Positions 1 through 64,000 of a stretch of DNA of 64,000 bases are shown one piece after another; the stretch's first letter is position 1; the number at the start of each line of letters is the position of its first letter. The notes under the pieces were generated by a model, which worked only from the letters and a program-made list of their open reading frames with translations, searched no databases and was not told the origin of the DNA. A program made the translations under genes and the position numbers. The stretch is from Bacteroidales bacterium (GTDB taxonomy: Bacteria; Bacteroidota; Bacteroidia; Bacteroidales; F082): NCBI GenBank assembly GCA_017460915.1, contig JAFUAA010000048.1, forward strand, positions 107,762-171,761, in the 5' to 3' direction.

Positions 1-1097
1 ACGACTTGCGCCAAATTGCCGAAACGTGCAATGAAAATGGCGTAAAGAGTTATGTCACAGTCAATACGGTGATTTACGACGAGGAGATGGACGAGATGCA
101 TCAACTCCTTGACGCGATTAAGGCCAACGGCATTTCGGCCATCATCGCCTCCGACCAAAGTGTCATCCAGTACGCCCGACAAATCGGCGTGGAGGTACAC
201 ATGTCCACGCAATGCAACATCACCAATCTGGAGGCGGTGCGCTATTATTCCCAATTTGCCGACGTGATGGTAACCGCCCGCGAACTGAACATCGACCAAG
301 TGCAGCATATCACCGAACAAATTGAAAAACAGCAGATTCGCGGACCACATGGCAACTTGGTGCGTATCGAGGTGTTTTGTCACGGTGCGTTGTGCATGGC
401 TATTTCGGGCAAGTGCAATTTGAGCCAAGACGTGTTCAATTCTTCATCCAACCGAGGGGCTTGTCTGCAACTCTGTCGTCGCAGTTACGACGTGCGCGAA
501 CGCGAGGAAGGCTACGAGCTGATGCTTGACAATGAATACATTATGTCGCCCAAAGACCTTTGCACTTTGCCGTTCTTGGACAAAGTTTTGGATGCTGGAG
601 TAGAAGTTTTGAAAATCGAAGGGCGCGGCCGCTCGCCTGAATACACCAAGGTGACGGTGCAGGTGTATAGCGAAGCCATCAAGGCCATTCAGGAAGGCAG
701 TTTCACGCAGGTGAAAATCGATGCGTGGATGGAGCGCTTGCGCAGCGTCTATAACCGTGGTTTCTGGGATGGCTATTATCTGGGTCGGCGCACCTTCGAA
801 TGGTCGGAGAAATACGGCTCGTTGGCCATACAGACCAAGGAATATATAGGACTTATCACCAACTATTACAGTAAGTTAGGCGTGGCCGAAATCCGAATGG
901 ACTCTGGTGAGCTCAGCCTCGGCGACCCGATTATGATCATCGGTCCGACGACAGGCGTCTACGAGGACACGCTCAGCGAAATCCGCGTGGATTTGGGCGC
1001 AGTGCCAAAGACCGTCAAGGGCGAATATTGTTCCATTCCCGTGAAATCGTTGGTCAGACGAGGGGACAAGGTTTATAAGGTAGTTTCCTCTTTGTAG
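1..1097 (+). CDS. U32 family peptidase (YegQ/RlhA-like), 5' end cut by window edge
   Basis: The reading frame is open to the first base of the window, so the true start lies upstream; the TTG at 6 is an internal Leu codon. About 365 residues are visible. The conserved U32 core is clear: HMSTQCNITN, then the signature FCHGALCMAISGKC, the Cys-rich stretch SSNRGACLQLCRRSY, and the VLKIEGRGRSPEY segment. Members act in tRNA or rRNA hydroxylation (RlhA, TrhP) or as collagenase-like proteases; the sequence does not say which. The stop codon TAG (1095-1097) lies in the edge of a dispersed palindromic repeat, so the repeat may have set the end of the protein. A second, longer U32 protein lies at 50999-52801. 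Confidence 0.9.
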   Translation, partial: DLRQIAETCNENGVKSYVTVNTVIYDEEMDEMHQLLDAIKANGISAIIASDQSVIQYARQIGVEVHMSTQCNITNLEAVRYYSQFADVMVTARELNIDQVQHITEQIEKQQIRGPHGNLVRIEVFCHGALCMAISGKCNLSQDVFNSSSNRGACLQLCRRSYDVREREEGYELMLDNEYIMSPKDLCTLPFLDKVLDAGVEVLKIEGRGRSPEYTKVTVQVYSEAIKAIQEGSFTQVKIDAWMERLRSVYNRGFWDGYYLGRRTFEWSEKYGSLAIQTKEYIGLITNYYSKLGVAEIRMDSGELSLGDPIMIIGPTTGVYEDTLSEIRVDLGAVPKTVKGEYCSIPVKSLVRRGDKVYKVVSSL

Positions 1098-1116
1098 GGA
1101 CGCGTTGAATGCGTCC
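1095..1116. repeat. Dispersed palindrome, GGACGC...GCGTCC type
   Basis: GGACGC (1098-1103) and GCGTCC (1111-1116) form a hairpin with a 7-base loop GTTGAAT. Same family as the copies at 52309-52333 and 58743-58765. It supplies the stop codon of the U32 gene and overlaps a spurious upstream ATG (1109) of the PHP gene. Confidence 0.75.
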
Positions 1117-1132
1117 GCAAATTGTTTCAATT

Positions 1133-2005
1133 ATGCAGAATTTCAATCTTCATACCCACAGCGTCTACAGCGACGGCAAATCGCAGCCCCGCGAAATCGT
1201 GGAAGAGGCTGCCCGTCAAGGACTAACAACCCTTGGCTTTTCGGAACACAGCCCGTTGCCGTTCGACAACAATTTCTCCGTCAAGGCGGCGGATATGCCG
1301 CGTTATGTGGAAGAAATCGCGCAACTGAAAGCGGAATTCAAGGACAAAATAGACCTTTATTGCGCTCTGGAAGCCGACTACATCACGGGCGTTTCCGAAA
1401 CCTTTGCCGTGACCAGGGAGAAGTATCACCTTGATTATCTGATTGGTGGCGTGCATCTCGTTATTGACAAGGTCCATGAGCCTGTCGAAGGGCCGACTCT
1501 TGCAGAAAACATTTGGTTCATCGACGGCCCGAAATGGGAAGTCTATGACGAAGGCTTACAAAGGCTCTTCGACGGCGATATCCGTCGTGCCGTGCGCCGC
1601 TTCTACGAGCAATCGAATGAAATGATTGAAAACGAGCAGTTTGACATCATCGCGCACTTCGACAAAATCAAGATGCACAACCGCGAACGCTATTTCCACG
1701 AGGACGAGCCGTGGTATCGCGCCTTGGCCCTCGAAACTCTCGACCTCATCCGCGAGAAAGGTTTAATAATGGAAATCAACACGCGCGGCATTTACAAGAA
1801 ACGCTACAACGGCTTCTATCCCTCGCCCTGGTTGATGGAAGAGGCCTGCAAGATGGGCATTCCTGCCATCATCTCCGCCGACGCGCATCACTTCAGCGAA
1901 ATCACCTTGGAGTTCGCCGCCGCCGAAGAAGCCTTGAAACGCGCTGGCTATCGCAGCGTCATTAACTTCAAGGATGGACGGTGGGTTGAGGCGGCGTTTT
2001 CGTGA
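1133..2005 (+). CDS. PHP-domain phosphatase, histidinol-phosphatase-like
   Basis: A 290-residue protein of the polymerase-and-histidinol-phosphatase metal-hydrolase family. Metal-binding motifs are visible: NLHTHSVYSDG at the very N-terminus, GFSEHSP, a Glu in ALEADYI, GGVHLV, DIIAHFDKIK, and the C-terminal SADAHH. This matches HisK-type histidinol-phosphatase, which removes phosphate from L-histidinol phosphate, but no other his genes are near, so the substrate is inferred. An in-frame ATG at 1109 lies inside a palindromic repeat. The ATG at 1133 puts the HTH metal motif at residues 5-7, as usual in the family, so I prefer 1133. Confidence 0.85.
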   Translation: MQNFNLHTHSVYSDGKSQPREIVEEAARQGLTTLGFSEHSPLPFDNNFSVKAADMPRYVEEIAQLKAEFKDKIDLYCALEADYITGVSETFAVTREKYHLDYLIGGVHLVIDKVHEPVEGPTLAENIWFIDGPKWEVYDEGLQRLFDGDIRRAVRRFYEQSNEMIENEQFDIIAHFDKIKMHNRERYFHEDEPWYRALALETLDLIREKGLIMEINTRGIYKKRYNGFYPSPWLMEEACKMGIPAIISADAHHFSEITLEFAAAEEALKRAGYRSVINFKDGRWVEAAFS

Positions 2006-2011
2006 AAAACA

Positions 2012-2515
2012 CTACTGCTTCACCCAAATAAGCTTGCTGACATCGTAGCCGCGGCGCGTGGCTTCGGCAAGGATGGCTTCCTTTACACTTTCTTCGAGTA
2101 GAGGCGTGCGCGAGAGAATCCAAAGATACTTTTCGCTTTTGCTACCCACAAGAGCGTACTGATAATCAGGATCGAGCATCATGACGCGATAGTCGGAGTA
2201 GAACGGCCCAAAGAAAGAGACGCGCAACAGGGCGGGATTGTCGGTGGTCTTGGCCTTGCCTTGCGAGACCTTGGGCTGACCGTTTTTCACGCCCGTGTTG
2301 GTGACATCGATTTTGCCATCTTCGCGTAGTGTGTAAAGGGCTTTACATTCCTCCAAACCGCGCTCAAAACGATGGTCGAAGCGGGCGATTTCATACCAAC
2401 TGCCCAAATAGCGGCTTTGGTCAAGGTCTTTAACGGTCGAGTTGTCGATGTTCGAGTTGGTGCCACAAGCGACACAGAGGCATATTGCCATGGAAAGAAT
2501 CAATGTCTTGCTCAT
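2012..2515 (-). CDS. Lipocalin family outer-membrane lipoprotein (Blc-like)
   Basis: A 167-residue lipoprotein. The N-terminus has a short hydrophobic stretch followed by a lipobox ending in LCVAC, so it is likely cleaved and lipidated at Cys16 or Cys17. The lipocalin signature RYLGSWYEIARFDHRFERGL follows directly (a G-x-W motif at the first strand), then the ALVGSKSEKYLWILSRTP strand region typical of bacterial Blc. Blc proteins bind lysophospholipids or fatty acids at the outer membrane. It is convergent with the PHP gene, with only 6 bases between the stops, and appears monocistronic. Confidence 0.88.
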   Translation of the reverse strand: MSKTLILSMAICLCVACGTNSNIDNSTVKDLDQSRYLGSWYEIARFDHRFERGLEECKALYTLREDGKIDVTNTGVKNGQPKVSQGKAKTTDNPALLRVSFFGPFYSDYRVMMLDPDYQYALVGSKSEKYLWILSRTPLLEESVKEAILAEATRRGYDVSKLIWVKQ

Positions 2516-2638
2516 AATGATAGATTTTAAAGTTCGTGCAGCGAAGTTATGGAATTATTTGACAGCGTGAGAAAAATGTGGAGAAAAATCCTTGTTTTTT
2601 GGGAATTTGTTAATTTTTTGGCTTATGAAAAATATTGG

Positions 2639-3760
2639 CTATAAAAGCAGCGTGTAGAAATTATCTGGGTTGACGGTCATGATTTCCGTGTTGGGATAGG
2701 CATTGAGGAATGTTTGGCTTATTTTGGCCTTCTTCTTCGGATTCCACTTGAACTCGTATGCAGTGAAATGTCCGTCGGCTTCCTCTATGTAGTCGATTTC
2801 TTGTTGTTGTGTGGTCCTCCAAAAATAACGGTTGACAAATTGGCGGTCGTAAGACCGTTTCTTGACCAACTCGCTAATCATCCAGTTTTCCCATAAAGCC
2901 CCAGTGTCGTCACGAAGGGCAAGGTCGTTATAATTGTTGATGAGGGCGTTGCGGACACCGTTGTCGTAGAAGTAGATTTTACGGGCCGTCTTTAATTCAT
3001 TGCGGAGATTGCGGCTTAATGATCCAAGCCTGAAAATGACTTGGGCTTGTTCCAACAAGACGATGTATTTCTCCACCGTGTTTTTGTCCAAGCCGACTTG
3101 TTGCCCCAACTCGTTCAGCGACACTTCGCTTCCCACTTGAAACGCCAACGACTGCAACAACTTTACCAATTTGTCTGATTTTTTGACGCGCTCCCATTCG
3201 AGGATGTCCTTGTATAAATAACTGTCGGTGATTTGTTTAAGAACTTCTTTTTCATCGCCAGGGTGCATGACGACATCTGGATAGTAACCATAGACCAAGC
3301 GAAGCGGCAAGTGCTTGATTTCCTCAAAAGGATTGGTGTGTTCGGCCATTTCTGCGAATGAAAGCGGAAATAGGGTGTATTCCCACTTTCGCCCCGTCAA
3401 TGGCTCGTTGACACGATTGGCAAGTTCGAACGACGAGCTTCCGGTAAGGATGAGCTGAACCTCAGTCAGATGGTCGGTTATCAGCTTCATTTTCAGTCCG
3501 ATGTTCTCTATCCGTTGGGCTTCATCCACAACCATGATTTTTTTGGGCCCTATCAGACTTCGGAATTTCTCCACCGACACTTCTTGCAATAAAGTCCTTG
3601 TGGTGAGTTCATCTCCATTGAGCCACAGAATGTCATTCCTTCCATTCGTCAGTTCTTGCAGCAATGTGGTTTTCCCCACTTGTCGTGCACCTACAAGCAC
3701 GATGGCTTTCCCATTGAAAAAACGGTCTTTGATGACTTTGTATAGTTTGCGTTCTATCAT
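2639..3760 (-). CDS. AAA ATPase with DUF4143 C-terminal domain
   Basis: A 373-residue P-loop ATPase of the AAA_14/DUF4143 type. Walker A VGARQVGKTT is at about residues 22-31, Walker B IMVVDEAQ at about 75-82 and a sensor stretch LILTGSSSFEL at about 100. A winged-helix-like middle (SLNELGQQVGLDKNTVEKYI) is followed by the DUF4143 nuclease-like end with YFWRTTQQQEIDYIEE and YEFKWN, a candidate D/E-x-K arrangement. Family function is not established. The gene stands alone, and its promoter is overlain by two tandem palindromes (3793-3846), which suggests tight self-control or control by a dedicated repressor. Confidence 0.85.
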   Translation of the reverse strand: MIERKLYKVIKDRFFNGKAIVLVGARQVGKTTLLQELTNGRNDILWLNGDELTTRTLLQEVSVEKFRSLIGPKKIMVVDEAQRIENIGLKMKLITDHLTEVQLILTGSSSFELANRVNEPLTGRKWEYTLFPLSFAEMAEHTNPFEEIKHLPLRLVYGYYPDVVMHPGDEKEVLKQITDSYLYKDILEWERVKKSDKLVKLLQSLAFQVGSEVSLNELGQQVGLDKNTVEKYIVLLEQAQVIFRLGSLSRNLRNELKTARKIYFYDNGVRNALINNYNDLALRDDTGALWENWMISELVKKRSYDRQFVNRYFWRTTQQQEIDYIEEADGHFTAYEFKWNPKKKAKISQTFLNAYPNTEIMTVNPDNFYTLLL

Positions 3761-3779
3761 AATTCGCCTTTTTACCGTG

Positions 3780-3787
3780 CAAAAATA
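3780..3787 (-). promoter_or_regulatory. -7 box of the DUF4143 ATPase gene
   Basis: Read on the minus strand this is TATTTTTG, matching the Bacteroidota TAnnTTTG element, 20 bases before the ATG at 3760. A TTG lies about 19 bases upstream inside the adjacent palindrome, so an occupied operator would block the promoter. Confidence 0.65.
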
Positions 3788-3792
3788 CTAAA

Positions 3793-3846
3793 TTTGGTGA
3801 TTCAATTCACCAAATATTATAATTTTTGGTGATTTTATTCACCAAA
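3793..3846. promoter_or_regulatory. Two tandem palindromic operators, TTTGGTGA-N6-TCACCAAA
   Basis: Two perfect 8-6-8 inverted repeats with the same arms and different spacers: TTTGGTGA (3793-3800) / TCACCAAA (3807-3814), spacer TTCAAT; and 3825-3832 / 3839-3846, spacer TTTTAT. The centres are 32 bp apart, about three helical turns. The first copy lies in the -33 zone of the ATPase promoter. Identical arms with differing spacers argue for a protein binding site. Confidence 0.75.
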
Positions 3847-3904
3847 ATCAATGCTTTTTGTATGTATTCTTTCTTATACAGTAAAATCATCGAAGGCAAA
3901 AAAC

Positions 3905-3931
3905 AACATTGCCACTTTTCATGGCAATGTT
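3905..3931 (-). terminator. Rho-independent terminator after purC
   Basis: Perfect 10-bp stem AACATTGCCA (3905-3914) / TGGCAATGTT (3922-3931) with a 7-base loop. On the minus strand it is followed by GTTTTTTG, the T tract expected for a terminator of purC. Confidence 0.75.
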
Positions 3932-3972
3932 TGTTTCGTGAAAAATATGCATTTCTACTTCAAAAAAGTGCC

Positions 3973-4003
3973 GAAAAATATGCAAAATTATTGCATATTT
4001 TTC
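3973..4003. repeat. Perfect 13-bp inverted repeat overlapping the purC stop codon
   Basis: GAAAAATATGCAA (3973-3985) and TTGCATATTTTTC (3991-4003), loop AATTA. The right arm runs into the purC stop codon (4002-4004). A further direct copy of GAAAAATATGCA occurs at about 3940-3951. It may protect the mRNA 3' end or be a binding site. Confidence 0.6.
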
Positions 4004-4946
4004 ATAACTTCAAGTAGTTCAATACATTAGTTTCGATTCGTTTCAGAAGGTCTTCCGAGTCGGGGGCCTTCTCGAATTTGTGCCCTGTCACCTTCTCGTA
4101 AAGCTCGATGTAGCGTTCCGAAACGCTGTTCACGTATTCGGGCGTCATTTCGGGCACCAGTTGGCCTTCCTTGCCTTGGAAACCGTTGGCCATCAGCCAC
4201 TCGCGCACGAATTCCTTCGAGAGCTGCACCTGCGGCTCGCCTTTGGCGAAGCGTTCCTCGTACTGGTCGGCGATGAAGTAGCGCGACGAGTCAGGCGTGT
4301 GGATTTCGTCCATCAGCACGATTTGGTCACCAATCTTGCCGAACTCGTATTTCGTGTCGACGAGAATCAAGCCCTGCTTGGCCGCGATTTCGGTGCCACG
4401 TTGGAAGAGCTTGCGGGTAATGTCCTCAATCTGAGCGTAGTCACTCTCACTAATCAAGCCTTTGGCGATGATTTCCTCGCGTGAGATGTCCTCGTCGTGG
4501 CCTTCCTCGGCCTTGGTGGTCGGGGTGATGATAGGCTCGGCGAAGCGTTGGTGCTCCTTCATGCCGTCGGGGATTTGCACGCCGCAGATGGTGTGCTGCC
4601 CGCTCTTGTAGGTGCGCCACGAGCTGCCGGTGAGGTAGCCACGGATGATCATCTCTATCGGGAAGGGCTTGCAGAGGCGGCCCACGGTGACCATCGGGTC
4701 GGGGGTGGCGAGCTTCCAGTTGGGGACGATGTCAGCAGTGGCATCGAGGAACATGGCGGCTATCTGGTTGAGCACCTGTCCTTTATAGGGAATGCCCTTG
4801 GGCAGGATGACGTCGAAAGCCGAGATGCGGTCGGTGGCGACCATCACCATGTATTCGTCGTTGATGAAATAACAATCGCGGACCTTGCCGTGATAGACCT
4901 TGGTCTGGCCAGGGAATTGGTAATCTGTTCTGGTTAATGCATTCAT
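4002..4946 (-). CDS. purC: Phosphoribosylaminoimidazole-succinocarboxamide synthase
   Basis: A 314-residue SAICAR synthetase, which joins CAIR and aspartate with ATP hydrolysis in purine biosynthesis (cytoplasm). Visible family marks: [30 protein letters not shown] at the N-terminus, the signature [31 protein letters not shown], and [13 protein letters not shown]. The length fits the longer class of about 310 residues usual in Bacteroidota rather than the 237-residue enterobacterial form. It seems to be a single-gene unit followed by two stem-loops. REP-like repeats and a transposase lie just upstream. Confidence 0.95.
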
Positions 4947-4985
4947 TTTTTATAGATTTATGTTTGTGTTCTTTCCATATTTGGT

Positions 4986-5169
4986 GCATCCCTACAGGAT
5001 GCTGATGGTTCATTATGTTGTTTTTTACCGAGCGTCGCATCCATACGGGATGATGGTGGTTCATTGTATTGTTGTTTTACCGAACGTAGCCTCCAATGGG
5101 ATGTTTCCCGTAGGGAAACCCGTTCGGTAGAAAACAATGAACGGGTTTAGTTGCATCCCATCGGGATGC
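4986..5169. repeat. REP-like palindrome cluster 3' of the RAYT gene
   Basis: Palindromes of the form GCATCC-N5-GGATGC at 4986-5002, 5037-5053 (last base changed), a degenerate one near 5089, and 5153-5169. The first three are joined by a conserved spacer of about 35 bp ending in TTGTTTTACCGA(G/A)CG, giving a 51-52 bp period. The block lies on the 3' side of the transposase gene, between it and purC. Confidence 0.8.
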
Positions 5170-5178
5170 TCAAAAAAA

Positions 5179-5640
5179 TCATTCGATAGGTTTGAAAATA
5201 TATCGTTTATCATATTCAATTCCAAATTTCTCCAAAAAACCAATGTATTCTTCTGTAAATGTCTTTTTCCTATGATGTTCCTCTTGGGTTTCAATGTATT
5301 TGCACACAATTGGAATTTGACTTTTGCTATACGAAAAAGCGCCATACCCCTCTTGCCAAGAGAATTTCCCTCGGATCAAATGGTTGGTATTTATCCATGC
5401 TGATGAATCACGTTTCACCTCTTGCATAAGATGCGATAACGATTCAGTTGGACGAAAACCAAACAAAATATGCACGTGGTCACCCACACCGCCGATGGCA
5501 AGTACCTTGTGGCCGTTGTTTTGAATGATAGACACCATGTATTGATACAACCTGTCCCTCCAGCTTTTATCTATCAACGAGAGCCTGTTTTGAACGGCGA
5601 ATACCGTGTGGATATGAATTTGTGTGTATGTGTTTGGCAT
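5179..5640 (-). CDS. IS200/IS605-type Y1 transposase, REP-associated (RAYT-like)
   Basis: A 153-residue HUH/Y1 single-strand transposase. It has the N-terminal core MPNTYTQIHIHTVFAVQNR, the HUH motif in GDHVHILFGF, and the later helix with the probable catalytic Tyr in CKYIETQEEHH. The start at 5640 is preferred because upstream codons fall in the REP-like repeat. The gene is flanked on both sides by GCATCC/GGATGC palindromes with a shared spacer, the arrangement known for REP-associated tyrosine transposases, which mobilise or maintain REP elements rather than moving as a normal insertion sequence. No left or right IS ends with target duplication are evident. Confidence 0.85.
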   Translation of the reverse strand: MPNTYTQIHIHTVFAVQNRLSLIDKSWRDRLYQYMVSIIQNNGHKVLAIGGVGDHVHILFGFRPTESLSHLMQEVKRDSSAWINTNHLIRGKFSWQEGYGAFSYSKSQIPIVCKYIETQEEHHRKKTFTEEYIGFLEKFGIEYDKRYIFKPIE

Positions 5641-5656
5641 TGTCTTGTGTTTTGGC

Positions 5657-5725
5657 GCATCCCTATGGGATGCAGGTGGCTCATTGTGTTGTTGTTTTAC
5701 CGAGCGTTGCATCCCTACGGGATGC
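5657..5725. repeat. REP-like palindrome pair 5' of the RAYT gene
   Basis: GCATCC-CTATG-GGATGC at 5657-5673 and GCATCC-CTACG-GGATGC at 5709-5725, 52 bp apart, joined by the same spacer as on the other side of the transposase. The second copy ends 3 bases before the stop of the GIY-YIG gene at 5728. Confidence 0.8.
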
Positions 5726-5727
5726 TG

Positions 5728-6177
5728 CTACCTGAAAGAAAAGGCTCCATTTCCAACAGGTAATGCACCGAATTTGTCATAAAAACCTTCTAATGCTTTG
5801 CTTTCTAAAGCTTTATTTGTCTCTCTACCTTGAATAAGCATGTAATATACCATCCCTCCATAAGAAATAATATAGTTGTATCTGCTATAAATCCAACGAC
5901 TATGGTCTCTCCAATGCTCAACGGCAATTTTGTAATACTTAATATGCTCCTTTAATCGACGATGCAAATCATTTGAAGTGCCTATATAAATAATAGGAGA
6001 AGCTCCTAATGGATAAACAAATTCTTGAGTTGGACTCATTATGATGTATATACCAGCTTTATGTTGTATGGTATCTATCAATTCTGGTTCCTCAAATAAA
6101 TCCAAAGCGGTATATAACCTGTCTTGTGGTCTTTTATACCCTAAGTAATTATTTAAAAATGTCAAATTTCTATTCAT
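5728..6177 (-). CDS. GIY-YIG domain protein
   Basis: A 149-residue protein with a GIY-YIG nuclease fold: KAGIYIIMSP (GIY at about residues 42-44), then IIYIGTSNDLHRRLKEHI (YIG plus the conserved Arg), and a later Glu in ALESKALEGF. Residues 1-35 have no clear match. Single-domain members include repair nucleases, homing-type nucleases and many uncharacterised proteins, so no substrate is claimed. It directly follows phoH (stop and start overlap as TAATG), so it is likely translated from the phoH mRNA. Its 3' end abuts a REP-like palindrome. Confidence 0.75.
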   Translation of the reverse strand: MNRNLTFLNNYLGYKRPQDRLYTALDLFEEPELIDTIQHKAGIYIIMSPTQEFVYPLGASPIIYIGTSNDLHRRLKEHIKYYKIAVEHWRDHSRWIYSRYNYIISYGGMVYYMLIQGRETNKALESKALEGFYDKFGALPVGNGAFSFR

Positions 6178-7145
6178 TACGCTTCGTTTGGTTTGTCCAA
6201 TTCAAGATGTCTTTTATATGCATTGATAATGTCCGTCACCAGTTTGTGGCGCACCACATCCTTGTCGTCTAAATAGATGAATTCAATGCCTTTCACGTCC
6301 TTCAGCACCTCCATGGCTTGCGGCAGGCCCGAAGGCGTCTTGGGCGGCAGGTCGATTTGGGTGATGTCGCCGGTGACGATGAACTTGGCCGAGCGTCCCA
6401 TGCGGGTGAGGAACATCTTCAGCTGGCTGCGCGTGGCGTTTTGCGCCTCGTCGAGGATGACAAAGGCGTGGTCCAAGGTGCGGCCGCGCATGAAGGCCAA
6501 CGGTGCGATCTCGATGGTGTGGTCTTCGAGATAGCTGTCCAACTTGGCCGAAGGAATCATGTCGCGCAAGGCATCGTAGAGCGGCTGCAGATAGGGGTCG
6601 AGCTTGTCCTTGAGGTCGCCAGGGAGGAAGCCCAGATGCTCGTCGGCTTCAACGGCGGGACGGGTCAGGATAATCCTTCTCACCTGCTTGGCTTTCAGCG
6701 CTCTGACGGCCAAAGCCACGGCAGTGTAGGTCTTTCCCGTGCCGGCAGGGCCGATGGCGAAAATCAAGTCTTTTTGCTCCGAGGCGCTCACCATGCGTTT
6801 TTGGTTGGCGGTGATGGCTTTGATGGGCACGCCGCTACGCCCAAAGACTAATACGTCGCTCTCCGACATTTTCTGTTGCAGTTCGGTGTCGGTCGAAGCC
6901 ATCATGATGTCCTCCACGTTTTGCGCCGTAAGTTTCCCGAAGCGTTCCAATTGCATCATCAGGGTCTCGTAGCGGCTGATGAAATACTCGATCTCGTCGT
7001 CGCCGCCGATCACTTTCACGAAATCACCTCGCGCAATGATTTTCAGCTTGGGGAACATGCTCTTCACGAGTTCCAAGTACTTGTCGTTGGGCCCGTGAAG
7101 CTCTTTGGGATCAACGTTTTCTGTCTGAAGGATCTGTTCTGCCAT
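6177..7145 (-). CDS. phoH: PhoH family ATPase
   Basis: A 322-residue PhoH/PhoL-type protein. The P-loop IGPAGTGKTYTA is at about residues 131-142 and Walker B VILDEAQNATRSQ at about 230-242, with GDITQIDLP following, as in the helicase-like PhoH core. The N-terminal 110 residues contain the KH-like region typical of this family (FVKVIGGDDEIEYF). PhoH proteins bind ATP and RNA; several have been tied to rRNA processing with YbeY. The promoter (minus-strand TATCTTTG, 7163-7170) is divergent from that of the next gene. Confidence 0.92.
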   Translation of the reverse strand: MAEQILQTENVDPKELHGPNDKYLELVKSMFPKLKIIARGDFVKVIGGDDEIEYFISRYETLMMQLERFGKLTAQNVEDIMMASTDTELQQKMSESDVLVFGRSGVPIKAITANQKRMVSASEQKDLIFAIGPAGTGKTYTAVALAVRALKAKQVRRIILTRPAVEADEHLGFLPGDLKDKLDPYLQPLYDALRDMIPSAKLDSYLEDHTIEIAPLAFMRGRTLDHAFVILDEAQNATRSQLKMFLTRMGRSAKFIVTGDITQIDLPPKTPSGLPQAMEVLKDVKGIEFIYLDDKDVVRHKLVTDIINAYKRHLELDKPNEA

Positions 7146-7162
7146 GGTTTTCTATTTGCTTG

Positions 7163-7247
7163 CAAAGATAGACTATTTTTTAGAATGAAAAAAATGAAGT
7201 TTTTTTCAAAAACCTTTGGCTTGTTTGACATAAATGATATACCTTTG
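7163..7247. promoter_or_regulatory. Divergent promoters of phoH and the SAM-hydroxide adenosyltransferase gene
   Basis: Minus strand: TATCTTTG at 7170-7163, 18 bases before the phoH ATG. Plus strand: TACCTTTG at 7240-7247, about 20 bases downstream of TTTG in GCTTGTTTGAC. Both match the TAnnTTTG consensus. Confidence 0.65.
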
Positions 7248-7276
7248 CAAAATCTATCACAGCGTGACGGTAGGAG

Positions 7277-8092
7277 ATGGCAATTATCACATTAACAAGC
7301 GATTGGGGTACAAAGGACTATTACGTGGCATCCGTAAAGGGTACCATTTTGTCCATGCTTCCCAATGCCACCATCGTCGATGTAACGCACGAGATTGAGC
7401 CATTCAATGTGTCACAAGCGGGATTTACGCTAAAAAACTGCTATCGTTGTTTCCCTCCAGGGACGATTCACATCATTGGTGTTGACACCATCGAGTCGAT
7501 GGAATGCCCGCATGTGGTGGTGAAAGCCGAAGGGCAGTATTTCATCTCGACCGACAACGGCATCTTCAGCCACATCCTCGATGGGAGATGCGACGAGGCT
7601 TATTGCATCGACGTGCCTCAGGACTCCGACTTCTTCACTTTCGCCACACGCGACCGTTTCGCCAAGGTTGCCGTGATGATTGCCAACGGCGAACCGCTGT
7701 CGAACATCGGCGCCCGGCGCGAGCAGCTCAACCCGGGCGGTGCCTTCTGTGCCGTGGCCCGCGACAACACCATCGAAGGCGTGGTGATGCACATCGACTC
7801 CTACGACAACCTGATCACCAACATCTCCAAGGAACTCTTTGAGCAGGAACGCCGTGGCCGCGACTTCACCATCCAAGTGAAAGGCGACCTCTACACCGTC
7901 GACGAGATTTCGGACAGCTATTTGGATGTCGATGTGGTCGACTTGGTGGCCATCTTCGGCACGCACGGCTACCTCGAATTGGCCCTCAACAAAGCCAAGT
8001 TGGCCTCGCTCTGCGGCATCGAACTCAAATCGACCATCAAGGTCATCTTTGACGACGGCAAACAAAACGTCATCTCCGATTCACTGTTCTGA
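7277..8092 (+). CDS. SAM hydroxide adenosyltransferase (DUF62 family)
   Basis: A 271-residue member of the DUF62/fluorinase-like family, which splits S-adenosylmethionine to adenosine and methionine using hydroxide. The start region MAIITLTSDWGTKDYYVASVKG carries the conserved SDxG and Asp, followed by VDVTHEIEPFNVSQAGF and FSHILDG, with the C-terminal barrel covering about residues 170-271. The physiological role in most bacteria is unsettled. It is convergent with the PAP2 gene, the two coding regions overlapping by 12 bases at their 3' ends. Confidence 0.88.
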   Translation: MAIITLTSDWGTKDYYVASVKGTILSMLPNATIVDVTHEIEPFNVSQAGFTLKNCYRCFPPGTIHIIGVDTIESMECPHVVVKAEGQYFISTDNGIFSHILDGRCDEAYCIDVPQDSDFFTFATRDRFAKVAVMIANGEPLSNIGARREQLNPGGAFCAVARDNTIEGVVMHIDSYDNLITNISKELFEQERRGRDFTIQVKGDLYTVDEISDSYLDVDVVDLVAIFGTHGYLELALNKAKLASLCGIELKSTIKVIFDDGKQNVISDSLF

Positions 8093-8656
8093 TTTCCAGA
8101 CCTTTCGTTGGACAATCTGAAAGACCTTCCAAAAGACGAGTCCCAAAAGCACGCCCAAAGCGGCGCCGCAAAGGATGTCGCCAGGGTAGTGGTAGCCGAT
8201 GTAGATGCGGCTATAGCTCGAAACGAAAGCCCACAGCAACAGCACGATAGCCGTCCAAGGACGGAACCGCTTCAGGACGGGTATGAGGAAAGCCGCCAAG
8301 CCAAAAGTGTTGGTCGCGTGGGACGAAACAAAGCCGTATTGTCCGCCCGCCATGCCTTTTGGAAGATAGATTAAATCCTGAAAGTCAACATTGTAGCATG
8401 GCCTTAATCGATGAAACAAGGGCTTGCAAACATGCGCCGAAAGCTGGTCGGTGCATAGCAGCAGCAACCCTACGGCCACGAAGACCCACCAGCAGCGTTT
8501 GCCGTACTGCCTCACCGTCCAGTATATTAATAATAGGTATAGCGGCAGCCACACCCACATGTCGGTGACAAGCAGCATCGCCTTGTCCATCCATCCGGCG
8601 TGCAGGCCGTTGAGATAGAGGAAAAGTCGTGAGTCGAGCGAGGAGAGGGTTGACAT
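8081..8656 (-). CDS. PAP2 family membrane phosphatase
   Basis: A 191-residue integral membrane phosphatase with about five or six membrane segments. The three PAP2 motifs are all present: KPLFHRLRP (KxxxxxxRP), SSHATNTFG (the PSGH-type motif, with Ser in place of Pro), and SRIYIGYHYPGD (SRxxxxxHxxxD). Such enzymes dephosphorylate undecaprenyl pyrophosphate or phosphatidic/phosphatidylglycerol phosphate at the outer face of the inner membrane. The substrate cannot be read from sequence. Confidence 0.88.
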   Translation of the reverse strand: MSTLSSLDSRLFLYLNGLHAGWMDKAMLLVTDMWVWLPLYLLLIYWTVRQYGKRCWWVFVAVGLLLLCTDQLSAHVCKPLFHRLRPCYNVDFQDLIYLPKGMAGGQYGFVSSHATNTFGLAAFLIPVLKRFRPWTAIVLLLWAFVSSYSRIYIGYHYPGDILCGAALGVLLGLVFWKVFQIVQRKVWKSEQ

Positions 8657-8730
8657 AAGTGTTTGGATGTTTTTTTCTGGTGCAAAGATAGTTTTTTTCG
8701 CTGAAACGTCAGGGGTTCAAATTCTTTTCC

Positions 8731-8738
8731 TACCTTTG
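8731..8738 (+). promoter_or_regulatory. -7 box of the structured RNA / gtrA unit
   Basis: TACCTTTG on the plus strand, a full match to TAnnTTTG, placing transcription start near 8745, at the base of the long stem described for 8745-8920. Confidence 0.65.
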
Positions 8739-8744
8739 CGGCAA

Positions 8745-8920
8745 CATATTGAAAGAAGCGTTATGCTTTTCTTGTAATTGGAAACGTAGGAACTTTTCAA
8801 CAAAGCAAGAGGATGGCATAGTGGCTCGCGTTTATAGCGTGGGCTGCTTTCACACATTTTGCTTTACGGTTTTCCTACGACCTCCAATTACGGTGTGACA
8901 TTCAGTTCCACGCTTCTTTT
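8745..8920 (+). ncRNA. Rod-like structured RNA, 6S RNA (SsrS) candidate or gtrA leader
   Basis: Five nested perfect or near-perfect helices fold about 170 nt into one long rod: 8752-8761 with 8910-8919 (10 bp), 8774-8782 with 8883-8891 (9 bp), 8785-8792 with 8872-8879 (8 bp), 8802-8808 with 8859-8865 (7 bp) and 8824-8830 with 8838-8844 (7 bp including G-U), around a 7-base apical loop. Between them lie internal loops, including an open zone at 8793-8801/8866-8871. A TAnnTTTG promoter sits just upstream. Length, rod shape and central bubble resemble 6S RNA. With gtrA starting at 8942 on the same strand and no clear terminator, it could instead be a regulatory leader. Confidence 0.55.
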
Positions 8921-8941
8921 GTGTGGTCAAAGAATAATGCG

Positions 8942-9373
8942 ATGGAAAACCGTTTATGGACACAGAGATTGAGGTCGTTTTTGGCAGGCGAAAGGCTGAA
9001 GGAGTTCGTCCGCTTTGCCATTGTGGGCGTCGTCGCAACGGGGATTCATTACGGCATTTATTGGCTGCTGATGAAAATCATGGATGTCAACATTGCCTAC
9101 ACGATTGGCTATGTCGTTTCATGGTTCGCCAATCTCTATCTGACTTCCATTTTCACTTTCAGGAGCCGTCTGTCTTTCAAGAAAGGCGTGGGCTTTGCTT
9201 TCTCTCATATAGTCAACTATCTGTTGCACATGCTTTTCTTGAATGTTTTCCTCGCCATCGGACTTTCCGCCGAGATAGCGCCTTTGTTTGTCTATGCAAT
9301 AGTTGTCCCTGTCAATTTCATCCTTGTACGATTCGTGTTTAAGTCAAAGAAATTCCAAAACCAAGAGCAATGA
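8942..9373 (+). CDS. gtrA: GtrA-family membrane protein (putative flippase)
   Basis: A 143-residue protein with four predicted membrane segments and the GtrA signature FVRFAIVGVVATGIHYGIYW near the start, then VSWFANLYLTSIFTF. GtrA proteins are thought to flip undecaprenyl-phosphate-glucose (or another sugar) across the inner membrane for modification of surface polysaccharide. The start at ATG 8942 is chosen over a GTG at 8921. The stop overlaps the start of the glycosyltransferase gene (ATGA), indicating translational coupling. Confidence 0.85.
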   Translation: MENRLWTQRLRSFLAGERLKEFVRFAIVGVVATGIHYGIYWLLMKIMDVNIAYTIGYVVSWFANLYLTSIFTFRSRLSFKKGVGFAFSHIVNYLLHMLFLNVFLAIGLSAEIAPLFVYAIVVPVNFILVRFVFKSKKFQNQEQ

Positions 9374-10302
9374 AACTCAATATTGTCATACCATGTTATA
9401 ACGAAGAAGAGGTGCTGCGCGAGACGACCAAACAACTGACCGCGCTTGTCGATGCCATGATTGAGGAAGGACTGCTGTCGGCTTGCGACATCCTATATGT
9501 TGACGACGGCAGCAAGGACGGCACTTGGCGGATGGTCGAGGAAATGCAGCCACAAAGTCACTATGTGCATGGCCTGAAACTGGCCCACAATGTCGGACAT
9601 CAGAACGCGCTTTGGGCCGGGCTGTCGTATTCGGTCGGAAAATGCGATGCCGCTGTTTCGATTGACGCGGATTTGCAACACGACATTCATAAGATCAGGG
9701 ATATGGTCTTGGCCTACCAAGACGGTTTTGAAATCGTCTACGGCATCCGCAACGACCGCGCCACCGACTCGGCATTCAAGAAACGGACGGCGTTGTCGTT
9801 CTATAGGTTGATGCAAAAGATGGGGGTGGACTTGATTCCCAACCATGCCGATTTCAGGCTGTTAGGCAAGAACGCGCTTCAAGCCTTGGCCGATTTCCCC
9901 GAACGGAACTTGTTCCTTCGCGGGATGGTGCGTCTGTTGGGCTTCAAGGAAACGGAAGTACGTTTCGACTGCAACGACCGCTTTGCCGGCAAATCGAAGT
10001 ATACCTTGCGAAAGATGTTCAATTTCGCCATTGACGGCATCACTTCTTTCTCTGTCCAGCCATTGAGGGTCATCACCGTAATCGGTTTATTGTGTGTCGG
10101 GGTTTCCGTTGCCGAAATGGTTTACATCTTGATTGCCTATTTCCAAGGGAACGCCATCAGAGGCTGGGCATCCTTGCTGTTCTCGGTCTGGTTCTTGGGA
10201 GGCCTGTTGCTGTTTTCGGTCGGGGTGGTCGGTGAATACATTGGAAAGATCTACAAGGAGGTCAAACGGAGACCTCGCTATATTATTGAGAAACAAGTAT
10301 AA
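9370..10302 (+). CDS. gtrB: Polyprenyl-phosphate glycosyltransferase, GtrB/DPM1-like (GT2)
   Basis: A 310-residue family 2 glycosyltransferase with two C-terminal membrane helices (about residues 235-258 and 268-292). Catalytic-domain marks: VIPCYNEEEVL, DDGSKDGT, the DxD-like SIDADLQHD, and the acceptor-region DFRLLGKNALQAL and the R-x-x-x-W-type segment GKSKYTLRKMF. It is predicted to move a sugar from a nucleotide donor onto undecaprenyl phosphate at the cytoplasmic face. Coupled to gtrA by a 4-base overlap, as in gtr serotype-conversion operons. Confidence 0.88.
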   Translation: MKLNIVIPCYNEEEVLRETTKQLTALVDAMIEEGLLSACDILYVDDGSKDGTWRMVEEMQPQSHYVHGLKLAHNVGHQNALWAGLSYSVGKCDAAVSIDADLQHDIHKIRDMVLAYQDGFEIVYGIRNDRATDSAFKKRTALSFYRLMQKMGVDLIPNHADFRLLGKNALQALADFPERNLFLRGMVRLLGFKETEVRFDCNDRFAGKSKYTLRKMFNFAIDGITSFSVQPLRVITVIGLLCVGVSVAEMVYILIAYFQGNAIRGWASLLFSVWFLGGLLLFSVGVVGEYIGKIYKEVKRRPRYIIEKQV

Positions 10303-10314
10303 AAAGACTTTGAT

Positions 10315-11748
10315 ATGCAGATAAAAACTGATTTAAAAGAGAACAAAGGGGTGGTAATCGTTTTCTGGATTGCAATGACTGTTTTTCTGTGCTTTTGCGC
10401 CTTCTTCATGATACATAATGCCTATTGGCAGATTGAGGACGAAGCCATTGTCATCGGGCATACGGGCATGGGGAAATCTTTTTCGCCCACAGGTTTCGAT
10501 TGCATGGTTGAATGCTATGGCCGCCTATATCCGTTTGCATACAATCTGTATAATGTGCTTTTGCTGTTTCACGACGGATACATGTCCCCGACCGACCATT
10601 ATATACTCCAATCCATAGCATTGGTGGTTTATGCCTTGGCTTTTGCGGCATTGGCGTTGTTACTACTCAAGAAACTGCCCGTCATGTGGGAATATGCCAT
10701 AACATTATGCGTTGTGGCCATAAGCGTGGCAAGGGTTTATCCCGAGTTCATCACATGCTATACAGGAGTATGGATCGTTGTCATGTTTCTGCCGATATTC
10801 CTTTGGTCGGCTTGCAAGTTTGACGAGACCGAGAAATGGGTTTATGGCATAGTCTCTTTGTTGGTCATCAATTACATCACCTATTGTTACGAAACATTGT
10901 TTGTCATTCCTTTGTCAATGGGCGCATGTTCCTTGTTGTTCAGTTACAAGAGGTTGAGTAAAAACAAACGGCTGTACAGCTGGCTTTTGGTAGCCGGTGG
11001 GTTGTTGTTTTTGGCGCTTTATGCCATTATTGTGCTTCCAAGAGCCACGCATTTCTATGGTCATTATTCTTCTGTATCAATGTGGAGGCTCGCTCTTAAG
11101 ATTTTTGTGGCACAAAAGATCTATTGGCTTGCTTTGGTCGTGCTCGTTTGGAGGTCGGTGGAAATTGTAAAAAAGAAGTCGGAATACGATTTCTACGATT
11201 CGATGCTACTGGCGGCATTCGCTTATTTCGTTGGGGCGGTCGTTTTGAGACTTGATTTCACCTATTATTATAATATTGGCTCGCTAACGGCGTTGGTTCC
11301 CATCTTACGTTTTCTCAATGAGAAACTTAAACCGCATTGGATTTTCATATTGATGGCTTTGCTTGCCGTTTTCTACTGTAGGAAAATACCTAAAACCATC
11401 AGAAGGACCCAAAAGATTAGAATTGAGACTTATGCTGACGTATCGAACCTGTCGAAATATGTGGGAAAAGGAAATATTTATTGGTATGCTCCTGATTTTG
11501 AAGACCTAACCAACCAATGGGTGGAGTTTAGAGGAACTACACGTTTGAGACTTGAAGTTTATCTGAGTTGGTTGTTGCATCGGGATGTCCAATTGGAAGA
11601 AATGTCGGTTTTTGATGAAGATTTGAAAGGAATTTGGCTGTTTCCTTCGGAAAACAAAGAATTATTCCCTGACGACCAAACCCCCAGCTTGGTTCATGGA
11701 GAAAAGATGTTCAGTGCCAGAGGCATTACTGGAATTGAGGTAAAGTGA
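10315..11748 (+). CDS. Multi-spanning membrane protein, probable Gtr-type glycosyltransferase
   Basis: A 477-residue protein with about ten hydrophobic segments between residues 15 and 360, then a soluble C-terminal part of about 115 residues. I see no enzyme motif of my own knowledge that is decisive. Its position 12 bases after gtrB, as third gene of a gtrA-gtrB-X operon, matches the slot of the variable, strain-specific glucosyltransferase (GtrI-V type) that moves the sugar from undecaprenyl phosphate to O-antigen in the periplasm. Function is therefore inferred from context only. The coding region is somewhat AT-richer than its neighbours. Confidence 0.65.
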   Translation: MQIKTDLKENKGVVIVFWIAMTVFLCFCAFFMIHNAYWQIEDEAIVIGHTGMGKSFSPTGFDCMVECYGRLYPFAYNLYNVLLLFHDGYMSPTDHYILQSIALVVYALAFAALALLLLKKLPVMWEYAITLCVVAISVARVYPEFITCYTGVWIVVMFLPIFLWSACKFDETEKWVYGIVSLLVINYITYCYETLFVIPLSMGACSLLFSYKRLSKNKRLYSWLLVAGGLLFLALYAIIVLPRATHFYGHYSSVSMWRLALKIFVAQKIYWLALVVLVWRSVEIVKKKSEYDFYDSMLLAAFAYFVGAVVLRLDFTYYYNIGSLTALVPILRFLNEKLKPHWIFILMALLAVFYCRKIPKTIRRTQKIRIETYADVSNLSKYVGKGNIYWYAPDFEDLTNQWVEFRGTTRLRLEVYLSWLLHRDVQLEEMSVFDEDLKGIWLFPSENKELFPDDQTPSLVHGEKMFSARGITGIEVK

Positions 11749-11793
11749 GGGGGCAGAAAAATTCGCTGAAACCATCATGGTTTGTCCCAAAAA

Positions 11794-11909
11794 GTTGGAA
11801 AAAGTCAAGAAATCGCCTCAAAAACGGTTGGAAAAATACACAAAATAATCATATTTTTGGTTGGAAAACGCACAGAAATGTGTATTTTTTGGGTTGGAAA
11901 AAGTCAAGA
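11794..11909. repeat. 33-bp tandem repeat array between the gtr operon and obgE
   Basis: GTTGGAAAA starts at 11794, 11827, 11860 and 11893, exactly 33 bp apart. The first and last units share GTTGGAAAAAGTCAAGA. The array ends at the obgE stop codon (11910). The rest of each unit is diverged. Confidence 0.8.
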
Positions 11910-12920
11910 TCACCAATCCTCCTCCTCGTCCCCCTTGTTCAGCGTCAGCCAAATCAGGTCCTTCAGTTCGTCGATGCCTTGCTGGGCCACGGAGCTGATG
12001 AAGACGTGCGGCACTTTCTTGGGCAGGTGCTTCTTGATTTCCTTGATGGTGTCGTCGTCCACCAAGTCGCATTTCGTGATGGCCAAGATGCGGTCCTTGT
12101 CCATCAGCTCGGGGTTGTATTTCTTCAACTCGTTGAGCAGGATGTCGTATTCCGCCTTCACGTCGTCGGTGTTGGCGGGCACCATGAAGAGCAGGGTCGA
12201 GTTTCTTTCGATATGCCTCAAAAACCTGATTCCCAATCCTTTGCCTTCCGCTGCACCTTCGATGATGCCAGGGATGTCGGCCATGACGAAGCTGCGGTGG
12301 CCGCGATATTTGACGATACCCAAGTTGGGCACCAAGGTGGTGAAGGGATAGTCGGCGATTTCGGGCTTGGCCGCCGACACCACCGAGAGTAGCGTCGACT
12401 TGCCTGCGTTGGGGAAGCCGACCAAACCCACATCGGCCAACAATTTGAGTTCCAAGGTTATCCAATCCTCTTGCGAAGGCTCGCCAGGCTGGGCAAACTT
12501 GGGTGCTTGCAGGGTGGCCGTTTTGAAGAAGGCATTGCCTTTGCCCCCGCGACCGCCTTTCAGCAGCACGATTTCTTGTCCGTCTTGCGTGATTTCGCCC
12601 ATTTGCGTATGGTCTTCGGCGTGGTAGGCAACGGTACCCGGCGGCACGTCGATGTAGATGTCGTTGCCAGCGGCACCGGTGAGTTGGTTTTTGCCGCCAG
12701 GAACGCCGTCGCCGGCAAAGATGTGCTTGGTATAGCGCAAATGCAACAACGTCCACAGTTGGGCATTGCCGCGCATGATGACGTTGCCGCCGCGACCGCC
12801 GTCGCCGCCGTCGGGACCGCCTTTGGGGATGTATTTCTCGCGGCGGAAGTGCAGCGAACCCGCGCCGCCTTTGCCCGAGCGGCAGAAAATCTTCACGTAA
12901 TCAACAAAATTAGAGGTCAT
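11910..12920 (-). CDS. obgE: Obg-family GTPase
   Basis: A 336-residue ribosome-associated GTPase needed for 50S maturation. The glycine-rich Obg fold fills residues 1-160 ([29 protein letters not shown] and similar turns), followed by the G domain with G1 GFPNAGKST (about 168-176), switch region [12 protein letters not shown]3 [10 protein letters not shown]4 TKCD and G5 SSVAQQG. The C-terminal OCT domain found in some homologues is absent; the protein ends in an acidic EEEDW tail. Start ATG at 12920. PBP1A lies upstream, 12 bases away, on the same strand. Confidence 0.95.
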
Positions 12921-12932
12921 GGGGCCGTTGGA

Positions 12933-15188
12933 TTAGAATTCATCAATATATTCAATGCTTTCTTCGTCGTCATAACGATTGCAGTCGAAGTTGAGGTCGA
13001 CGCCAGGGAGGTTCGGTTTCGGGAAGTCGCCCTTGCTGATGTTCAGGCTCTTGTCGGCATAAACTTTTTTCATATACATGGCCCAAATGGGCAATGCCGT
13101 ATGTGAGCCTTGCCCGAGTCTGGTCGATCGGAAATGCACGCTGCGGTCTTCGGCACCCACCCAAACGCCGGTGGTCAAGTCGGGGGTGATGCCCATGAAA
13201 TAGCCGTCGCTGTTCTTTTGCGTGGTTCCGGTTTTGCCCGCGATGGGATTGGTGAATCCGTAGAGGGAACGCAAGCGGATACCCGTGCCGCTTTGCACCA
13301 CGCCTTTCATCAACTCAATCGTCTTGTATGCAGTGAACTCGCTCATGGCTTCAGATTCTTCGGGGCTGAAGCGTTGGATGACATTGCCGTTCTTGTCTTC
13401 GATACGGGTGACGAACATCGGCTTGATGTAAACGCCTTGGTTGGCAAAGGTACTCATGCCCCCCACCATCTCGATGAGTTTCAGGTCGCAAACGCCCAAA
13501 CAGATGGCGGGAACGGCATCGATTGGCGATTCCACACCCATGCGGCGTGCCTGGGCGATGACAGCGTTGGGTCCGAAACGGTTCATCAGATAGGCCGAAA
13601 TCCAGTTGTTGGATTGTGCCAAAGCGTATTTCAAGGTGATTTCTTCGCCGACACGACCTCCTGAGTTGCCTGGAGACCAGAATTTCCCGTCTTCCAGCTG
13701 GATGTTGTATTGGATGTTCGGGATCTTGGTGCAAGGGGTGAACTCGCCTTCTTGCATGGCCAAAGAATAGAGGAACGGCTTGAAAGTGGAACCCACTTGT
13801 CGGCGAGCCTGGGTGACGTGGTCGTACTTGAAGAAACGGTAGTCCAAGCCACCGACATATGCCTTCACATGCCCTGTATGCGACTCGATGGAAACCAAGC
13901 TGGCTTGCAGGAACCACTTGTAGTAGCGGATGGAGTCCATCGGAGTCATCACGGTGTCGATGGGACCGTTCCATGAGAAGACGGTCATGCGCACCGGGCG
14001 GTTGAATTCGGCCTTGATGGAGTCGAAAGGCAGACCTTCGTCTTTCAGGACACGGTAGCGGTCGCTGCGTTTCATCGAAGTCTCGAGCAGCCCGTCGATT
14101 TGGTCGGCCGTAAGATTCGAGAAAGGCGCGTTTTTCTGTCCTTTCCAATGTTTGTAAAACATCGGTTGAAGCTCTTTGCCCATAAAGTCACTGACGGCTT
14201 CCTCGGCGTAGCGTTGCATGCGCGAGTCGATGGTGGTGTAGATGCGCAGTCCGTCGCGGTAAATATTATAAGGTGTGCCATTGGGGCGGGTGGTGTTTTT
14301 GGCCCATTCGTTGAGGTAGCCTCTCAGGAACTCGCGGAAATAGGTGGCTTGGCCGCTGTTGTGGTCCTTGATGCTGAAATGCGTCATGTCGAGTGGGATC
14401 TGCGAGATGGAGTCGCATTCGGTCTCGGTGATGAATCCGTTTTCGGCCATTTTTTGCAGTACGAGGTTGCGGCGTCCCAAGGAACGTTCCGGATTGCGTA
14501 TGGGACTGTAGCGCGTTGGAGCATTGACCACACCGGCCATCAGTGCGCATTCCTCGACGCTGAGGTCTTTCGGGTTCTTGTCGAAGAAGGTGCTGGCTGC
14601 CGAGCGGATACCGAAGGTGTTGTGGCCAAAAGCCACGGTATTGAGGTACATCGCCACGATTTCTTCCTTCGAGTAGTTATGCTCTAGCTTGGTGGCCGTA
14701 ATCCATTCCTGGAACTTGCGTAAGACCAGTTTGGGCGTGCTGAGGTTTTCGCCGCGAGGGAAAAGGTTCTTGGCCAGCTGCTGCGTGATGGTTGAGCCGC
14801 CGCCTTTCTTTCGCCCTGTCAACACACCGAAGGCCACGCGCAACAAGGCTCTCTCGTCGATGCCGGAATGCTCCGTAAACCGTTCGTCTTCAATGCTGAT
14901 GAGGGCTTCGGGCATGTAGTGCGACAACTCGGCGTAGCGCACATTCGATCGGTTTTCGATATAATAGGTGCCCAAAATCTTGCCGTCAGCCGAGATGATT
15001 TCGGTGGCCAAATTGGTGCGTGGGTTTTCCAGTTCGTCGAAGGTGGGCATGGTGCCGAAGATGCCGACCGCGACGCAGAAGAAGAACAAAACGACCAAGA
15101 CCAGCAATCCACCAAAGGCTATCCAAAGGTTTCTTACCGCCTTCGACTTCGTTTTTGTCAGCTTCCCTTTTTTCTTGTTTTGACTCAT
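12933..15188 (-). CDS. Class A penicillin-binding protein 1A (GT51 plus transpeptidase)
   Basis: A 751-residue bifunctional peptidoglycan synthase. A basic cytoplasmic tail is followed by one membrane helix (about 21-45). The GT51 glycosyltransferase domain shows EDERFTEHSGID (about 100-111, with the catalytic Glu) and GGSTITQQLAKNLF. The transpeptidase domain shows the Ser active site GSTFKPF (about 466), an SxN motif SNNW, and KTGTTQ (about 651). It polymerises lipid II and cross-links strands in the periplasm. It heads a close same-strand series with obgE and follows gldH by 3 bases, so these genes are probably cotranscribed. Confidence 0.93.
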   Translation of the reverse strand: MSQNKKKGKLTKTKSKAVRNLWIAFGGLLVLVVLFFFCVAVGIFGTMPTFDELENPRTNLATEIISADGKILGTYYIENRSNVRYAELSHYMPEALISIEDERFTEHSGIDERALLRVAFGVLTGRKKGGGSTITQQLAKNLFPRGENLSTPKLVLRKFQEWITATKLEHNYSKEEIVAMYLNTVAFGHNTFGIRSAASTFFDKNPKDLSVEECALMAGVVNAPTRYSPIRNPERSLGRRNLVLQKMAENGFITETECDSISQIPLDMTHFSIKDHNSGQATYFREFLRGYLNEWAKNTTRPNGTPYNIYRDGLRIYTTIDSRMQRYAEEAVSDFMGKELQPMFYKHWKGQKNAPFSNLTADQIDGLLETSMKRSDRYRVLKDEGLPFDSIKAEFNRPVRMTVFSWNGPIDTVMTPMDSIRYYKWFLQASLVSIESHTGHVKAYVGGLDYRFFKYDHVTQARRQVGSTFKPFLYSLAMQEGEFTPCTKIPNIQYNIQLEDGKFWSPGNSGGRVGEEITLKYALAQSNNWISAYLMNRFGPNAVIAQARRMGVESPIDAVPAICLGVCDLKLIEMVGGMSTFANQGVYIKPMFVTRIEDKNGNVIQRFSPEESEAMSEFTAYKTIELMKGVVQSGTGIRLRSLYGFTNPIAGKTGTTQKNSDGYFMGITPDLTTGVWVGAEDRSVHFRSTRLGQGSHTALPIWAMYMKKVYADKSLNISKGDFPKPNLPGVDLNFDCNRYDDEESIEYIDEF

Positions 15189-15191
15189 GAT

Positions 15192-15653
15192 TTACTGTTT
15201 TTCAATGTATAGTCCGATGTCGGAGACGCCTTTCAGCACGGGCTCACGCATGGCTTGCTCAATTTCGAAATGATAGGTGCCCGACAAGGGGAATCTCAGG
15301 TCCTCGTTGAGCGGAACGAGCAAGTCCCTCATGCTGCCACTGCCTTTGCCAATCCAACGTCCTTCGGGTGTGGCGAGGGTGCATTCAATCGTGTCGTGGG
15401 TGAGGTTGCCGTTGGGCATGCGTGTATGGAGAAACACAAAGAGGTTGCTGTAGCGGTAGTTCTCCAAATGTCGCAGGCCAATGCCGAACACATAGCCGCT
15501 GATTGTGTCGTTGACGTCCACGTCGAAGGCAATGCGCTCCTCTTGTCGCCATTCGGCTTCGGGGATGACCATGCGCTTGTTGAAGTTGCTGCTGGTGCAT
15601 GATGCCACGGTCAAGGCAAAGATCAGCAAAAGTATAGAACCCGTCCTTTTCAT
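15192..15653 (-). CDS. gldH: Gliding motility lipoprotein GldH
   Basis: A 153-residue lipoprotein with a signal peptide and lipobox ending LTVASC (lipidated Cys19). Sequence features match GldH: MVIPEAEWRQEERIAFDVDVNDT and HLENYRYSNLFVFLHTRMPNG, and a C-terminal YHFEIEQAMRE. In gliding Bacteroidota GldH is needed for motility and chitin use; in non-gliding Bacteroidales its role is unclear. The start codon overlaps the stop of the upstream ricT-like gene (TGATG), a conserved pairing in this phylum. Confidence 0.88.
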   Translation of the reverse strand: MKRTGSILLLIFALTVASCTSSNFNKRMVIPEAEWRQEERIAFDVDVNDTISGYVFGIGLRHLENYRYSNLFVFLHTRMPNGNLTHDTIECTLATPEGRWIGKGSGSMRDLLVPLNEDLRFPLSGTYHFEIEQAMREPVLKGVSDIGLYIEKQ

Positions 15654-16771
15654 CAGTCACTCATCTTTTTGATGTCGGCTTCGCCGTAGCCTTCGTTGGT
15701 GTTGGTGTGGGCTTCTGTTGTCAGGGCAAAGTCTTCCAGTTGTTTGGGCTTCTGTCCCTTTTTGTTCATGGCGATGATGTCCTTCACCTTGTCGACGGGA
15801 ATGGCCATGATGTTGCTCTTGTCGTTGGTGTAGGAATACCACATCAGGCCTTTGAAAACGTCGTTTTTCTGGTGAATGGCATCGCCGCTCTCAAAATGCA
15901 GCACGATGTTCGGGTCGGAGAAGGCCTTTAGCGCGTCGACGTAGGCCTCATATTCGAAGTTGAGGCAACATTTCAGTTTTCCGCATTGGCCAGCCAGTTT
16001 TTGCGGGTTGGGCGAAAGTTGCTGCACGCGGGCCACGTTGGTCGTCACCGACTGGAAATCGCTGATCCACGAGGCGCAGCACAGCTCGCGGCCGCATGAA
16101 CCTAGACCTCCGAGTTTGGCTGACTCTTGCCGCACCCCGATTTGCCGCATCTCGATGCGGATGTGGAACTCCTCGGCCAGTTTCTTGATGAGTTCGCGGA
16201 AGTCGACGCGACCCTCGGCGGTGTAATAGAAGATGGCTTTCGTCTTGTCGCCTTGGTATTCCACGTCGTTGAGTTTCATTTCCAACCCAAGGTTGTCGAT
16301 GATGGTGCGGGTGCGAGCCAAAGTGCTGTCCTCCAATTTGATGGCTGAGAGCCATTTCTCCACGTCGTTGACGCGAGCGCGGCGGTAGATTTTCTTCATC
16401 TCGTTGAGTGGCGTGCGGAATCTCTTCCTTTTCATCTGGTGTTTCACGATTTCGCCCAACAGGGTGACGATGCCGATGTCGTGTCCGATGGCGGTTTCAA
16501 CGGCGACGAACTCGCCCACTTCCAGGTCGAGGTCTTCGGGATAGGTGAAATAGTCCTTGCGGTCGTTCTTGAAGCGCACCTCGGCGAGGCACACCTTGCC
16601 TTTCACTTCTTGGTTTTCGTAGTCCTTCAGCCAATCGTATTGGCTCAATTTGCAGCGGCCGCAACACAGCACCTTGTCGCCTGAGTTATAGCTCGAATTC
16701 AATCGGCAACCACGGTTAACCAACTGGGGTTCGAGGTCGGAGATATTGTTTGTATTTTGATTTTCAATCAT
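15653..16771 (-). CDS. PSP1-domain protein, RicT (YaaT)-like
   Basis: A 372-residue protein with a PSP1 C-terminal domain and a run of paired cysteines: LCCGRCKLSQYDWL near the N-terminus and LGSCGRELCCASWI, QCGKLKCCLNFEYE later. This matches RicT/YaaT of the Bacillus Y-complex (RicA-RicF-RicT), an Fe-S assembly affecting RNase Y and sporulation; in Bacteroidota the role is not known. Start taken at ATG 16771 because the divergent promoter (16806-16813) would put the RNA 5' end near 16800, inside the longer frame. Overlaps gldH by one base. Confidence 0.85.
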   Translation of the reverse strand: MIENQNTNNISDLEPQLVNRGCRLNSSYNSGDKVLCCGRCKLSQYDWLKDYENQEVKGKVCLAEVRFKNDRKDYFTYPEDLDLEVGEFVAVETAIGHDIGIVTLLGEIVKHQMKRKRFRTPLNEMKKIYRRARVNDVEKWLSAIKLEDSTLARTRTIIDNLGLEMKLNDVEYQGDKTKAIFYYTAEGRVDFRELIKKLAEEFHIRIEMRQIGVRQESAKLGGLGSCGRELCCASWISDFQSVTTNVARVQQLSPNPQKLAGQCGKLKCCLNFEYEAYVDALKAFSDPNIVLHFESGDAIHQKNDVFKGLMWYSYTNDKSNIMAIPVDKVKDIIAMNKKGQKPKQLEDFALTTEAHTNTNEGYGEADIKKMSD

Positions 16772-16805
16772 TTGACTAAAAAGAATTAATCGTGCATATA
16801 AAGCG

Positions 16806-16834
16806 CAAAAATACAAAAAAATTATATATCTTTG
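16806..16834. promoter_or_regulatory. Divergent promoters of the ricT-like gene and lemA
   Basis: Minus strand TATTTTTG (16813-16806) and plus strand TATCTTTG (16827-16834), 13 bp apart, both TAnnTTTG. They fix the starts at 16771 and 16882. Confidence 0.65.
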
Positions 16835-16881
16835 CGGCCAAAAGTTCAATAAGAAATCTAATCATTAAAAATCCATTCATT

Positions 16882-17472
16882 ATGAAAAAAGGAGGAATCC
16901 TCATTCTTGTCATTTTGGCTGCCCTCGTTTTTTGGGGTGTTGGCGTTTATAACGGTCTGGTTACCAGACAAGAAAACGTTGAGAAGGCTGTTGGCAACGT
17001 GCAAACGGCTTACCAGCAACGTGCCGACCTGATCCCTAATCTCGTCGCGACGGTGAAAAACTATGCCGAGTATGAAGCCGGCACTTTGACGGCCGTCGTC
17101 GAGGCGCGCGCCAAGGCTACTTCGGTGACGCTTGACGCCAACAATCTCACAGAAGAAAGCATGAAAGCCTTCCAAGCCGCTCAAGACGAAATGTCGACTG
17201 CCTTGTCGCGATTGCTGGTCACGGTGGAGCAATATCCCGACCTGAAAGCCAACCAAAACTATCTTGACCTTCAGTCGAAACTTGAAAATTGCGAAAACTC
17301 CATCGCCAACGCCCGCAGGCAATTCAACGAAACGGCTCGAGAATACAACACCGCCGTGCGCCGCTTTCCGGCCAACGTGATTGCTGGTATGTTCGGTTTC
17401 GAAAAGAAGCCTTACTTCGAGGCTTCCGAGGCCGCCCAACAGGCTCCTGATGTGAAGGATCTCTTTAATTGA
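16882..17472 (+). CDS. lemA: LemA family protein
   Basis: A 196-residue protein with one N-terminal membrane helix (about 5-22) and a coiled four-helix domain. Family marks: VYNGLVTRQENVEKAVGNVQTAYQQRADLIPNLVATVKNYAEYE, YPDLKANQNYLDLQ, and ENSIANARRQFNETAREYN. The C-terminus is FGFEKKPYFEA, usual for LemA. Topology predicts a short outer stub and a cytoplasmic helical body. It is often next to TPM-domain genes, but not here. Start ATG 16882 follows a TAnnTTTG promoter by 47 bases. Function in the family is unsettled. Confidence 0.9.
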   Translation: MKKGGILILVILAALVFWGVGVYNGLVTRQENVEKAVGNVQTAYQQRADLIPNLVATVKNYAEYEAGTLTAVVEARAKATSVTLDANNLTEESMKAFQAAQDEMSTALSRLLVTVEQYPDLKANQNYLDLQSKLENCENSIANARRQFNETAREYNTAVRRFPANVIAGMFGFEKKPYFEASEAAQQAPDVKDLFN

Positions 17473-17539
17473 TGACGATTTTGAGAGCGTCTCACTCTCG
17501 AAAAAACGAAAAAAACTTGCATCGGTTGTTCCAAACCAC

Positions 17540-17547
17540 TAATTTTG
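17540..17547 (+). promoter_or_regulatory. -7 box of glmS
   Basis: TAATTTTG on the plus strand, 31 bases before the glmS ATG; matches TAnnTTTG. No glmS ribozyme is visible in the short leader. Confidence 0.6.
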
Positions 17548-17578
17548 CACCTTTATTTATTCTTTAAAAGGGACAAAA

Positions 17579-19423
17579 ATGTGTGGAATAGTTGCTTATG
17601 TAGGTCGTCAAGAGGCCTACCCGATTCTCATCGAAGGCTTGAAGCGCCTCGAATATCGAGGCTACGACAGTGCTGGCGTGGCACTGCTCAATGATGCTGA
17701 CGAACTCAATGTATACAAAGCCAAAGGAAAGGTCTCCGACTTGGAGGTCTTTGCTGCTCCCAAGGATGTCAGCGGGCATATTGGAATTGCGCATACGCGA
17801 TGGGCCACCCACGGCGAACCCAATCAGGTGAACGCCCATCCGCATCGCTCGCAGTCGGGCAACATTGCCCTGATTCACAACGGCATCATCGAGAATTATC
17901 TCAGCCTGTGCAAGGAATTGGAGAAGCGAGGCTTTGTCTTCCAATCGTCGACCGACACCGAAGTGCTGACCAACCTCATCGAGGATGTCCAGCTCAGCGA
18001 ACATGTCGACCTTTACGAGGCCGTTCGCATCGCCTTGAACCATGTGGTGGGAGCCTATGCCATCGCCATTGTCGAGAAAGGTCACCCCGACCAACTCATC
18101 GCCGCCCGCAAAGGAAGTCCGATGGTCATCGGCATCGGCGAGGATGAGTATTTCATCGCTTCGGACGCCACGCCCATCGTGGGGCGCACGCAAAAAGTGG
18201 TTTATCTTGAAGATGAACAAGTGGTGCGCATCAAGTTGGGCGAGGAATTGCACATCAAGACCATACACGACGTGGAGGCTATGCCTTACGTCCAAGAGTT
18301 GAAGATAAACCTCGATTCGATCGAGAAAGCAGGCTTCGACCATTTCATGATGAAGGAAATCTACGAGCAGCCGACCATCGTGCGCGATACCATGCGTGGC
18401 CGTTTGCATCCCGGGGAGAACACTGTCCGGTTGGGAGGCATCATTAAATATGAGAAGCACCTGCTCTATGCCGACAACATCGTCTTTGTGGCTTGCGGCA
18501 CTTCGTGGCACGCTAGCCTTGTGGGCAGCTATCTCATCGAGAAGTTGGCGAAGATTCGCGTCAAGGTGGAATATGCCTCCGAGTTCCGTTATCGCGACCC
18601 CGTCATCACGCCACATGACGTGGTGATTGCCGTCTCGCAGTCGGGCGAGACTGCCGACACGTTGGCCGCCATACAATTGGCGAAAGAGAAAGGTGCAGTG
18701 GTGTTGGGCATATGCAACGTGATTGGCTCCTCGATTTCGAGGGTCACAGACGCGGGCATTTACACCCACGCAGGTCCCGAAATCGGTGTGGCTTCCACCA
18801 AAGCATTCACCTCGCAGGTGACGGTGATGGCTATGCTGGCCTTGCGCCTTGCCGAGTTGAAAGGCTCGATGAAGGAAGAGGAGCGTCTGGCCTTCATCAA
18901 AGAGCTTGACAGCATCCCCGAAAAAATCCAGTGGACGCTCGACCATAGCGGCCACGTGAGGGACATTGCCGCCAAATACAAAGACGTGCGCAACATGCTG
19001 TATCTCGGACGTCTGCAAAACTATCCTGTGGCACTTGAAGGCGCCTTGAAGTTGAAGGAAATCTCCTATATCCATGCCGAGGGCTATCCTGCCGCCGAAA
19101 TGAAACACGGCCCCATTGCATTGATTGACAAGGATATGCCCGTGGTTTTCATCGCCACCAACCACAGTACTTATGAGAAGGTGATTAGCAATATTCAGGA
19201 AGTGAAGGCTCGTAATGGGAAAATCATCGCCATCATCAGCCAGAAAGACGTGTTGGCTCGAAAGATGGCTGACTACGTCATCGAGATTCCCGAGACGGAA
19301 TGCCTCTATTCGCCGCTGTTGGCCACGGTGCCTTTGCAAATCCTGGCCTATCACATTGCCGTGATGCGAGGCTGCAACGTCGACCAGCCACGCAACTTGG
19401 CCAAGTCGGTGACGGTGGAGTAG
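17579..19423 (+). CDS. glmS: Glutamine-fructose-6-phosphate aminotransferase (isomerising)
   Basis: A 614-residue GlmS making glucosamine-6-phosphate for peptidoglycan and LPS. Domain 1 is an Ntn glutamine amidotransferase with the catalytic Cys2 (MCGIVAYVG), RGYDSAG, HTRWATHG and HNGIIENY. Two SIS domains follow: ACGTSWHASLVG, VSQSGETADTLAA, TSQVTVMA, and the C-terminal EGALKLKEISYIHAEGYPAAEMKHGP and QPRNLAKSVTVE. The length is standard. The opposite strand is open over its full length because of codon composition; that frame has no protein features and I treat it as spurious. Confidence 0.97.
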   Translation: MCGIVAYVGRQEAYPILIEGLKRLEYRGYDSAGVALLNDADELNVYKAKGKVSDLEVFAAPKDVSGHIGIAHTRWATHGEPNQVNAHPHRSQSGNIALIHNGIIENYLSLCKELEKRGFVFQSSTDTEVLTNLIEDVQLSEHVDLYEAVRIALNHVVGAYAIAIVEKGHPDQLIAARKGSPMVIGIGEDEYFIASDATPIVGRTQKVVYLEDEQVVRIKLGEELHIKTIHDVEAMPYVQELKINLDSIEKAGFDHFMMKEIYEQPTIVRDTMRGRLHPGENTVRLGGIIKYEKHLLYADNIVFVACGTSWHASLVGSYLIEKLAKIRVKVEYASEFRYRDPVITPHDVVIAVSQSGETADTLAAIQLAKEKGAVVLGICNVIGSSISRVTDAGIYTHAGPEIGVASTKAFTSQVTVMAMLALRLAELKGSMKEEERLAFIKELDSIPEKIQWTLDHSGHVRDIAAKYKDVRNMLYLGRLQNYPVALEGALKLKEISYIHAEGYPAAEMKHGPIALIDKDMPVVFIATNHSTYEKVISNIQEVKARNGKIIAIISQKDVLARKMADYVIEIPETECLYSPLLATVPLQILAYHIAVMRGCNVDQPRNLAKSVTVE

Positions 19424-19440
19424 AAGGCACGGCTCATCGA

Positions 19441-19487
19441 AAGCGAAAAACCCTGCCAATCAATGGATTGAGCATGGTTTTTCGCTT
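19441..19487 (+). terminator. Hairpin after glmS, probable terminator
   Basis: Perfect 12-bp stem AAGCGAAAAACC (19441-19452) / GGTTTTTCGCTT (19476-19487) with a 23-base loop, 18 bases after the glmS stop. The T-rich right arm would serve as terminator, although the loop is long. Confidence 0.6.
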
Positions 19488-19615
19488 GGTACCGAAGACC
19501 GATACAAAACCAATATATCAAAGGAAATTAAGAGAAACAAAACGCAACAAAATCAAAGGATTATGAAATGCGTTTTTTCTCTTTATTGCTTATTTTTTCC
19601 TATTATCTGTTATTT

Positions 19616-19634
19616 TTTGCGCCCTATTTGCGCC
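19616..19634 (+). repeat. Left direct repeat, attL candidate
   Basis: TTTGCGCCCTATTTGCGCC, identical to 30850-30868. The unit itself is a tandem of TTTGCGCC separated by CTA. Located 77 bases before the integrase start. Confidence 0.75.
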
Positions 19635-19711
19635 TCGATGAAAATGAAGTAGTACCTTTGCAAACCAAAGGAAACCAAGAATTAGTTTCGTTGGAATTTG
19701 CACCCTATACT

Positions 19712-20782
19712 ATGGCGAAAAACAATGTTAAGGTAACGGACAACCCGAAATTGAAGCAGAAGAAGCTATCGGACGGCAATTTCTCCCTCTATCTTGAATA
19801 TTATCTCGGCTACAACAGTGAAGTCGATGAGGCGACGGGAAAGACCAAGGTAAGGGCCATCAGACGGAAAGAGTTCCTTGGACAGACCTTCTATGGCAAG
19901 CCAAGGACACCCATTGAGAGGGAGAACAACAGCAAGAACATTCAACTGGCACAGGAAATCAGGAAAGAACGTGAGCAGGAGTTTCTGAAGGACACGAGAG
20001 GCTACCGCTTGGAGAAAAGCAAGAACGTCGATTTTGTCTCGCTCTACCAGTCTTATATTGACCGATACACGAAATGCGATGTGCGTATGCTCAAGATGTC
20101 GCTCCGTTGGTTCAATGAGTTCATCGACACAACGCCTGAATACGAGAAGTACAGGAACGGAATCAAGCCGAGCCAAATCACCAAGGATATGATGGTTGAC
20201 TTTGCGGAGTTCCTCAAGTCCAGAGGGAACGGGGAAACGCCGAAGAGCGTGCTGCAACGTTTCAAGAAGGTGGTCAAGTGGGCGATTGAGCATGGCTATA
20301 TGGCCAACGACCCAACGGCGGGCGTGAGGATTGTCACAGACGAGCAGATACTGAGAAAGGACGTGCTTTCGACGGAGGAGGTGGTCAAGTTCATCAACAC
20401 GCACTACCAAGGCGAGAACCCAGAAATCCGCAGGGCTTTCATCTTCTGTTGCTATTGCGGCCTCCGCTTTTGCGATGTCAAGGACTTGACCTTTCGGAAC
20501 ATCGACTACTCCAACCGCCTCTTGAAGTTCGAACAGAACAAGACCAAGGGACACTCATCGAGCAGCGGCGAGACCATTCCGCTCAACGACGGCATCATAT
20601 CATTGTTGGGCAAGCCTGGGGTTGGCAAGGAGGACGATTTGGTGTTTCACCTGCCATCACACACCATGTGCTTGAAGGCTTTACGTCATTGGACGGCAAG
20701 GGCGGGCATCGCGAAGCACATCACATGGCCCAGATGGACGAGTGCGCCGAGGCGATATGCCGCGAGCTCGACCAGTTCGTAG
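19712..20782 (+). pseudogene. Tyrosine-recombinase integrase, C-terminal catalytic end lost
   Basis: Start at ATG 19712 (MAKNNVKVTD). Residues 1-90 form the arm-binding region, about 95-210 the SAM-like core-binding domain (YQSYIDRYTKCDVRMLKMSLRWFNEF), and the catalytic domain starts well: YCGLRFCDVKDL (first catalytic Arg) and the Lys region NKTKGHSSSSG. After RAGIAKHITW the expected C-ARHSFA box and the C-terminal Tyr are replaced by PRWTSAPRRYAASSTSS, which is read out of frame through another phage gene fragment. The break is at about 20728. With HxxR and the nucleophilic Tyr gone, the protein cannot recombine. Confidence 0.88.
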
Positions 20783-20904
20783 GCGGCGAAGGCTGCAAGG
20801 ACGCCTACGAGGCCTACGCCAAGGCATACGAGGCCATCAGGAAGGAAGTCGCCGAACTGCTCATGTTCCGCATGCTCGACGACAGGGAGAAGGAGAATAT
20901 CTGA
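20725..20904 (+). pseudogene. 3' fragment of an unknown phage gene fused to the integrase break
   Basis: Frame read as MAQMDECAEAICRELDQFVG... (59 residues), ending in a charged helical tail REKENI. It lies in a different frame from the integrase and appears to be the C-terminal end of a gene whose front was removed by the same deletion that cut the integrase; the ATG at 20725 may be fortuitous. Amphipathic helical character only; no family recognised. Confidence 0.5.
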
Positions 20905-21010
20905 AAAAATTTCGCTTTTTCGCTTGCGGCTACGAAAAAGTTTTGTAATTTTGTCGCATCTTACGTCAGTAAGGCAGCCAACGCTACGGCGCGAGCATCG
21001 CAGGGGGAAA

Positions 21011-23638
21011 TCACTTCCCCCTGTTGTTTTTTATGAACTCACCATCCTTGAAAAACAGCCTCAGGCTCCCCTTCTCGTAAATCCATACCTCATCTATCTG
21101 CTGGTTGATGTGCAGACGTGCGGCGACGGCCTTCCTGATGAACCTATCCGAAGCTCCCTTGTTGTTGTCAATGATGATACGGCTCGACTGTTTCAGGCCG
21201 TGTGAGAGCATGTTGCTTATCTTCCGCTTGTTCCAAGGTCTCTCATAACTCTCGTACTCATAGAACAAGTCGCCGACGAGTATGTCAGGGCATTTCCTCT
21301 CGTATTTTGTCCCGACAAGGCTTCCGAACACTTCCTTGTAGGTTTCGCTCTTGAAGTGCGTCCGTGCAAGTATCTTGACGGTCTCGCCTTCCTTCGCAAA
21401 CAGCGTCGATATGGTTAGTATGTCCCTGTAGTCGGACTTGCCTTTATCAACACCTTCCATGATTTGTACGCTTCCTCCGTTGTCAAAGACCTTCCTTGTC
21501 GTGAAGATGGACGGCAATTCCTTTGCCGTGGGTGCGGCTGCCGGCACAATCGCAGTACCTTCGACTTTCCAGTACTGCTCGTTGTCCCGAAGGAAATACG
21601 GCAGCGTCTTCGCCCTCGCTATCCTGTCCTCGTTGTCAGCCACCCATTGCTTGAACTGGTCAGGAACATCGTGTACCGTGTTCACGCTCTCGTTGTTCTC
21701 TCCATTCTCCAAGTCGCGCCAAAACTCCTCGTCGGTCTTCAGGATGTAGGTGATGAAACAGCGGCAGTTGCTTCCCCAAAAACACTTTCCGTTGCGACGG
21801 ATGTACATTGTGTTGTTGCGCTCCAATGTTAAGTCATATACCATGCCGTCATAGTCCACGAAGTCCTTTTGGTATTGCGTAGCATATTGTGAACGGCACT
21901 CCGAAATCGTGATGCAATCGTAATTGATGGTGTAAACCCCATTCCTGAACTCTTGTTGTTTGCCTGCTGTGTGGCTTACATGGTAGGATGGTCTGTTGCC
22001 TGTTTTCAGAATCAATTCTCCGAGGTCACTTGCCATCCGTTTTGAAGATGTGCAATAAACTCTTTCGTCGTCTTTTGGCACACATAGATTTCCATGGCTT
22101 CCAACAAACGGTTTCGCTTTCTTGATATGGCCGTCGCATGAAATAAAAGCATCCAAGAACACGCGAATGCCCGTTTTGTCAGATTCCTTGATTTCTGAAG
22201 GCACAAACTTGTCTGCCGCCTTCCCGAACTGAGAAAGGTATTCGTACCAGTCCTTGTCGTTAAACTCTATCTTGCCTCCGTTATACCGTGGCTTCATTCC
22301 CATATCGGCAATGCAGTCGTAAATCCTTGCTCTGTCTTCGTCTTGTTGTGCTATTCCAACCTCATATCTATGACCGAGGCTTCCGTCTGAAAGCCAATAG
22401 CCCATGAATTTCGCAAACAAAGCAAATTTCACATCATGTGTTCCTATCTTGACTGAATCGATTTTCTTCCCTCTCCATTCCGAAGAACGGTAGATAGGTT
22501 GGCTCTTTCCGCATTGTTCTGCCTCGATACGCTTGAAAGTCCATCCGTCATTCTTCGACACTACAAGCACTTCGTGTTCTGGTGTGACAAGTTGGCTATA
22601 GGAACGGTTGTGTAAATGCACCATCTTTCCTTTATGTGGTCGGCTGATGTTAAGTGTTATTCCGACATATTCGAGGTCACGGGTTTCTGGATTAAGCGAA
22701 AGTATAAGGTCGTCGTCCTTCACATCTTTGAAGAACTTCCATCCGTCTGCGGTATAGACTTCGCTGTCGCTTGAATAACATTGGGGGTGCCAACCAACAA
22801 ACTTGAAGTTGCGCGGGTAATCCCCCTCCAACTCGTCGCAGATGTCGTAGAACTGTCCTTCGGGAACGCCTTTGCAATTATGGTTGTTGGAGAGGTTCAC
22901 GCGGATGCCCACGCAAGCGTCGAATTGCTGCGCCGTCTCGCAGTCGGACGAGCGGTAGGCCATGTTGATTTCGCTCCTTGCCAAACGCATGGCGTTCTTG
23001 TAGGCCGAGCGGTACTTGCCCGGTCCTGGGTGGAAAGCCGCCATCGCCTTGCTCATCCTTAGCTCGCCCGTCTCCTTGTCGCGCACGCGGCGAAACAAGA
23101 GGTCGGGGTCTTTGAGCAGGCTCCGTATGTCGCGGCTCAACGCATCAGCCGACTTGCCTTCGAGCAATGCCGTGTCGATGGCCGTCTCCATCTGCCGCTC
23201 AAAGTCTTCCGTATAATCCCATACCTTATCCGACAGCTTCAAGCCGCCTATCTTGCGTTTCTGGAAGGCTTCAAGGGCATCCATGTTTCGGCCTTTCATC
23301 TCAAGCATCTTGTCGAGGAAAAGGTCTTGCCGCTGCTGGGTCTGCTCCACGAGGTTATAGAGTTGGCTCAGGTACTCGGAGGCTTGCTCGCGGGCTGTTT
23401 CCCATTCCTTGCCTTCGGCCTGCACGGTGAGGTCGGTGATTTCCTTCGACAGTTCGCGCATCAGTTGCTCGGCCTCGGCTTTCATCTGCCTGTCGTCTGC
23501 AAACGAGAAGATGTGGTCGTCGGTGGCCTTGGTAATGCGTTTCCGCAGGCAGGGAGTCATCATCCGCGTTCCCGACTTCCCGACCCATCCCCGCACGTTG
23601 AGTTCCGACCCCGACGGGTATTTCAACCCCAATGCCAT
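21011..23638 (-). CDS. Phage minor head protein (Mu gpF / SPP1 gp7-like) interrupted by an intein
   Basis: 875 codons. N-extein residues 1-286 are helical and charged and end in the head-morphogenesis core (KYRSAYKNAMRLARSEINMAYR, VRVNLSNNHNCKG-like segment, GWHPQ). An intein occupies 287-624. The C-extein resumes with CRCFITYIL, so splicing would rebuild GWHPQ-CRCF, the conserved HPxCRC motif of gpF-like proteins. The last 140 residues (PDILVGDLFYEYESYERPWN, SHGLKQSSRIIIDN, EVWIYEKG) look like a separate nuclease/toxin-type domain, as in phage head proteins carrying CdiA- or BECR-like ends; this is an inference. Start at 23638 is tentative: the frame runs open further upstream, into the promoter and genes of the HigBA unit. 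It reads opposite to most element genes. Confidence 0.8.
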   Translation of the reverse strand: MALGLKYPSGSELNVRGWVGKSGTRMMTPCLRKRITKATDDHIFSFADDRQMKAEAEQLMRELSKEITDLTVQAEGKEWETAREQASEYLSQLYNLVEQTQQRQDLFLDKMLEMKGRNMDALEAFQKRKIGGLKLSDKVWDYTEDFERQMETAIDTALLEGKSADALSRDIRSLLKDPDLLFRRVRDKETGELRMSKAMAAFHPGPGKYRSAYKNAMRLARSEINMAYRSSDCETAQQFDACVGIRVNLSNNHNCKGVPEGQFYDICDELEGDYPRNFKFVGWHPQCYSSDSEVYTADGWKFFKDVKDDDLILSLNPETRDLEYVGITLNISRPHKGKMVHLHNRSYSQLVTPEHEVLVVSKNDGWTFKRIEAEQCGKSQPIYRSSEWRGKKIDSVKIGTHDVKFALFAKFMGYWLSDGSLGHRYEVGIAQQDEDRARIYDCIADMGMKPRYNGGKIEFNDKDWYEYLSQFGKAADKFVPSEIKESDKTGIRVFLDAFISCDGHIKKAKPFVGSHGNLCVPKDDERVYCTSSKRMASDLGELILKTGNRPSYHVSHTAGKQQEFRNGVYTINYDCITISECRSQYATQYQKDFVDYDGMVYDLTLERNNTMYIRRNGKCFWGSNCRCFITYILKTDEEFWRDLENGENNESVNTVHDVPDQFKQWVADNEDRIARAKTLPYFLRDNEQYWKVEGTAIVPAAAPTAKELPSIFTTRKVFDNGGSVQIMEGVDKGKSDYRDILTISTLFAKEGETVKILARTHFKSETYKEVFGSLVGTKYERKCPDILVGDLFYEYESYERPWNKRKISNMLSHGLKQSSRIIIDNNKGASDRFIRKAVAARLHINQQIDEVWIYEKGSLRLFFKDGEFIKNNRGK
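21767..22780 (-). other. Intein with LAGLIDADG homing endonuclease, 338 residues
   Basis: Begins with Cys1 in CYSSDSEVYTADGWKFFKDV (block A, Hint domain); block B is LVTPEHEVLVV with the usual T-x-x-H. The dodecapeptide endonuclease motifs are FAKFMGYWLSDGSLG and IRVFLDAFISCDGH. Block F/G is GMVYDLTLERNNTMYIRRNG...FWGSN, followed by Cys+1 of the C-extein. The terminal Asn is present; the usual penultimate His is Ser, as in some active inteins. No frameshift within it, so splicing competence looks intact. Confidence 0.9.
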
Positions 23639-23713
23639 TGAGTTCACGCGGCTGGGCTGACTGTCATTTGCACGAAAAATGGAAAAATGTTTTGCCGTTT
23701 GGAAATAATATTG

Positions 23714-23721
23714 TATCTTTG
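23714..23721 (+). promoter_or_regulatory. -7 box of the higB/higA unit
   Basis: TATCTTTG on the plus strand, 26 bases before the toxin ATG at 23747. Confidence 0.6.
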
Positions 23722-23746
23722 TGCCGTCAACCAACAGAAATGCGAT

Positions 23747-24043
23747 ATGCGAGTATTCTCGAAAAGCACACTCGTAGAGTACTACACTGACCATCCGCTG
23801 GCGCAACAGCCCCTTCAGGACTGGTACGAGACCACGAAAAGGGCGGAATGGAAGAACCTCAACGACATCCGGGCGGTGTTCAACAACGTGGACTATGTGG
23901 GCAACGACCGCTATGTGTTCAACATCAAGGGCAACGACTACCGCCTTGTGGTGGTCATCCGTTTCTCCAAGGGACGGGTGTTCATCCGCTTCATTGGGAC
24001 GCACGCAGAGTACGACAAGATTACGGACATCAAAAACATTTGA
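23747..24043 (+). CDS. higB: HigB-type mRNA interferase toxin
   Basis: A 98-residue RelE-superfamily toxin of the HigB_toxin type: MRVFSKSTLVEYY, a central helix with PLQDWYETTKRAEWKNLNDIR, then the strand-rich core VFNIKGNDYRLVVVIRFSKGRVFIRFIGTHAEYDKI. These proteins cut mRNA on the ribosome; the conserved basic and aromatic residues of the last strands (RFIGTHAEYD) are in place. It precedes the antitoxin gene by 3 bases, the order typical for higBA. The start at 23747 follows a TAnnTTTG promoter and the SKSTL start usual for the family. The module may stabilise the decaying element. Confidence 0.88.
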   Translation: MRVFSKSTLVEYYTDHPLAQQPLQDWYETTKRAEWKNLNDIRAVFNNVDYVGNDRYVFNIKGNDYRLVVVIRFSKGRVFIRFIGTHAEYDKITDIKNI

Positions 24044-24046
24044 GAT

Positions 24047-24412
24047 ATGGCACAAATCAAGAGTGAGGCGGCGTATCGAGCCGCGTTGAAACGAATCGAC
24101 GAACTCCTTCCGCTGACGGGTGACGACGTTCCCGACGACGACCCGAATATGCTGGAGATGGATATGCTTTGCGACATGGTGGAGGAGTACGAGGACATCC
24201 ACTATCCCGTGGGCAAGCCGGAACTGGCCGACGTCATCAAGCTCCGCATGTACGAGCGCAGCCTTACACAGGCAGCCGTGGCGCAGCTCCTTGGCATTAG
24301 CCAGTCGAGGATGAGCGAGTTGATGCACGGCAAGATGGAGCCGTCCTACCAACTATCCCGCAACCTCTGCACCAAGCTCAACATCGAGCCTTCGGTGGTG
24401 CTGGGCGTGTGA
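24047..24412 (+). CDS. higA: HigA-type antitoxin, XRE helix-turn-helix
   Basis: A 121-residue antitoxin. The N-terminal half is acidic (LPLTGDDVPDDDPNMLEMDML), likely contacting the toxin, and the C-terminal half carries the DNA-binding HTH (LADVIKLRMYERSLTQAAVAQLLGISQSRMSELMHGK). It probably neutralises HigB and represses the pair. Intact, with no frameshift, in contrast to several neighbours in the element. Confidence 0.88.
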   Translation: MAQIKSEAAYRAALKRIDELLPLTGDDVPDDDPNMLEMDMLCDMVEEYEDIHYPVGKPELADVIKLRMYERSLTQAAVAQLLGISQSRMSELMHGKMEPSYQLSRNLCTKLNIEPSVVLGV

Positions 24413-24447
24413 TTTTCAACGTAAACAACAGCCCTCCGCTAACGACA

Positions 24448-24477
24448 AAGGCCGTTCCCATCGCTGGGGGCGGCCTT
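24448..24477 (+). terminator. Hairpin after higA, terminator candidate
   Basis: AAGGCCG (24448-24454) / CGGCCTT (24471-24477), 35 bases after the higA stop. The following bases GCTTCATAAT give only a weak T tract. Confidence 0.45.
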
Positions 24478-24498
24478 GCTTCATAATCTTCGTATCGT

Positions 24499-24579
24499 TT
24501 CGTTGGAATCTAACGCAAGTGTCTCGGAAAATTCGGGAAAAACACCAAAAGGAAGTTTGTTTTTCGTTGGAATCTAACG
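24499..24579. repeat. Two copies of a 17-bp near-palindromic site
   Basis: TTCGTTGGAATCTAACG at 24499-24515 and 24563-24579, 64 bp apart. The inner 15 bases have dyad symmetry (CGTTnGAnTCnAACG). They lie in the gap between the convergent higA and XRE genes; the remainder of 24480-24660 shows no gene. Confidence 0.6.
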
Positions 24580-24662
24580 AAAACAAGCCTATTTGTCGCA
24601 GAAACGGGTAAAATGTCCGCTTTGGCGGTTTTTCGGTTCAAAGGCGTGAAATCTCTTGGAGA

Positions 24663-25154
24663 TTATGGTATTTGTTCCTCGTGTGTAGCGTTCCACTCCT
24701 GGCGCATCTTCTCCAGCTCAGCCAATTCCTCGCTGGTCAGGAGGCGGTAATTGGGCTCGTCTGTTACCATTGCCTTCAAGCGTTCCACTTCCGTCTTGAT
24801 TTCCTCGTTGGTCATAGTGTGTGGGCTTTTCGCCAGCACCAACTCCGCCCCACAGTTAGGGCAGCGCAACACGTCGCCTCCGTTGCCGGCCTTGGATTGG
24901 TGGCGGTTGATGACCTCATCCGTGGCGAAAATGTCCTCCACCTCGATTTCAAGTGCATCGGCAATGCGTTTCAATGTTTCCATACTTGGATATGTGATGG
25001 CATTTGCACCCTCTTTTGCTTTTTTTGTCTTACGGTCTGGGCGGAGTGATATGCTCAAGGCTACTCTTGTGATTCCCATCTTGTCTGCTAACTCCATTTG
25101 CGTAACGCCTCGCTCTTTGCAAAGTTCGTTTACTCGTTTTCTGATGTCAATCAT
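24663..25154 (-). CDS. XRE-family transcriptional regulator with CxxC element
   Basis: A 163-residue repressor-like protein. The HTH occupies about residues 4-70 (RKRVNELCKERGVTQMELADKMGITRVALS), followed by a single CPNC pair (Cys98 and Cys101) and a charged helical tail (NEEIKTEVERLKAMV). One CxxC pair alone would need a partner chain to bind zinc. Start chosen at ATG 25154 because the minus-strand -7 box (CAAAATTA at 25181-25188 read on plus) lies upstream of it and inside the longer frame. Its position facing the early gene block across divergent promoters suits a phage repressor. Confidence 0.78.
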   Translation of the reverse strand: MIDIRKRVNELCKERGVTQMELADKMGITRVALSISLRPDRKTKKAKEGANAITYPSMETLKRIADALEIEVEDIFATDEVINRHQSKAGNGGDVLRCPNCGAELVLAKSPHTMTNEEIKTEVERLKAMVTDEPNYRLLTSEELAELEKMRQEWNATHEEQIP

Positions 25155-25180
25155 AGTGCTTTCTATTCGGTTTGAGGCTG

Positions 25181-25397
25181 CAAAATTACTTCTTTTTTTG
25201 AAAGAATCAAGAAAAAAAGCAAAGTAAAAACAATAATACATCTTATTTGTTGTATAGCAAAAAATAATAATTTAGAAACATTATAAATTTAAATTATCAA
25301 AATATTGAAAAACAAGCAATTACGCTTTTGCAAACTGCTGTACATAGAATAAAAGTAAAATAAATGCTTTACACATTAAAATAAATACTTATCTTTG
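25181..25397. promoter_or_regulatory. AT-rich divergent control region of the element
   Basis: Minus strand TAATTTTG (25188-25181) serves the XRE gene; plus strand TATCTTTG (25390-25397) serves the block starting at 25454. The interval 25200-25390 is strongly AT-rich with no gene and is the likely operator zone. Confidence 0.6.
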
Positions 25398-25453
25398 CAG
25401 CGTAAAACGATAAATAAATACTATACAATATAATCAAAAGAAAGGGCAACACA

Positions 25454-25781
25454 ATGAACAAGAAAGAGACATTGAGAGACATTATGACGATGGCTTGGGC
25501 TTTCGTCAAGCGCAACGGCTACACGATGAGCGAGGCACTGAAGACCGCCTGGCGCAACATCAAACTGAAGGCTGCGATGGCGAAGCGCATCTGCAAGTTC
25601 TACTTTCAGAAAGTGGACGGCACCATTAGAGAGGCTTTCGGCACATTGAACGCCGCCTTTGCCTGCCACCGCTGGCGACGACAACCGCCGCAAGAACGAC
25701 ACGGTACAGGTCTATTTCGACACCGAGAAGCAAGAATGGCGTTGCTACAAGCGCGCAAACCTTATCAGAATCGAACTTTAA
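25454..25781 (+). pseudogene. SH3-fold phage protein gene (DUF2693-like) with +1 frameshift
   Basis: The first frame encodes MNKKETLRDIMTMAWAFVKR... to GTLNAAF (about residue 70). From about 25660 the sensible protein continues one base over, as PATAGDDNRRKNDTVQVYFD then TEKQEWRCYKRANLIRIEL and a stop at 25779-25781. The joined product resembles the small SH3-barrel proteins common in Bacteroidales phages and conjugative elements, where an N-terminal helix precedes a strand-rich end. The unshifted frame instead runs to 25792 with a composition unlike a real protein. One surplus base is the simplest explanation; a sequencing error cannot be excluded. Confidence 0.7.
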
Positions 25782-25793
25782 CACTAACCTAAA

Positions 25794-26729
25794 ATGAACG
25801 CTGCCATGAAATCATTGAACGAACAAATTGAAGAGGTGATGGCCTCCGCAAAGTCACCGAGGGCAAAGAGAGACGACCTTGTGAAAACCGGCCTCAAAGA
25901 ACGGGACATCGACATGCTTTTCTTCGCTTCGAGGATGGGCGCAAAGTACGGCAAGAAGGTTGCCCAACTCTTTTCCAGTTACACCTTCGGCGTTGAGATT
26001 GAGTGCTTCAACGCGCCGCGCCAACTCCTTCTTTCCGCTGCCTACCGCCAAGGGCTTGCGATGCGAAGCGAATCATACAACCACACCGACAACCGCCACT
26101 ACTACAAGCTGGTGCAAGACGGCTCCATCCGTGGCAACGACCCAGTCGAGTGTGTTTCCCCCATCTTGCAAGGTGACAACACGGGCTTCGACAGCCTCAA
26201 AGCCTGTTGCGATGCGCTCAACGAGATTGGCGCAAGCGTGAACAAGTCAACGGGGCTGCATATCCATGTGGGTGGCAACATCACCGAACAGCAATATTGC
26301 AACACCTTCGTCAACTACTATTACCTTGAAAGCGTCATAGACACCTTCATGGCACCGAGCCGCAAGGATGCCTACTATGCAAGCTCGATGCACAACACGG
26401 CAAACGGACGCTATTTCAATCCCTATACATTGCTTGGTGCAAATACCTTTGAGCAGGTGGGCAACGCTTTCCGCAACGACCGCTATTTCAAAATCAACTG
26501 TGAATCGTGGTCGCGCCATCACACGATAGAGTTCCGTCTGCACGGCGGCACGACCAACTACGAGAAAATCAAGATGTGGGCTTTGTTCTGCCTTAAATTG
26601 GTGGCGTGGTCAGCCGAAAACAGGCTTTCAAGCGAAGTTACCACAATCGACAACATACCCTTTCTTGACGAAACCGAAAAGACCTATTTCAAGCAGCGTT
26701 CAAGCGATTTGCAGAGGGTGGCGGCATAA
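25794..26729 (+). CDS. Amidoligase family enzyme (glutamine-synthetase-like fold)
   Basis: A 311-residue protein of the Amidoligase_2 class (COOH-NH2 ligases related to glutamine synthetase and gamma-glutamylcysteine ligase). Motifs: YTFGVEIECFN (about 61-71, metal-binding Glu pair), DPVECVSPIL, the HIHVGG motif, and HHTIEFRLHGGT near the end. Such enzymes form amide bonds using ATP. The next gene is a class II glutamine amidotransferase, a pairing described for amidoligases of phages and mobile elements and taken to supply ammonia or to act on the same peptide. The target is unknown. An alternative start is ATG 25806. Confidence 0.85.
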   Translation: MNAAMKSLNEQIEEVMASAKSPRAKRDDLVKTGLKERDIDMLFFASRMGAKYGKKVAQLFSSYTFGVEIECFNAPRQLLLSAAYRQGLAMRSESYNHTDNRHYYKLVQDGSIRGNDPVECVSPILQGDNTGFDSLKACCDALNEIGASVNKSTGLHIHVGGNITEQQYCNTFVNYYYLESVIDTFMAPSRKDAYYASSMHNTANGRYFNPYTLLGANTFEQVGNAFRNDRYFKINCESWSRHHTIEFRLHGGTTNYEKIKMWALFCLKLVAWSAENRLSSEVTTIDNIPFLDETEKTYFKQRSSDLQRVAA

Positions 26730-26792
26730 GTACCCTTTGCAGCCGCAAAGAGCCGCAAAACGAACAAAAACAGCTTCAAAATCAACAATACT

Positions 26793-27314
26793 ATGTGTGT
26801 AATCATCTACAAACCCGAAAACCAACCTTTGCCCGACATTGAGACCCTTGCGGTTTGTTACCGCCGTAACAGGCACGGCATGGGCTTTTGCACCTCAAAC
26901 GGCACAATCCGTCATACTATGAGCTTCAGCCGGTTTTGCTCCGAATTGGGCAAGGTGGACGAGAGCGAAGCAATCATCATGCACTTCCGCTTGGCCACAC
27001 ACGGCTCCATCGGCGTGAAGAACTGCCATCCGTTCCAAGACAAGGCGCACGGTCTTTTCTTCGCCCACAACGGCGTTTTGCCCATCGAGGCAACGAGAGA
27101 CCGCACCGACAGCGAGACTTGGTTCAGAGACCATTTCCTCCCCATGCTCGATCGCTACGGATGGGACAGCAAGACCCTTTGGGATTGGGTGAACGTTGAA
27201 CGAGGCGCAAGCCGTTTCATCTTCATGCGAGGCAAAGAGGTGACAATGCTTGGCAGCTGGTTCAATATCAACGGCTGCTATTTCTCTAACTTGAATTGGA
27301 AAATCAATTATTAA
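26793..27314 (+). CDS. Class II glutamine amidotransferase (Ntn)
   Basis: A 173-residue single-domain Ntn amidotransferase. It begins MCVIIYKP, so Cys2 becomes the N-terminal nucleophile after Met removal. Further marks: RNRHGMGFC, HFRLATHGS, NCHPFQ and FAHNGVL, matching the glutaminase site of GlmS/PurF-type enzymes. It lacks any synthase domain and probably works with the amidoligase upstream, 63 bases away in the same direction. Full length, no disruption. Confidence 0.88.
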   Translation: MCVIIYKPENQPLPDIETLAVCYRRNRHGMGFCTSNGTIRHTMSFSRFCSELGKVDESEAIIMHFRLATHGSIGVKNCHPFQDKAHGLFFAHNGVLPIEATRDRTDSETWFRDHFLPMLDRYGWDSKTLWDWVNVERGASRFIFMRGKEVTMLGSWFNINGCYFSNLNWKINY

Positions 27315-27361
27315 CACTATCAATGAGACCGAAACATATTTCATTCAGCGGTCACACGGTC

Positions 27362-27393
27362 GCAAAGGGCGGCTGCAAAAGTCGCCCCTTTGC
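27362..27393. terminator. GC-rich hairpin after the amidotransferase gene
   Basis: GCAAAGGGCGGC (27362-27373) pairs imperfectly with GTCGCCCCTTTGC (27381-27393) around TGCAAAA. No T tract follows, so termination or mRNA end protection are both possible. Confidence 0.4.
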
Positions 27394-27439
27394 CACCGCA
27401 AAATAGAGAATTTACTAACCATTTAATACATAACAGACT

Positions 27440-27676
27440 ATGAACAAACAAATTGACCTGCGGGACTGCCCGCTGATACGCGAATACCTTGATGTGACCA
27501 ACGCGGATTGCCAGATGCTATGCGACATTCGCTCCCTTACCGAAATGCTCCCAGAGGTGATAATGGCCTCCGATGGCAGCACGTTTGACCTTGCAAGGGT
27601 GGGCATCGAGATAAGCTATGTTATAGAACACCTCAAAGAGATGAGGGACGAGTTGCAGAAAGGGGGTGCGCTATGA
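27440..27676 (+). CDS. Small hypothetical phage-type protein
   Basis: A 78-residue acidic helical protein (MNKQIDLRDCPLIREYLDVT). I do not recognise a family. It is preceded by an A-rich stretch suitable for Bacteroidota initiation and lies in the same direction as its neighbours. A 17-codon frame (27673-27726) overlaps its stop and may be the remnant of a further gene. Confidence 0.5.
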   Translation: MNKQIDLRDCPLIREYLDVTNADCQMLCDIRSLTEMLPEVIMASDGSTFDLARVGIEISYVIEHLKEMRDELQKGGAL

Positions 27677-27754
27677 CAGCATTGGAAGCCAGAGCCACAA
27701 TCTTAGGCGACCAGGAAACAGAATAGCGGCTTCTCAAAAGTAGTAAATGTCAGC

Positions 27755-27792
27755 AAGGTTGTAGGTTGGAATGAAAATCAGCCTACAACCTT
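27755..27792. repeat. Hairpin sharing its stem with the right-end stem-loops
   Basis: AAGGTTGTAGG (27755-27765) / CCTACAACCTT (27782-27792), extended by TTG/CAG with a G-T pair. The same GGTTGTAGG stem recurs at 30606-30667. Possible terminator or repeat element. Confidence 0.55.
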
Positions 27793-27814
27793 CGCTTGTT
27801 TTAGAAATAATGTG

Positions 27815-27822
27815 TACTTTTG
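27815..27822 (+). promoter_or_regulatory. -7 box before the ASCH-like gene
   Basis: TACTTTTG on the plus strand, 21 bases upstream of the ATG at 27844, directly after the hairpin at 27755-27792. Confidence 0.6.
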
Positions 27823-27843
27823 CGACATAATAACCGAAACGCC

Positions 27844-28294
27844 ATGAAAATCAACATTAACGGAAACGAGGTCGAAGCCTACGCGCTCATCATGCGAAAA
27901 GAGAACGCGCTGGAAATCCTCCGAGGCACGAAGACCGTAGAATTAAGGGCAGAAAGCCCACAAGTATGTGAAGATGTTCTCCGACCAAGAGCAGGTCGAG
28001 AGGAACCGCAAGGCGGAAGCTGATGGGCGCGACGAATGGGAATCCCCACTGCGCAAGGACGTTGGCTTCGTCCACTTCTACAACTACAACAACACATGGT
28101 CGTTGGACTGCGAGATAGACGAGATAGGGACGGTTTCGCCCGTCAAGGAAGATGCGGAGCTCCTGGCCCAAGAGTTCGGCTGCCACGAGTTCGACGACGC
28201 ATGGCAAGAATACGAGGGCAAGCCCGATGAGGAAATCCCGTTCTACTTCTACCTCCACATCACCGCAATCGTGGGCCATCGCGGGCTTGAATGA
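27844..28294 (+). pseudogene. ASCH-like domain gene with frameshift
   Basis: Frame one gives MKININGNEVEAYALIMRK then ENALEILRGTKTVELRAES (residues 1-38), resembling the start of ASCH/PUA-like domains (substrate-pocket segment K-T-x-E-x-R). The rest continues in another frame from about 27960 as HKYVKMFSDQEQVERN through VGFVHFYNYNNTWSLDCEID to a stop at 28292-28294. Joined, the two parts make a coherent protein of about 149 residues. ASCH domains bind RNA or modified nucleobases. A shift of one base between 27944 and 27968 breaks the frame. Confidence 0.65.
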
Positions 28295-28360
28295 CCCGTG
28301 ACAGCCACAACCATATAGAACCAAAAACCAAAATTTACTAACCAACAAAACCAAATCATT

Positions 28361-28519
28361 ATGGAAGGAGCCTATGCAAGAAGAATCGGCGAGGGCGGCA
28401 GAACCACGGAGTACTACCGCACCCGTGCCGACTATGTGAATGGCAGGGTGACGGCAAGCCGCACCCGAGCCCGCCAACGCCAAAGAATCAACCGCAGCGT
28501 CGGTGGCCGCGTAGTCTAA
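28361..28519 (+). CDS. Small Arg-rich protein, 52 residues
   Basis: ATG 28361 to TAA 28517-28519: MEGAYARRIGEGGRTTEYYR... ending SVGGRVV. Strongly basic with many Arg, preceded by an A-rich leader (ACCAACAAAACCAAATCATT) like other genes of the element. It ends 5 bases before the PAPS-reductase-like gene, consistent with an operon. A nucleic-acid-binding role is possible but unproven. Confidence 0.5.
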   Translation: MEGAYARRIGEGGRTTEYYRTRADYVNGRVTASRTRARQRQRINRSVGGRVV

Positions 28520-28523
28520 GCGC

Positions 28524-29222
28524 ATGGAGAGGGCGATAGAAGTCATCGACGGCATCGCTCGGAGGACGGACATGACCTTGCTGTTCCACTCGGCATCGGG
28601 TAAGGACAGCATCGCCATGCTTGACCTCATGGCCCCGCGCTTCCGTCGTGTGGTGTGCGTCTATATGTACATCACCAAGGGGCTTGAGCACATCAACCGC
28701 TACATCAAGTGGGCACAGACGCGATACCCCAACGCCACTTTCGTGCAAGTGCCTCACTATGCCGTTTCCTCCTACATCAAGTACGGTTTCCTCGGCTGCA
28801 AGCAGAACCCCAAGCAGAGGATTGTCACGCTGGCGGACATCACTGACCTTGCACGGAGACAGTACGGCATCGAGTGGGCTTTCTTCGGCTTCAAGCAGAC
28901 AGACAGCCTCAACCGCCGCGTCATGTTGGGGACATACGAGCAGGAGGCCGTGTGCGAGAAGACAAAGAAGTGCTACCCGCTCTCGACCTACAAGAACTCG
29001 GACGTGCTGGCCTACATCGAGCGCAACGGCCTCATCAAGCCGGAGCGCTATGGGACGCACCAGTCGGCAAGGACGGCGGTCAACGACATCGGCTATCTGC
29101 TATGGCTCCGCGAGAACTTCCCCAACGACCTCGACAAAGTGATTGCAACCTACCCATTGACAGAAAGGATACTATTCGAGTATGACTACAAGACTGAAAC
29201 AGAGCGAGACGCGAAACATTAA
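28524..29222 (+). CDS. PAPS-reductase-family protein, IbrA-like
   Basis: A 232-residue PP-loop ATP-pyrophosphatase-fold protein. The PP-loop is SASGKDS (about residues 23-29). Then follow FRRVVCVYMYITKGLEHINRY, GFLGCKQNP, EWAFFGFKQTDSLNRR, and CYPLSTYKNSDVLAYIERNGL, as in phage PAPS-reductase relatives and IbrA. It lacks the C-terminal Cys of assimilatory PAPS reductases. It overlaps by 41 bases with a ParB-domain gene, the IbrA-IbrB arrangement known from Escherichia coli prophages, where the pair activates other genes by an unknown reaction. DndC-like sulfur transfer to nucleic acid is another conceivable role. Confidence 0.8.
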   Translation: MERAIEVIDGIARRTDMTLLFHSASGKDSIAMLDLMAPRFRRVVCVYMYITKGLEHINRYIKWAQTRYPNATFVQVPHYAVSSYIKYGFLGCKQNPKQRIVTLADITDLARRQYGIEWAFFGFKQTDSLNRRVMLGTYEQEAVCEKTKKCYPLSTYKNSDVLAYIERNGLIKPERYGTHQSARTAVNDIGYLLWLRENFPNDLDKVIATYPLTERILFEYDYKTETERDAKH

Positions 29223-29907
29223 GAGGAGCGAGATTAACCTCAACCCCTTCAACCCCAAGCGGCACACCGAAGAAGCCGTGAAGCTGCAAAAGAAGAACCT
29301 CCAGAAGGTGGGCTTCCTCGGCGGCATCGTTTGGAACGAGCAGACGGGCAACCTCATCGACGGACACCGCCGCGTCAAGGCGATGGACTTGCTGTACAAG
29401 TACGACGGCACACCCGACACCGATTACACCCTGAAAGTGGAGGTGGTCAGCCTTGACGAGAAGGCGGAGAAGGAGCAACTCACCTACATGGCCGTGGGCA
29501 ACACCAAGGCCGACATCGACCTGATAGCCCGCTATGCCCCCGACATCGACCTTTCGGACGTGGGCCTGGGTGCTGATGACCTCGCCGCTATCGGCTCGCT
29601 TATCGGAACGGCAGACCTCGACATCCCCGACATCGGCGCGGAACTGTTTGGCTTCGGCGGGGAACAGGAGGAGCAAGAGGATGAATATCCTGAGCCGCAG
29701 AAGTCGCAAGAGGAAAAGACGCAACACGTCAAGGAAATGAAGCGACAGGTCGAAGAGAAGGCGGAGCAGCAAGCGATGGACGAAGCCGCGTATTGCACAC
29801 TGTCATTCTCCAACTATGACAACTACCTTGCCTTCGTCGAACTCGTTGGGGCAAGGGAGGGCGATAGGTTCATCAAGGGTGAGCGCGTCCTTGAGATGAT
29901 AGATTGA
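29182..29907 (+). CDS. ParB-N-domain protein, IbrB-like
   Basis: A 241-residue protein. The ParB/sulfiredoxin-like domain is at about residues 15-110: NPFNPKRHTEEAVKLQKKNLQKVGFLGG, then LIDGHRRVKAMDLL (the conserved DGHRR motif) and VVSLDEKAEKEQLTYMAVGN. A charged linker (EEQEDEYPEPQKSQEEK) leads to a C-terminal segment YCTLSFSNYDNYLAFVEL seen in phage ParB-like proteins. ParB domains of this group can be nucleases or CTP/ATP hydrolases. The start at 29182 lies inside the upstream gene, implying coupled translation. Confidence 0.8.
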   Translation: MTTRLKQSETRNIKRSEINLNPFNPKRHTEEAVKLQKKNLQKVGFLGGIVWNEQTGNLIDGHRRVKAMDLLYKYDGTPDTDYTLKVEVVSLDEKAEKEQLTYMAVGNTKADIDLIARYAPDIDLSDVGLGADDLAAIGSLIGTADLDIPDIGAELFGFGGEQEEQEDEYPEPQKSQEEKTQHVKEMKRQVEEKAEQQAMDEAAYCTLSFSNYDNYLAFVELVGAREGDRFIKGERVLEMID

Positions 29908-29947
29908 AATTCAACAATTAACACATACACGCACACACGCACACACG

Positions 29948-30685
29948 ATGAAAGACAGACCGACAATAAGGAGATTCCGCGAGGTGCTTCACAAGACGGG
30001 CGGCAACGTGTCAAAGACCGCAGCCGTGTTCAAGGTGAACCGAGGCACCCTCTATAACTGGATGAAGGAGGACGAGGCCTATATGCAAGCCCTCAAAGAC
30101 GAGCGTGGCGCATTGGTGGACGAGTGCCTTGTCTCGGCAAGGGTGTTGGCCTTGGGCATCCCAGAGAGGGACGACAAGGGCAACTTCGTAGGCTGGATTG
30201 AACGCCCCGACGGTTATATGCTCCGCTACATACTCTCCACCCTTGGAAAGGAAGAGGGTTTTGTCGAGAGTATGGACATCACCACCAACGGGGCAGGCCG
30301 ACTTTACGCAAAGAACATCGAGAGGCGATGCCGCGAGCAGGGCAACACTTTCACGAGGATTAGCACCTTTACTCAGACACAGAACAAGCAGGTGCGCATT
30401 TACTCCAACGCCAATGCCGTGAACAACGTGGTGCTGATGCCTGTGGGATGGCAGAGGAAATGGCCAGCCTACAGCGTTGCCATGACCTCATTCCTCAAGG
30501 AGGGCAGGAACGCTCACGATGATGCGCCCGATTGCACTACTTCGGTTATTGAGAGGATGGGGGCAGGCCAACAGACAAGACCTGACAGGGTATTTCTTTT
30601 GAGGCAGGTTGTAGGCTGTTTTTTCGGAAACGCTAATAAATACAATGGTTTTCGCAGCCTACAACCTACAACTCTACAACCATAG
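29948..30685 (+). pseudogene. Deletion fusion of terminase small subunit and large-subunit C-terminus
   Basis: Residues 1-115 look like a phage terminase small subunit: an HTH in NVSKTAAVFKVNRGTLYNWM, then ALVDECLVSARVLALG. From about residue 120 the text switches to the end of a terminase large subunit nuclease domain: NKQVRIYSNANAVNNVVLMP and WPAYSVAMTSFLKEGRNAHDDAPD (with the conserved acidic HDDAPD). The large-subunit ATPase region is absent, so a deletion of at least 1 kb joined two genes in frame. The final 35 residues run into the stem-loop at 30606-30667 and are not expected of either family. Confidence 0.75.
30606..30667. repeat. Stem-loop element A with AATAAATACAA loop core
   Basis: Perfect 13-bp arms AGGTTGTAGGCTG (30606-30618) / CAGCCTACAACCT (30655-30667). 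The loop includes AATAAATACAA (30635-30645) followed by GGTTTTC. Overlaps the 3' end of the terminase remnant. Confidence 0.7.
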
Positions 30686-30698
30686 TAAGAAAACAGGT

Positions 30699-30767
30699 AG
30701 GTAATAGGATGGATTTGCGTAAACCCCAATAAATACAAGTGTTTTCAGCAGGTATTACCTATTACCT
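30699..30767. repeat. Stem-loop element B, same loop core with a different stem
   Basis: 10-bp arms AGGTAATAGG (30699-30708) / CCTATTACCT (30758-30767). The loop has the same AATAAATACAA (30728-30738) followed by GTGTTTTC. Stem sequence differs from element A but pairing is kept. Confidence 0.7.
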
Positions 30768-30849
30768 TATTACCAATAGAGAGGAAAAGCTGTCCATGAT
30801 TTATAGGATTATATGAAACAAGGTATCTCTGTACTATAATCCGTTGAAA

Positions 30850-30868
30850 TTTGCGCCCTATTTGCGCC
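30850..30868 (+). repeat. Right direct repeat, attR candidate
   Basis: TTTGCGCCCTATTTGCGCC, identical to 19616-19634; lies 50 bases beyond the tRNA-Leu 3' end, just past its terminator. Confidence 0.75.
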
Positions 30869-30880
30869 CCAACAAACAAA

Positions 30881-30915
30881 AAAACCCTCCAAATCAGATG
30901 ATTAAGAGGGGTTTT
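30881..30915 (-). terminator. Terminator of tRNA-Leu
   Basis: Plus-strand AAAACCCTC (30881-30889) pairs with GAGGGGTTTT (30906-30915). Read on the minus strand the hairpin is followed by a run of T (30872-30884 on plus are mostly A), as expected after the tRNA. Confidence 0.65.
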
Positions 30916-30918
30916 GAG

Positions 30919-31002
30919 TACCGAAGGCCGGGATCGAACCGGCACGAGTGTTACCTCATCGGTTTTTGAGACCGACGCGTCTACCGATTCCGCCACTTCG
31001 GC
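30919..31002 (-). tRNA. tRNA-Leu(CAA)
   Basis: 84 nt on the minus strand. Acceptor GCCGAAG / CTTCGGT with discriminator A, a D-arm starting TGGCGGAATCGGTAGACGC, anticodon stem TCGGT/ACCGA around CTCAAAA (anticodon CAA), a long variable arm (class II, as in Leu), and a T-arm GCCGGTTCGATCCCGGC. CCA is not encoded. A minus-strand -7 box (TATTTTTG, 31058-31051) lies about 50 bases upstream. Confidence 0.95.
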
Positions 31003-31132
31003 ATGGTTCTGTGTACTCACCAGAACTGGTTTCCTCTGCGAAACGCGCTGCAAAAATACAGCTTTTTTCGTTTCCGCAAGCATGTTTTGAAAAAAAACTG
31101 TTTTTTTGGTTGGTCAGCGTTAGGAAAATGCC

Positions 31133-31140
31133 TACTTTTG
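31133..31140 (+). promoter_or_regulatory. -7 box of prs
   Basis: TACTTTTG on the plus strand, 25 bases before the prs ATG at 31165; divergent from the tRNA promoter. Confidence 0.6.
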
Positions 31141-31164
31141 CAGCCCGAAACAAATGCCATTATT

Positions 31165-32100
31165 ATGTCAGGAAGATTCGTTTCCATTTTCGCAGGTAGA
31201 GCCACTACCGCATTGGGTAAAAAGATTGCAGAAGCTTATGGCGCCGAATTGGGTAAATCGTCGGTCGTCGTCTTCTCTGACGGCGAATTCCAGCCTTCTT
31301 ACGAGGAAAGCATCCGTGGCCGTCACGTTTTCATCGTGCAGTCGACCATGCCTACCACCGACAATCTGATGGAACTGCTGCTGATGATTGACGCCGCCAA
31401 ACGTGCATCGGCGCACAAGATCATCGCGGTGATTCCGTATTTCGGCTGGGCGCGTCAGGATCGCAAGGACCAACCTCGTGTGAGCATTGGCTCAAAGTTG
31501 GTGGCCAACCTGTTGGTGGCTGCAGGCGTCAACCGCATCATCACCCTCGACCTTCACGCCGACCAAATCCAGGGCTTCTTCGACATTCCCGTGGATGCCC
31601 TTTATGCCTCAAGCCTCTTCATTGATCACATCCAGAAGATGCAAATCAGCGATTTGATGATGGCTTCGCCTGATGTGGGCGGCTCGAAGCGCGCTTCGGC
31701 CTACGCCAAGCGTCTCGGCTGCGACCTCGCCATTTGCCACAAGCAACGCTCGCGCGCCAATGTGGTCGACAGCATGACCCTCATCGGCGACGTGAAAGAC
31801 AAGAACGTCATCCTCGTCGACGACATCATCGACACGGCTGGCACCATTGTTAAAGCAGGTCAGGTGCTGATGGACAATGGCGCCAAGAGTGTGCGTGCCT
31901 TCGCGACCCATGCCGTTTGCAGCGGTCCTGCCATGGAACGCCTCGACAATTCGGTATTCGAAGAGGTGGTGGTCACCGACTCCATCCCGTTGCCAGCCAA
32001 TGCTTCGAAGAAAATCAAGGCGGTGAGCACGGCTCCGCTGTTTGCCGATGTCATCCACCGCGTGGAATCGTATGAATCCATCAGCTCTTTGTTCAAATAA
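31165..32100 (+). CDS. prs: Ribose-phosphate pyrophosphokinase
   Basis: A 311-residue PRPP synthetase, making phosphoribosyl pyrophosphate for nucleotides, His and Trp. It shows GRFVSIFAGRATTALGKKIAEA, DGEFQPSYEESIRGRHVFIVQS, the binding segment TLDLHADQIQGFFDIPVD, KRASAYAKRLGC in the flexible-loop region, and the PRPP motif VILVDDIIDTAGT (about 213-225). The start at ATG 31165 agrees with the promoter at 31133-31140 and with family length. It precedes rplY on the same strand with a palindromic repeat between. Confidence 0.95.
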   Translation: MSGRFVSIFAGRATTALGKKIAEAYGAELGKSSVVVFSDGEFQPSYEESIRGRHVFIVQSTMPTTDNLMELLLMIDAAKRASAHKIIAVIPYFGWARQDRKDQPRVSIGSKLVANLLVAAGVNRIITLDLHADQIQGFFDIPVDALYASSLFIDHIQKMQISDLMMASPDVGGSKRASAYAKRLGCDLAICHKQRSRANVVDSMTLIGDVKDKNVILVDDIIDTAGTIVKAGQVLMDNGAKSVRAFATHAVCSGPAMERLDNSVFEEVVVTDSIPLPANASKKIKAVSTAPLFADVIHRVESYESISSLFK

Positions 32101-32110
32101 CGAAAAAACC

Positions 32111-32138
32111 GTAGAGACGCAAAATTTTGCGTCTCTAC
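32111..32138. repeat. 28-bp perfect palindrome of the GAGACGC family
   Basis: Arms GTAGAGACGCAAAA and its exact complement meet without a loop. Lies 10 bases after the prs stop; may act in termination or mRNA 3' end formation. Same sequence as the copy at 52098-52125. Confidence 0.8.
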
Positions 32139-32187
32139 AAACAACAATAAACAATTCAACAACAAATAATTAAACAATTCAAACACA

Positions 32188-32763
32188 ATGAAAACTGTAT
32201 CATTGAGCGGTTCTCTCCGCGAGAACGTAGGGAAAAAGGATACTAAGGCTTTGCGTAATGCCGAGATGGTTCCATGTGTCATGTACGGCTCTGGTGAGCA
32301 GCAAATCCACTTTGCCACCTCCGAGAAGAACTTCACCAAGATTCTCTTCACCCCCGAGACCTACATCATCGATTTCGATGTCAACGGCAAGGTGTACAAG
32401 ACCATCCTGCAAGACATCCAGTATCACCCTGTGACCGACAAGGTGCTGCATGCCGACTTCCTCATCGTAAAGGAAGACAAGCCGATCACCGTTACGCTTC
32501 CTATCGCTTTGGAAGGCTCAGCTGCCGGTGTGATGCGTGGCGGCAAACCCAAGATGGGTGCCAAGAAGGTGAAGGTCTGTGGTCTGATCAAGGACCTGCC
32601 GGACTACATCAAAGTCAACATCAGCAATGTGAACATCAACGAGGCCATCAAGGTGAAGGATCTCAACGTTGAGAACGTCACCCCGATTACTCCGGGTTAC
32701 ACTGTCATTTTCGCCGTCAACGCCGCCCGTGGCGCCGTTGTGACCGAAGAAACGGAAGAGTGA
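32188..32763 (+). CDS. rplY: 50S ribosomal protein L25 (Ctc type)
   Basis: A 191-residue L25/TL5/Ctc protein, binding 5S rRNA. N-terminal L25 domain: SLSGSLRENVGKKDTKALRN, VPCVMYGSGEQ, and VYKTILQDIQYHPVTDKVLHADFL. The C-terminal beta domain includes VTLPIALEGSAAGVMRGGKP and VNISNVNINEAIKVKDL. The extended, two-domain form is usual in Bacteroidota. A strong terminator follows at once. Confidence 0.95.
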   Translation: MKTVSLSGSLRENVGKKDTKALRNAEMVPCVMYGSGEQQIHFATSEKNFTKILFTPETYIIDFDVNGKVYKTILQDIQYHPVTDKVLHADFLIVKEDKPITVTLPIALEGSAAGVMRGGKPKMGAKKVKVCGLIKDLPDYIKVNISNVNINEAIKVKDLNVENVTPITPGYTVIFAVNAARGAVVTEETEE

Positions 32764-32784
32764 TTTTTTGTTTTCATAATGAAG

Positions 32785-32809
32785 GGCCGTCTTCGGGCGG
32801 CCTTTTTTA
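32785..32809 (+). terminator. Rho-independent terminator after rplY
   Basis: Stem GGCCGTC / GGCGGCC around the tetraloop TTCG (32785-32802), followed by seven T. Textbook form, 21 bases after the stop. Confidence 0.92.
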
Positions 32810-32850
32810 GTTGGCAGTTATCAGTTGTTTAAGATGTCATTAATTAGTCG

Positions 32851-32858
32851 TATTTTTG
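32851..32858 (+). promoter_or_regulatory. -7 box of pth
   Basis: TATTTTTG on the plus strand, 41 bases before ATG 32900. It lies inside a longer frame that could begin at 32834, which argues for the later start. Confidence 0.6.
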
Positions 32859-32899
32859 CACGGATTTTCCGCGGAAGAAAAAACAAAGAACCTGACAAA

Positions 32900-33463
32900 A
32901 TGAAATACCTGATTGCCTGTTTGGGAAACATCGGCACCGAGTACGACAACACGCGCCATAACGTCGGTTTCAAGATTGCCGACCGCTTGGCGAAAGATTT
33001 GGATGGGACTTTCACCACCAACCGCCTTGCCCAGACTTCGGAGCTGAAATACAAGGGCAAGACCTTGGTCGTCATCAAGCCGACGACCTATATGAACCTC
33101 AGCGGCAAGGCAGTGAAATATTGGCTGCAACAGGAAAAGATTCCCATTGAGAATCTGCTCGTCGTCAACGACGACATCGCCTTGCCTTTCGGGACGTTGC
33201 GCCTTCGCAAGCAAGGTGCCGATGGCGGCCATAACGGGCTGACCGATATCATCGAGAAATTGGGTACCAACGTGTTTTGCCGGCTGCGTTTCGGCTTGGG
33301 CGACGACTATCCGCGTGGCCGACAAATCGATTTCGTCCTCGGCCAATGGAAAGCCTCCGAAGAACCTGTCGTCGACGAAAAAGCTGATGTGGCTGTCGAA
33401 ATCATCAAGAGTTTCGTCACGCAAGGTCCGGATAGGACGATGAATCTGTTTAATAAGCGTTAA
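32900..33463 (+). CDS. pth: Peptidyl-tRNA hydrolase
   Basis: A 187-residue Pth that frees tRNA from dropped-off peptidyl-tRNA. Starting at ATG 32900 (MKYLIACLGN), catalytic residues fall at standard numbers: Asn10 (LGN), His20 (NTRHNVGF) and the Asp of VNDDIALPFG; further KPTTYMNLSGKAV and GGHNGLTDI. An in-frame ATG at 32834 would add a basic 22-residue leader, but a TAnnTTTG promoter box lies between, so I reject it. The 3' end overlaps the convergent methyltransferase gene by 4 bases. Confidence 0.93.
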   Translation: MKYLIACLGNIGTEYDNTRHNVGFKIADRLAKDLDGTFTTNRLAQTSELKYKGKTLVVIKPTTYMNLSGKAVKYWLQQEKIPIENLLVVNDDIALPFGTLRLRKQGADGGHNGLTDIIEKLGTNVFCRLRFGLGDDYPRGRQIDFVLGQWKASEEPVVDEKADVAVEIIKSFVTQGPDRTMNLFNKR

Positions 33464-34635
33464 TCTTTTTCCTCAGCTTCCCGAGCCTTCTTGTCCTTCA
33501 ATGAGCCTTCGAAAATGTCGAAACGGACGAAGCGGCATTCCAACGGACCGTTCCAAATCGGAATTTTGGCGGTAGGCTTCAACCCGACGTGCTTCAAAGC
33601 TACGGCATCATCGGTGATAAGCCAGCAATGGAAGCCTTGGAAGTTGTGCTTCAGTGTGCTACCGATTTCCTCATAAAGTTGGTCGATGTCGTCTTCCTCG
33701 AGGCGGTCGCCGTAGGGCGGATTGATGATGAGGATGCCGCCGCCTTCGGGTGGGGTGAGGTCGTGCATGTCCTTTTTCATCAGGTGGATGTCGTGTTGCA
33801 AGTGGGCGTAGTTGATGTTGCCCTCGGCAATGGCGACAGCCTTCGGCGAGCGGTCGGAGGCCCAAATCTCGAAGTCGAAGTCGCAGATGTTGGCGTCGGC
33901 TTCTTGGCGGATGCGTTGCCAGAGGTCGGCGTCGTAGTCGTCCCATTTCATGAAGCCCCACTGCTTGCGGTAGTATCCGGGTGGGATTTTCATCGCGTAC
34001 ATGGCCGCCTCGATGGGTAGCGTTCCCGAGCCGCACATGCAGTCGAGGAAGTTGCAGTCGGCCTTCCAGCCCGAGAGCTGGATGAGGCCGGCGGCCAGCA
34101 CCTCGTTCATCGGAGCCTTGTCGACTTGCTTGCGGTAACCGCGATGGTGCAGGCTCTCGCCTGAGCTGTCGAAAAGAATCGTCGCTTTGTCCTCGCGGAT
34201 GTGCAGGTTGATGCGCAGGTCGGGGTTGAGTGTGTTGATGCTGGGTCGGATGCCGTAGACGTCGCGGAACTGGTCGACAATGGCGTCCTTTACGGTAAGG
34301 GCGGCATATTGCGAATGGGTGAAGAAGCGTCCGCTTGTCACGGCATCAACGCAGAAGGTCTGGTCGGTGCGGAGCAGCTCGCACCAGTTGATTTCCTTCA
34401 CTTTATTATATAGGTCGTCGGGATTCTTGGCGAAGAAGTTCTTGAAAGGTTTCAGCACCTTGAGGGCGGTGCGCACCTCGTAATTGATGCGGTACATCAG
34501 TTCCTTGTTGCCTTCGCAGATGACGGCACGGTGCATGCAGCGCACGTTTTTTGCCCCAAGGGCCTTGATTTCGGCGGCCAGCACGTCTTCGAGGCCAGCG
34601 GCGGTTTTGGTGATTAATTGGTAATTGTCTTCCAC
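33460..34635 (-). CDS. THUMP-domain class I RNA methyltransferase (RlmL N-terminal-like)
   Basis: A 391-residue methyltransferase. THUMP region at about residues 1-165 (LITKTAAGLEDVLAAEIKALG, and NLHIREDKATILFDSSGESLHHRGYR), then a Rossmann catalytic domain with FLDCMCGSGTLPIEAA and the N6/N2-type motif IINPPYGDRL. This matches the family of RlmL/YcbY N-terminal half (23S m2G2445) and related YpsC. The exact site is inferred. Divergent from the S46 peptidase gene. Confidence 0.9.
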   Translation of the reverse strand: MEDNYQLITKTAAGLEDVLAAEIKALGAKNVRCMHRAVICEGNKELMYRINYEVRTALKVLKPFKNFFAKNPDDLYNKVKEINWCELLRTDQTFCVDAVTSGRFFTHSQYAALTVKDAIVDQFRDVYGIRPSINTLNPDLRINLHIREDKATILFDSSGESLHHRGYRKQVDKAPMNEVLAAGLIQLSGWKADCNFLDCMCGSGTLPIEAAMYAMKIPPGYYRKQWGFMKWDDYDADLWQRIRQEADANICDFDFEIWASDRSPKAVAIAEGNINYAHLQHDIHLMKKDMHDLTPPEGGGILIINPPYGDRLEEDDIDQLYEEIGSTLKHNFQGFHCWLITDDAVALKHVGLKPTAKIPIWNGPLECRFVRFDIFEGSLKDKKAREAEEKD

Positions 34636-34651
34636 GGGATGAAATTTTCGG

Positions 34652-34681
34652 CAAAAGTACGGAATTATTTCCTATCTTTGC
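34652..34681. promoter_or_regulatory. Divergent promoters of the methyltransferase and S46 peptidase genes
   Basis: Minus strand TACTTTTG (34659-34652) and plus strand TATCTTTG (34674-34681). The plus-strand start would give a leader of about 55 nt before ATG 34743. Confidence 0.6.
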
Positions 34682-34742
34682 AAATTCATTAGCGATTGAA
34701 TAGTTTTATATCAAGTTAAATAACAGTAATTTACATCAATCA

Positions 34743-36956
34743 ATGAAAAAAGTATTTGGAATCATCGCGATGGCCATCATGGTTTCGGTGGGTCGCGTGT
34801 ATGCCGATGAAGGCATGTGGCTCCCGATGTTCGTCGAGCGCCTGAACTATGTTGACATGCAGAAGATGGGGCTGCAACTGACCCCTGAGGAGCTTTACAG
34901 CATCAACCACAGCAGCTTGAAGGACGCCATCGTGGGCCTCGGCAGCGATGCCATGCCGCGCGGTTTTTTCTGCACCGGTGAAATCGTCAGCGAACACGGC
35001 TTGCTGTTCACCAACCACCACTGCGGCTACAGCGCCGTGCAAAAGCTCAGCTCCGATGAGCACGACTACCTCCGCGACGGCTTCTGGGCCAAGAACTACG
35101 GCGAAGAACTGCCCGCTCCCGACATGACGGCCAGCTTCCTCGTCCGCATGGAAGACGTCACCAAGGACATCCTCGGTGTGGTCACCGACGACATGGACTA
35201 TCAGGACCAACAGACTGCCATCCGCAAGAAAATCAAGGAGATGGAGACCGCTGCCTCGGAAGACGGCAAGTACAATCCTGTCATCAAAGGCTTCTTTGAG
35301 GGCAACGAGTACTACATGTTTGTCTATCAGGTTTATACCGACGTGCGTCTCGTGGGCGTGGCCAACTCTTCGATTGGCAAGTTCGGCGGCGACACCGACA
35401 ACTGGATGTGGCCTCGCCACACTGGCGACTTCTCCATCTTCCGCGTCTATGCCGGTAAGGACGGTCAACCCGCTGCCTACAGCAAGGACAACGTGCCGCT
35501 GACGCCCAAGCACCACCTGCCCATCAGCCTCGATGGCGTGGAGAAGGACGACTTCACTATGATTTGGGGCTTCCCCGGCAGCACCGAGCGCTACATGTCG
35601 AGCTACGGCATCGACTACAACGTGGACACCTTCTATCCCACCATCGTCGACATCTTCGGCAAGCAACTCGAAGTGATGGAAGAGTACATGAAGGCCGACG
35701 AGCACATCAACTTGATGTATGCCGACAACCACGCTGGCCTGGCCAACACCTGGAAGAACTTCATCGGGCAAATCACCATGCTGCGCAAGAACAAGGTGAG
35801 CGAGACCAAAGTGGCCCTGGAGAAAGACTTCACCAACTGGGTGAACAAAAACAACAAGACCGAGTACAAGCAAGCCCTGCCCAACCTGAAGCAAGCCTAC
35901 AAGACTTTGGGCGAAGTGGCCAAGTATGTCTATTATCCCAATTTCGTGGCTCAGGCCGGTCCCGCTGGCATTGCCGCCCAATTTGGTTCTTACTATCAAG
36001 CTTATCTCGACAAGGACAAGGACGCCCAAGAGATGTCGCTGATGATGCTCCAAGCCATGGACGTTGACGGCCTCTTTGCCGAGACCGACCCGCAAGTGGA
36101 GAAGAAGACCTTTGCCGAGATGCTGAAGACCTACAAGAACGCCTTCAAGACCGAGGAACTGCCTGAAATCTACACGATTATCGACAAGAAATTCAAGGGC
36201 GACATCGACGCTTTTGCCGACGAGGTCTACACTAAGTCCATCTTCGCCACGCCCGAGAGCATCAAGGCTTTCCTGGCCAAGCCCAACCCGAAACAGATCG
36301 GCAAGGATTATGCCTACATCATGAACACCTCGATGATGGAAGTCATCATGGGTGCCATGGGCGGCTATCGCGAAGCCATGCAAGCCGTCAGCGAGAACGA
36401 CCACGTCTTCGTGAAAGGCCTGCGTGAGTACTACGCCGCCACCCAGCCTGGCAAGAGCCTCTATCCCGATGCCAACTCGACCATGCGTATGAGCTACGGC
36501 TCCGTCCAAGATTACATGCCCGCCGATGCCGTGCACTACGATTTCGTCTGCACCGCCAACGGTATCCTTGAGAAATATGTGCCTGGCGACTACGAATTTG
36601 ACGCTCCCAAGCGCCTCATCGACCTTATCGAGAAGAAGGACTTCGGCACCTATGCCGACGACAACGGCGAACTCATCGTGTGCTTCCTGTCGACCAACGA
36701 CATCACGGGCGGCAACTCCGGCAGCCCCATCATGAATGGCAAGGGCGAACTGCTCGGCCTCGCCTTCGACGGCAACTGGGAAGCCATGAGCGGCGACGTC
36801 AACTTTGAGCCCAAACTGCAGCGCACCATCAACGTCGACATCCGCTACGTGCTCTTCGTCATCGACAAGTACGCCGGAGCCACCAACATCATCGACGAAC
36901 TCGACATCCGCAAGGGCGAACCTAAGCCGCTGCGCGTGGAAGAGGAAAAGATTTAA
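34743..36956 (+). CDS. S46 family dipeptidyl-peptidase (DPP7/DPP11 type)
   Basis: A 737-residue secreted serine peptidase removing N-terminal dipeptides from peptides taken into the periplasm. Signal peptide at about 1-21. The catalytic His lies in LLFTNHHCGY (about 90-96), and the catalytic Ser659 in GGNSGSPIMN, followed by GLAFDGNWEAMSGD. Length and the C-terminal FEPKLQRTINVDIRYVLFVID match DPP7/DPP11 enzymes that feed asaccharolytic or proteolytic Bacteroidales. I cannot separate DPP7 (hydrophobic P1) from DPP11 (acidic P1) with certainty. The whole opposite strand is also open, an effect of codon usage. Confidence 0.93.
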   Translation: MKKVFGIIAMAIMVSVGRVYADEGMWLPMFVERLNYVDMQKMGLQLTPEELYSINHSSLKDAIVGLGSDAMPRGFFCTGEIVSEHGLLFTNHHCGYSAVQKLSSDEHDYLRDGFWAKNYGEELPAPDMTASFLVRMEDVTKDILGVVTDDMDYQDQQTAIRKKIKEMETAASEDGKYNPVIKGFFEGNEYYMFVYQVYTDVRLVGVANSSIGKFGGDTDNWMWPRHTGDFSIFRVYAGKDGQPAAYSKDNVPLTPKHHLPISLDGVEKDDFTMIWGFPGSTERYMSSYGIDYNVDTFYPTIVDIFGKQLEVMEEYMKADEHINLMYADNHAGLANTWKNFIGQITMLRKNKVSETKVALEKDFTNWVNKNNKTEYKQALPNLKQAYKTLGEVAKYVYYPNFVAQAGPAGIAAQFGSYYQAYLDKDKDAQEMSLMMLQAMDVDGLFAETDPQVEKKTFAEMLKTYKNAFKTEELPEIYTIIDKKFKGDIDAFADEVYTKSIFATPESIKAFLAKPNPKQIGKDYAYIMNTSMMEVIMGAMGGYREAMQAVSENDHVFVKGLREYYAATQPGKSLYPDANSTMRMSYGSVQDYMPADAVHYDFVCTANGILEKYVPGDYEFDAPKRLIDLIEKKDFGTYADDNGELIVCFLSTNDITGGNSGSPIMNGKGELLGLAFDGNWEAMSGDVNFEPKLQRTINVDIRYVLFVIDKYAGATNIIDELDIRKGEPKPLRVEEEKI

Positions 36957-36960
36957 TCCT

Positions 36961-37030
36961 GTAGAGACGCGATTCATCGCGTCTCAAAAACACCACATTG
37001 TCCATGAGATGCGATGAATCGCGTCTCTAC
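36961..37030. repeat. Paired GAGACGC repeats forming a 25-bp inverted repeat
   Basis: 36961-36985 (starting GTAGAGACGCGATTCATCGC) and 37006-37030 are inverted copies matching at 24 of 25 positions, each also internally palindromic; spacer 20 bases. Begins 4 bases after the S46 stop. Confidence 0.8.
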
Positions 37031-37038
37031 AACGAAAA

Positions 37039-37072
37039 AACAACCGCTTGTCATGCAGGCGGTTGTTTTTTT
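37039..37072 (+). terminator. Rho-independent terminator after the S46 peptidase gene
   Basis: 9-bp stem AACAACCGC (37039-37047) / GCGGTTGTT (37059-37067), with T continuing to 37072. Confidence 0.85.
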
Positions 37073-37102
37073 GTCTATTTTTGCAGAAAATCAATCTGAC
37101 AA

Positions 37103-38926
37103 ATGAGGACATATTGGACGTTTTTATTGGCCTTTTTTGTGTTTCCGCTTTTGGGTTGGGCGCAAAACGACACGGTTATCTTTTCGGCCTCGGGCGGCTT
37201 CTATGAGGATGTGCTCTCGTTGGAACTATACAATTACTATCCTCAAAACCATATCCGTTACACCACCAACGGCAACCGGCCTACGGCGGTATCAACGGTT
37301 TACGAAGGCCCGTTGGTTTTGGATGAGCATTTATATTCCAAGTCTGACATTTACACCATCCAAATCTCGCCTGACGATTTGGTTTACATCCCCGATTCCA
37401 TCCAACATTGCATCGTCATCCGCGCAGCGGTGTTCGACGAAAACGACAGCTGCATCAGTGCGGTGAAGACCAACAGCTATTTCATCCGCGCGTTGGGTTG
37501 CGACACACACGGCTTGCCTACTGTTTCGCTTTGCGCCGACTCGCTGGATTTGTTTGATTACGAGACGGGAATATTAGTTCCAGGCGCAGGATTTGACACC
37601 CTTGATCCTCTACACACTGGCAATTATTACATACATGGCAGGGACTGGGAACGGTTGTGCCACATAGAGTTTTATGACTATATTGACAACGATGGCATCA
37701 ATCAGGATTGTGGATTGAGGACACACGGCAACTTGTCGCGGCGCTATCCTTCAAAAGGATTGAAGGTTTATGCCCGTCAGGAGTATGGGAAGAAAAGGTT
37801 CAAATACAGTTTTTTCAACGAGCCTGTGATAAACAGTTACAATCATTTGGTGCTCAAGCCGTTTGCTCTTGGTTGGCCCTTTGCGGGTATACAAGACTAC
37901 ATGTGCAACAAACTTGCCCTACAGCTTGGTTTGCCTTCGCCGAATAGCCGTCCGGTCATCTTGTATTTGAATGGCGAGTATTGGGGTGTGTATTTCCTCC
38001 AAGAGAAAATGGACGAGGACTTTTTGGAAGACCATTTTGAAACCAATCCCGACAACTGCAATATCATTGGAGATTGGCATGGAATCGTGGAATGTGGCAA
38101 CAATTTCAACTTCATGCAAATGTTGAACTGGTTCCAAAACTTAACTCTGGTGGATGACGAAGCTTATCAGCACGTTTGCGAGTTGATTGACATCGACAAC
38201 TACATCGACTACATGGTGTTCGAGACCTTCGTTGCTAACTGGGATTGGCCTTTCAATAACATGCGCTGCTGGCAGGAAGGCAACGGCAAATGGAAATGGA
38301 TGTTCTTTGACGGTGATGCCGCGCTCATCTCTAGCACCTTCGATGTCTTTGCCAATGCTGCGGTCTATACGCCACCGTTGGCTTGGGACAATTACCCCGA
38401 GGCTAAACTAGTGTTCGGTAAATTGCTTGAAAATCCGCAATTCAAGACGGCGTTCAAGACGAGGGCGATGGAATTGTGTGAAGGGATGTTCCTTTTCGAA
38501 AACACATATCCGCTGTATCAAAGCATCGTTGATACACTGCGCCCCAACGTAAACGGTCACGTACACCGTTTCGGGAATCCTTCCTCGATAGATGCTTGGG
38601 AAAATGGCAACTTGTACATCTATGGTTTCCTTTCCCATCGGGTTGAGACCTTTTGGGAGAATTGGTACGGTTTTGTGGATTTGTACGACCATGCTGTAGA
38701 GAAGGTATGCGTTTACCCTAATCCTTCCTCAGGCGTGATACATCTCAGTTTCGATGCTGATATTTCTGACGCTAATGAAATTGTCATCTTTGACCTGATG
38801 GGAAGAAAAGTTTTCGCCGCGTCATGTTTGCCGAATAGTAACGGAATCACCATTAATCCTAAGTTGCCGGCAGGTATCTATGTGCTGAAAGTCGGGAATT
38901 TCGTGCAACGGATTGTAAGGTATTAG
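37103..38926 (+). CDS. CotH-kinase-family secreted protein with T9SS sorting domain
   Basis: A 607-residue secreted protein: signal peptide (about 1-20, ending GWAQ), a chitobiase/Fn3-like N-terminal domain (IRYTTNGNRPTAVSTVYEGP), a CotH kinase-like domain (CGLRTHGNLSRRYPSKGLKVYAR, YLNGEYWGVYFLQEKMDEDF, KWKWMFFDGD), and a C-terminal type A sorting domain of the type IX secretion system (VYPNPSSGVIHL, VIFDLMGRKVF, LPAGIYVLKVG). CotH-like enzymes phosphorylate proteins in Bacillus spores; here cell-surface display is predicted. A TATTTTTG promoter box lies at 37076-37083, directly after the preceding terminator. Confidence 0.9.
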   Translation: MRTYWTFLLAFFVFPLLGWAQNDTVIFSASGGFYEDVLSLELYNYYPQNHIRYTTNGNRPTAVSTVYEGPLVLDEHLYSKSDIYTIQISPDDLVYIPDSIQHCIVIRAAVFDENDSCISAVKTNSYFIRALGCDTHGLPTVSLCADSLDLFDYETGILVPGAGFDTLDPLHTGNYYIHGRDWERLCHIEFYDYIDNDGINQDCGLRTHGNLSRRYPSKGLKVYARQEYGKKRFKYSFFNEPVINSYNHLVLKPFALGWPFAGIQDYMCNKLALQLGLPSPNSRPVILYLNGEYWGVYFLQEKMDEDFLEDHFETNPDNCNIIGDWHGIVECGNNFNFMQMLNWFQNLTLVDDEAYQHVCELIDIDNYIDYMVFETFVANWDWPFNNMRCWQEGNGKWKWMFFDGDAALISSTFDVFANAAVYTPPLAWDNYPEAKLVFGKLLENPQFKTAFKTRAMELCEGMFLFENTYPLYQSIVDTLRPNVNGHVHRFGNPSSIDAWENGNLYIYGFLSHRVETFWENWYGFVDLYDHAVEKVCVYPNPSSGVIHLSFDADISDANEIVIFDLMGRKVFAASCLPNSNGITINPKLPAGIYVLKVGNFVQRIVRY

Positions 38927-38945
38927 GCGGAATTTTTGTTTTTAT

Positions 38946-38982
38946 GTAGAAAAAATTATTACTTTTGCATAATTATTTCTAC
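38946..38982. promoter_or_regulatory. 14-bp inverted repeat around the -7 box of an ATPase gene
   Basis: Arms GTAGAAAAAATTAT (38946-38959) and ATAATTATTTCTAC (38969-38982) pair at 13 of 14 positions. The spacer holds most of the -7 element TACTTTTG (38960-38967). A bound repressor would cover the promoter. Confidence 0.65.
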
Positions 38983-38993
38983 GTAAAATTGAT

Positions 38994-40112
38994 ATGAATC
39001 CATTTGTCACCAAAGGCTATGTTTCCGCTAAGTATTTCTGCGACAGGGAGAAAGAAAGCCAAAAACTGCTCCACGAACTCGAAAACGGTAACGATGTGGC
39101 ACTGATTGCGACGCGCAAAATCGGCAAGTCGGGACTGGTGCAGCATTGCTTCAACACTTTCGACTTGGAAAAAGACTATAACCTGTTCTTCATCGACTTT
39201 TACGCGACGGGGACGCTGCGCGAGATGGTCTATATGATGAGCCGTTCCATCGTGAACGCCTTGGCGCCGAAAGGCACCTTTTGGCTGCAACGTTTCAGCG
39301 CGGCAGTCAGGTCGTTGTCGTTGGTGATGACCACCGACTTGGCTGGTGTGCCCAAACTCAACCTTCAGTTAGGCGAATTGCGCGAGCCTTACGTCACCTT
39401 GGAGGAAATCTTCGACTATCTCGAACATTCGGAAAAGCCTAATATTGTGGCCATTGACGAGTTCCAGCAGATTGCCAAGTATCCCGAAAAGAACGTGGAA
39501 GCCCTGCTGCGGACCTACGTGCAGAACTGCCACAACACCAAGTTCATCTTCGCTGGCAGCCAACGCCATCTGATGGGTGACATCTTCACCAGTGCGGCGC
39601 ATCCGTTTTACCAAAGCACCTCTGTCATGCATTTGGGGCCTATTGACAAGGAGAAATACCGCGCGTTTGCCTGTGGGCTGTTTGCTGAGGCGGGCAAAAA
39701 TCTGAATCCCAGCGTGATATACGAACTTTACAATCGTTTCGAGGGCATCACGTGGTATATGCAAAAGACGCTGAATGCCTTGTATGCCTTGCCCAACGAG
39801 ACGCAAGACTATGGTTTGGCCGAGATGGAAGAAGCCATCAGCAACATCATCGAATCAAACGACTTCACTTTTGCCGAAAAGATGATTCAACTTCCTGAAA
39901 AACAGAAAGAACTGCTTTTGGCCATCAACCAAGAAGGCAAGGCGCAGAAAATCACTTCGGTCAACTTTGTGAAACGACACAAGATTTATTCGACGAGTAC
40001 GGTGCAATCGGCTTGCAACGGCTTGTTGGACAAGGAGTTCATCACCGAAGAGAATGGAGTCTATTCGGTTTACGACAAGTTTTTCGATATTTGGTTGAGA
40101 GAAAACTATTGA
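38994..40112 (+). CDS. AAA-type ATPase, archaeal-ATPase-like
   Basis: A 372-residue ATP-binding protein. The P-loop region is ALIATRKIGKSGLVQH (about 36-51, a variant GxxxxGKS), Walker B is NIVAIDEFQQI (about 150-160), and FIFAGSQRHLM follows as sensor. Residues 290-372 form a winged-helix-like end (KIYSTSTVQSACNGLLDKEFI, VYDKFFDIWLREN) as in the MJ/archaeal ATPase-like group. Role unknown; like the DUF4143 ATPase at 2639-3760 it stands alone behind a palindrome-covered promoter. Ends 4 bases before the GH16-like gene, so it may be cotranscribed with it. Confidence 0.8.
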   Translation: MNPFVTKGYVSAKYFCDREKESQKLLHELENGNDVALIATRKIGKSGLVQHCFNTFDLEKDYNLFFIDFYATGTLREMVYMMSRSIVNALAPKGTFWLQRFSAAVRSLSLVMTTDLAGVPKLNLQLGELREPYVTLEEIFDYLEHSEKPNIVAIDEFQQIAKYPEKNVEALLRTYVQNCHNTKFIFAGSQRHLMGDIFTSAAHPFYQSTSVMHLGPIDKEKYRAFACGLFAEAGKNLNPSVIYELYNRFEGITWYMQKTLNALYALPNETQDYGLAEMEEAISNIIESNDFTFAEKMIQLPEKQKELLLAINQEGKAQKITSVNFVKRHKIYSTSTVQSACNGLLDKEFITEENGVYSVYDKFFDIWLRENY

Positions 40113-40116
40113 CATT

Positions 40117-42087
40117 ATGAAAGAAAGCAGAAAAAAATATTGGTGGCTCTTGCTGCTCTTGGGTCTTTTCCTATTGAAAACGAATTACTTCCGCCCGATG
40201 AGCAACTTCGGACGCAACAAGACCGTCACCCTCGATATGGATTTGGATAACGCCGTTTTGGACGGCATCACTTTGCCATCGATGGCGCAAACTAAAGATG
40301 GTTCTGGGCAGTTTGAGTTTCGGTTTTTCACCTTGTCGCGGAAGTACAAGTACTATAAGATTTACTACCAGAACGAAAGTTACAAGTTTGCCGACACTTC
40401 GGCCTTGGCGGGCGAGAATTTCTACGGCAGTTGGGAGGATGCCTCGATTGGCTTCAAGCCCATTGAGCACCATCGCACGAAGGATGCCTTCCGTATTGTG
40501 GGCAACCCGCGTGACGAAAAGCAATACTATGGTGCCAACCTCTCCGAGAACAGCTTCAGCCCCGAGCATATCCAACAGGTCATCAACTCGATTCATAATG
40601 TGCCGGAATGGTATGCTTCCATTATGGAAAAAGCGGAGAAGAATGGTGTTGATGTGGACCAACAGCTATATTTGGATGCCCTTTGGGTCATCAGCGACAG
40701 CAAGAACCAAGGCGAGGTGAACCACCGCTGGAAACGTAACCCGCGTGTGGGCGAGTATAGCTTCCTGCTTGTGCTTTGCGACGAGGTAGGCTTAAGTGAA
40801 ATCCCTGAAAACGTGCAGTTTATCGGAAAGGCAGACGAAAACGGCCAGTTCGTGAACCCTTACGGCTGGTTTGAACAACATAAGTCGAAACACATCAAAG
40901 TCATTCGCTCGAAACGGAAACTGAAGACACGGGCGGTCATTGCCGTTGACAAAGGCATTTTCATCGACGAGTCGAAGGTGAACAACATGGGTTACCAACT
41001 CGACACCACGAGTTGCAACTGCGGCAACGACGATTCGCTCTATCGCTCAGCGCTTTACGAGCAGTTTTTCAGCTCTATCAGTAAACAATACACCTTGCGC
41101 AACATCCCCGTCATCCAGGATGTGGTGGGCGAAAATCCTTATACACGCGCCGATTACGAGGCCAATCGCAACCGCTTCGACTCAACAGAGTTGCAGATGA
41201 ATTGGCCCGTGACGAGCGAGACGCCTTGCCAAACCGTGCGCCTTTCAGAAAACAAGGATTACATTGCCTTAATCAATCCGGGCAACGACGACTTGAGCAA
41301 CCTGCATAAGGAATCGACGGGCATCCGCACCCGCGTGGGCTTCACTTACGGCAAGTTCCGTGGCAAAATCAAGTTCCCCGTGATGCTCAACGACGAGAAC
41401 ATCTGGAACGGCTTGACTTATGCTTTTTGGTTGATTTACAGTGATAACCACGCCTGGAACAATCGCCGTCACGATGAGGCGGAGGGCGGCTATGTCGACA
41501 AGAACGATGATTCGGAAAATCCAGTGCGTCGGCCCGACTATCACTATTCCGAAATTGATATTGAAATCGTGAAAGCCTCGCGGTTTTGGCCGAAGAACTA
41601 TTACGGCAGGCGTGCCGACAGCATTCAAGTGGAAATGGATGAGACGCAGAACGATGACGTGATGTATTGCTGCACCAATTGGGACTTGGCCGTGCCTTCG
41701 CCCAAGTATTTCTCGTGGGGTATCGACAGCATTCCTTACGGCAAGGAGAATAAGTTTGAGACCCTGCGTTGGTATCGCCTCTACAAGGCCCTCACCGAGC
41801 GTGCCCCGATGAGCAACAAGGAGTTCAAAGAGCAGTGGTATTACTATGAAATCGAGTGGCGTCCCACCGAGATCATTTGGCGTCTAGGCCCCAGCCCCGA
41901 TAAAATGCGGGTGATGGGCTACATGAACGACGAGTTCACTTCGATTCCTAACAATCAGATGAAGGCCATTGTTACGCAGGAATACCACTACAGCGAATGG
42001 TGGCCGCCCATCGTTTGGAAGCAGGGACTGATACCTTATAACAAGACGGATATTGAAGGTCGAGTTTATGAGATTGTGGTGGAATAG
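40117..42087 (+). CDS. Membrane-anchored GH16-like (laminarinase/lectin fold) protein
   Basis: A 656-residue protein with one N-terminal membrane anchor (about 8-22) and an extracytoplasmic body. The C-terminal third resembles glycoside hydrolase family 16: RTRVGFTYGKFRGKIKFPV, NGLTYAFWLIYSD, then SEIDIEIV with Glu479, Asp481 and Glu483 matching the ExDxE catalytic signature, and YYYEIEWRPTEIIWRLGPSP matching the later GH16 strand. Residues 161-192 hold the helical tail motif found in the neighbouring AlgJ-like proteins (NVPEWYASIMEKAEKNG). Context suggests action on the same exopolysaccharide that the locus acetylates. The GH16 call rests on motif reading only. Confidence 0.6.
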   Translation: MKESRKKYWWLLLLLGLFLLKTNYFRPMSNFGRNKTVTLDMDLDNAVLDGITLPSMAQTKDGSGQFEFRFFTLSRKYKYYKIYYQNESYKFADTSALAGENFYGSWEDASIGFKPIEHHRTKDAFRIVGNPRDEKQYYGANLSENSFSPEHIQQVINSIHNVPEWYASIMEKAEKNGVDVDQQLYLDALWVISDSKNQGEVNHRWKRNPRVGEYSFLLVLCDEVGLSEIPENVQFIGKADENGQFVNPYGWFEQHKSKHIKVIRSKRKLKTRAVIAVDKGIFIDESKVNNMGYQLDTTSCNCGNDDSLYRSALYEQFFSSISKQYTLRNIPVIQDVVGENPYTRADYEANRNRFDSTELQMNWPVTSETPCQTVRLSENKDYIALINPGNDDLSNLHKESTGIRTRVGFTYGKFRGKIKFPVMLNDENIWNGLTYAFWLIYSDNHAWNNRRHDEAEGGYVDKNDDSENPVRRPDYHYSEIDIEIVKASRFWPKNYYGRRADSIQVEMDETQNDDVMYCCTNWDLAVPSPKYFSWGIDSIPYGKENKFETLRWYRLYKALTERAPMSNKEFKEQWYYYEIEWRPTEIIWRLGPSPDKMRVMGYMNDEFTSIPNNQMKAIVTQEYHYSEWWPPIVWKQGLIPYNKTDIEGRVYEIVVE

Positions 42088-42125
42088 AAAAAAGACGTAT
42101 TTTTGCAAACACAAATACAGAGTTC

Positions 42126-43667
42126 ATGAAACACAAGGTTCTTCATGTCGTGTTACTTTCCTTGACGTTTGCCCTACTTGTTCTTCCGGCAGTCCAGCAG
42201 CATACCCATTGGTTTAAGATGAAGCCATTGAACGGTGTGACCGTTGTCACGGAGCAGCCCAAGTTGAGCGTTGAGAGCTTTATGACTGGAGACTACCAAC
42301 GGCAAGAAGAACAGTATCTTTCAGAAAACATAGGTTTCCGTGAGCCTCTAACCCGCATTTACAATCAGTTGTCGTGGTCGGTGTTCCGATATACGCCGAA
42401 CAAGTCCATATTTGTTGATGACGATAATTGGATCTTCAATGATTTCACCATCAAACATTACTATGGACAGTCAATGTACGATTTCAGGGGAAGTAACGAG
42501 GAGATGTTACAGAAGATGTCTGACGACGCGAAGATGCTTTATCTGTTGCAAAACGTACTGAAGGAATATGGAGTGACTTTTTTTGTGTGCCTTGCGCCAG
42601 GCAAGGATATGGTTTGCGCCGAGCATGTGCCACAAGTGAAGGGCTTTTCGCAACCGGCTGGCCTCCGCGCCATCGATTATTATCCTCCGGTTTTCGACTC
42701 GTTGGGCATCAACTATATTGATTTTTCCAAGTATTACATGGATATCAAAGATACGGTCTCTTACCCGCTCTATCTCAAATCGTCATCCCACTGGAGCAAC
42801 CAAGCAGTTGTCTATGCTGCCGACAGCTTGTTCCACTATATGGAAAAGTTGAGTGGCATCAACATACACGATTTGAGCATTGGCGAGGAGTATGTCGACA
42901 AGGCTCATTTTCTCGATGCCGACCTTGAAGAAGCGATGAATCTGCTTTGGCCTATTGAAAGCGACATGTGCCGATACAACAGCATTAGCATCGATGACGA
43001 TACGACAGCCGTTAGGCCGAAATGGCTTATTGTGGGCGACTCTTATCACAAAGGCATCATGTACAGCCTTGATCTTGATCATTTCTTCCAATCGCATCAC
43101 TATTGGTATTACAATGCCAGCGTCCACGATGATCCGCTCCACAATGGTGCGGATGAAGTGGACATCCTTCGCGAAATACTCTCAAGCAACCTTGTGATGC
43201 TCATCTATTCGCCATGTAACTTGTATGACCTTAATCGTCATTTCTTAACCCGTTCTTTGTTCAGCATTCTCTTTGATGACGACGTGCCGCAGGACAAGCT
43301 CGAGAAGATAAAGCAGGATATCAGAAACACACCGGAATGGTATGCTTCCATTGAACAGAAAGCCATGCAAAACGGTGGCGATGTGGAACAGGAACTTGAG
43401 GGCAACGCCCGATACTTGCTCTATAACTCCCCCAGACTTTATTTTGACGAGTTCAACGCCACCGAGGTTCCGGCGAGCCGCAATAGCCGCATTGCCAAAG
43501 TGTTGGAGGAGATTGCCGATCCACGACGCGAGAGCATGCGGCAAGAGATGATTGGTAACCCGGAATGGTTGAACAGCATTAGGGAAAAAGCACAAGTGAC
43601 CCATATTACAATAGAGGAAGCTATGGAAAAGGACATAGATTGGTTATTGCAAAATGAGGAAAGATGA
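42126..43667 (+). CDS. AlgJ/AlgX-like SGNH O-acetyltransferase, copy 1
   Basis: A 513-residue protein with an N-terminal membrane anchor (about 5-22) and a periplasmic SGNH-type domain. The family N-terminal motif is GFREPLTRIYNQ. Catalytic elements: HWSN (His222) and VGDSYHKG (Ser306). Such proteins transfer acetyl groups, delivered by an MBOAT partner, to exported polysaccharide. The C-terminal 115 residues carry two copies of a helical motif, TPEWYASIEQKAMQNGGDVE and NPEWLNSIREKAQ. It overlaps the next gene by 4 bases (ATGA). Confidence 0.8.
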   Translation: MKHKVLHVVLLSLTFALLVLPAVQQHTHWFKMKPLNGVTVVTEQPKLSVESFMTGDYQRQEEQYLSENIGFREPLTRIYNQLSWSVFRYTPNKSIFVDDDNWIFNDFTIKHYYGQSMYDFRGSNEEMLQKMSDDAKMLYLLQNVLKEYGVTFFVCLAPGKDMVCAEHVPQVKGFSQPAGLRAIDYYPPVFDSLGINYIDFSKYYMDIKDTVSYPLYLKSSSHWSNQAVVYAADSLFHYMEKLSGINIHDLSIGEEYVDKAHFLDADLEEAMNLLWPIESDMCRYNSISIDDDTTAVRPKWLIVGDSYHKGIMYSLDLDHFFQSHHYWYYNASVHDDPLHNGADEVDILREILSSNLVMLIYSPCNLYDLNRHFLTRSLFSILFDDDVPQDKLEKIKQDIRNTPEWYASIEQKAMQNGGDVEQELEGNARYLLYNSPRLYFDEFNATEVPASRNSRIAKVLEEIADPRRESMRQEMIGNPEWLNSIREKAQVTHITIEEAMEKDIDWLLQNEER

Positions 43668-44989
43668 AGAGCAAGGGCCTTTACATAGCACTATTTGTCC
43701 TGCTGATGGTATTGCTGTTTATGCCCATGTTGCAGCAGTTCGCCCACCCTTTCAACCTGAGAAAACTTGACGGTGCTGCACTCCAAACGGAGAAACCCGA
43801 ACTATCGTTTGAATCGTACAAAGACATGTCCTATCAATCACAATTGGAGAAATATGTGAGTGAGCAATTTGGCCTTCGCGAATGGGTGATTCGTTTATAC
43901 AACCAGTATCTTTGGAATTTCCGCAAAACCTATGCCGCCGATGTTGTGGTCGGTAAAGACAAATGGCTGTTTGGCATCATGGCGGCTCAAAACCATTATC
44001 GTCAATTGGCATACGAGTTTGCCGACAACAATGAGGCCATGATGCAAAAACTGGAAAAGGACGCCGATCGGCTGAAAAAAGTCCAGGACTTGTTTGAGCA
44101 TCGAGGCATCAAGTGTTTTATGATGATCTGTCCTTCCAAAGACGTCATCTACCCTGAGTATCTGCCAGAACACGGGAAATGGGTCATGAAGGATGGCTTG
44201 TTGGCGGTGGATTATTGTAGGGAGGCTTTTGCCAAACGAGGCATCAACTTCCTAGATTTGAACACGTGGTTTGCACAAATCAAGGACTCGGTAGATTATC
44301 CGATTTTCCCACAGACGGGCTTGCATTGGTCCGACATTGCCAGCGTCCATGCTGCCGACACCATGATTCGCTATATGGAACATCTGACGGGAAAGAACTT
44401 GAATAACATTCAAATAGGCCCTGCTTTTCAGGCCGAAACCACGTATCCTGACAACGATTTGGAGAAAAGCATGAATCTGATTTGGCCTATCCAGCCAAAC
44501 TCCAACCTTTACGCCCACACCGATATTATTCCCGACAGCACGGCGCAGCAGTTGAGGCTACTGACCGTTGGGGACTCGTTTTTCTGGAATTTCGGCTATG
44601 TCATTCCTATGGACAAGATTTTCAAGACGTATCACCATTGGTATTATTTCAATTCCGTCTTTTTCGACCTGGAACACACTGCCGTAAGCCAAATCAAGCT
44701 GTTGGATGAGTTTCGCAACACCGATGTGGTGATGCTTTGCTACAACGCCGCGAAACTCTATGATATCAATTGTGGTTTTTTGTCGCAAGCTTTGGTGGAA
44801 TTGTCGCTCGATGATGAGTCAAAAGTAAGCGCCATTCTGGAGCAAATCAAAGATCAAATGCGTTCCAGTAGCCAATGGTATGAAAGCCTGAAACAGAAGG
44901 CTGCACAACAAAACAAGCCTTTTGAACAGGTGATGGACGAAGACGCTTTTTATATTCTCTACCTTGAGCCAGAGAAATATCTGGATTAA
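43664..44989 (+). CDS. AlgJ/AlgX-like SGNH O-acetyltransferase, copy 2
   Basis: A 441-residue paralogue with the same plan: N-terminal anchor (about 5-22), QFGLREWVIRLYNQYLWNFRKTY, TGLHWSDIA (catalytic His region), and VGDSFFWNFG (catalytic Ser about 305). It ends with one helical tail motif SSQWYESLKQKAAQQNKPFE...DEDAFYIL. Translationally coupled to copy 1. It meets the MBOAT gene tail to tail with a 4-base overlap. Confidence 0.8.
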   Translation: MKSKGLYIALFVLLMVLLFMPMLQQFAHPFNLRKLDGAALQTEKPELSFESYKDMSYQSQLEKYVSEQFGLREWVIRLYNQYLWNFRKTYAADVVVGKDKWLFGIMAAQNHYRQLAYEFADNNEAMMQKLEKDADRLKKVQDLFEHRGIKCFMMICPSKDVIYPEYLPEHGKWVMKDGLLAVDYCREAFAKRGINFLDLNTWFAQIKDSVDYPIFPQTGLHWSDIASVHAADTMIRYMEHLTGKNLNNIQIGPAFQAETTYPDNDLEKSMNLIWPIQPNSNLYAHTDIIPDSTAQQLRLLTVGDSFFWNFGYVIPMDKIFKTYHHWYYFNSVFFDLEHTAVSQIKLLDEFRNTDVVMLCYNAAKLYDINCGFLSQALVELSLDDESKVSAILEQIKDQMRSSSQWYESLKQKAAQQNKPFEQVMDEDAFYILYLEPEKYLD

Positions 44990-46455
44990 AACCTAAAGTA
45001 AATGAACGGGCTGAAGCCGCTGGCGTTCAATGCGCCAAGGCAGAACACGAAAGCCAAAATGCTGACCACAAAGGCGATGATGTGGCCGCGTTTGCCGTAG
45101 TCGGTGAAGTAGACCTTGTCCTGCACCCTGAGGCCGAACTTGGAGAGGGTGAAGAACGAGAAGAAAGCCGCCACGAGCATGGTCACGTAGAGATGCGGGT
45201 TGTCGCCGAAGTGGAATGGCGCAAAGTCGAAGGCAAACAAGCGCTTGATGAACATCCACGACAGGTCGATGCGCTCGATGCGGAAGAAGCAGCGCGTCAG
45301 GACGATGATGAGGAAAGTGAAAAACACGCTCGGAATCCTGCCCAAACGCTCGTTGAATTTCTTCAAAAACAGCTTGTCGGCGCAGATGAAAATGCCTTGC
45401 AACGCACCGTAAACCACGAAGTTCCATGCCGCGCCGTGCCACAGGCCGCTGACCAAGAAGCAGAACCACAGGTTGAAGTATTTCCTCGCTTCAGTCTTCA
45501 CGCGGCTGCCGCCCAAGGGGAAGTAGAGGTAATGCTTGATGAACACGCTGAAAGTTTGGTGCCAGCGGCGCCAAAATTCTGATATTGTGGTGGATACGTA
45601 TGGATTGTCGAAGTTTTCGGGGAAGCGGAATCCCATCATGCGACCGAGGCCGATGGCCATGTCAGAATAACCAGCAAAGTCGAAGTAGATTTGGAAGGTG
45701 AAGGCGAAGATGGCGATCCATGCCGTGGTCGAGTCGATGGTTGCGATTTTGGTTGCGATGTCGGCCAATTGGGCCGAGGTCAGCACATCGTAGTTTGACG
45801 GGCCTAGCACCTGATCCACTTGGAAGCCGATGACGTCGGCGATAAGTACCTTTTTACACAAGCCGATGACGAAACGGTAGAAGCCTTGCAGTCGGTCGGT
45901 GTAGAGCGATTCGCGATTCCTAATCTGGTCGGCGATGTCGCAGTAGCGCACGATGGGGCCGGCAATGAGTTGCGGGAACATGACGATATAGAGCATGTAG
46001 TCGCTCAGGCGTTCCATTGGCTCGTTCACCTTGCGGTAGGTGTCCAAGGTGTAGGTGACGCTTTGGAACGAGAAGAACGAGATGCCGATGGGCAGCAGGA
46101 TCTTGGTCCACTTGAGCGGCGCGGCACCCATCCAACCCAGCACGGCGTTGAGGTTCTGCATCGTGAAGTTGCCGTACTTGAAATAAAACAGCAGCCCGAT
46201 GCTGATGGTGATTGAGATGCCGCAAAGTAGCTTTTTTAGTCCTGGCTTTTCCACCTTGTTCATCCAGTGCACCAAGTAGAAGTTGGCAACGACCGAAACG
46301 ATGAGGTGGATGATGAACTCGGGCGCACCGTAGGCATAAAAAACCAACGAAGCCAGCAGCAGGAAATAGTTGCGGATTTTCTTCGGCAGGATGAAATACA
46401 CCAGAAAGAAAACCGGCATGAAGTAGAGGAGGAATACGTTGCTGCTGAAAACCAT
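44986..46455 (-). CDS. MBOAT O-acyltransferase, AlgI-like, copy A
   Basis: A 489-residue membrane-bound O-acyltransferase with about ten to twelve membrane segments. Marks: FFSFQSVTYTLDTYRKVNEP, FPQLIAGPIVRY, the conserved FWRRWHQTFSVFIKHYLYFPLGG, and SGLWHGAAWNFVVYGALQG with the active-site His. AlgI-type enzymes pass acetyl groups across the inner membrane to periplasmic SGNH partners. It has its own -7 box (minus-strand TATTTTTG, 46483-46476). Close paralogue of the next gene, perhaps serving a different AlgJ-like partner. Confidence 0.92.
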   Translation of the reverse strand: MVFSSNVFLLYFMPVFFLVYFILPKKIRNYFLLLASLVFYAYGAPEFIIHLIVSVVANFYLVHWMNKVEKPGLKKLLCGISITISIGLLFYFKYGNFTMQNLNAVLGWMGAAPLKWTKILLPIGISFFSFQSVTYTLDTYRKVNEPMERLSDYMLYIVMFPQLIAGPIVRYCDIADQIRNRESLYTDRLQGFYRFVIGLCKKVLIADVIGFQVDQVLGPSNYDVLTSAQLADIATKIATIDSTTAWIAIFAFTFQIYFDFAGYSDMAIGLGRMMGFRFPENFDNPYVSTTISEFWRRWHQTFSVFIKHYLYFPLGGSRVKTEARKYFNLWFCFLVSGLWHGAAWNFVVYGALQGIFICADKLFLKKFNERLGRIPSVFFTFLIIVLTRCFFRIERIDLSWMFIKRLFAFDFAPFHFGDNPHLYVTMLVAAFFSFFTLSKFGLRVQDKVYFTDYGKRGHIIAFVVSILAFVFCLGALNASGFSPFIYFRF

Positions 46456-46492
46456 TTCTTTTATGTATTAACGTGCAAAAATACGGATAATA

Positions 46493-47950
46493 TCAGAACC
46501 TGAAGTAGATGAACGGGCTGAAGCTGGTGGCATTGAGGGCGGCCACGCAGAAGATGAAGGCCAGTGCAGCCACAATCCACACCCAGATGTGCTGGCGGTC
46601 GCTATAGTCGGTGTAGTAGACCTTTTGCTCCAACTTCTTGCCCCATCCCGTCAGGGTGAGGAAGGAGAAGAGGGCGGCGAGGGCCATGATGGTGTAGACT
46701 TGGGCGTTGCCCGCAAAGGCGAAACCGCTGAAGTCGAAGGCGAACATGCGGGTGACAAAGGTCCAGGCCAAACCGATGTCCTCGATGCGGAAGAACACCC
46801 AAATGATGTTGACCGTGAGGAAGGTGAGAACGACCGAAGGCAGCGTCCCGATTTTCTTCATCACCTTGCCGAGGAAGAGCTTGTCGGCACAAATGAAGAA
46901 GCCATGTAAGGCTCCCCAGACGACGAAGTTCCAGCTGGCGCCATGCCACAGGCCCGACAGCAGGAAGCAAATCCAGAGGTTGAGGTAGGTGCGTGCTTGG
47001 CCTTTGCGGTTGCCGCCCAACGGGATGTAGAGGTAGTTCATGATGAAGGCGCCCAGGGTCTTGTGCCAACGGCGCCAAAACTCGGTGATGCTGCGCGAGT
47101 TGTAGGGGTTGTCGAAGTTCTCAGGGAACTTGAAGCCCATGATGCGACCGAGGCCGATGGCCATGTCGCTGTAGCCAGCGAAGTCGAAGTAGATTTGGAA
47201 GGTGTAGGCCAAGGCGACAAGCCATGCCGAGCCCGTGTCCAAGCTGGCGATGCGGCTGACGACTTCGGAGAGCCCCGCAGCATCGATGTTGGCGGTCCCC
47301 AGCATTTGGTCGACGCGCAGGCCAAGGACGTCGGCGATGAGGATTTTCTTGCACAAGCCGATGACGAAGCGGTAGAAGCCTTGCAAGCGGTCGGCCATCG
47401 TCGATTCGCGCTGGCGGATTTGCTCGGCCACATCGCAATAGCGCACGATGGGACCGGCGATGAGCTGCGGAAACATGGTGATATATAGCATGTAGTCGCT
47501 CAGCTTCCGTAAGGGCTGATTGACGCCGCGATAGGTATCCAACGTGTAGGTGACGCTTTGGAACGAGAAAAACGAGATGCCGATGGGTAGCATGATGCGT
47601 TTCCACGACAAGGGTGCGTGTCCCGTCAGGCCCAGCAAGGCGTTGAGGTTCTGCATGGTGAAATTGCCGTATTTGTAGAAAAACAGCAGCCCCATGCTGA
47701 TGACGATGGAAAGGGTGCAGAGCCATTTCTTCGCCGATGTTTTTTCGGTCTTGCACATCCACCTGACAATGAAAAAATTGGCGATGAGCGAGACAATGAG
47801 CTGTATGATAAACTCCGGCGCACCCCAAGCGTAGAATATCAACGAAGCCAACAGAAGCACATAATTGCGCGTTTTTCGTGGCATGAGGAAATAGACCAGG
47901 AAAAACGACGGCATGAAGTAGAGTAGGAATATGTTGCTGCTGAATACCAT
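46493..47950 (-). CDS. MBOAT O-acyltransferase, AlgI-like, copy B
   Basis: A 485-residue paralogue of copy A with the same motifs: FFSFQSVTYTLDTYRGVNQP, FWRRWHKTLGAFIMNYLYIPLGG and SGLWHGASWNFVVWGALHG (catalytic His). Both end in a similar FSPFIYFRF tail. A -7 box on the minus strand (TACTTTTG, 47977-47970) precedes it, so each MBOAT can be expressed separately. Two MBOATs with four SGNH proteins suggest two acylation activities or positions. Confidence 0.92.
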   Translation of the reverse strand: MVFSSNIFLLYFMPSFFLVYFLMPRKTRNYVLLLASLIFYAWGAPEFIIQLIVSLIANFFIVRWMCKTEKTSAKKWLCTLSIVISMGLLFFYKYGNFTMQNLNALLGLTGHAPLSWKRIMLPIGISFFSFQSVTYTLDTYRGVNQPLRKLSDYMLYITMFPQLIAGPIVRYCDVAEQIRQRESTMADRLQGFYRFVIGLCKKILIADVLGLRVDQMLGTANIDAAGLSEVVSRIASLDTGSAWLVALAYTFQIYFDFAGYSDMAIGLGRIMGFKFPENFDNPYNSRSITEFWRRWHKTLGAFIMNYLYIPLGGNRKGQARTYLNLWICFLLSGLWHGASWNFVVWGALHGFFICADKLFLGKVMKKIGTLPSVVLTFLTVNIIWVFFRIEDIGLAWTFVTRMFAFDFSGFAFAGNAQVYTIMALAALFSFLTLTGWGKKLEQKVYYTDYSDRQHIWVWIVAALAFIFCVAALNATSFSPFIYFRF

Positions 47951-47981
47951 AACTTTGAGTTTTAGTTTGCAAAAGTAGTAA

Positions 47982-49727
47982 TTATTTTAATGTCGGAATT
48001 GGAATTTCTGCATCGGGGTCGTCGACGAAGCGGCAGCGGTCGAGGTGGTATTTTTGGCGGATAAGCCACTTGGCGTCGTCTTCAAGGGCCTGCTCCAATG
48101 GTTTGTTGAACTTTTCGGCCTTTTCCTTGACTTGTCTCATGGTTTCTTCACGGCCACGCATCTGTTCCATTAGTTTTTCCACCTCTTGACGGCATTGTTG
48201 CCCAAATTGGATTTCGTCTTTTTGGTCGCGATAGAGCGTTTTGCCTTGCATGATGTGTTCTGCTTCAGCGTGGAGCATCGTCTTCAGCGTGGCGGTGCGC
48301 AAAAAGGCTTGCGTTTCCAAGGCGGCCATCCACAGACTGTCCTTGCGGATGTCCTTGGTGTAAGGGGCATAGCGTAGTTCGGGGTTGCGCAGGGTGGGCA
48401 GGCTGTCGCCGTTCAGGCCAGGGATGATTTCGGGGTGCTGGAGCAGGATGGCTTGTGTCTTGGTGTAGAGGTCGTTGGGCGATCCGACGAGCTTGAGCGA
48501 GTCGGCAAGGTGGGCGCGCATGGCTTTTTGCAGGCTGTCGCCCACACACAGGTTGAGCAATGCGGCTTGTGCGAAGCCATCGGTGCCTTTGTTCATCTGG
48601 TTGCCCGTGGTGAACCAGACGACATAGTCGAAATCCAACAGCTTTTCCAACAAATTGAGTTCGACAACGGGCTGGGTTTCCTTCAAGTCTTCGCCCGAAT
48701 AGGCGGTGGAGAAATAGTACCAAAATTCCACATTGTCAAACACTTCGCGCAAATGCACATGGTTGACGATGCCCCACATGAACGAGTTGCCGATGAACAA
48801 GACTTTGGGTTTGACGGTTTGGGCGTCGCACGTCACGGTGACCTCGGCCGTAGGGCTGTATCCGTTGTGTTTCCTGATGGGCAGCAAGAGGTTGAGCAGA
48901 TGCTCCAGGTCGTTGTCGGCACCGTGGTTGTCACTTTCGTGCAATGGCCCGATGTTGAGTTTTGGCAGCGCAACGCCTTTCAGGTCGCCCATGAAACGAA
49001 ACAACGAGTCGGCGGCATAAACGGCAGGAAACAGCCAGTGGGCACCCGTCTGTGGAATCAGCGGATAGCTGACCGTGTCCTTCATCTGTTGGAACCAGCG
49101 CGTCATCTCGATGCTGGGGAAGTCGGTCTCCATGAAGCGTTGCTCGAAATATTCGCGAGCATTGAAAGTGGAGGTGTCGGGCATCTGGTCGGGAAGGTAC
49201 TCGGGATAGAGCGCGCCTTTCTCGGGAGCCATGAAAGCCAAAAGCTCCACGTTGTTTTCCTTGAGGATGGTGCGTACCCAGTTCATGTATTTCACGTCGA
49301 GGTCGAAGTTGTTGCGGGCTTCCTCAACAGAAGGTTGCCAAAGTAGCATTTCTTCTCCATAATAATCCCTGACGCTTTCGGGATAATAGAGCCAGTTTTT
49401 CTTTCCTCCCACCACATCGTGGGCATAAGTCTTTCTGTAACAGTTCCAAAGGTATTGGTTGTAGAGCCTGATGATGGGCTCGCGAAAACCGAAATGACTG
49501 CCTAAGTAAGCTTCTTCCTGCTTGGCATAATCGCCTGAACGATAGGCCTCAAGGCTGAATTCAGGTTGCTCCTCTTCGAGGGTCACGCCGTTCAAGGGCC
49601 TCAACGGGATATGCAGCAATTTTTGTTGAAGCAAAGGCAGGAAGAGCACCACCATGAGGATGCCGAACAGGAGGATGTCGTATGTCGTCCTGCGTCTCGT
49701 GTCCCTTGTCCTGCCGTCTTGTGTCAT
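47982..49727 (-). CDS. AlgJ/AlgX-like SGNH protein with GNS motif, copy 3
   Basis: A 581-residue member, the longest of the set. Basic N-terminus (TQDGRTRDTRRRTTYD), then an anchor (about 16-33), HFGFREPIIRLYNQYLWNCYRKTY, TGAHWLFPAV and IGNSFMWG. The usual GDS is GNS, and HWSN is HWLF, so catalytic competence is uncertain. The last 200 residues are rich in helix and hold two versions of the tail motif (DSLWMAALETQAFL and ETMRQVKEKAEKFNKPLEQ...DDAKWLI). Eleven bases follow copy 4. Confidence 0.78.
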   Translation of the reverse strand: MTQDGRTRDTRRRTTYDILLFGILMVVLFLPLLQQKLLHIPLRPLNGVTLEEEQPEFSLEAYRSGDYAKQEEAYLGSHFGFREPIIRLYNQYLWNCYRKTYAHDVVGGKKNWLYYPESVRDYYGEEMLLWQPSVEEARNNFDLDVKYMNWVRTILKENNVELLAFMAPEKGALYPEYLPDQMPDTSTFNAREYFEQRFMETDFPSIEMTRWFQQMKDTVSYPLIPQTGAHWLFPAVYAADSLFRFMGDLKGVALPKLNIGPLHESDNHGADNDLEHLLNLLLPIRKHNGYSPTAEVTVTCDAQTVKPKVLFIGNSFMWGIVNHVHLREVFDNVEFWYYFSTAYSGEDLKETQPVVELNLLEKLLDFDYVVWFTTGNQMNKGTDGFAQAALLNLCVGDSLQKAMRAHLADSLKLVGSPNDLYTKTQAILLQHPEIIPGLNGDSLPTLRNPELRYAPYTKDIRKDSLWMAALETQAFLRTATLKTMLHAEAEHIMQGKTLYRDQKDEIQFGQQCRQEVEKLMEQMRGREETMRQVKEKAEKFNKPLEQALEDDAKWLIRQKYHLDRCRFVDDPDAEIPIPTLK

Positions 49728-49738
49728 ATCAGTGTCAG

Positions 49739-50929
49739 TTAGTTTGCAGTTGTCAGTTCTTGTTTTTGTTTTATCTCCCGCAACAGTTCCTCACTGAACC
49801 CGTTGCTCATCTTGTAGAGCGAGACGGTAGAGTAGGCGAGCATCACGAAATCGGAGCCCATCACTTCGTCGAGCACGTTGAGGTCGCTCACTTTGCAGTC
49901 TTGTTTTAGATCGGGCTGGCTGAAATAAGCCGTGCTGAAATAATACCAATACGGAACTCTTGTGAACACGTCCCACACGGGCGTGAAGTTGAGGATGTTC
50001 CAATAGTACGAGTCGCCGATGGTGAGCAGTTGTGGCCTCCATGCCGTGGTGTCGTAGTCATAGTAGGCCTCGGTCAGATAGTTGGGTGCTTTCTTAATGG
50101 GCCATATCAAGTTCATCAGGCTTTCGAGGTCGGTATCGGGTTTCAGGGAGCGCTGGAAGGTGCTGGCCGTTTTGATGTTGACCATGTTGGAATCGCTCAG
50201 CCATTCCATGTAGCGGATAAGTGTGTCGGCCGAATGAATGGCGGCCAGGTTGCTCCAGTGGGTGCCCGTTTGGGGATAGAGTGGATAATCCACCGTATCT
50301 TTCATCTGCATGAACCATTCAGCCAGGTTGATGTTGTTGACTCCCAATTCATTGAGCCGCTTTGAATAGAAATCGTAGGCCGTGATTTTCTTTTCCTTGA
50401 AATATTGGGTGTTTTCGGGCAAATGCTCAGCGCAAATCTGTTCCTTGCCAGGCAATAGCGCGACGAAAAGATGAGTGCCGTAGGGCTCCAACAATTGTTG
50501 TATTTCAAGCAACCGTAGGGCTTCGGCCTCAAAAATCCCAGCCATCTCCAACGAGTCGTCGGTGAAGCGATAGGCACGGCTTTGGTAGTACTCCTCCACC
50601 GTCCAGGGTTCGAAGATCCAGTTGTCGCGTGTGATGGCGATGCGCTGGTCTTCTTCCACTTGCGCATAGCGGAAAAGGGTCCATTGTGTTTGGTTGTAAA
50701 GACGTGTCAAGGGTTCGCGGAAACCGAAATGTTGCTTGAGATAGGCTTCGGTGGAAGCCTGGAAGCTGCCGTCGCAAAAGCGCTCGAAGTCGGCCTTGGG
50801 CATCATGGTTTCCACGGTCACGCCGTTCAATTCCTTGAAATGGAACAACCCCATGCCCTGTTGCAGCATGAAAGCGAAGAGCAGGAGTGCGGTCAAGGCG
50901 AACAAAATAACTTGGGTGCGACTTTTCAT
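49739..50929 (-). CDS. AlgJ/AlgX-like SGNH O-acetyltransferase, copy 4
   Basis: A 396-residue member starting at ATG 50929 (MKSRTQVILF); upstream in-frame codons lie antisense to the U32 gene and are not used. Anchor about 6-25, HFGFREPLTRLYNQTQWTLFRY, GTHWSNLAA (catalytic His) and IGDSYYWN (catalytic Ser). It lacks the C-terminal tail motif found in the others, so it is the minimal form. Promoter: minus-strand TATCTTTG at 50955-50948. First gene of the left-going arm. Confidence 0.82.
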   Translation of the reverse strand: MKSRTQVILFALTALLLFAFMLQQGMGLFHFKELNGVTVETMMPKADFERFCDGSFQASTEAYLKQHFGFREPLTRLYNQTQWTLFRYAQVEEDQRIAITRDNWIFEPWTVEEYYQSRAYRFTDDSLEMAGIFEAEALRLLEIQQLLEPYGTHLFVALLPGKEQICAEHLPENTQYFKEKKITAYDFYSKRLNELGVNNINLAEWFMQMKDTVDYPLYPQTGTHWSNLAAIHSADTLIRYMEWLSDSNMVNIKTASTFQRSLKPDTDLESLMNLIWPIKKAPNYLTEAYYDYDTTAWRPQLLTIGDSYYWNILNFTPVWDVFTRVPYWYYFSTAYFSQPDLKQDCKVSDLNVLDEVMGSDFVMLAYSTVSLYKMSNGFSEELLREIKQKQELTTAN

Positions 50930-50947
50930 TTCGATGAATACAAACTG

Positions 50948-50994
50948 CAAAGATAGGAAAATATTCTGCTTCGTGCCGAAAAAGCGTACCTTTG
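50948..50994. promoter_or_regulatory. Divergent promoters; the U32-side one implies a leaderless mRNA
   Basis: Minus strand TATCTTTG (50955-50948) for the AlgJ-like gene; plus strand TACCTTTG (50987-50994) for the U32 gene, only 4 bases before its ATG (50999). Confidence 0.6.
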
Positions 50995-50998
50995 CGGC

Positions 50999-52801
50999 AT
51001 GAAAACGAGAAAAATAGAATTGCTCTCGCCCGCCAAGGACGCCGAGGTGGGCATGGCGGCCATTAATCATGGCGCTGATGCCGTATATATCGGTGGCCCC
51101 GACTTCGGTGCTCGCGAAAAAGCTTCCAACACGATCGAGGATATCGAAAAACTGTGTCGCCATGCGGCTTTGTATGATGCCAAGGTGTACGTCACGTTGA
51201 ATACTTTGCTCTACGACAACGAGTTGGAACGCGCCCGGCAGCTGGTCTACGACTTCTGGAATGCGGGCGTGGATGCCCTCATCGTGCAGGATATGAAACT
51301 GCTCGAATTGGACCTTCCGCCCATTCCGCTTCATGCCAGCACGCAATGCGACAATCTGACTGTAGAAAGGGTGCAACTTCTTGAGCAGTTGGGATTTAGT
51401 CAAGTCGTTTTGGGTCGCGAACTGAGCCTGAAACAAATTCGAGAGATTCGTGAGAAGACCACGGTGCCGCTGGAGTTTTTCGTGCATGGGGCCTTGTGCG
51501 TCAGCCATAGCGGACGGTGCTATCTGAGCCAGCGCATCGGCAACCGCAGCGCCAATCGAGGGGCATGCGCCCAGCCTTGCCGTCTGCCTTGGGATTTGCT
51601 CGACGAGGACGGCAATGTGCTCATCAAGAACCGTCATTTGCTCTCGCTGAGGGACCTGAACAACAGCGCGCATTTGGAGGAACTGATGGACGTGGGCATT
51701 ACGAGTTTCAAAATCGAGGGCCGCATGAAAGAGGCTGATTATGTGAAGAATGTGACGGCGTATTATCGCTGGAAATTGGATGAAATCTTCGAACGTTGTC
51801 CCGAATATGAACCATCCTCCTGTAGAGACGCAAAATCTTGCGTCTCCACCTTTGAGGTCAACCCTGAGAAATCCTTCAACCGTGGTTTCACCGATTTCTT
51901 CATCAACGGTCGGCAAAAGGACATCGGGTCGCCGTTTACGCCCAAATCGATGGGCGAATACATCGGCGAGGTGACATGGTGCAACCCTCTCCGTATGGAA
52001 ATCGACACCGAAAAAACGTTGCACAACGGCGACGGCCTTTGTTTCCTGAATCAGGAGAATGAATTGGTGGGATTGCGCGCGGATGTGGTTTCTGTCGGTA
52101 GAGACGCAAAATTTTGCGTCTCTACAAACAAGCCCCACGGTGCCTATCGCGGTGCGGAAATCTACCGCAATTACGACCTCGAATGGCAAAAACAGGTGGA
52201 CGCCTCGAAGGGCAACCGCAAAATCGACATTGATTTGATGTTGGCCGAAACGGAAGACGGTTATGAATTTTGCGGACGCACGCGGTGCGTCCCTACAACG
52301 ACACCCCATAGGGACGCATCGAATGCGTCCGCCGTAAATGCGTCCGTTGCCATCAATTGCGAAAAAATCCTCGCCAACAACCCCGAAAAGGTCACCGAAA
52401 ACATCCGCAAGAAGGCCCTGCAATGGGGCGACACGGTGTTCAATCCCGTGAATCTGGAATTGCGTTTCGCGGAACCGCGCCTCATTCCCGCCTCCGTCAT
52501 CGGCGAGATGAAACGTGATTTGGTGTCGAAATTGACCGAAGAATTGATTGAAAACCATCGGAATAACCGTGAAACACGCTGTGCAGACGTTGCGCGCAAC
52601 GTCTCTATCCAAATTGACCCCGATGAAATCCCCGACACCTTAATGACCTGCCACCATTGCATCCGTTATGCCAACGGCATGTGCAGCAAAGAAACGGGTC
52701 AAAAGGCTACGCCCTTGTACATCCGCAACGGTGAGAACACTTTCCGACTCGAATTCGATTGTAGGAATTGTGTGATGCGTGTTCTGTCTGTTACTGATTG
52801 A
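50999..52801 (+). CDS. U32 family peptidase with four in-frame palindromic insertions
   Basis: A 600-residue U32 protein (collagenase-like/RlhA-type). The core is intact: IELLSPAKDAEVGMAAINHGADAVYIGG, LHASTQCDNLT, EFFVHGALCVSHSGRCYLSQ, SANRGACAQPCRLPW and FKIEGRMKEADYVK. The C-terminal half is broken up by low-complexity peptides from repeats: CRDAKSCVST (about 276-285), GRDAKFCVST (about 366-376), the R-C-V-P / DASNASA stretch (about 425-445), and CADVARNVSI (about 528-537). The frame is kept throughout, so the protein is probably made. The C-terminus has a Cys-rich LEFDCRNCVMRVL. Confidence 0.88.
   Translation: MKTRKIELLSPAKDAEVGMAAINHGADAVYIGGPDFGAREKASNTIEDIEKLCRHAALYDAKVYVTLNTLLYDNELERARQLVYDFWNAGVDALIVQDMKLLELDLPPIPLHASTQCDNLTVERVQLLEQLGFSQVVLGRELSLKQIREIREKTTVPLEFFVHGALCVSHSGRCYLSQRIGNRSANRGACAQPCRLPWDLLDEDGNVLIKNRHLLSLRDLNNSAHLEELMDVGITSFKIEGRMKEADYVKNVTAYYRWKLDEIFERCPEYEPSSCRDAKSCVSTFEVNPEKSFNRGFTDFFINGRQKDIGSPFTPKSMGEYIGEVTWCNPLRMEIDTEKTLHNGDGLCFLNQENELVGLRADVVSVGRDAKFCVSTNKPHGAYRGAEIYRNYDLEWQKQVDASKGNRKIDIDLMLAETEDGYEFCGRTRCVPTTTPHRDASNASAVNASVAINCEKILANNPEKVTENIRKKALQWGDTVFNPVNLELRFAEPRLIPASVIGEMKRDLVSKLTEELIENHRNNRETRCADVARNVSIQIDPDEIPDTLMTCHHCIRYANGMCSKETGQKATPLYIRNGENTFRLEFDCRNCVMRVLSVTD
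51822..52125. repeat. Two GAGACGC palindromes inside the U32 coding region
   Basis: 51822-51849 (two changes in the right part) and 52098-52125 (perfect, identical to 32111-32138). Both are read in the frame that yields RDAK(S/F)CVST. Confidence 0.85.
52274..52607. repeat. Three further palindromes inside the U32 coding region
   Basis: GGACGC/GCGTCC types at 52274-52296 and 52309-52333 (only 12 bases apart), and a related CAGACGTTGCGCGCAACGTC type at 52584-52607. All keep the reading frame open. Confidence 0.8.
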
Positions 52802-53768
52802 GCACCAGTTCGTTGTGCCCAAAAACTACTTCCAAGCCTTTCTCCTTGAAATAGGCTTTCACTTGGCTTTCATCCCATTCCGTGGCAGCCAAAACGAAAT
52901 CACCGCCCCAAGCGCCAAGCGATTTCAACGTGCCTTCGAAGTCAGGGAAACGCTTTTGCACGGGCTCCTGCCCGATGCAGCGCGCAATGATGCGCTCGTG
53001 GCATTGCAAAAGCATCGCGAATTCGTCCAGACTCTGGCACTTGGGCAAAGCCTTGCTAATTTCGGAAACGGCTTCCATATCCTTCTGCAAATCAGCGGGG
53101 TTGACTTTTTTCTGGAAGGCTTTGATTTCTTTCGAGGAGCTTTGCTTTTGGCCTTGATAGACGTAGAACAAATGCTTAGTAAAAGATGGACTGAAAGCAA
53201 CTGGCTCAACCATTGGTGTCGGTTCTGACTGTCGCTTTGCGTCATTGCGAGGAACGGAGCAATCCAGACAAACCGCGTTTTCGTCAATCAGTTGATAATA
53301 AATCGGTTGCTCCGCCGTGGCGCAGGCGATGTCGTAGCCCGAGCCGCCGAAGGTCAGTTTCAGCAATTCGTAAGGGTCAATGTTCGCCCAGCGCGCGAGG
53401 TTGGCAATCAAGGTGGAGCTGCTGCCGAGGCCCCAATTCGGGTCGAAGTACAAACGTGTGGCGAATTTTAGGTTGTTGCCTTCAAAAGCCTTGGGATTCA
53501 GTTGTTTGACGGCATTCAAGATTTGCGCCAATTTTTCGGCCTTGGGTGGGTCGTCGCAGTCAAGGATTTCGAGGTTTTCAGGGCTCAAGGTGACCGAAAA
53601 CCAAGGGCCATCGGGTCTATGGGCCTCCCATTGTAGAGACGCGCCTTGGCGCGTCTCTACCGACAGTGTCTGCCCTAATTTCAACGGCAAAGCCAAGGCC
53701 AAGGCACCATCGAGGACGAGGTATTCGCCGGTCAAAAGAAATTTTCCGTGGGAATAGAAACGGTTCAT
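52791..53768 (-). CDS. GYDIA-type GHMP kinase (mevalonate pathway, probable)
   Basis: A 325-residue GHMP-superfamily kinase: SHGKFLLTGEYLVLDGALALALPL at the start, the ATP loop PNWGLGSSSTLIANLA (PxxxGLGSSA type), and the family name motif GGSGYDIACATA. Being next to HMG-CoA reductase with a 4-base overlap, it probably phosphorylates mevalonate or phosphomevalonate. Two dispersed repeats are read in frame: at about residues 37-46 (ETRQGASLQ) and about 167-180 (CSVPRNDAKRQSEP), which lengthen surface loops. Convergent with the U32 gene, overlapping by 11 bases. Confidence 0.85.
   Translation of the reverse strand: MNRFYSHGKFLLTGEYLVLDGALALALPLKLGQTLSVETRQGASLQWEAHRPDGPWFSVTLSPENLEILDCDDPPKAEKLAQILNAVKQLNPKAFEGNNLKFATRLYFDPNWGLGSSSTLIANLARWANIDPYELLKLTFGGSGYDIACATAEQPIYYQLIDENAVCLDCSVPRNDAKRQSEPTPMVEPVAFSPSFTKHLFYVYQGQKQSSSKEIKAFQKKVNPADLQKDMEAVSEISKALPKCQSLDEFAMLLQCHERIIARCIGQEPVQKRFPDFEGTLKSLGAWGGDFVLAATEWDESQVKAYFKEKGLEVVFGHNELVLNQ
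53231..53253. repeat. 23-bp segment shared with the 56.6 kb repeat, inside the GHMP kinase gene
   Basis: Identical over 23 bases with 56593-56615 (contains TTTGCGTCATTGCGAGGA). Translated on the minus strand as part of PRNDAKRQ. A second repeat of the GAGACGC type lies at 53633-53660 in the same gene. Confidence 0.8.
53633..53660. repeat. 28-bp GAGACGC palindrome inside the GHMP kinase gene
   Basis: Arms GTAGAGACGCGCC and GGCGCGTCTCTAC separated by two bases; read in frame on the minus strand. Confidence 0.8.
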
Positions 53769-55090
53769 TTTTTCAAGGAATCGAGGTACTGTTCAACGCC
53801 GGCATACGACACGGTCTTGTCCTTGAAATACTCTCGCGCCAGACGCTTCGCTTCGTCGCTGGCGTTGAGTTGGTTGAGGATGTTGTTGAGGTGCATCTTC
53901 ATGTGGCCGGCTTGGATGCCCTTGGTGGTCAGTGAGCGCACGGCCGAGAAGTTGTTGGCCAAGCCCATCGTGGCAGCCACCGTCATCAGTTCGGGGGCGG
54001 TGGGGTTGCCTAAAAGTTCCAACGTCTTTTTGGCAAGTGGGTGCAGGCTGGTTAGGCCACCGATGGTGCCCAAGGCCATCGGCACCTCCAGTTCAAAGCG
54101 GAAGATGCCGTTTTCAATCGTGACGGACGAAAGGCTTTCGTAGCGACCGTTGCGCGAGGCGAAGGTGTGGCCCGCCGCTTCCACGGCGCGGAAATCGTTG
54201 CCCGTGGCGATGACCACCGCATCGATGCCGTTGTAGATGCCTTTGTTGTGCGTCGTGGCGCGATCCACGTCGATGTGGGCAATGTCCACGGCTTTCTTGA
54301 ATTTCTTGGCGTATTCGGCTCCCGAAAGGTGCTCGTCGATGCCATCCAGCTGCTCGATGGGACATTCCACCCAGACCCGCACTCGGCAGTCGGGTGTGTT
54401 GTTCGAGAGGATGGTCATGATGATTTCCACCTTGCGGAGGTCTTCGGACAGGTCGTTTTGCTCGGCAAAGAAGTCCTGCAGGCTATGCCCGAATTGTTCC
54501 AAAACCGAGTTGATGAAGTTGGCGCCCATGGCATCGCCCGTGCCAAATTCGACGCGAATCTGGTAATAGTCAGGGATTTGCATGCTGTAGTCGAGGAGGC
54601 GCATCCCAAGGATGCCGCCGCCGCGCTTGCGCATTTTCTCCGTCATGCTGTTGGTGTCGGCCAAAAGGCGTTTCTCGATTTCGGGGAACAGTGCAATGAG
54701 TTTTTCCTTGTCGCCGCTCCAGCCGAAATGCACCTGTCCGACCTTGCGCATGTCGACGACTTCGGCATGGAAGCCGCCTCGTTCGCCCCAGAACTTGGCT
54801 GCGGCTGAGGCGGCTGCGACCACGGAACTCTCTTCGATGACCATCGGCACGATGTAGTTCTTGCCATTGATGGTCACGTTGGGCGAGATGCCGTAGGGGA
54901 TGATGAAATTGGTGATGGTGTTCTCGCTGAACTCGTCAAAGAGTTGTTGCTGTTTCGAGTCGGCATGCCAATAGCTCTTCAACAGGCTGATGACTTCGCC
55001 TGGGTTCTCGAAGTAGTTGGCAATCAGCTTCAGTTTCTCTTCCTTGAGAAGTTTCGAAAAGCCTTTCTTTATGCGTTCGCGAGTGTCCAT
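53765..55090 (-). CDS. mvaA: Hydroxymethylglutaryl-CoA reductase, class II
   Basis: A 441-residue HMG-CoA reductase converting HMG-CoA to mevalonate. Class II marks: the catalytic Glu in FSENTITNFIIPYGI, PMVIEESSVVAAASAAAKFW, the dinucleotide/substrate segment GTGDAMGANFIN, the Lys region RATTHNKGIYNG, and the C-terminal MGLANNFSAVRSL with the late HMKMHLNNIL containing the flap His. Class II enzymes can be degradative in some bacteria, but pairing with a GHMP kinase favours biosynthesis. A mevalonate route is unusual among Bacteroidales, most of which use the MEP pathway. Confidence 0.93.
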   Translation of the reverse strand: MDTRERIKKGFSKLLKEEKLKLIANYFENPGEVISLLKSYWHADSKQQQLFDEFSENTITNFIIPYGISPNVTINGKNYIVPMVIEESSVVAAASAAAKFWGERGGFHAEVVDMRKVGQVHFGWSGDKEKLIALFPEIEKRLLADTNSMTEKMRKRGGGILGMRLLDYSMQIPDYYQIRVEFGTGDAMGANFINSVLEQFGHSLQDFFAEQNDLSEDLRKVEIIMTILSNNTPDCRVRVWVECPIEQLDGIDEHLSGAEYAKKFKKAVDIAHIDVDRATTHNKGIYNGIDAVVIATGNDFRAVEAAGHTFASRNGRYESLSSVTIENGIFRFELEVPMALGTIGGLTSLHPLAKKTLELLGNPTAPELMTVAATMGLANNFSAVRSLTTKGIQAGHMKMHLNNILNQLNASDEAKRLAREYFKDKTVSYAGVEQYLDSLKK

Positions 55091-55098
55091 TTTTCAGC

Positions 55099-55623
55099 TT
55101 ACCATTCCTCTTCTTCGATCACTTTTTCGGGCTCAAGGCTTTCCTCAAACTGCTGGCCCCAATCCTCGGCAAAGGCGGCAATTTGTTGCAGGTAGCTGTC
55201 CCAAATAGGTTGGTACTGAGGGTCTTCCTTGTCCATCCATTCCTCACAGGTGTGGTTGCTTTGGGTCTTTTGCATGAAGTCGGTAAGGGTGTAGCGCACA
55301 CGGCCTTCGCGCACTTCAATGACGAAACGGTAGGTAATCCAAGGCCATTTCGATTTCACTTCGTCGCCGTTGTCCAATTGGAATTGGTGTTTGCCTTTCA
55401 TCGTGCGCCCGTCGTTTTGGTTGAGCAGGGTGGCGGGACTTTTGTAATACTTGTTCATGAACCCGCTGAAGATGCGGTTATAGACTTCATCTTCAGAGCC
55501 TACCGTGTTGATGACCTTGCGGAAGCAGATTTTCTCCGTTTTGGGGTCGATGGGCAGGTTGGACTGGGCAAAGGTGACGGTCGCAAACAAAACGGCGACA
55601 ATGAGCAATGCTACTTTTTTCAT
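55099..55623 (-). CDS. DUF4468 secreted protein
   Basis: A 174-residue protein with a signal peptide (about 1-19, cleaved after FAQ). The body has the DUF4468 layout, a beta strand, KVINTVGSEDEVYNRIFSGFM, then GKHQFQLDNG, WITYRFVIEVREGRVRYTLTDF. Proteins of this family are common in Bacteroidota and have no assigned role; the fold is thought TBP-like. Ends with an acidic tail (VIEEEEW). It lies 8 bases upstream of the HMG-CoA reductase gene on the same strand, so it may lead the mevalonate transcript. Confidence 0.85.
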   Translation of the reverse strand: MKKVALLIVAVLFATVTFAQSNLPIDPKTEKICFRKVINTVGSEDEVYNRIFSGFMNKYYKSPATLLNQNDGRTMKGKHQFQLDNGDEVKSKWPWITYRFVIEVREGRVRYTLTDFMQKTQSNHTCEEWMDKEDPQYQPIWDSYLQQIAAFAEDWGQQFEESLEPEKVIEEEEW

Positions 55624-55736
55624 TTTTGTATTAATTTAGAATTAATTTCGTTGAATCTTCGATTTGGTTACAAAATTAGTAATAATTCGGTTGCTTCGGC
55701 GCAACGGGGATGGTTTCATCAAATACCTTGCCAAAA

Positions 55737-56579
55737 TCAGAGCGGGATGACTTGCGAATCGTCGGAACAGTCGACGTTGAGTTGCGGATGGCCTTTATAA
55801 AATAAGGTAGAGGCGTCGGTCAGCAAACCTTCCATGCTGTCGCTCACGTTGACGGTGGCTTCGGAGGCGCTCGAGAGGTCGACGTGCATCGTGCCGACTT
55901 CGGTTCGTGCCATGTTAAGCAGGCTTGCGTCTTGTAGCTTTATGCTACCGAAAGATGCCGCCCCATCCAATGTGATGAGCCGCGACGCACCGCTCAGGTC
56001 GACGTCGAAGTGGGAGCTGACGTCGAACACGCCCTTGCAGATGGAGGCATCGCTCACACTCATTTCGCTGTTTGTGCTTGTCAGGCGAAAGCCTAGCAAC
56101 TGCGAAGCGTCTTCGATAACCACTTTACAATCGTGGCCCGAATAGTCCAAGCCAGTGCAAACCGAGGCTTCTTCCAAACGGATGGTTAGGTCGTCGCTTG
56201 TGGCGGTGAAATGTCCCAAGAACTGCAATTCGGAGGCGGCGTTGGCTTCGATCTTTTCGATTTTGTCGGTATGTACGGTGGCACGGAATGTTGAGTTGAT
56301 GGCAGGACGCACGATGCCCGAAAAGCCGATTTCGAGTTTTGTGTCATCCATCTTGGCTATCAAGTAAGGCTCCAAATAGGCGGAATATTCCAAATCGACA
56401 AACGTGTTGATAGAATCGTACACCACGGTCACCTGCCAGGCATCGCCAATTTCAATTTCTCGGATATCCACATTTTCGAGTACGGTCTTCTGCACGAGCG
56501 TCATGTCGACGTCTTTTTTGCACGAGGTGGCGAAACAGAGGACCACGCATAGGAATAATAAAGGTTTAATTGCTTTCAT
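55737..56579 (-). CDS. GIN-domain (DUF2807) lipoprotein
   Basis: A 280-residue lipoprotein with signal peptide and lipobox ending CFATSC (Cys20). The rest is a right-handed beta-helix-like DUF2807 (head GIN) domain with repeating short strands: KIEANAASELQFLGHF, LTIRLEEASVCTGLDYSG, VVIEDASQLLGFRL, MSVSDASICKG, VDLSGASRLITLDG and IKLQDASLLNM. The A-S-x-L/x-D-A-S rhythm at about 20-residue spacing is plain. Many such proteins are found on Bacteroidota surfaces; function is unknown. The 110-bp gap to the DUF4468 gene holds no further gene. Confidence 0.85.
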   Translation of the reverse strand: MKAIKPLLFLCVVLCFATSCKKDVDMTLVQKTVLENVDIREIEIGDAWQVTVVYDSINTFVDLEYSAYLEPYLIAKMDDTKLEIGFSGIVRPAINSTFRATVHTDKIEKIEANAASELQFLGHFTATSDDLTIRLEEASVCTGLDYSGHDCKVVIEDASQLLGFRLTSTNSEMSVSDASICKGVFDVSSHFDVDLSGASRLITLDGAASFGSIKLQDASLLNMARTEVGTMHVDLSSASEATVNVSDSMEGLLTDASTLFYKGHPQLNVDCSDDSQVIPL

Positions 56580-56592
56580 TAGTTTGTTTTTT

Positions 56593-56675
56593 GTCGCTTT
56601 GCGTCATTGCGAGGAGGAACGACGAAGCAATCCATGAAAACAGTTTTATGGACTGCTTCGTGCCTCGCAGTGACG
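56593..56675. repeat. Imperfect 75-bp inverted repeat (MITE-like), TTGCGTCATTGCGAGG type
   Basis: GCGTCATTGCGAGG and CGAAGCAATCCAT on the left (56601-56633) pair with ATGGACTGCTTCG and CCTCGCAGTGACGC on the right (56649-56675), one mismatch in each arm. A partial copy is translated inside the GHMP kinase gene (53231-53270). Confidence 0.75.
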
Positions 56676-56719
56676 CGAAGCGTGTCAGTTATGTTTTAAA
56701 CGACATTGTTACTGAATTA

Positions 56720-57193
56720 TTATTGATGATGATAAGGTTCTCCTTTCATTATGGTGAACGCGCGATAAAGCTGTTCGACGAAGATAAGTCTCACCATTTG
56801 GTGGCTGAAGGTCATGGGCGAGAGCGACAGTTTGGCGTTGGCGCGGTCGTAAACCTCTTGGGCGAAGCCGTAAGGCCCACCGATGACGAAAACAAGGCGT
56901 TTTGTCCCCGAAGCCATCTGTTTTTCAAGGCTTTCCGCGAACTGAACCGAAGTGTACGACTTGCCGTTTTCGTCCAACAGCACGACATGGTCGGAGGGTT
57001 GCAGCTGCTGCAACAGCAGGAAACTCTCGGCCTTTTTCTGTTGCTCTTCGCTGAGAGTCTTGCGGTTGCGCGGGTCGGGGATTTCCTTCGTCTCGAACGA
57101 AGCGTAATGCCCCAGCCGCCCCACGTATTTCTTGATGCCGGTGACGAGGTAGTCCTCGTCCGTTTTTCCTATAGCCAAAAGCAATATTTTCAT
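56720..57193 (-). CDS. rlmH: 23S rRNA pseudouridine-1915 N3-methyltransferase
   Basis: A 157-residue SPOUT methyltransferase. Start at ATG 57193 (MKILLLAIGKTDEDYL), as usual for RlmH; eight upstream codons are dismissed. Trefoil-knot marks: LLDENGKSYTSVQFAESLEKQ, VFVIGGPYGF, and the C-terminal LSPMTFSHQMVRLIFVEQLYRAFTIMKGEPYHH with the invariant HQ and terminal YHH. It methylates the 70S ribosome at helix 69. Confidence 0.94.
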   Translation of the reverse strand: MKILLLAIGKTDEDYLVTGIKKYVGRLGHYASFETKEIPDPRNRKTLSEEQQKKAESFLLLQQLQPSDHVVLLDENGKSYTSVQFAESLEKQMASGTKRLVFVIGGPYGFAQEVYDRANAKLSLSPMTFSHQMVRLIFVEQLYRAFTIMKGEPYHHQ

Positions 57194-57338
57194 TTTCTTT
57201 GTCACAAAACCTACCAAACTTTCAAAACCTTGTTGAAGTTATGGAAAGCACGCCAACCGGCTGCTTTCCGGCGGCAACACGGTTGTGGAGCCGCCACCAT
57301 AAAAAAGAGTTTTGTTGGTTTTGATTGTTTTGTGATAT

Positions 57339-58283
57339 TTATAAATCAATGTTATACAATAGTTTATACACTCTCTCGCGGTCTTCCTCCAGCTGGGCTT
57401 TCAGCGCGTCCAAACCGCTGAATTTCACCTCGTCGCGGATGCGGTCGAGGAATTGCACACGGATTTTTTTGCCGTAGAGGTCGCCATCGAAGCCAAACAG
57501 GTTCACCTCGATGATGGGCTGATTTTCGTTGCGGTCGCCGATGGTGGGCCGATGCCCGATGTTGGCCATCGCCTTGTATTGTTTGTCGGCGTAGTCTACC
57601 AGACAAGCGTACACGCCGCCGTTGAGGAGCATGTATTCGCGCGGCAGTTCGAGGTTGGCGGTGGGGAAGCCCAAGGTGCGCCCAATTTTGTTGCCCATCA
57701 CCACCTCTGCTGTGACGGAATAGGTGTAGCCTAGCAGCCGGTTGGCGCTTTTCACGTTGCCCACGGCCAAGGCATTCCTGATTTTCGTGGAGCTGACGGC
57801 GATGTTCTCAACGTCCTGTGCGGCAACGCGTTCCACTTCGAAGCTGTATTTCCTCTTCAAGTCGTTGAGCAACCCGAAGTCGCCCATGCGGTTCTTGCCG
57901 AAGTGATGGTCGTAGCCCACCACGATGTAGGCAGGCTTGATGTTGTCGATGATGTAATCCTTGAGGAAAACCTCGGAGGGCGTGCGCGAGAACTCTTTCG
58001 TGAAAGGGATAATCACCACATTGTCGATGCCGAACTCCTCAAATTTGGCCAGTTTTTCCTCTGGCGTGGTGAGAAAACGCAGGTTGGAGCTGTCGATGTT
58101 GAGCACCTGACGCGGGTGGGGGTGAAAGGTGACTACAACGGTTTGCCCTTCAACGCTTTGTGCCAGTTCCTTCATTTTGCTGAAGATGGCTTGGTGTCCC
58201 AAATGGACGCCATCGAAGGTGCCGATGGTGACCACGGCGTTGGGGATGTGGCGGGTTTCTATGATGTTGTGAAAAACTCTCAT
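57339..58283 (-). CDS. ribF: Bifunctional riboflavin kinase / FAD synthetase
   Basis: A 314-residue RibF making FMN and FAD. The N-terminal adenylyltransferase has TIGTFDGVHLGHQAIF (HxGH, about 20-35), VTFHPHPRQVL, YIVVGYDHHFGKNRMGD and ISSTKIR-type AVSSTKIRNAL. The C-terminal kinase domain has GRTLGFPTANL (GxxxGFPTAN), LLNGGVYAC, and a final FSGLDALKAQLEEDRE. Overlaps asd by 4 bases on the same strand. Confidence 0.95.
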   Translation of the reverse strand: MRVFHNIIETRHIPNAVVTIGTFDGVHLGHQAIFSKMKELAQSVEGQTVVVTFHPHPRQVLNIDSSNLRFLTTPEEKLAKFEEFGIDNVVIIPFTKEFSRTPSEVFLKDYIIDNIKPAYIVVGYDHHFGKNRMGDFGLLNDLKRKYSFEVERVAAQDVENIAVSSTKIRNALAVGNVKSANRLLGYTYSVTAEVVMGNKIGRTLGFPTANLELPREYMLLNGGVYACLVDYADKQYKAMANIGHRPTIGDRNENQPIIEVNLFGFDGDLYGKKIRVQFLDRIRDEVKFSGLDALKAQLEEDRERVYKLLYNIDL

Positions 58284-59275
58284 AAAATCGTGTCAATTAA
58301 GTATTTCGCTATCTGCACCGCATTGGTGGCGGCACCTTTGCGGATGTTGTCGCTGACCACCCAAAGGTTTAGGCCGTTGGCCACGCTGTAGTCGCGGCGG
58401 AGGCGTCCCACAAAGACCTCGTCTTTGTCGTAGGCGGTGCGTGCCATGGGATAGAGGTTTTGCAGCGGGTCGTCCTGAACGACGACGCCTGGCGTGGCTT
58501 CCAGCAGATGGCGGACCTCCTCGATTTCAAAGGGCTGCAAAGTCTCCACGTTGACGGCTTCGCTGTGTCCACCGGTGACGGGCACGCGGGCGGCCGTGGC
58601 AGTGATGGCGATGCTCGGGTCGCGCAGGATTTTTCGGGTTTCGTTCACCAGTTTCTCTTCCTCGGTGGTATAGCCGTTGTCGGTGAAATCGCCTGCGTGG
58701 GGGAGGACGTTGCGGTAAATCTGGTGCGGATATGCAAGTGTCGTAGGGACGCATTGAATGCGTCCTTCTTCATAATCCAATTGCCCAATCCCCTTCATCC
58801 CGCTGCCGCTCACGCTTTGGTAGGTGGCCACCACCAACCGTTTGATGCCGAAGGCTTTGTGAATCGGTGCCAAGGCCATCACCATTTGGATGGTGGAGCA
58901 GTTGGGGTTGGCGATGATGCGCGTGTCGTTTGTAATGGTGTCGGCGTTGATTTCGGGGACGACCAAAGGCACGTCTTTGCCCATGCGCCAAGCCGAGCTG
59001 TTGTCGACGACGAAGGTACCCGTTTTGGCAAACCTCGGTGCATATTGCCGCGATGCCGATGCCCCCGCCGAGAAGATGGCGATGTCGGGACGTGCGGCGA
59101 TGGCGTCGTCCACGCTGACCACCTTGTGGGTCTTGCCTTGGAACGTGATTTCCTTGCCCACGGAGCGTTCCGAGGCGGCCATGATCAATTCATCAATGTG
59201 AACTTTCTGTTCGTCAAGCACTTGAAGCATCTTCGAGCCGACCAATCCGGTGGCTCCTACCACTGCGATTTTCAT
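58280..59275 (-). CDS. asd: Aspartate-semialdehyde dehydrogenase
   Basis: A 331-residue Asd of the lysine/threonine/methionine branch. NADP-binding start KIAVVGATGLVGSKML, catalytic Cys126 in ANPNCSTIQ, the SGSGMKG segment, and GGHSEAVNVE with the conserved His. A dispersed repeat (58743-58765) is read in frame as GRIQCVPTT at about residues 171-179. Promoter box on the minus strand, TATTTTTG, about 25 bases upstream. Coupled to ribF by a 4-base overlap. Confidence 0.94.
   Translation of the reverse strand: MKIAVVGATGLVGSKMLQVLDEQKVHIDELIMAASERSVGKEITFQGKTHKVVSVDDAIAARPDIAIFSAGASASRQYAPRFAKTGTFVVDNSSAWRMGKDVPLVVPEINADTITNDTRIIANPNCSTIQMVMALAPIHKAFGIKRLVVATYQSVSGSGMKGIGQLDYEEGRIQCVPTTLAYPHQIYRNVLPHAGDFTDNGYTTEEEKLVNETRKILRDPSIAITATAARVPVTGGHSEAVNVETLQPFEIEEVRHLLEATPGVVVQDDPLQNLYPMARTAYDKDEVFVGRLRRDYSVANGLNLWVVSDNIRKGAATNAVQIAKYLIDTIL
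58743..58765. repeat. GGACGC palindrome inside asd
   Basis: GGGACGCATTGAATGCGTCC core; same type as 1095-1116. Read in frame within a surface loop region. Confidence 0.8.
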
Positions 59276-59590
59276 CTTTCCTCCTTTTGCTATTTGGGTG
59301 CAAAAATAGGAAAAAGCATGATACCATCACAAGTTGAAACATATCATTTAAAGTAACTTTGGAAGAATTCGCAGGATTTCTTTATATAAAGGAGATGCAG
59401 AGGATTGAGAAAAATCAGGGTTACGGTCTGGAGACCGTTCTGGACTCAATGTTCTGCTATAAATTGCCTAAAAGAGCACCCGACTTTGGGCCACCGCCTG
59501 TTTCGGGGTCCATCATCGGGTGCAAAGGTAGGCAATATATTTCAAATATCCAAATGTTCAGGTAACTTTATTCTCTCTCCGTCTATATTC
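59276..59590. other. Spacer between asd and the AlbA_2 gene, no gene seen
   Basis: After the asd promoter (TATTTTTG, minus strand, near 59308) I see only short frames without family features up to the repeat array at 59594. Base composition becomes AT-richer from here on, marking the border of the right-end block. Confidence 0.5.
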
Positions 59591-59593
59591 AAG

Positions 59594-59731
59594 TCGCGTT
59601 CAAGTCACGTAAATCTCACGTAAGGTCGCGTAAATTTTCCAAGCCCAAATGCCCTAAACAAAGGGCTTTTCCATAATCTCTGCTAAAAATCTCACATAAA
59701 ATCCCACGTAAAACTCACGTTCATCTCGCGT
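59594..59731. repeat. Helically phased (T/C)C(A/G)CGT repeat array
   Basis: Eight copies of TCACGTAAA-like units in two groups of four: starts at 59594, 59605, 59616, 59626 and at 59692, 59704, 59715, 59726, so spacing is 10-12 bp. Between the groups is a small hairpin with GCCC (59651-59654) / GGGC (59663-59666). Lies just past the stop of the AlbA_2 gene. Confidence 0.7.
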
Positions 59732-59734
59732 AAA

Positions 59735-61363
59735 TTATACAGGGTGCCACATACGCTTTTCGTCTACCTTAATAGTTCCGTCTCGTTTCATTCTCATTAA
59801 CAAATTCCCAATCTTATTGATACGCTGAGTATCTGTGAAATCAATAGGCAGTTTATTCCATAGTAACTCATTAATCTGTTTACGACTTAGTACCTTATGG
59901 TCATTCAGAGCCTTTAATATCCACTCCTTGCATTCTTCATCGTTGAAACCTTTCTTTAGGGTGTATTCAATCTGCTTATTGGTGACCTTCGCAATCTGCT
60001 TTGAAACATACAGATGAGGCTTACGACCTTCTATCAGTCCCTTCTTTCTCAGCATCTTTATTGCCTCGTCGCTGATAGGCTTACTTTTTTGCACCTTATC
60101 CAGCAGCACCGTCGTTGCGAGGTCAATATCTGAATTCTCCAACAATAACAAGCTATAGTTTTCATCAATAACGGTACCCGGGAGCGTCAGCACCACGGTA
60201 TCATTGTCGCTCTTGTCGTAGTCAGGCATCGGCAGGTAACGGTCTTTCTGCGACATGAACATTTTGTGAATACCGAATCCCTCAGTATCAATCATCTTGA
60301 TGTTTGCCATCGCTTGGGCCAAGAACGGGTTGCGATACTTCTTGGGGATACGTTCACCAGTGATGTAGTCCTCGTAAGTTCCATCATAGAATTCGCCGCT
60401 GTTTCTGAATTCCAACTCGTTCTCACGTTCTATCACAATGATGCGAGCGTTCTCGGCATAATTTTGGTGGGCTATACAGTTATGAAGGGCTTCTAGAATC
60501 ACCTCGTTGTCATACTTCATACCCTCACCAGGAAGAAAACTATTGTTGGGGAAAATCTTGAACGGATAGTTCCGGATTTTATGCATCACTTCCGTTGTCG
60601 TCAACAGAAACGGGATGGTGAACACCTGTCCTACATTATCCATACTAGCCAGTCGCCATACCATCTCACCGATATGATTGATGTAGTGCAGCGACTCAGG
60701 TTTACCCAACAACAATATAGCCGTGTTGGTTATCTTGCCATCGATGGTCAACTTCGCCTTGTTTAGGAATACATCGTCACTCCACGTATCAACCTCTTTC
60801 TTCTGGTTTGGATAGTGCTCTTTATATCCCTCACGAGCCTCCTTGATGGCTTTCTCATCCAAATCAGCAATTGTAGCACCATCAACAACCTGCTTCGACC
60901 AGTCGAAATCAGATGTCTGTCTTCGTATCTCCTCATACTTGCTCATGTCGAGAGCCACCAAACTTTCCCCACGACGGGCATAGAAATGCCCCTGCCAAGC
61001 CATCGGAATACCACGAGGTGTAGCAGGTATCTGGAATATCAGCACCCGTTTTCCTTCAACCTCCAACTCATAGATTTCCCTAAAGGTGTTGCGGTCGGTA
61101 GTGTGCTGTGCCAAGTCATACTTCAACTTCTGTAGACTCTTCATACTGTTTTTGTATGTCGTTCCCAGTATCTCGCGAGTCTTATCATGTACACCGAATA
61201 CTAACCATGCAAAACCTTTATCTCTTAAGTTCGCCTCATTACTGAGCGCAGAGAAGTACTTGCCTAAGTCATCAAAGTCGAAGTTGTTCTCTGCCTTCTT
61301 GAACTCCACCACCTCGTTCTCATGATGGTAGCGCAAATTGTTGAATGTCTCGTGTATATTCAT
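59735..61363 (-). CDS. AlbA_2 (Schlafen-like) domain protein with HATPase_c_4-like region
   Basis: A 542-residue protein. The N-terminal AlbA_2 domain (about 10-140) reads ENEVVEFKKAENNF, FSALSNEANLRDKGFAWLVFGV, FYARRGESLVALDM. The middle has the ATPase-like segment of the DUF4062/HATPase_c_4 group, NEVILEALHNCIAHQNYAENARIIV, then NPFLAQAMANIKMIDTEGFGIHKM. The end holds winged-helix-like stretches. Proteins of this make-up are often annotated as transcriptional regulators and are frequent in defence islands. Coding composition is AT-richer than the genes to the left. Confidence 0.8.
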   Translation of the reverse strand: MNIHETFNNLRYHHENEVVEFKKAENNFDFDDLGKYFSALSNEANLRDKGFAWLVFGVHDKTREILGTTYKNSMKSLQKLKYDLAQHTTDRNTFREIYELEVEGKRVLIFQIPATPRGIPMAWQGHFYARRGESLVALDMSKYEEIRRQTSDFDWSKQVVDGATIADLDEKAIKEAREGYKEHYPNQKKEVDTWSDDVFLNKAKLTIDGKITNTAILLLGKPESLHYINHIGEMVWRLASMDNVGQVFTIPFLLTTTEVMHKIRNYPFKIFPNNSFLPGEGMKYDNEVILEALHNCIAHQNYAENARIIVIERENELEFRNSGEFYDGTYEDYITGERIPKKYRNPFLAQAMANIKMIDTEGFGIHKMFMSQKDRYLPMPDYDKSDNDTVVLTLPGTVIDENYSLLLLENSDIDLATTVLLDKVQKSKPISDEAIKMLRKKGLIEGRKPHLYVSKQIAKVTNKQIEYTLKKGFNDEECKEWILKALNDHKVLSRKQINELLWNKLPIDFTDTQRINKIGNLLMRMKRDGTIKVDEKRMWHPV

Positions 61364-61390
61364 ATCAATTAAACGTTTTATCCTTATGAT

Positions 61391-63235
61391 TTATTCTATT
61401 TTTTTTACATCATTCTGTAGGTAGCGAAGTGTCTCTATGGCATATATGTTGTTTTCACTTTTCTTTGCTAAAGCATAATCAAGACATGCTTGTTCTTCTT
61501 CTGGAGAGAATTCTAAGCCAATCCTTTTCCCGATATTGAATAGCTGCAACCCCATGTCATCTATTTTATGCTTGCCAAGTATAGGAAGTTCGTTGTCAAA
61601 ACCAAGATTAAACTGATTGTAAAGCACATCAAAAAATTGGCTTTCATTATCCTCAATTTTATATATATGGTTATCATTCATGCACTCTGCCACAACATCC
61701 CTATCTGTTAAGAATTTTCCTGCAAAGTCAAGCTCGTCGAAACTTAGGGTACGTGAAGAAAGTTGCTCTTTTGAGTCAAGATATGCACAAAATTCTTTGA
61801 ATGGATTTTCAAAACGGCAGAAAGTGAGTATTATTGTTTCCAAATCATCAATGCAGAAACATGATGGTACACAATGCTCGCTGTCATGTAATAATAGTGC
61901 AGGATTGTTTTGGATAAGTGAATACCTCTCCTGAGAAACAATTAGAATATGAGTTTCTGTTATTTTAGAAGTATCAATGCATTCGATAACCTTATCACTG
62001 TCTTTCTTGTAGACATTCAGACAACTACCACTATGAAAGGCTGACTCCACTTCCTTTGCTTGTTCTAAGCCTAATTTGATAGAATCATCAAAATTACGTT
62101 TTATTGTTAAGTATGCTTTGTCCGTATCACGTGAATATTCTATCTGCTTGTTTGATTTGCACTCCACAATTAAGGCCACTCCCTGTGAGATGAAGAGCAA
62201 ATCTTTTTCTTTTCCATGAGAGGCTATACAATAGTTGACATAGTATTGTCCATCTTTTTCTAATTTGTTTAATAACTGTAGGGATTTCTTTTCAACGGCT
62301 CTTGCTTTAGAATTGCTTAATGATCGGGAACTAATGTAGGAGGCCCTTTCATGATAGTGATATATTGCTGTTGCTAACTGTATGTTATACAAAAGCATAT
62401 ATCCACCATTGCAAAACTCTATGAGCGGTTTACTTGTTAGAGGGTTGTCATTCTGACAATAATAAATAGGCTTTTGCTCATATAGCAGATTTTCAAGGGG
62501 CAAAGAAAATTTCTTTAGTAATATCTCAGCTAACGATTGGTTAATCAAAGTATAATCATGAGGATAAATGAGGAAATCTTCATACAAATCCAAAGGCATA
62601 TAGAATGATTCTTCCAAATCTTCGGTTATAAAGCTGATGGAGTGGGATATCGGATGTGTAGACAAAAGTAATTTATGCACTCCTATACTGGCTCTTTCAA
62701 ATACCAATCTGTTAGTGTCAATATAGAAATCCACCAATTGCTCTACAGAATATCCTTCGTTTTCCAGGATTTTTTTGTCAAAGGGCATAAATACTCTTTT
62801 TATACGATCGAGTTCCTGTTCTTGGTAAAGCAACTCTGTATTATAGTGTACATTGGCAAAACAAGCTTGGGCAACAAGAATCTTTTTTTGTGCCTCTGTC
62901 AATGTGTCCTCTGTAAGTTCACAACCATCATCATGAATTTTCCAGTACAGTGCTTGTATGTCATTAAGAAGATTTGTGATTTCGTCCACTTCTGTAGAAG
63001 ATATTTCACAATGGCCATCAGAATTTAATAACAATCGAATAAGGTATGCTATTTGCTTAACGCGAGAAACAAACTGGTCAAAACGGTATGCAGGGCACAT
63101 CAAGGAAGCATAACTGATTATAAGGAAAGCTGGAATGGCAGTTCTTCTATCTATTGTTGATAGCAGTTCTTGGAGTTCTCTTGTCTTGACGGTAATCTGG
63201 CCAAGGACAGTTTTGTTTGTCCCAATGTTATTCAT
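61391..63235 (-). CDS. Large uncharacterised protein with PD-(D/E)XK-like segment
   Basis: A 614-residue protein whose family I do not recognise. The first 400 residues are helical (VKTRELQELLSTIDRRTAIPA...). At about residues 345-375, KDLLFISQGVALIVECKSNK shows the D...ECK spacing of PD-(D/E)XK nucleases, followed by a helix with a conserved-looking Gln (GLEQAKEV). Lying between an AIPR-type gene (23 bases upstream) and the AlbA_2 gene, on the same strand, it probably belongs to one operon. A nuclease effector role is an inference. Confidence 0.55.
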   Translation of the reverse strand: MNNIGTNKTVLGQITVKTRELQELLSTIDRRTAIPAFLIISYASLMCPAYRFDQFVSRVKQIAYLIRLLLNSDGHCEISSTEVDEITNLLNDIQALYWKIHDDGCELTEDTLTEAQKKILVAQACFANVHYNTELLYQEQELDRIKRVFMPFDKKILENEGYSVEQLVDFYIDTNRLVFERASIGVHKLLLSTHPISHSISFITEDLEESFYMPLDLYEDFLIYPHDYTLINQSLAEILLKKFSLPLENLLYEQKPIYYCQNDNPLTSKPLIEFCNGGYMLLYNIQLATAIYHYHERASYISSRSLSNSKARAVEKKSLQLLNKLEKDGQYYVNYCIASHGKEKDLLFISQGVALIVECKSNKQIEYSRDTDKAYLTIKRNFDDSIKLGLEQAKEVESAFHSGSCLNVYKKDSDKVIECIDTSKITETHILIVSQERYSLIQNNPALLLHDSEHCVPSCFCIDDLETIILTFCRFENPFKEFCAYLDSKEQLSSRTLSFDELDFAGKFLTDRDVVAECMNDNHIYKIEDNESQFFDVLYNQFNLGFDNELPILGKHKIDDMGLQLFNIGKRIGLEFSPEEEQACLDYALAKKSENNIYAIETLRYLQNDVKKIE

Positions 63236-63258
63236 ATTCCTTTAAGCGCATATACGTT

Positions 63259-64000
63259 TTATGGCATAATATATCCTTTGTCTTCTGCCTTTTCGACCAC
63301 TTTCAGAAGTCGGCGACATTGAGCAGGACTTGGCAAAGAGCCTCTTCCTATATAGGTTGCAATACTCCTAATGAAATCGCAATCGCCGTATGAAAGAAGC
63401 TCTTCTTTTGTAAGAGCATTATAGATATTCATCCAGTATGGTGCACCAAGCTTGAATATTTCAACGGATGCGTCAATTTTGGAGTTGAATTTATGAGTAC
63501 GTTTAGCAGCCTGTTCTGTTGCCCTCGTTTCTTCTTTTGATATCAGCGAACATGTGAAAGCATCTGATAATGTAAACTCAACAGCCTTGAAATCACTCCA
63601 AGTTCCAACAAGACGAGACAAACTACGCACAAGACCGCCATCTGCCTTCTTTTCCAAATAGCGATGAGTAAAGTATGCTAGTCTAAGGAGTTCAGTAGCC
63701 AAAGCTGGGTATAAGGTCTGTTTGTTCCAAATGCTTACCCAGTCGAGGTCTGTTCCTTTAGGGAGAAGAGTCATCAATTTGGATATGGTATATGGTGTAA
63801 TCTGTGCTTTGTTACCACCCTTTGGATACCATTCTTCTTTACTGATAAGTTTATCGAGTTTGTCGAATATAATAATCGAGCAGACGCACTTCTTGAAGAA
63901 CTCGTCATTAATGCTATCGCGGTCATTTTCATATATACCATCGATGTAAGGTGCAAAAACTTTGAAGTTATCCGCAGAACTCTTACAAACTTGGTCGGGG
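63259..64000 (-). CDS. AIPR-family (abortive infection) protein, C-terminal part
   Basis: The minus-strand frame is open to the right edge of the window, so only the last 247 residues are seen. The text CSIIIFDKLDKLISKEEWYP, KAQITPYTISKLMTLLP and LDWVSIWNKQTLYPALATEL resembles the C-terminal end of AIPR proteins, known from abortive-infection phage resistance and from restriction-type gene clusters with Z1 and PD-(D/E)XK proteins. An internal ATG (63777) is not the start, because the sequence upstream of it in frame is continuous with the domain. Confidence 0.7.
   Translation of the reverse strand, partial: PDQVCKSSADNFKVFAPYIDGIYENDRDSINDEFFKKCVCSIIIFDKLDKLISKEEWYPKGGNKAQITPYTISKLMTLLPKGTDLDWVSIWNKQTLYPALATELLRLAYFTHRYLEKKADGGLVRSLSRLVGTWSDFKAVEFTLSDAFTCSLISKEETRATEQAAKRTHKFNSKIDASVEIFKLGAPYWMNIYNALTKEELLSYGDCDFIRSIATYIGRGSLPSPAQCRRLLKVVEKAEDKGYIMP

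What the first reader, a model, noticed from the sequence alone, without database searches (positions are those of the whole stretch)
21767..22780. Intein with homing endonuclease at the HPxCRC motif of a prophage head protein
A 338-residue intein, with Cys1, TxxH block B, two LAGLIDADG motifs and a terminal Asn followed by Cys+1, lies exactly between GWHPQ and CRCF of a gpF/gp7-like protein. Inteins favour conserved active or structural motifs; minor head proteins are a rare host in Bacteroidota as far as I know. The intein is intact in an element whose other genes are decaying, which fits selfish persistence. The penultimate residue is Ser instead of His.
Basis: partly seen in the sequence, partly recalled or inferred. 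Interest (0 to 1): 0.8.

Follow-up and report, generated by a model that had tools for sequence, protein, structure and literature searches.

The report
Mobile intein in phage head-toxin gene
A self-splicing selfish protein element with its own DNA-cutting domain sits in a phage head gene that also carries a toxin-like end; it is an ordinary kind of element, but its exact insertion site is shared by many related elements in viruses sampled from the environment.

Summary
Confirmed. Window 21767-22780 (-) is a 338-residue class 1 intein with a two-motif LAGLIDADG endonuclease, set exactly between GWHPQ and CRC of a MuF (gpF/gp7-like) protein. Profile hits are below curated cut-offs, but an AlphaFold model (pLDDT 89) matches intein-endonuclease structures, and the nearest intein-free homologue (L131) aligns through the junction without gap or overlap.

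Corrections: the host resembles a Bxa-type MuF polymorphic toxin (C-terminal domain weakly CdiA_C-like). It is orphaned and apparently 5'-truncated in a deletion relic whose integrase lost its catalytic end. The penultimate Ser is no oddity: 0 of 76 related inteins have His there. However, this copy also lacks the block F His that its seven nearest relatives keep.

The site is not unique. Of 76 related inteins, 31 sit at the MuF HPx|C site (26 supported by family match or near-identity, 5 by junction motif only), close to one clade. MuF gene trees reject a single intein-bearing clade; of 80 close relatives 77 are empty, 2 occupied, 1 cut off. Inteins in head proteins were in print in 2004 and 2020. 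New member of a known kind; the recurrent site-bound lineage is the interesting part.

The parts
21767..22780 (-). Intein, 338 residues: Hint splicing domain with embedded two-motif LAGLIDADG endonuclease
   Evidence: boundaries; profiles, below cut-offs; model and PDB matches; tree
22778..22780 (-). Block A nucleophile Cys1 (TGT)
   Evidence: Sequence; C in 76 of 76
22574..22585 (-). Block B T66-P-E-H69
   Evidence: T in 69 and H in 75 of 76
22382..22408 (-). LAGLIDADG motif 1 (FMGYWLSDG, acid D132)
   Evidence: D or E in 75 of 76
22130..22159 (-). LAGLIDADG motif 2 (FLDAFISCDG, acid D216)
   Evidence: D in 76 of 76
21767..21853 (-). Blocks F and G (YDGMVYDLTLERNNTMYIRRNGKCFWGSN): block F Asp316 present, block F His replaced by Asn323, penultimate Ser337, terminal Asn338
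21764..21766 (-). Cys+1 (TGC), first residue of the C-extein
22781..23540 (-). N-extein: MuF (gpF/gp7-like) domain, Bxa-type, apparently lacking its native N-terminus (end approximate)
   Evidence: phrog_7625 head morphogenesis 3e-45 and phrog_16625 Bxa 1e-44 for the N-part; 62% identical to L131
21011..21766 (-). C-extein: MuF tail, linker and C-terminal toxin-type domain (about 21014-21496), to the stop codon
   Evidence: CdiA_C E 0.0015, below cut-off; domain 76% identical to that of the G089 MuF protein; phrog_19194 2e-48
23547..23660 (+). 3' tail of a convergent gene, joined to the truncated 5' end of the MuF gene (deletion joint near 23540, inferred)
   Evidence: Match to the C-terminus of an ORF in L025; the first ~40 residues of the MuF frame align poorly, by eye, with 14 relatives
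19568..20730 (+). Tyrosine recombinase (integrase) that breaks off before its catalytic C-terminus; the open frame runs on to 20782
   Evidence: Pfam Phage_int_SAM_5 1e-13; DNA relatives 85-86% identical stop matching at window 20729 and continue into the catalytic end

Best explanation
A mobile class 1 intein of a lineage that homes into the HPx|C motif of phage MuF proteins. Mechanism: the precursor is translated as one chain; Cys1, the TxxH His, terminal Asn338 and Cys+1 drive excision and ligation of GWHPQ to CRCF (inferred from conserved residues). The LAGLIDADG domain cuts empty MuF genes at the conserved DNA encoding GWHPQ-CRC, and repair from the occupied copy inserts the intein (inferred from tree incongruence, sporadic occupancy and target conservation). 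It entered a Bxa-type MuF gene of a temperate phage, of Bacteroidota by its relatives. The prophage then lost most of its genome by deletion, leaving an orphan, 5'-truncated MuF-intein-toxin frame that is probably little or not expressed (inferred).
For: Exact junction and catalytic residues. Fold. Gap-free empty homologue L131, which is also the sister of the window's MuF in the gene tree, 100/100. The intein falls in a starred clade of 8, all MuF-site, inside a starred 100/100 clade of 34 of which 31 are MuF-site; 3 label changes against 24.3 in shuffles. One clade of MuF-site inteins is not rejected (p-AU 0.32), while one clade of intein-bearing MuF genes is rejected (p-AU 2e-7). Occupancy 2 of 80 (77 empty, 1 cut; dereplicated 2 of 54). 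The most conserved 24-nt stretch of the MuF gene (first of 954 windows, 51 empty genes) spans the insertion point, 15 nt before to 9 nt after; the exactly centred window ranks 7th. Intein GC3 0.50 against 0.78 and 0.70 in the flanks.
Against: No splicing or cutting was tested. Curated HMM cut-offs are not reached. Block F His is Asn here, with no penultimate His either, so Asn cyclisation could be slow. Incongruent trees can also arise from repeated loss, and on the MuF tree intein presence is somewhat clustered (7 changes; shuffles average 9.4, 4 of 500 as low). Intein identity to six near relatives (46-52%) only modestly exceeds N-extein identity (33-45%), so no recent transfer is seen.
Confidence: 0.88

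Rival explanations
1. A dying copy: an intein that no longer splices well, kept open in frame only because the deletion that orphaned the gene is recent.
For: Block F His lacking only in this member of its clade of 8, and the penultimate residue is Ser; the host gene lacks a native start and the terminase-portal neighbours that G089 has; integrase broken.
Against: All nucleophiles, block B and both endonuclease acids are present over 338 open codons; 8 of 76 family members, the window included, have Asn at that block F position; mycobacteriophage inteins with Gly, Lys or Ser at the penultimate position are reported and a Gly one splices (PMC5050341, passages).
Confidence: 0.3
2. Old vertical inheritance with many losses: MuF genes once carried the intein and most lost it.
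For: The MuF-site inteins are compatible with one clade; counts of changes cannot tell loss from gain, and presence is somewhat clustered on the MuF tree.
Against: 77 of 80 close relatives are empty; occupied genes are scattered, including a window-L131 sister pair with one occupied and one empty.
Confidence: 0.1
3. The intein is a regulatory switch that holds back completion of the conserved Cys/His motif of MuF, or of the MuF-toxin chain, until conditions allow splicing.
For: It splits the conserved C..C...H..C.C region, and occupied MuF proteins carry toxin-type ends of three kinds (window CdiA_C-like; L053 Gln_amidase; L054 and L057 ADPrib_exo_Tox). The 2004 M. capsulatus paper suggested that its F intein, if functional, could regulate head morphogenesis (PMC517821).
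Against: 77 of 80 relatives are empty, 65 of these 77 with more than 150 residues after the site (domains not scanned), and 8 of 30 occupied MuF proteins have only 9-34 residues after the intein, so no link with toxins is seen.
Confidence: 0.05
4. Not an intein but an unrelated in-frame domain insertion or assembly error.
For: HMM hits below curated cut-offs.
Against: Fold matches to inteins, catalytic residues conserved across 76 sequences, and the same junction in independent contigs.
Confidence: 0.01

Closest known systems
Intein in F (Mu gp30) of the Mu-like prophage of Methylococcus capsulatus Bath (PMC517821, passages seen)
   Same: Intein inside a gpF-type head protein of a prophage
   Different: Described there as lacking a recognisable endonuclease and most similar to archaeal IF-2 inteins; its exact insertion point was not compared here
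Intein in the minor head protein of cryoconite phage variant AB09 (PMC7468147, passages seen)
   Same: Intein with a homing endonuclease in a minor head protein, seen there as a variable island
   Different: Sequence and site not fetched; one sentence in the passages seen
MuF-site inteins of IMG/VR contigs, nearest L051 (51.6% identical), L052, L053, L054, L057, L068
   Same: Same insertion point, same GSN end, same domain order, Bxa-type MuF host
   Different: They keep the block F His; of their C-parts that were scanned, L053, L054 and L057 carry other toxin-type domains, L051 and L068 gave no match, L052 was not scanned
Bxa and other MuF polymorphic toxins of Bacteroidales prophages (PMC11699363, passages; PMC5576092, passages)
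   Same: Host architecture: MuF N-part plus variable C-terminal toxin-type domain
   Different: No intein there: the word was counted 0 times in both
TliVMA intein (7qsu) and PI-SceI / PI-PfuI
   Same: Hint plus LAGLIDADG fold
   Different: 9-15% sequence identity in the structural alignments; cellular hosts (recalled)

Membership tests
Class 1 intein | Nucleophile Cys/Ser at position 1 | tested here: met
   Cys1; C in 76 of 76
Class 1 intein | Block B TxxH | tested here: met
   T66-P-E-H69
Class 1 intein | Terminal Asn and Cys/Ser/Thr at +1 | tested here: met
   Asn338, Cys+1
Class 1 intein | Penultimate His (usual, not obligatory) | tested here: not met
   Ser337; none of the 76 related inteins has His there; phage inteins without it are reported and one was shown to splice (PMC5050341)
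Class 1 intein | Block F His that can stand in for it | tested here: not met
   Asn323; His in 57 of 76
Class 1 intein | Hint fold | tested here: met
Class 1 intein | Flanks meet without gap in insert-free homologues | tested here: met
   L131, pieces aligned apart; abutting matches in G009 and G042
Class 1 intein | Protein splicing occurs | not testable with these tools
   Needs expression
LAGLIDADG homing endonuclease | Two motifs, each with an acid | tested here: met
   D132, D216
LAGLIDADG homing endonuclease | Cuts the empty site | not testable with these tools
   Only indirect: target conservation and sporadic occupancy
MuF (gpF/gp7) protein | MuF domain | tested here: met
   phrog_7625 3e-45, phrog_115 3e-15 for the N-extein; Pfam, PF04233 included, gave no hit for it at 0.01
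MuF polymorphic toxin | C-terminal toxin domain shared with other toxins | tested here: inconclusive
   CdiA_C E 0.0015, below cut-off; 4 of 7 aligned members match, the window included; the whole C-part of the G089 protein gave no Pfam hit at 0.01; no PDB match
MuF polymorphic toxin | Gene beside terminase and portal genes | tested here: not met
   Scanned neighbours are an integrase remnant, a HigB/HTH pair, an HTH protein and others, no terminase or portal; G089 has terminase, portal and MuF in a row
MuF polymorphic toxin | Immunity gene next to the toxin | not tested
   Small frames near the stop codon were listed but no immunity family was searched

The most novel reading that the evidence does not exclude
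The HPx|C motif of MuF proteins is a standing 'address' for one intein lineage across many uncultivated tailed phages, and in toxin-bearing MuF proteins splicing works as a post-translational gate: the capsid-targeting part and the toxin are not joined in final form until the intein leaves.
Probability: 0.06. Interest if true: 0.75.

Novelty: new member of a known kind. Interest (0 to 1): 0.4.

Why it matters
By mechanism it is an ordinary intein. What could matter is the pattern it exposes: an intein lineage bound to one motif of a variable phage head/toxin gene family, with empty and occupied alleles among close relatives. That would give a natural system for measuring intein homing between phages, and a set of native inteins of which none in 76 has the penultimate His. 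Among the intein relatives listed from 50,697 deposited phage records, none was seen at this site (flanks read); many rows were not shown and a few unannotated or 'hypothetical' hosts were not read.

Tried and rejected
Same-site claim for Desulfovibrio phage 7757 (the match ran into the flank): rejected; the host is a head maturation protease with an unrelated NHPS motif.

A link between the intein and toxin fusions: not supported.

The other gpF-like gene of this genome (C22, L001) as an intein-free paralogue: too distant; it belongs to a Mu-like head module beside a portal gene. P0001 finds only itself in the genome.

(MuF tree) had the window row out of frame through my slicing error; one search repeats it correctly and only one search is used. 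The toxin-type domain was not folded: an alignment would have needed rows that the folding tool says it does not take, so it was not sent.

Of the 31 'MuF-site' rows, 26 are supported: 25 by a head-protein family match of their own N-part (window; 6 of 10; 10 of 10; 8 of the 9 that are in the tree) and L055, whose last 60 flank residues equal those of L054. Five (L060, L076, L080, L093, L116) rest on the junction motif alone: L060 and L080 have short flanks, L076 matches only families of unknown function, L093 had no match at 1e-4, L116 none at 0.01. Left out of the intein tree: L069, L077, L097, L109, L117, L119, L121, L130 (truncated or odd ends), exact duplicates L063, L084, L102, L006, and L003-L005, L009, L011 and L034 of the first scans, which were not entered. 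L155 was left out of the MuF tree (cut).

Print searches: (listings); passages seen; no paper was read whole. Only PMC517821 and PMC7468147 were found to mention an intein in a gpF or minor head protein. The name 'MupF' for the former is recalled and was not found.

Full report
What is there. On the minus strand a frame open from 24352 to 21011 carries a MuF-type protein interrupted between GWHPQ and CRCF by 338 residues, window 21767-22780. The insert begins with Cys, has TPEH in block B, FMGYWLSDG and FLDAFISCDG as LAGLIDADG motifs, and ends in Ser-Asn before Cys+1. Pfam and NCBIfam hits (Intein_splicing, LAGLIDADG_3, intein_Nterm) are all below curated cut-offs, so I looked for independent proof. 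tblastn finds relatives over residues 1-338 inside phage genes annotated as thymidylate synthase, large terminase and ribonucleotide reductase. A model from nine aligned inteins has pLDDT 89 and pTM 0.86, and its best PDB matches are the TliVMA, PhoVMA, PI-PfuI and PI-SceI intein-endonucleases.

The junction. The nearest intein-free homologue is L131, from a 51.6-kb viral contig. Aligned separately, the window's N-part (62% identity) ends at L131 residue 298 (GWHPQ) and the C-part (72%) starts at residue 299 (CRCF). In the genus, 4 of 98 other genomes matched the N-part (G009, G020, G042, G089) and all four show the uninterrupted motif; none of the 98 gave an intein match at E <= 0.001. Many of these genomes are incomplete.

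The host. The N-part matches head-morphogenesis families and the Bxa family (phrog_7625 3e-45; phrog_16625 1e-44), though Pfam gave it no hit. The C-terminal domain weakly resembles CdiA_C (E 0.0015, below cut-off; 4 of 7 members of its alignment match, the window included) and is 76% identical to that of the G089 MuF protein, whose own C-part gave no Pfam hit at 0.01. In G089 the gene follows a terminase and a portal gene. MuF toxins of Bacteroidales are described in PMC11699363, and the MuF toxin family in PMC5576092 (passages). So the gene is of the MuF polymorphic-toxin type by resemblance; its toxicity is untested.

The surroundings. The MuF gene is an orphan: none of the scanned neighbours is a terminase or portal. 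Its first 40 or so residues align poorly, by eye, with 14 relatives, and the DNA there reads on the other strand as the tail of a gene also found in L025. The integrase stops matching its 85-86% identical relatives at 20729, before the catalytic end, into which three relatives continue (one of them, in G058, is itself frameshifted upstream). I read this as a deletion relic in which the native start of the MuF gene is gone.

The intein family. Many carry the intein at the same place, HPx|C. In a tree of 76 inteins, 31 are MuF-site (26 supported by family match or near-identity, 5 by junction motif). Leaving out the window, all 30 such rows have Cys at +1 and 29 have His at -3; of the 39 other rows of that scan 10 have Cys at +1 and none has His at -3. 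The window falls in a starred clade of 8, all MuF-site, within a starred clade of 34, 31 of them MuF-site; the label needs 3 changes against 24.3 in shuffles. A single clade of MuF-site inteins is not rejected (p-AU 0.32).

Mobility. In the MuF tree of 68 rows (10 occupied, chosen partly because occupied), the window is sister to empty L131 (100/100). The intein label needs 7 changes, of which starred branches force at least 4; it is somewhat clustered (shuffles average 9.4; 4 of 500 as low). One occupied clade is rejected (p-AU 2e-7). The most conserved 24-nt stretch among 954 in 51 empty genes spans the insertion point, 15 nt before to 9 nt after. The intein's GC3 (0.50) differs from its flanks (0.78, 0.70). 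These are the marks of homing, but gain and loss are not separated.

Active site. Across 76 inteins Cys1 and Asn are in all, the block B His in 75, and acids at the D132 and D216 positions in 75 and 76. No member has the penultimate His (Gly 62, Ser 14). The block F His is in 57; the window has Asn, while its seven nearest relatives have His. PMC5050341 reports that phage inteins often lack the penultimate His, that a Gly one splices, and that a block F His may stand in for it (passages). The window therefore lacks both, which makes slow or failed splicing possible.

What is known. An intein in F of a Mu-like prophage was reported in 2004 (PMC517821, passages), and one in a minor head protein of a cryoconite phage in 2020 (PMC7468147, passages). 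I found no further case in the listings of the other searches. Among deposited phage records, no listed relative was seen at this site (flanks read); many rows were not shown. The finding is a new member of a known kind, with a recurrent, site-bound lineage as its less expected side.

Noticed in passing
L013 5893-7644; L218 around 901-1977: Two inteins of the wider family sit in head maturation proteases just after GEL(N/D)HP(S/D), a different conserved HP motif, in a Desulfovibrio phage and a 484-kb uncultured phage.
   Followed up: partly
window 23687-24412 (+): HigB-like toxin and HTH partner pair directly beside the truncated MuF gene, in the opposite direction.
   Followed up: partly
window 25454-27314 (+): WYL_2-type, amidoligase and class II glutamine amidotransferase genes in a row, perhaps part of the same mobile element.
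   Followed up: no
L036 and L037 (G245, G293, same phylum): Intein relatives in a protein that reads, by eye, as a family B DNA polymerase; the insert appears to end in Gly-Gln instead of Asn before Ser.
   Followed up: no
L032, L033: Relatives in proteins that read, by eye, as anaerobic ribonucleotide reductases of archaeal MAGs, so the wider family crosses domains.
   Followed up: partly
L131 C-terminal part: The nearest empty MuF homologue also carries a CdiA_C-like end (E 6e-5, below cut-off), but blastp matches the window only over the first 64 residues of the C-extein.
   Followed up: partly
L001 970-2154: The genome has a second, Mu-like gpF gene with an uninterrupted CKC motif next to a portal gene.
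   Followed up: partly
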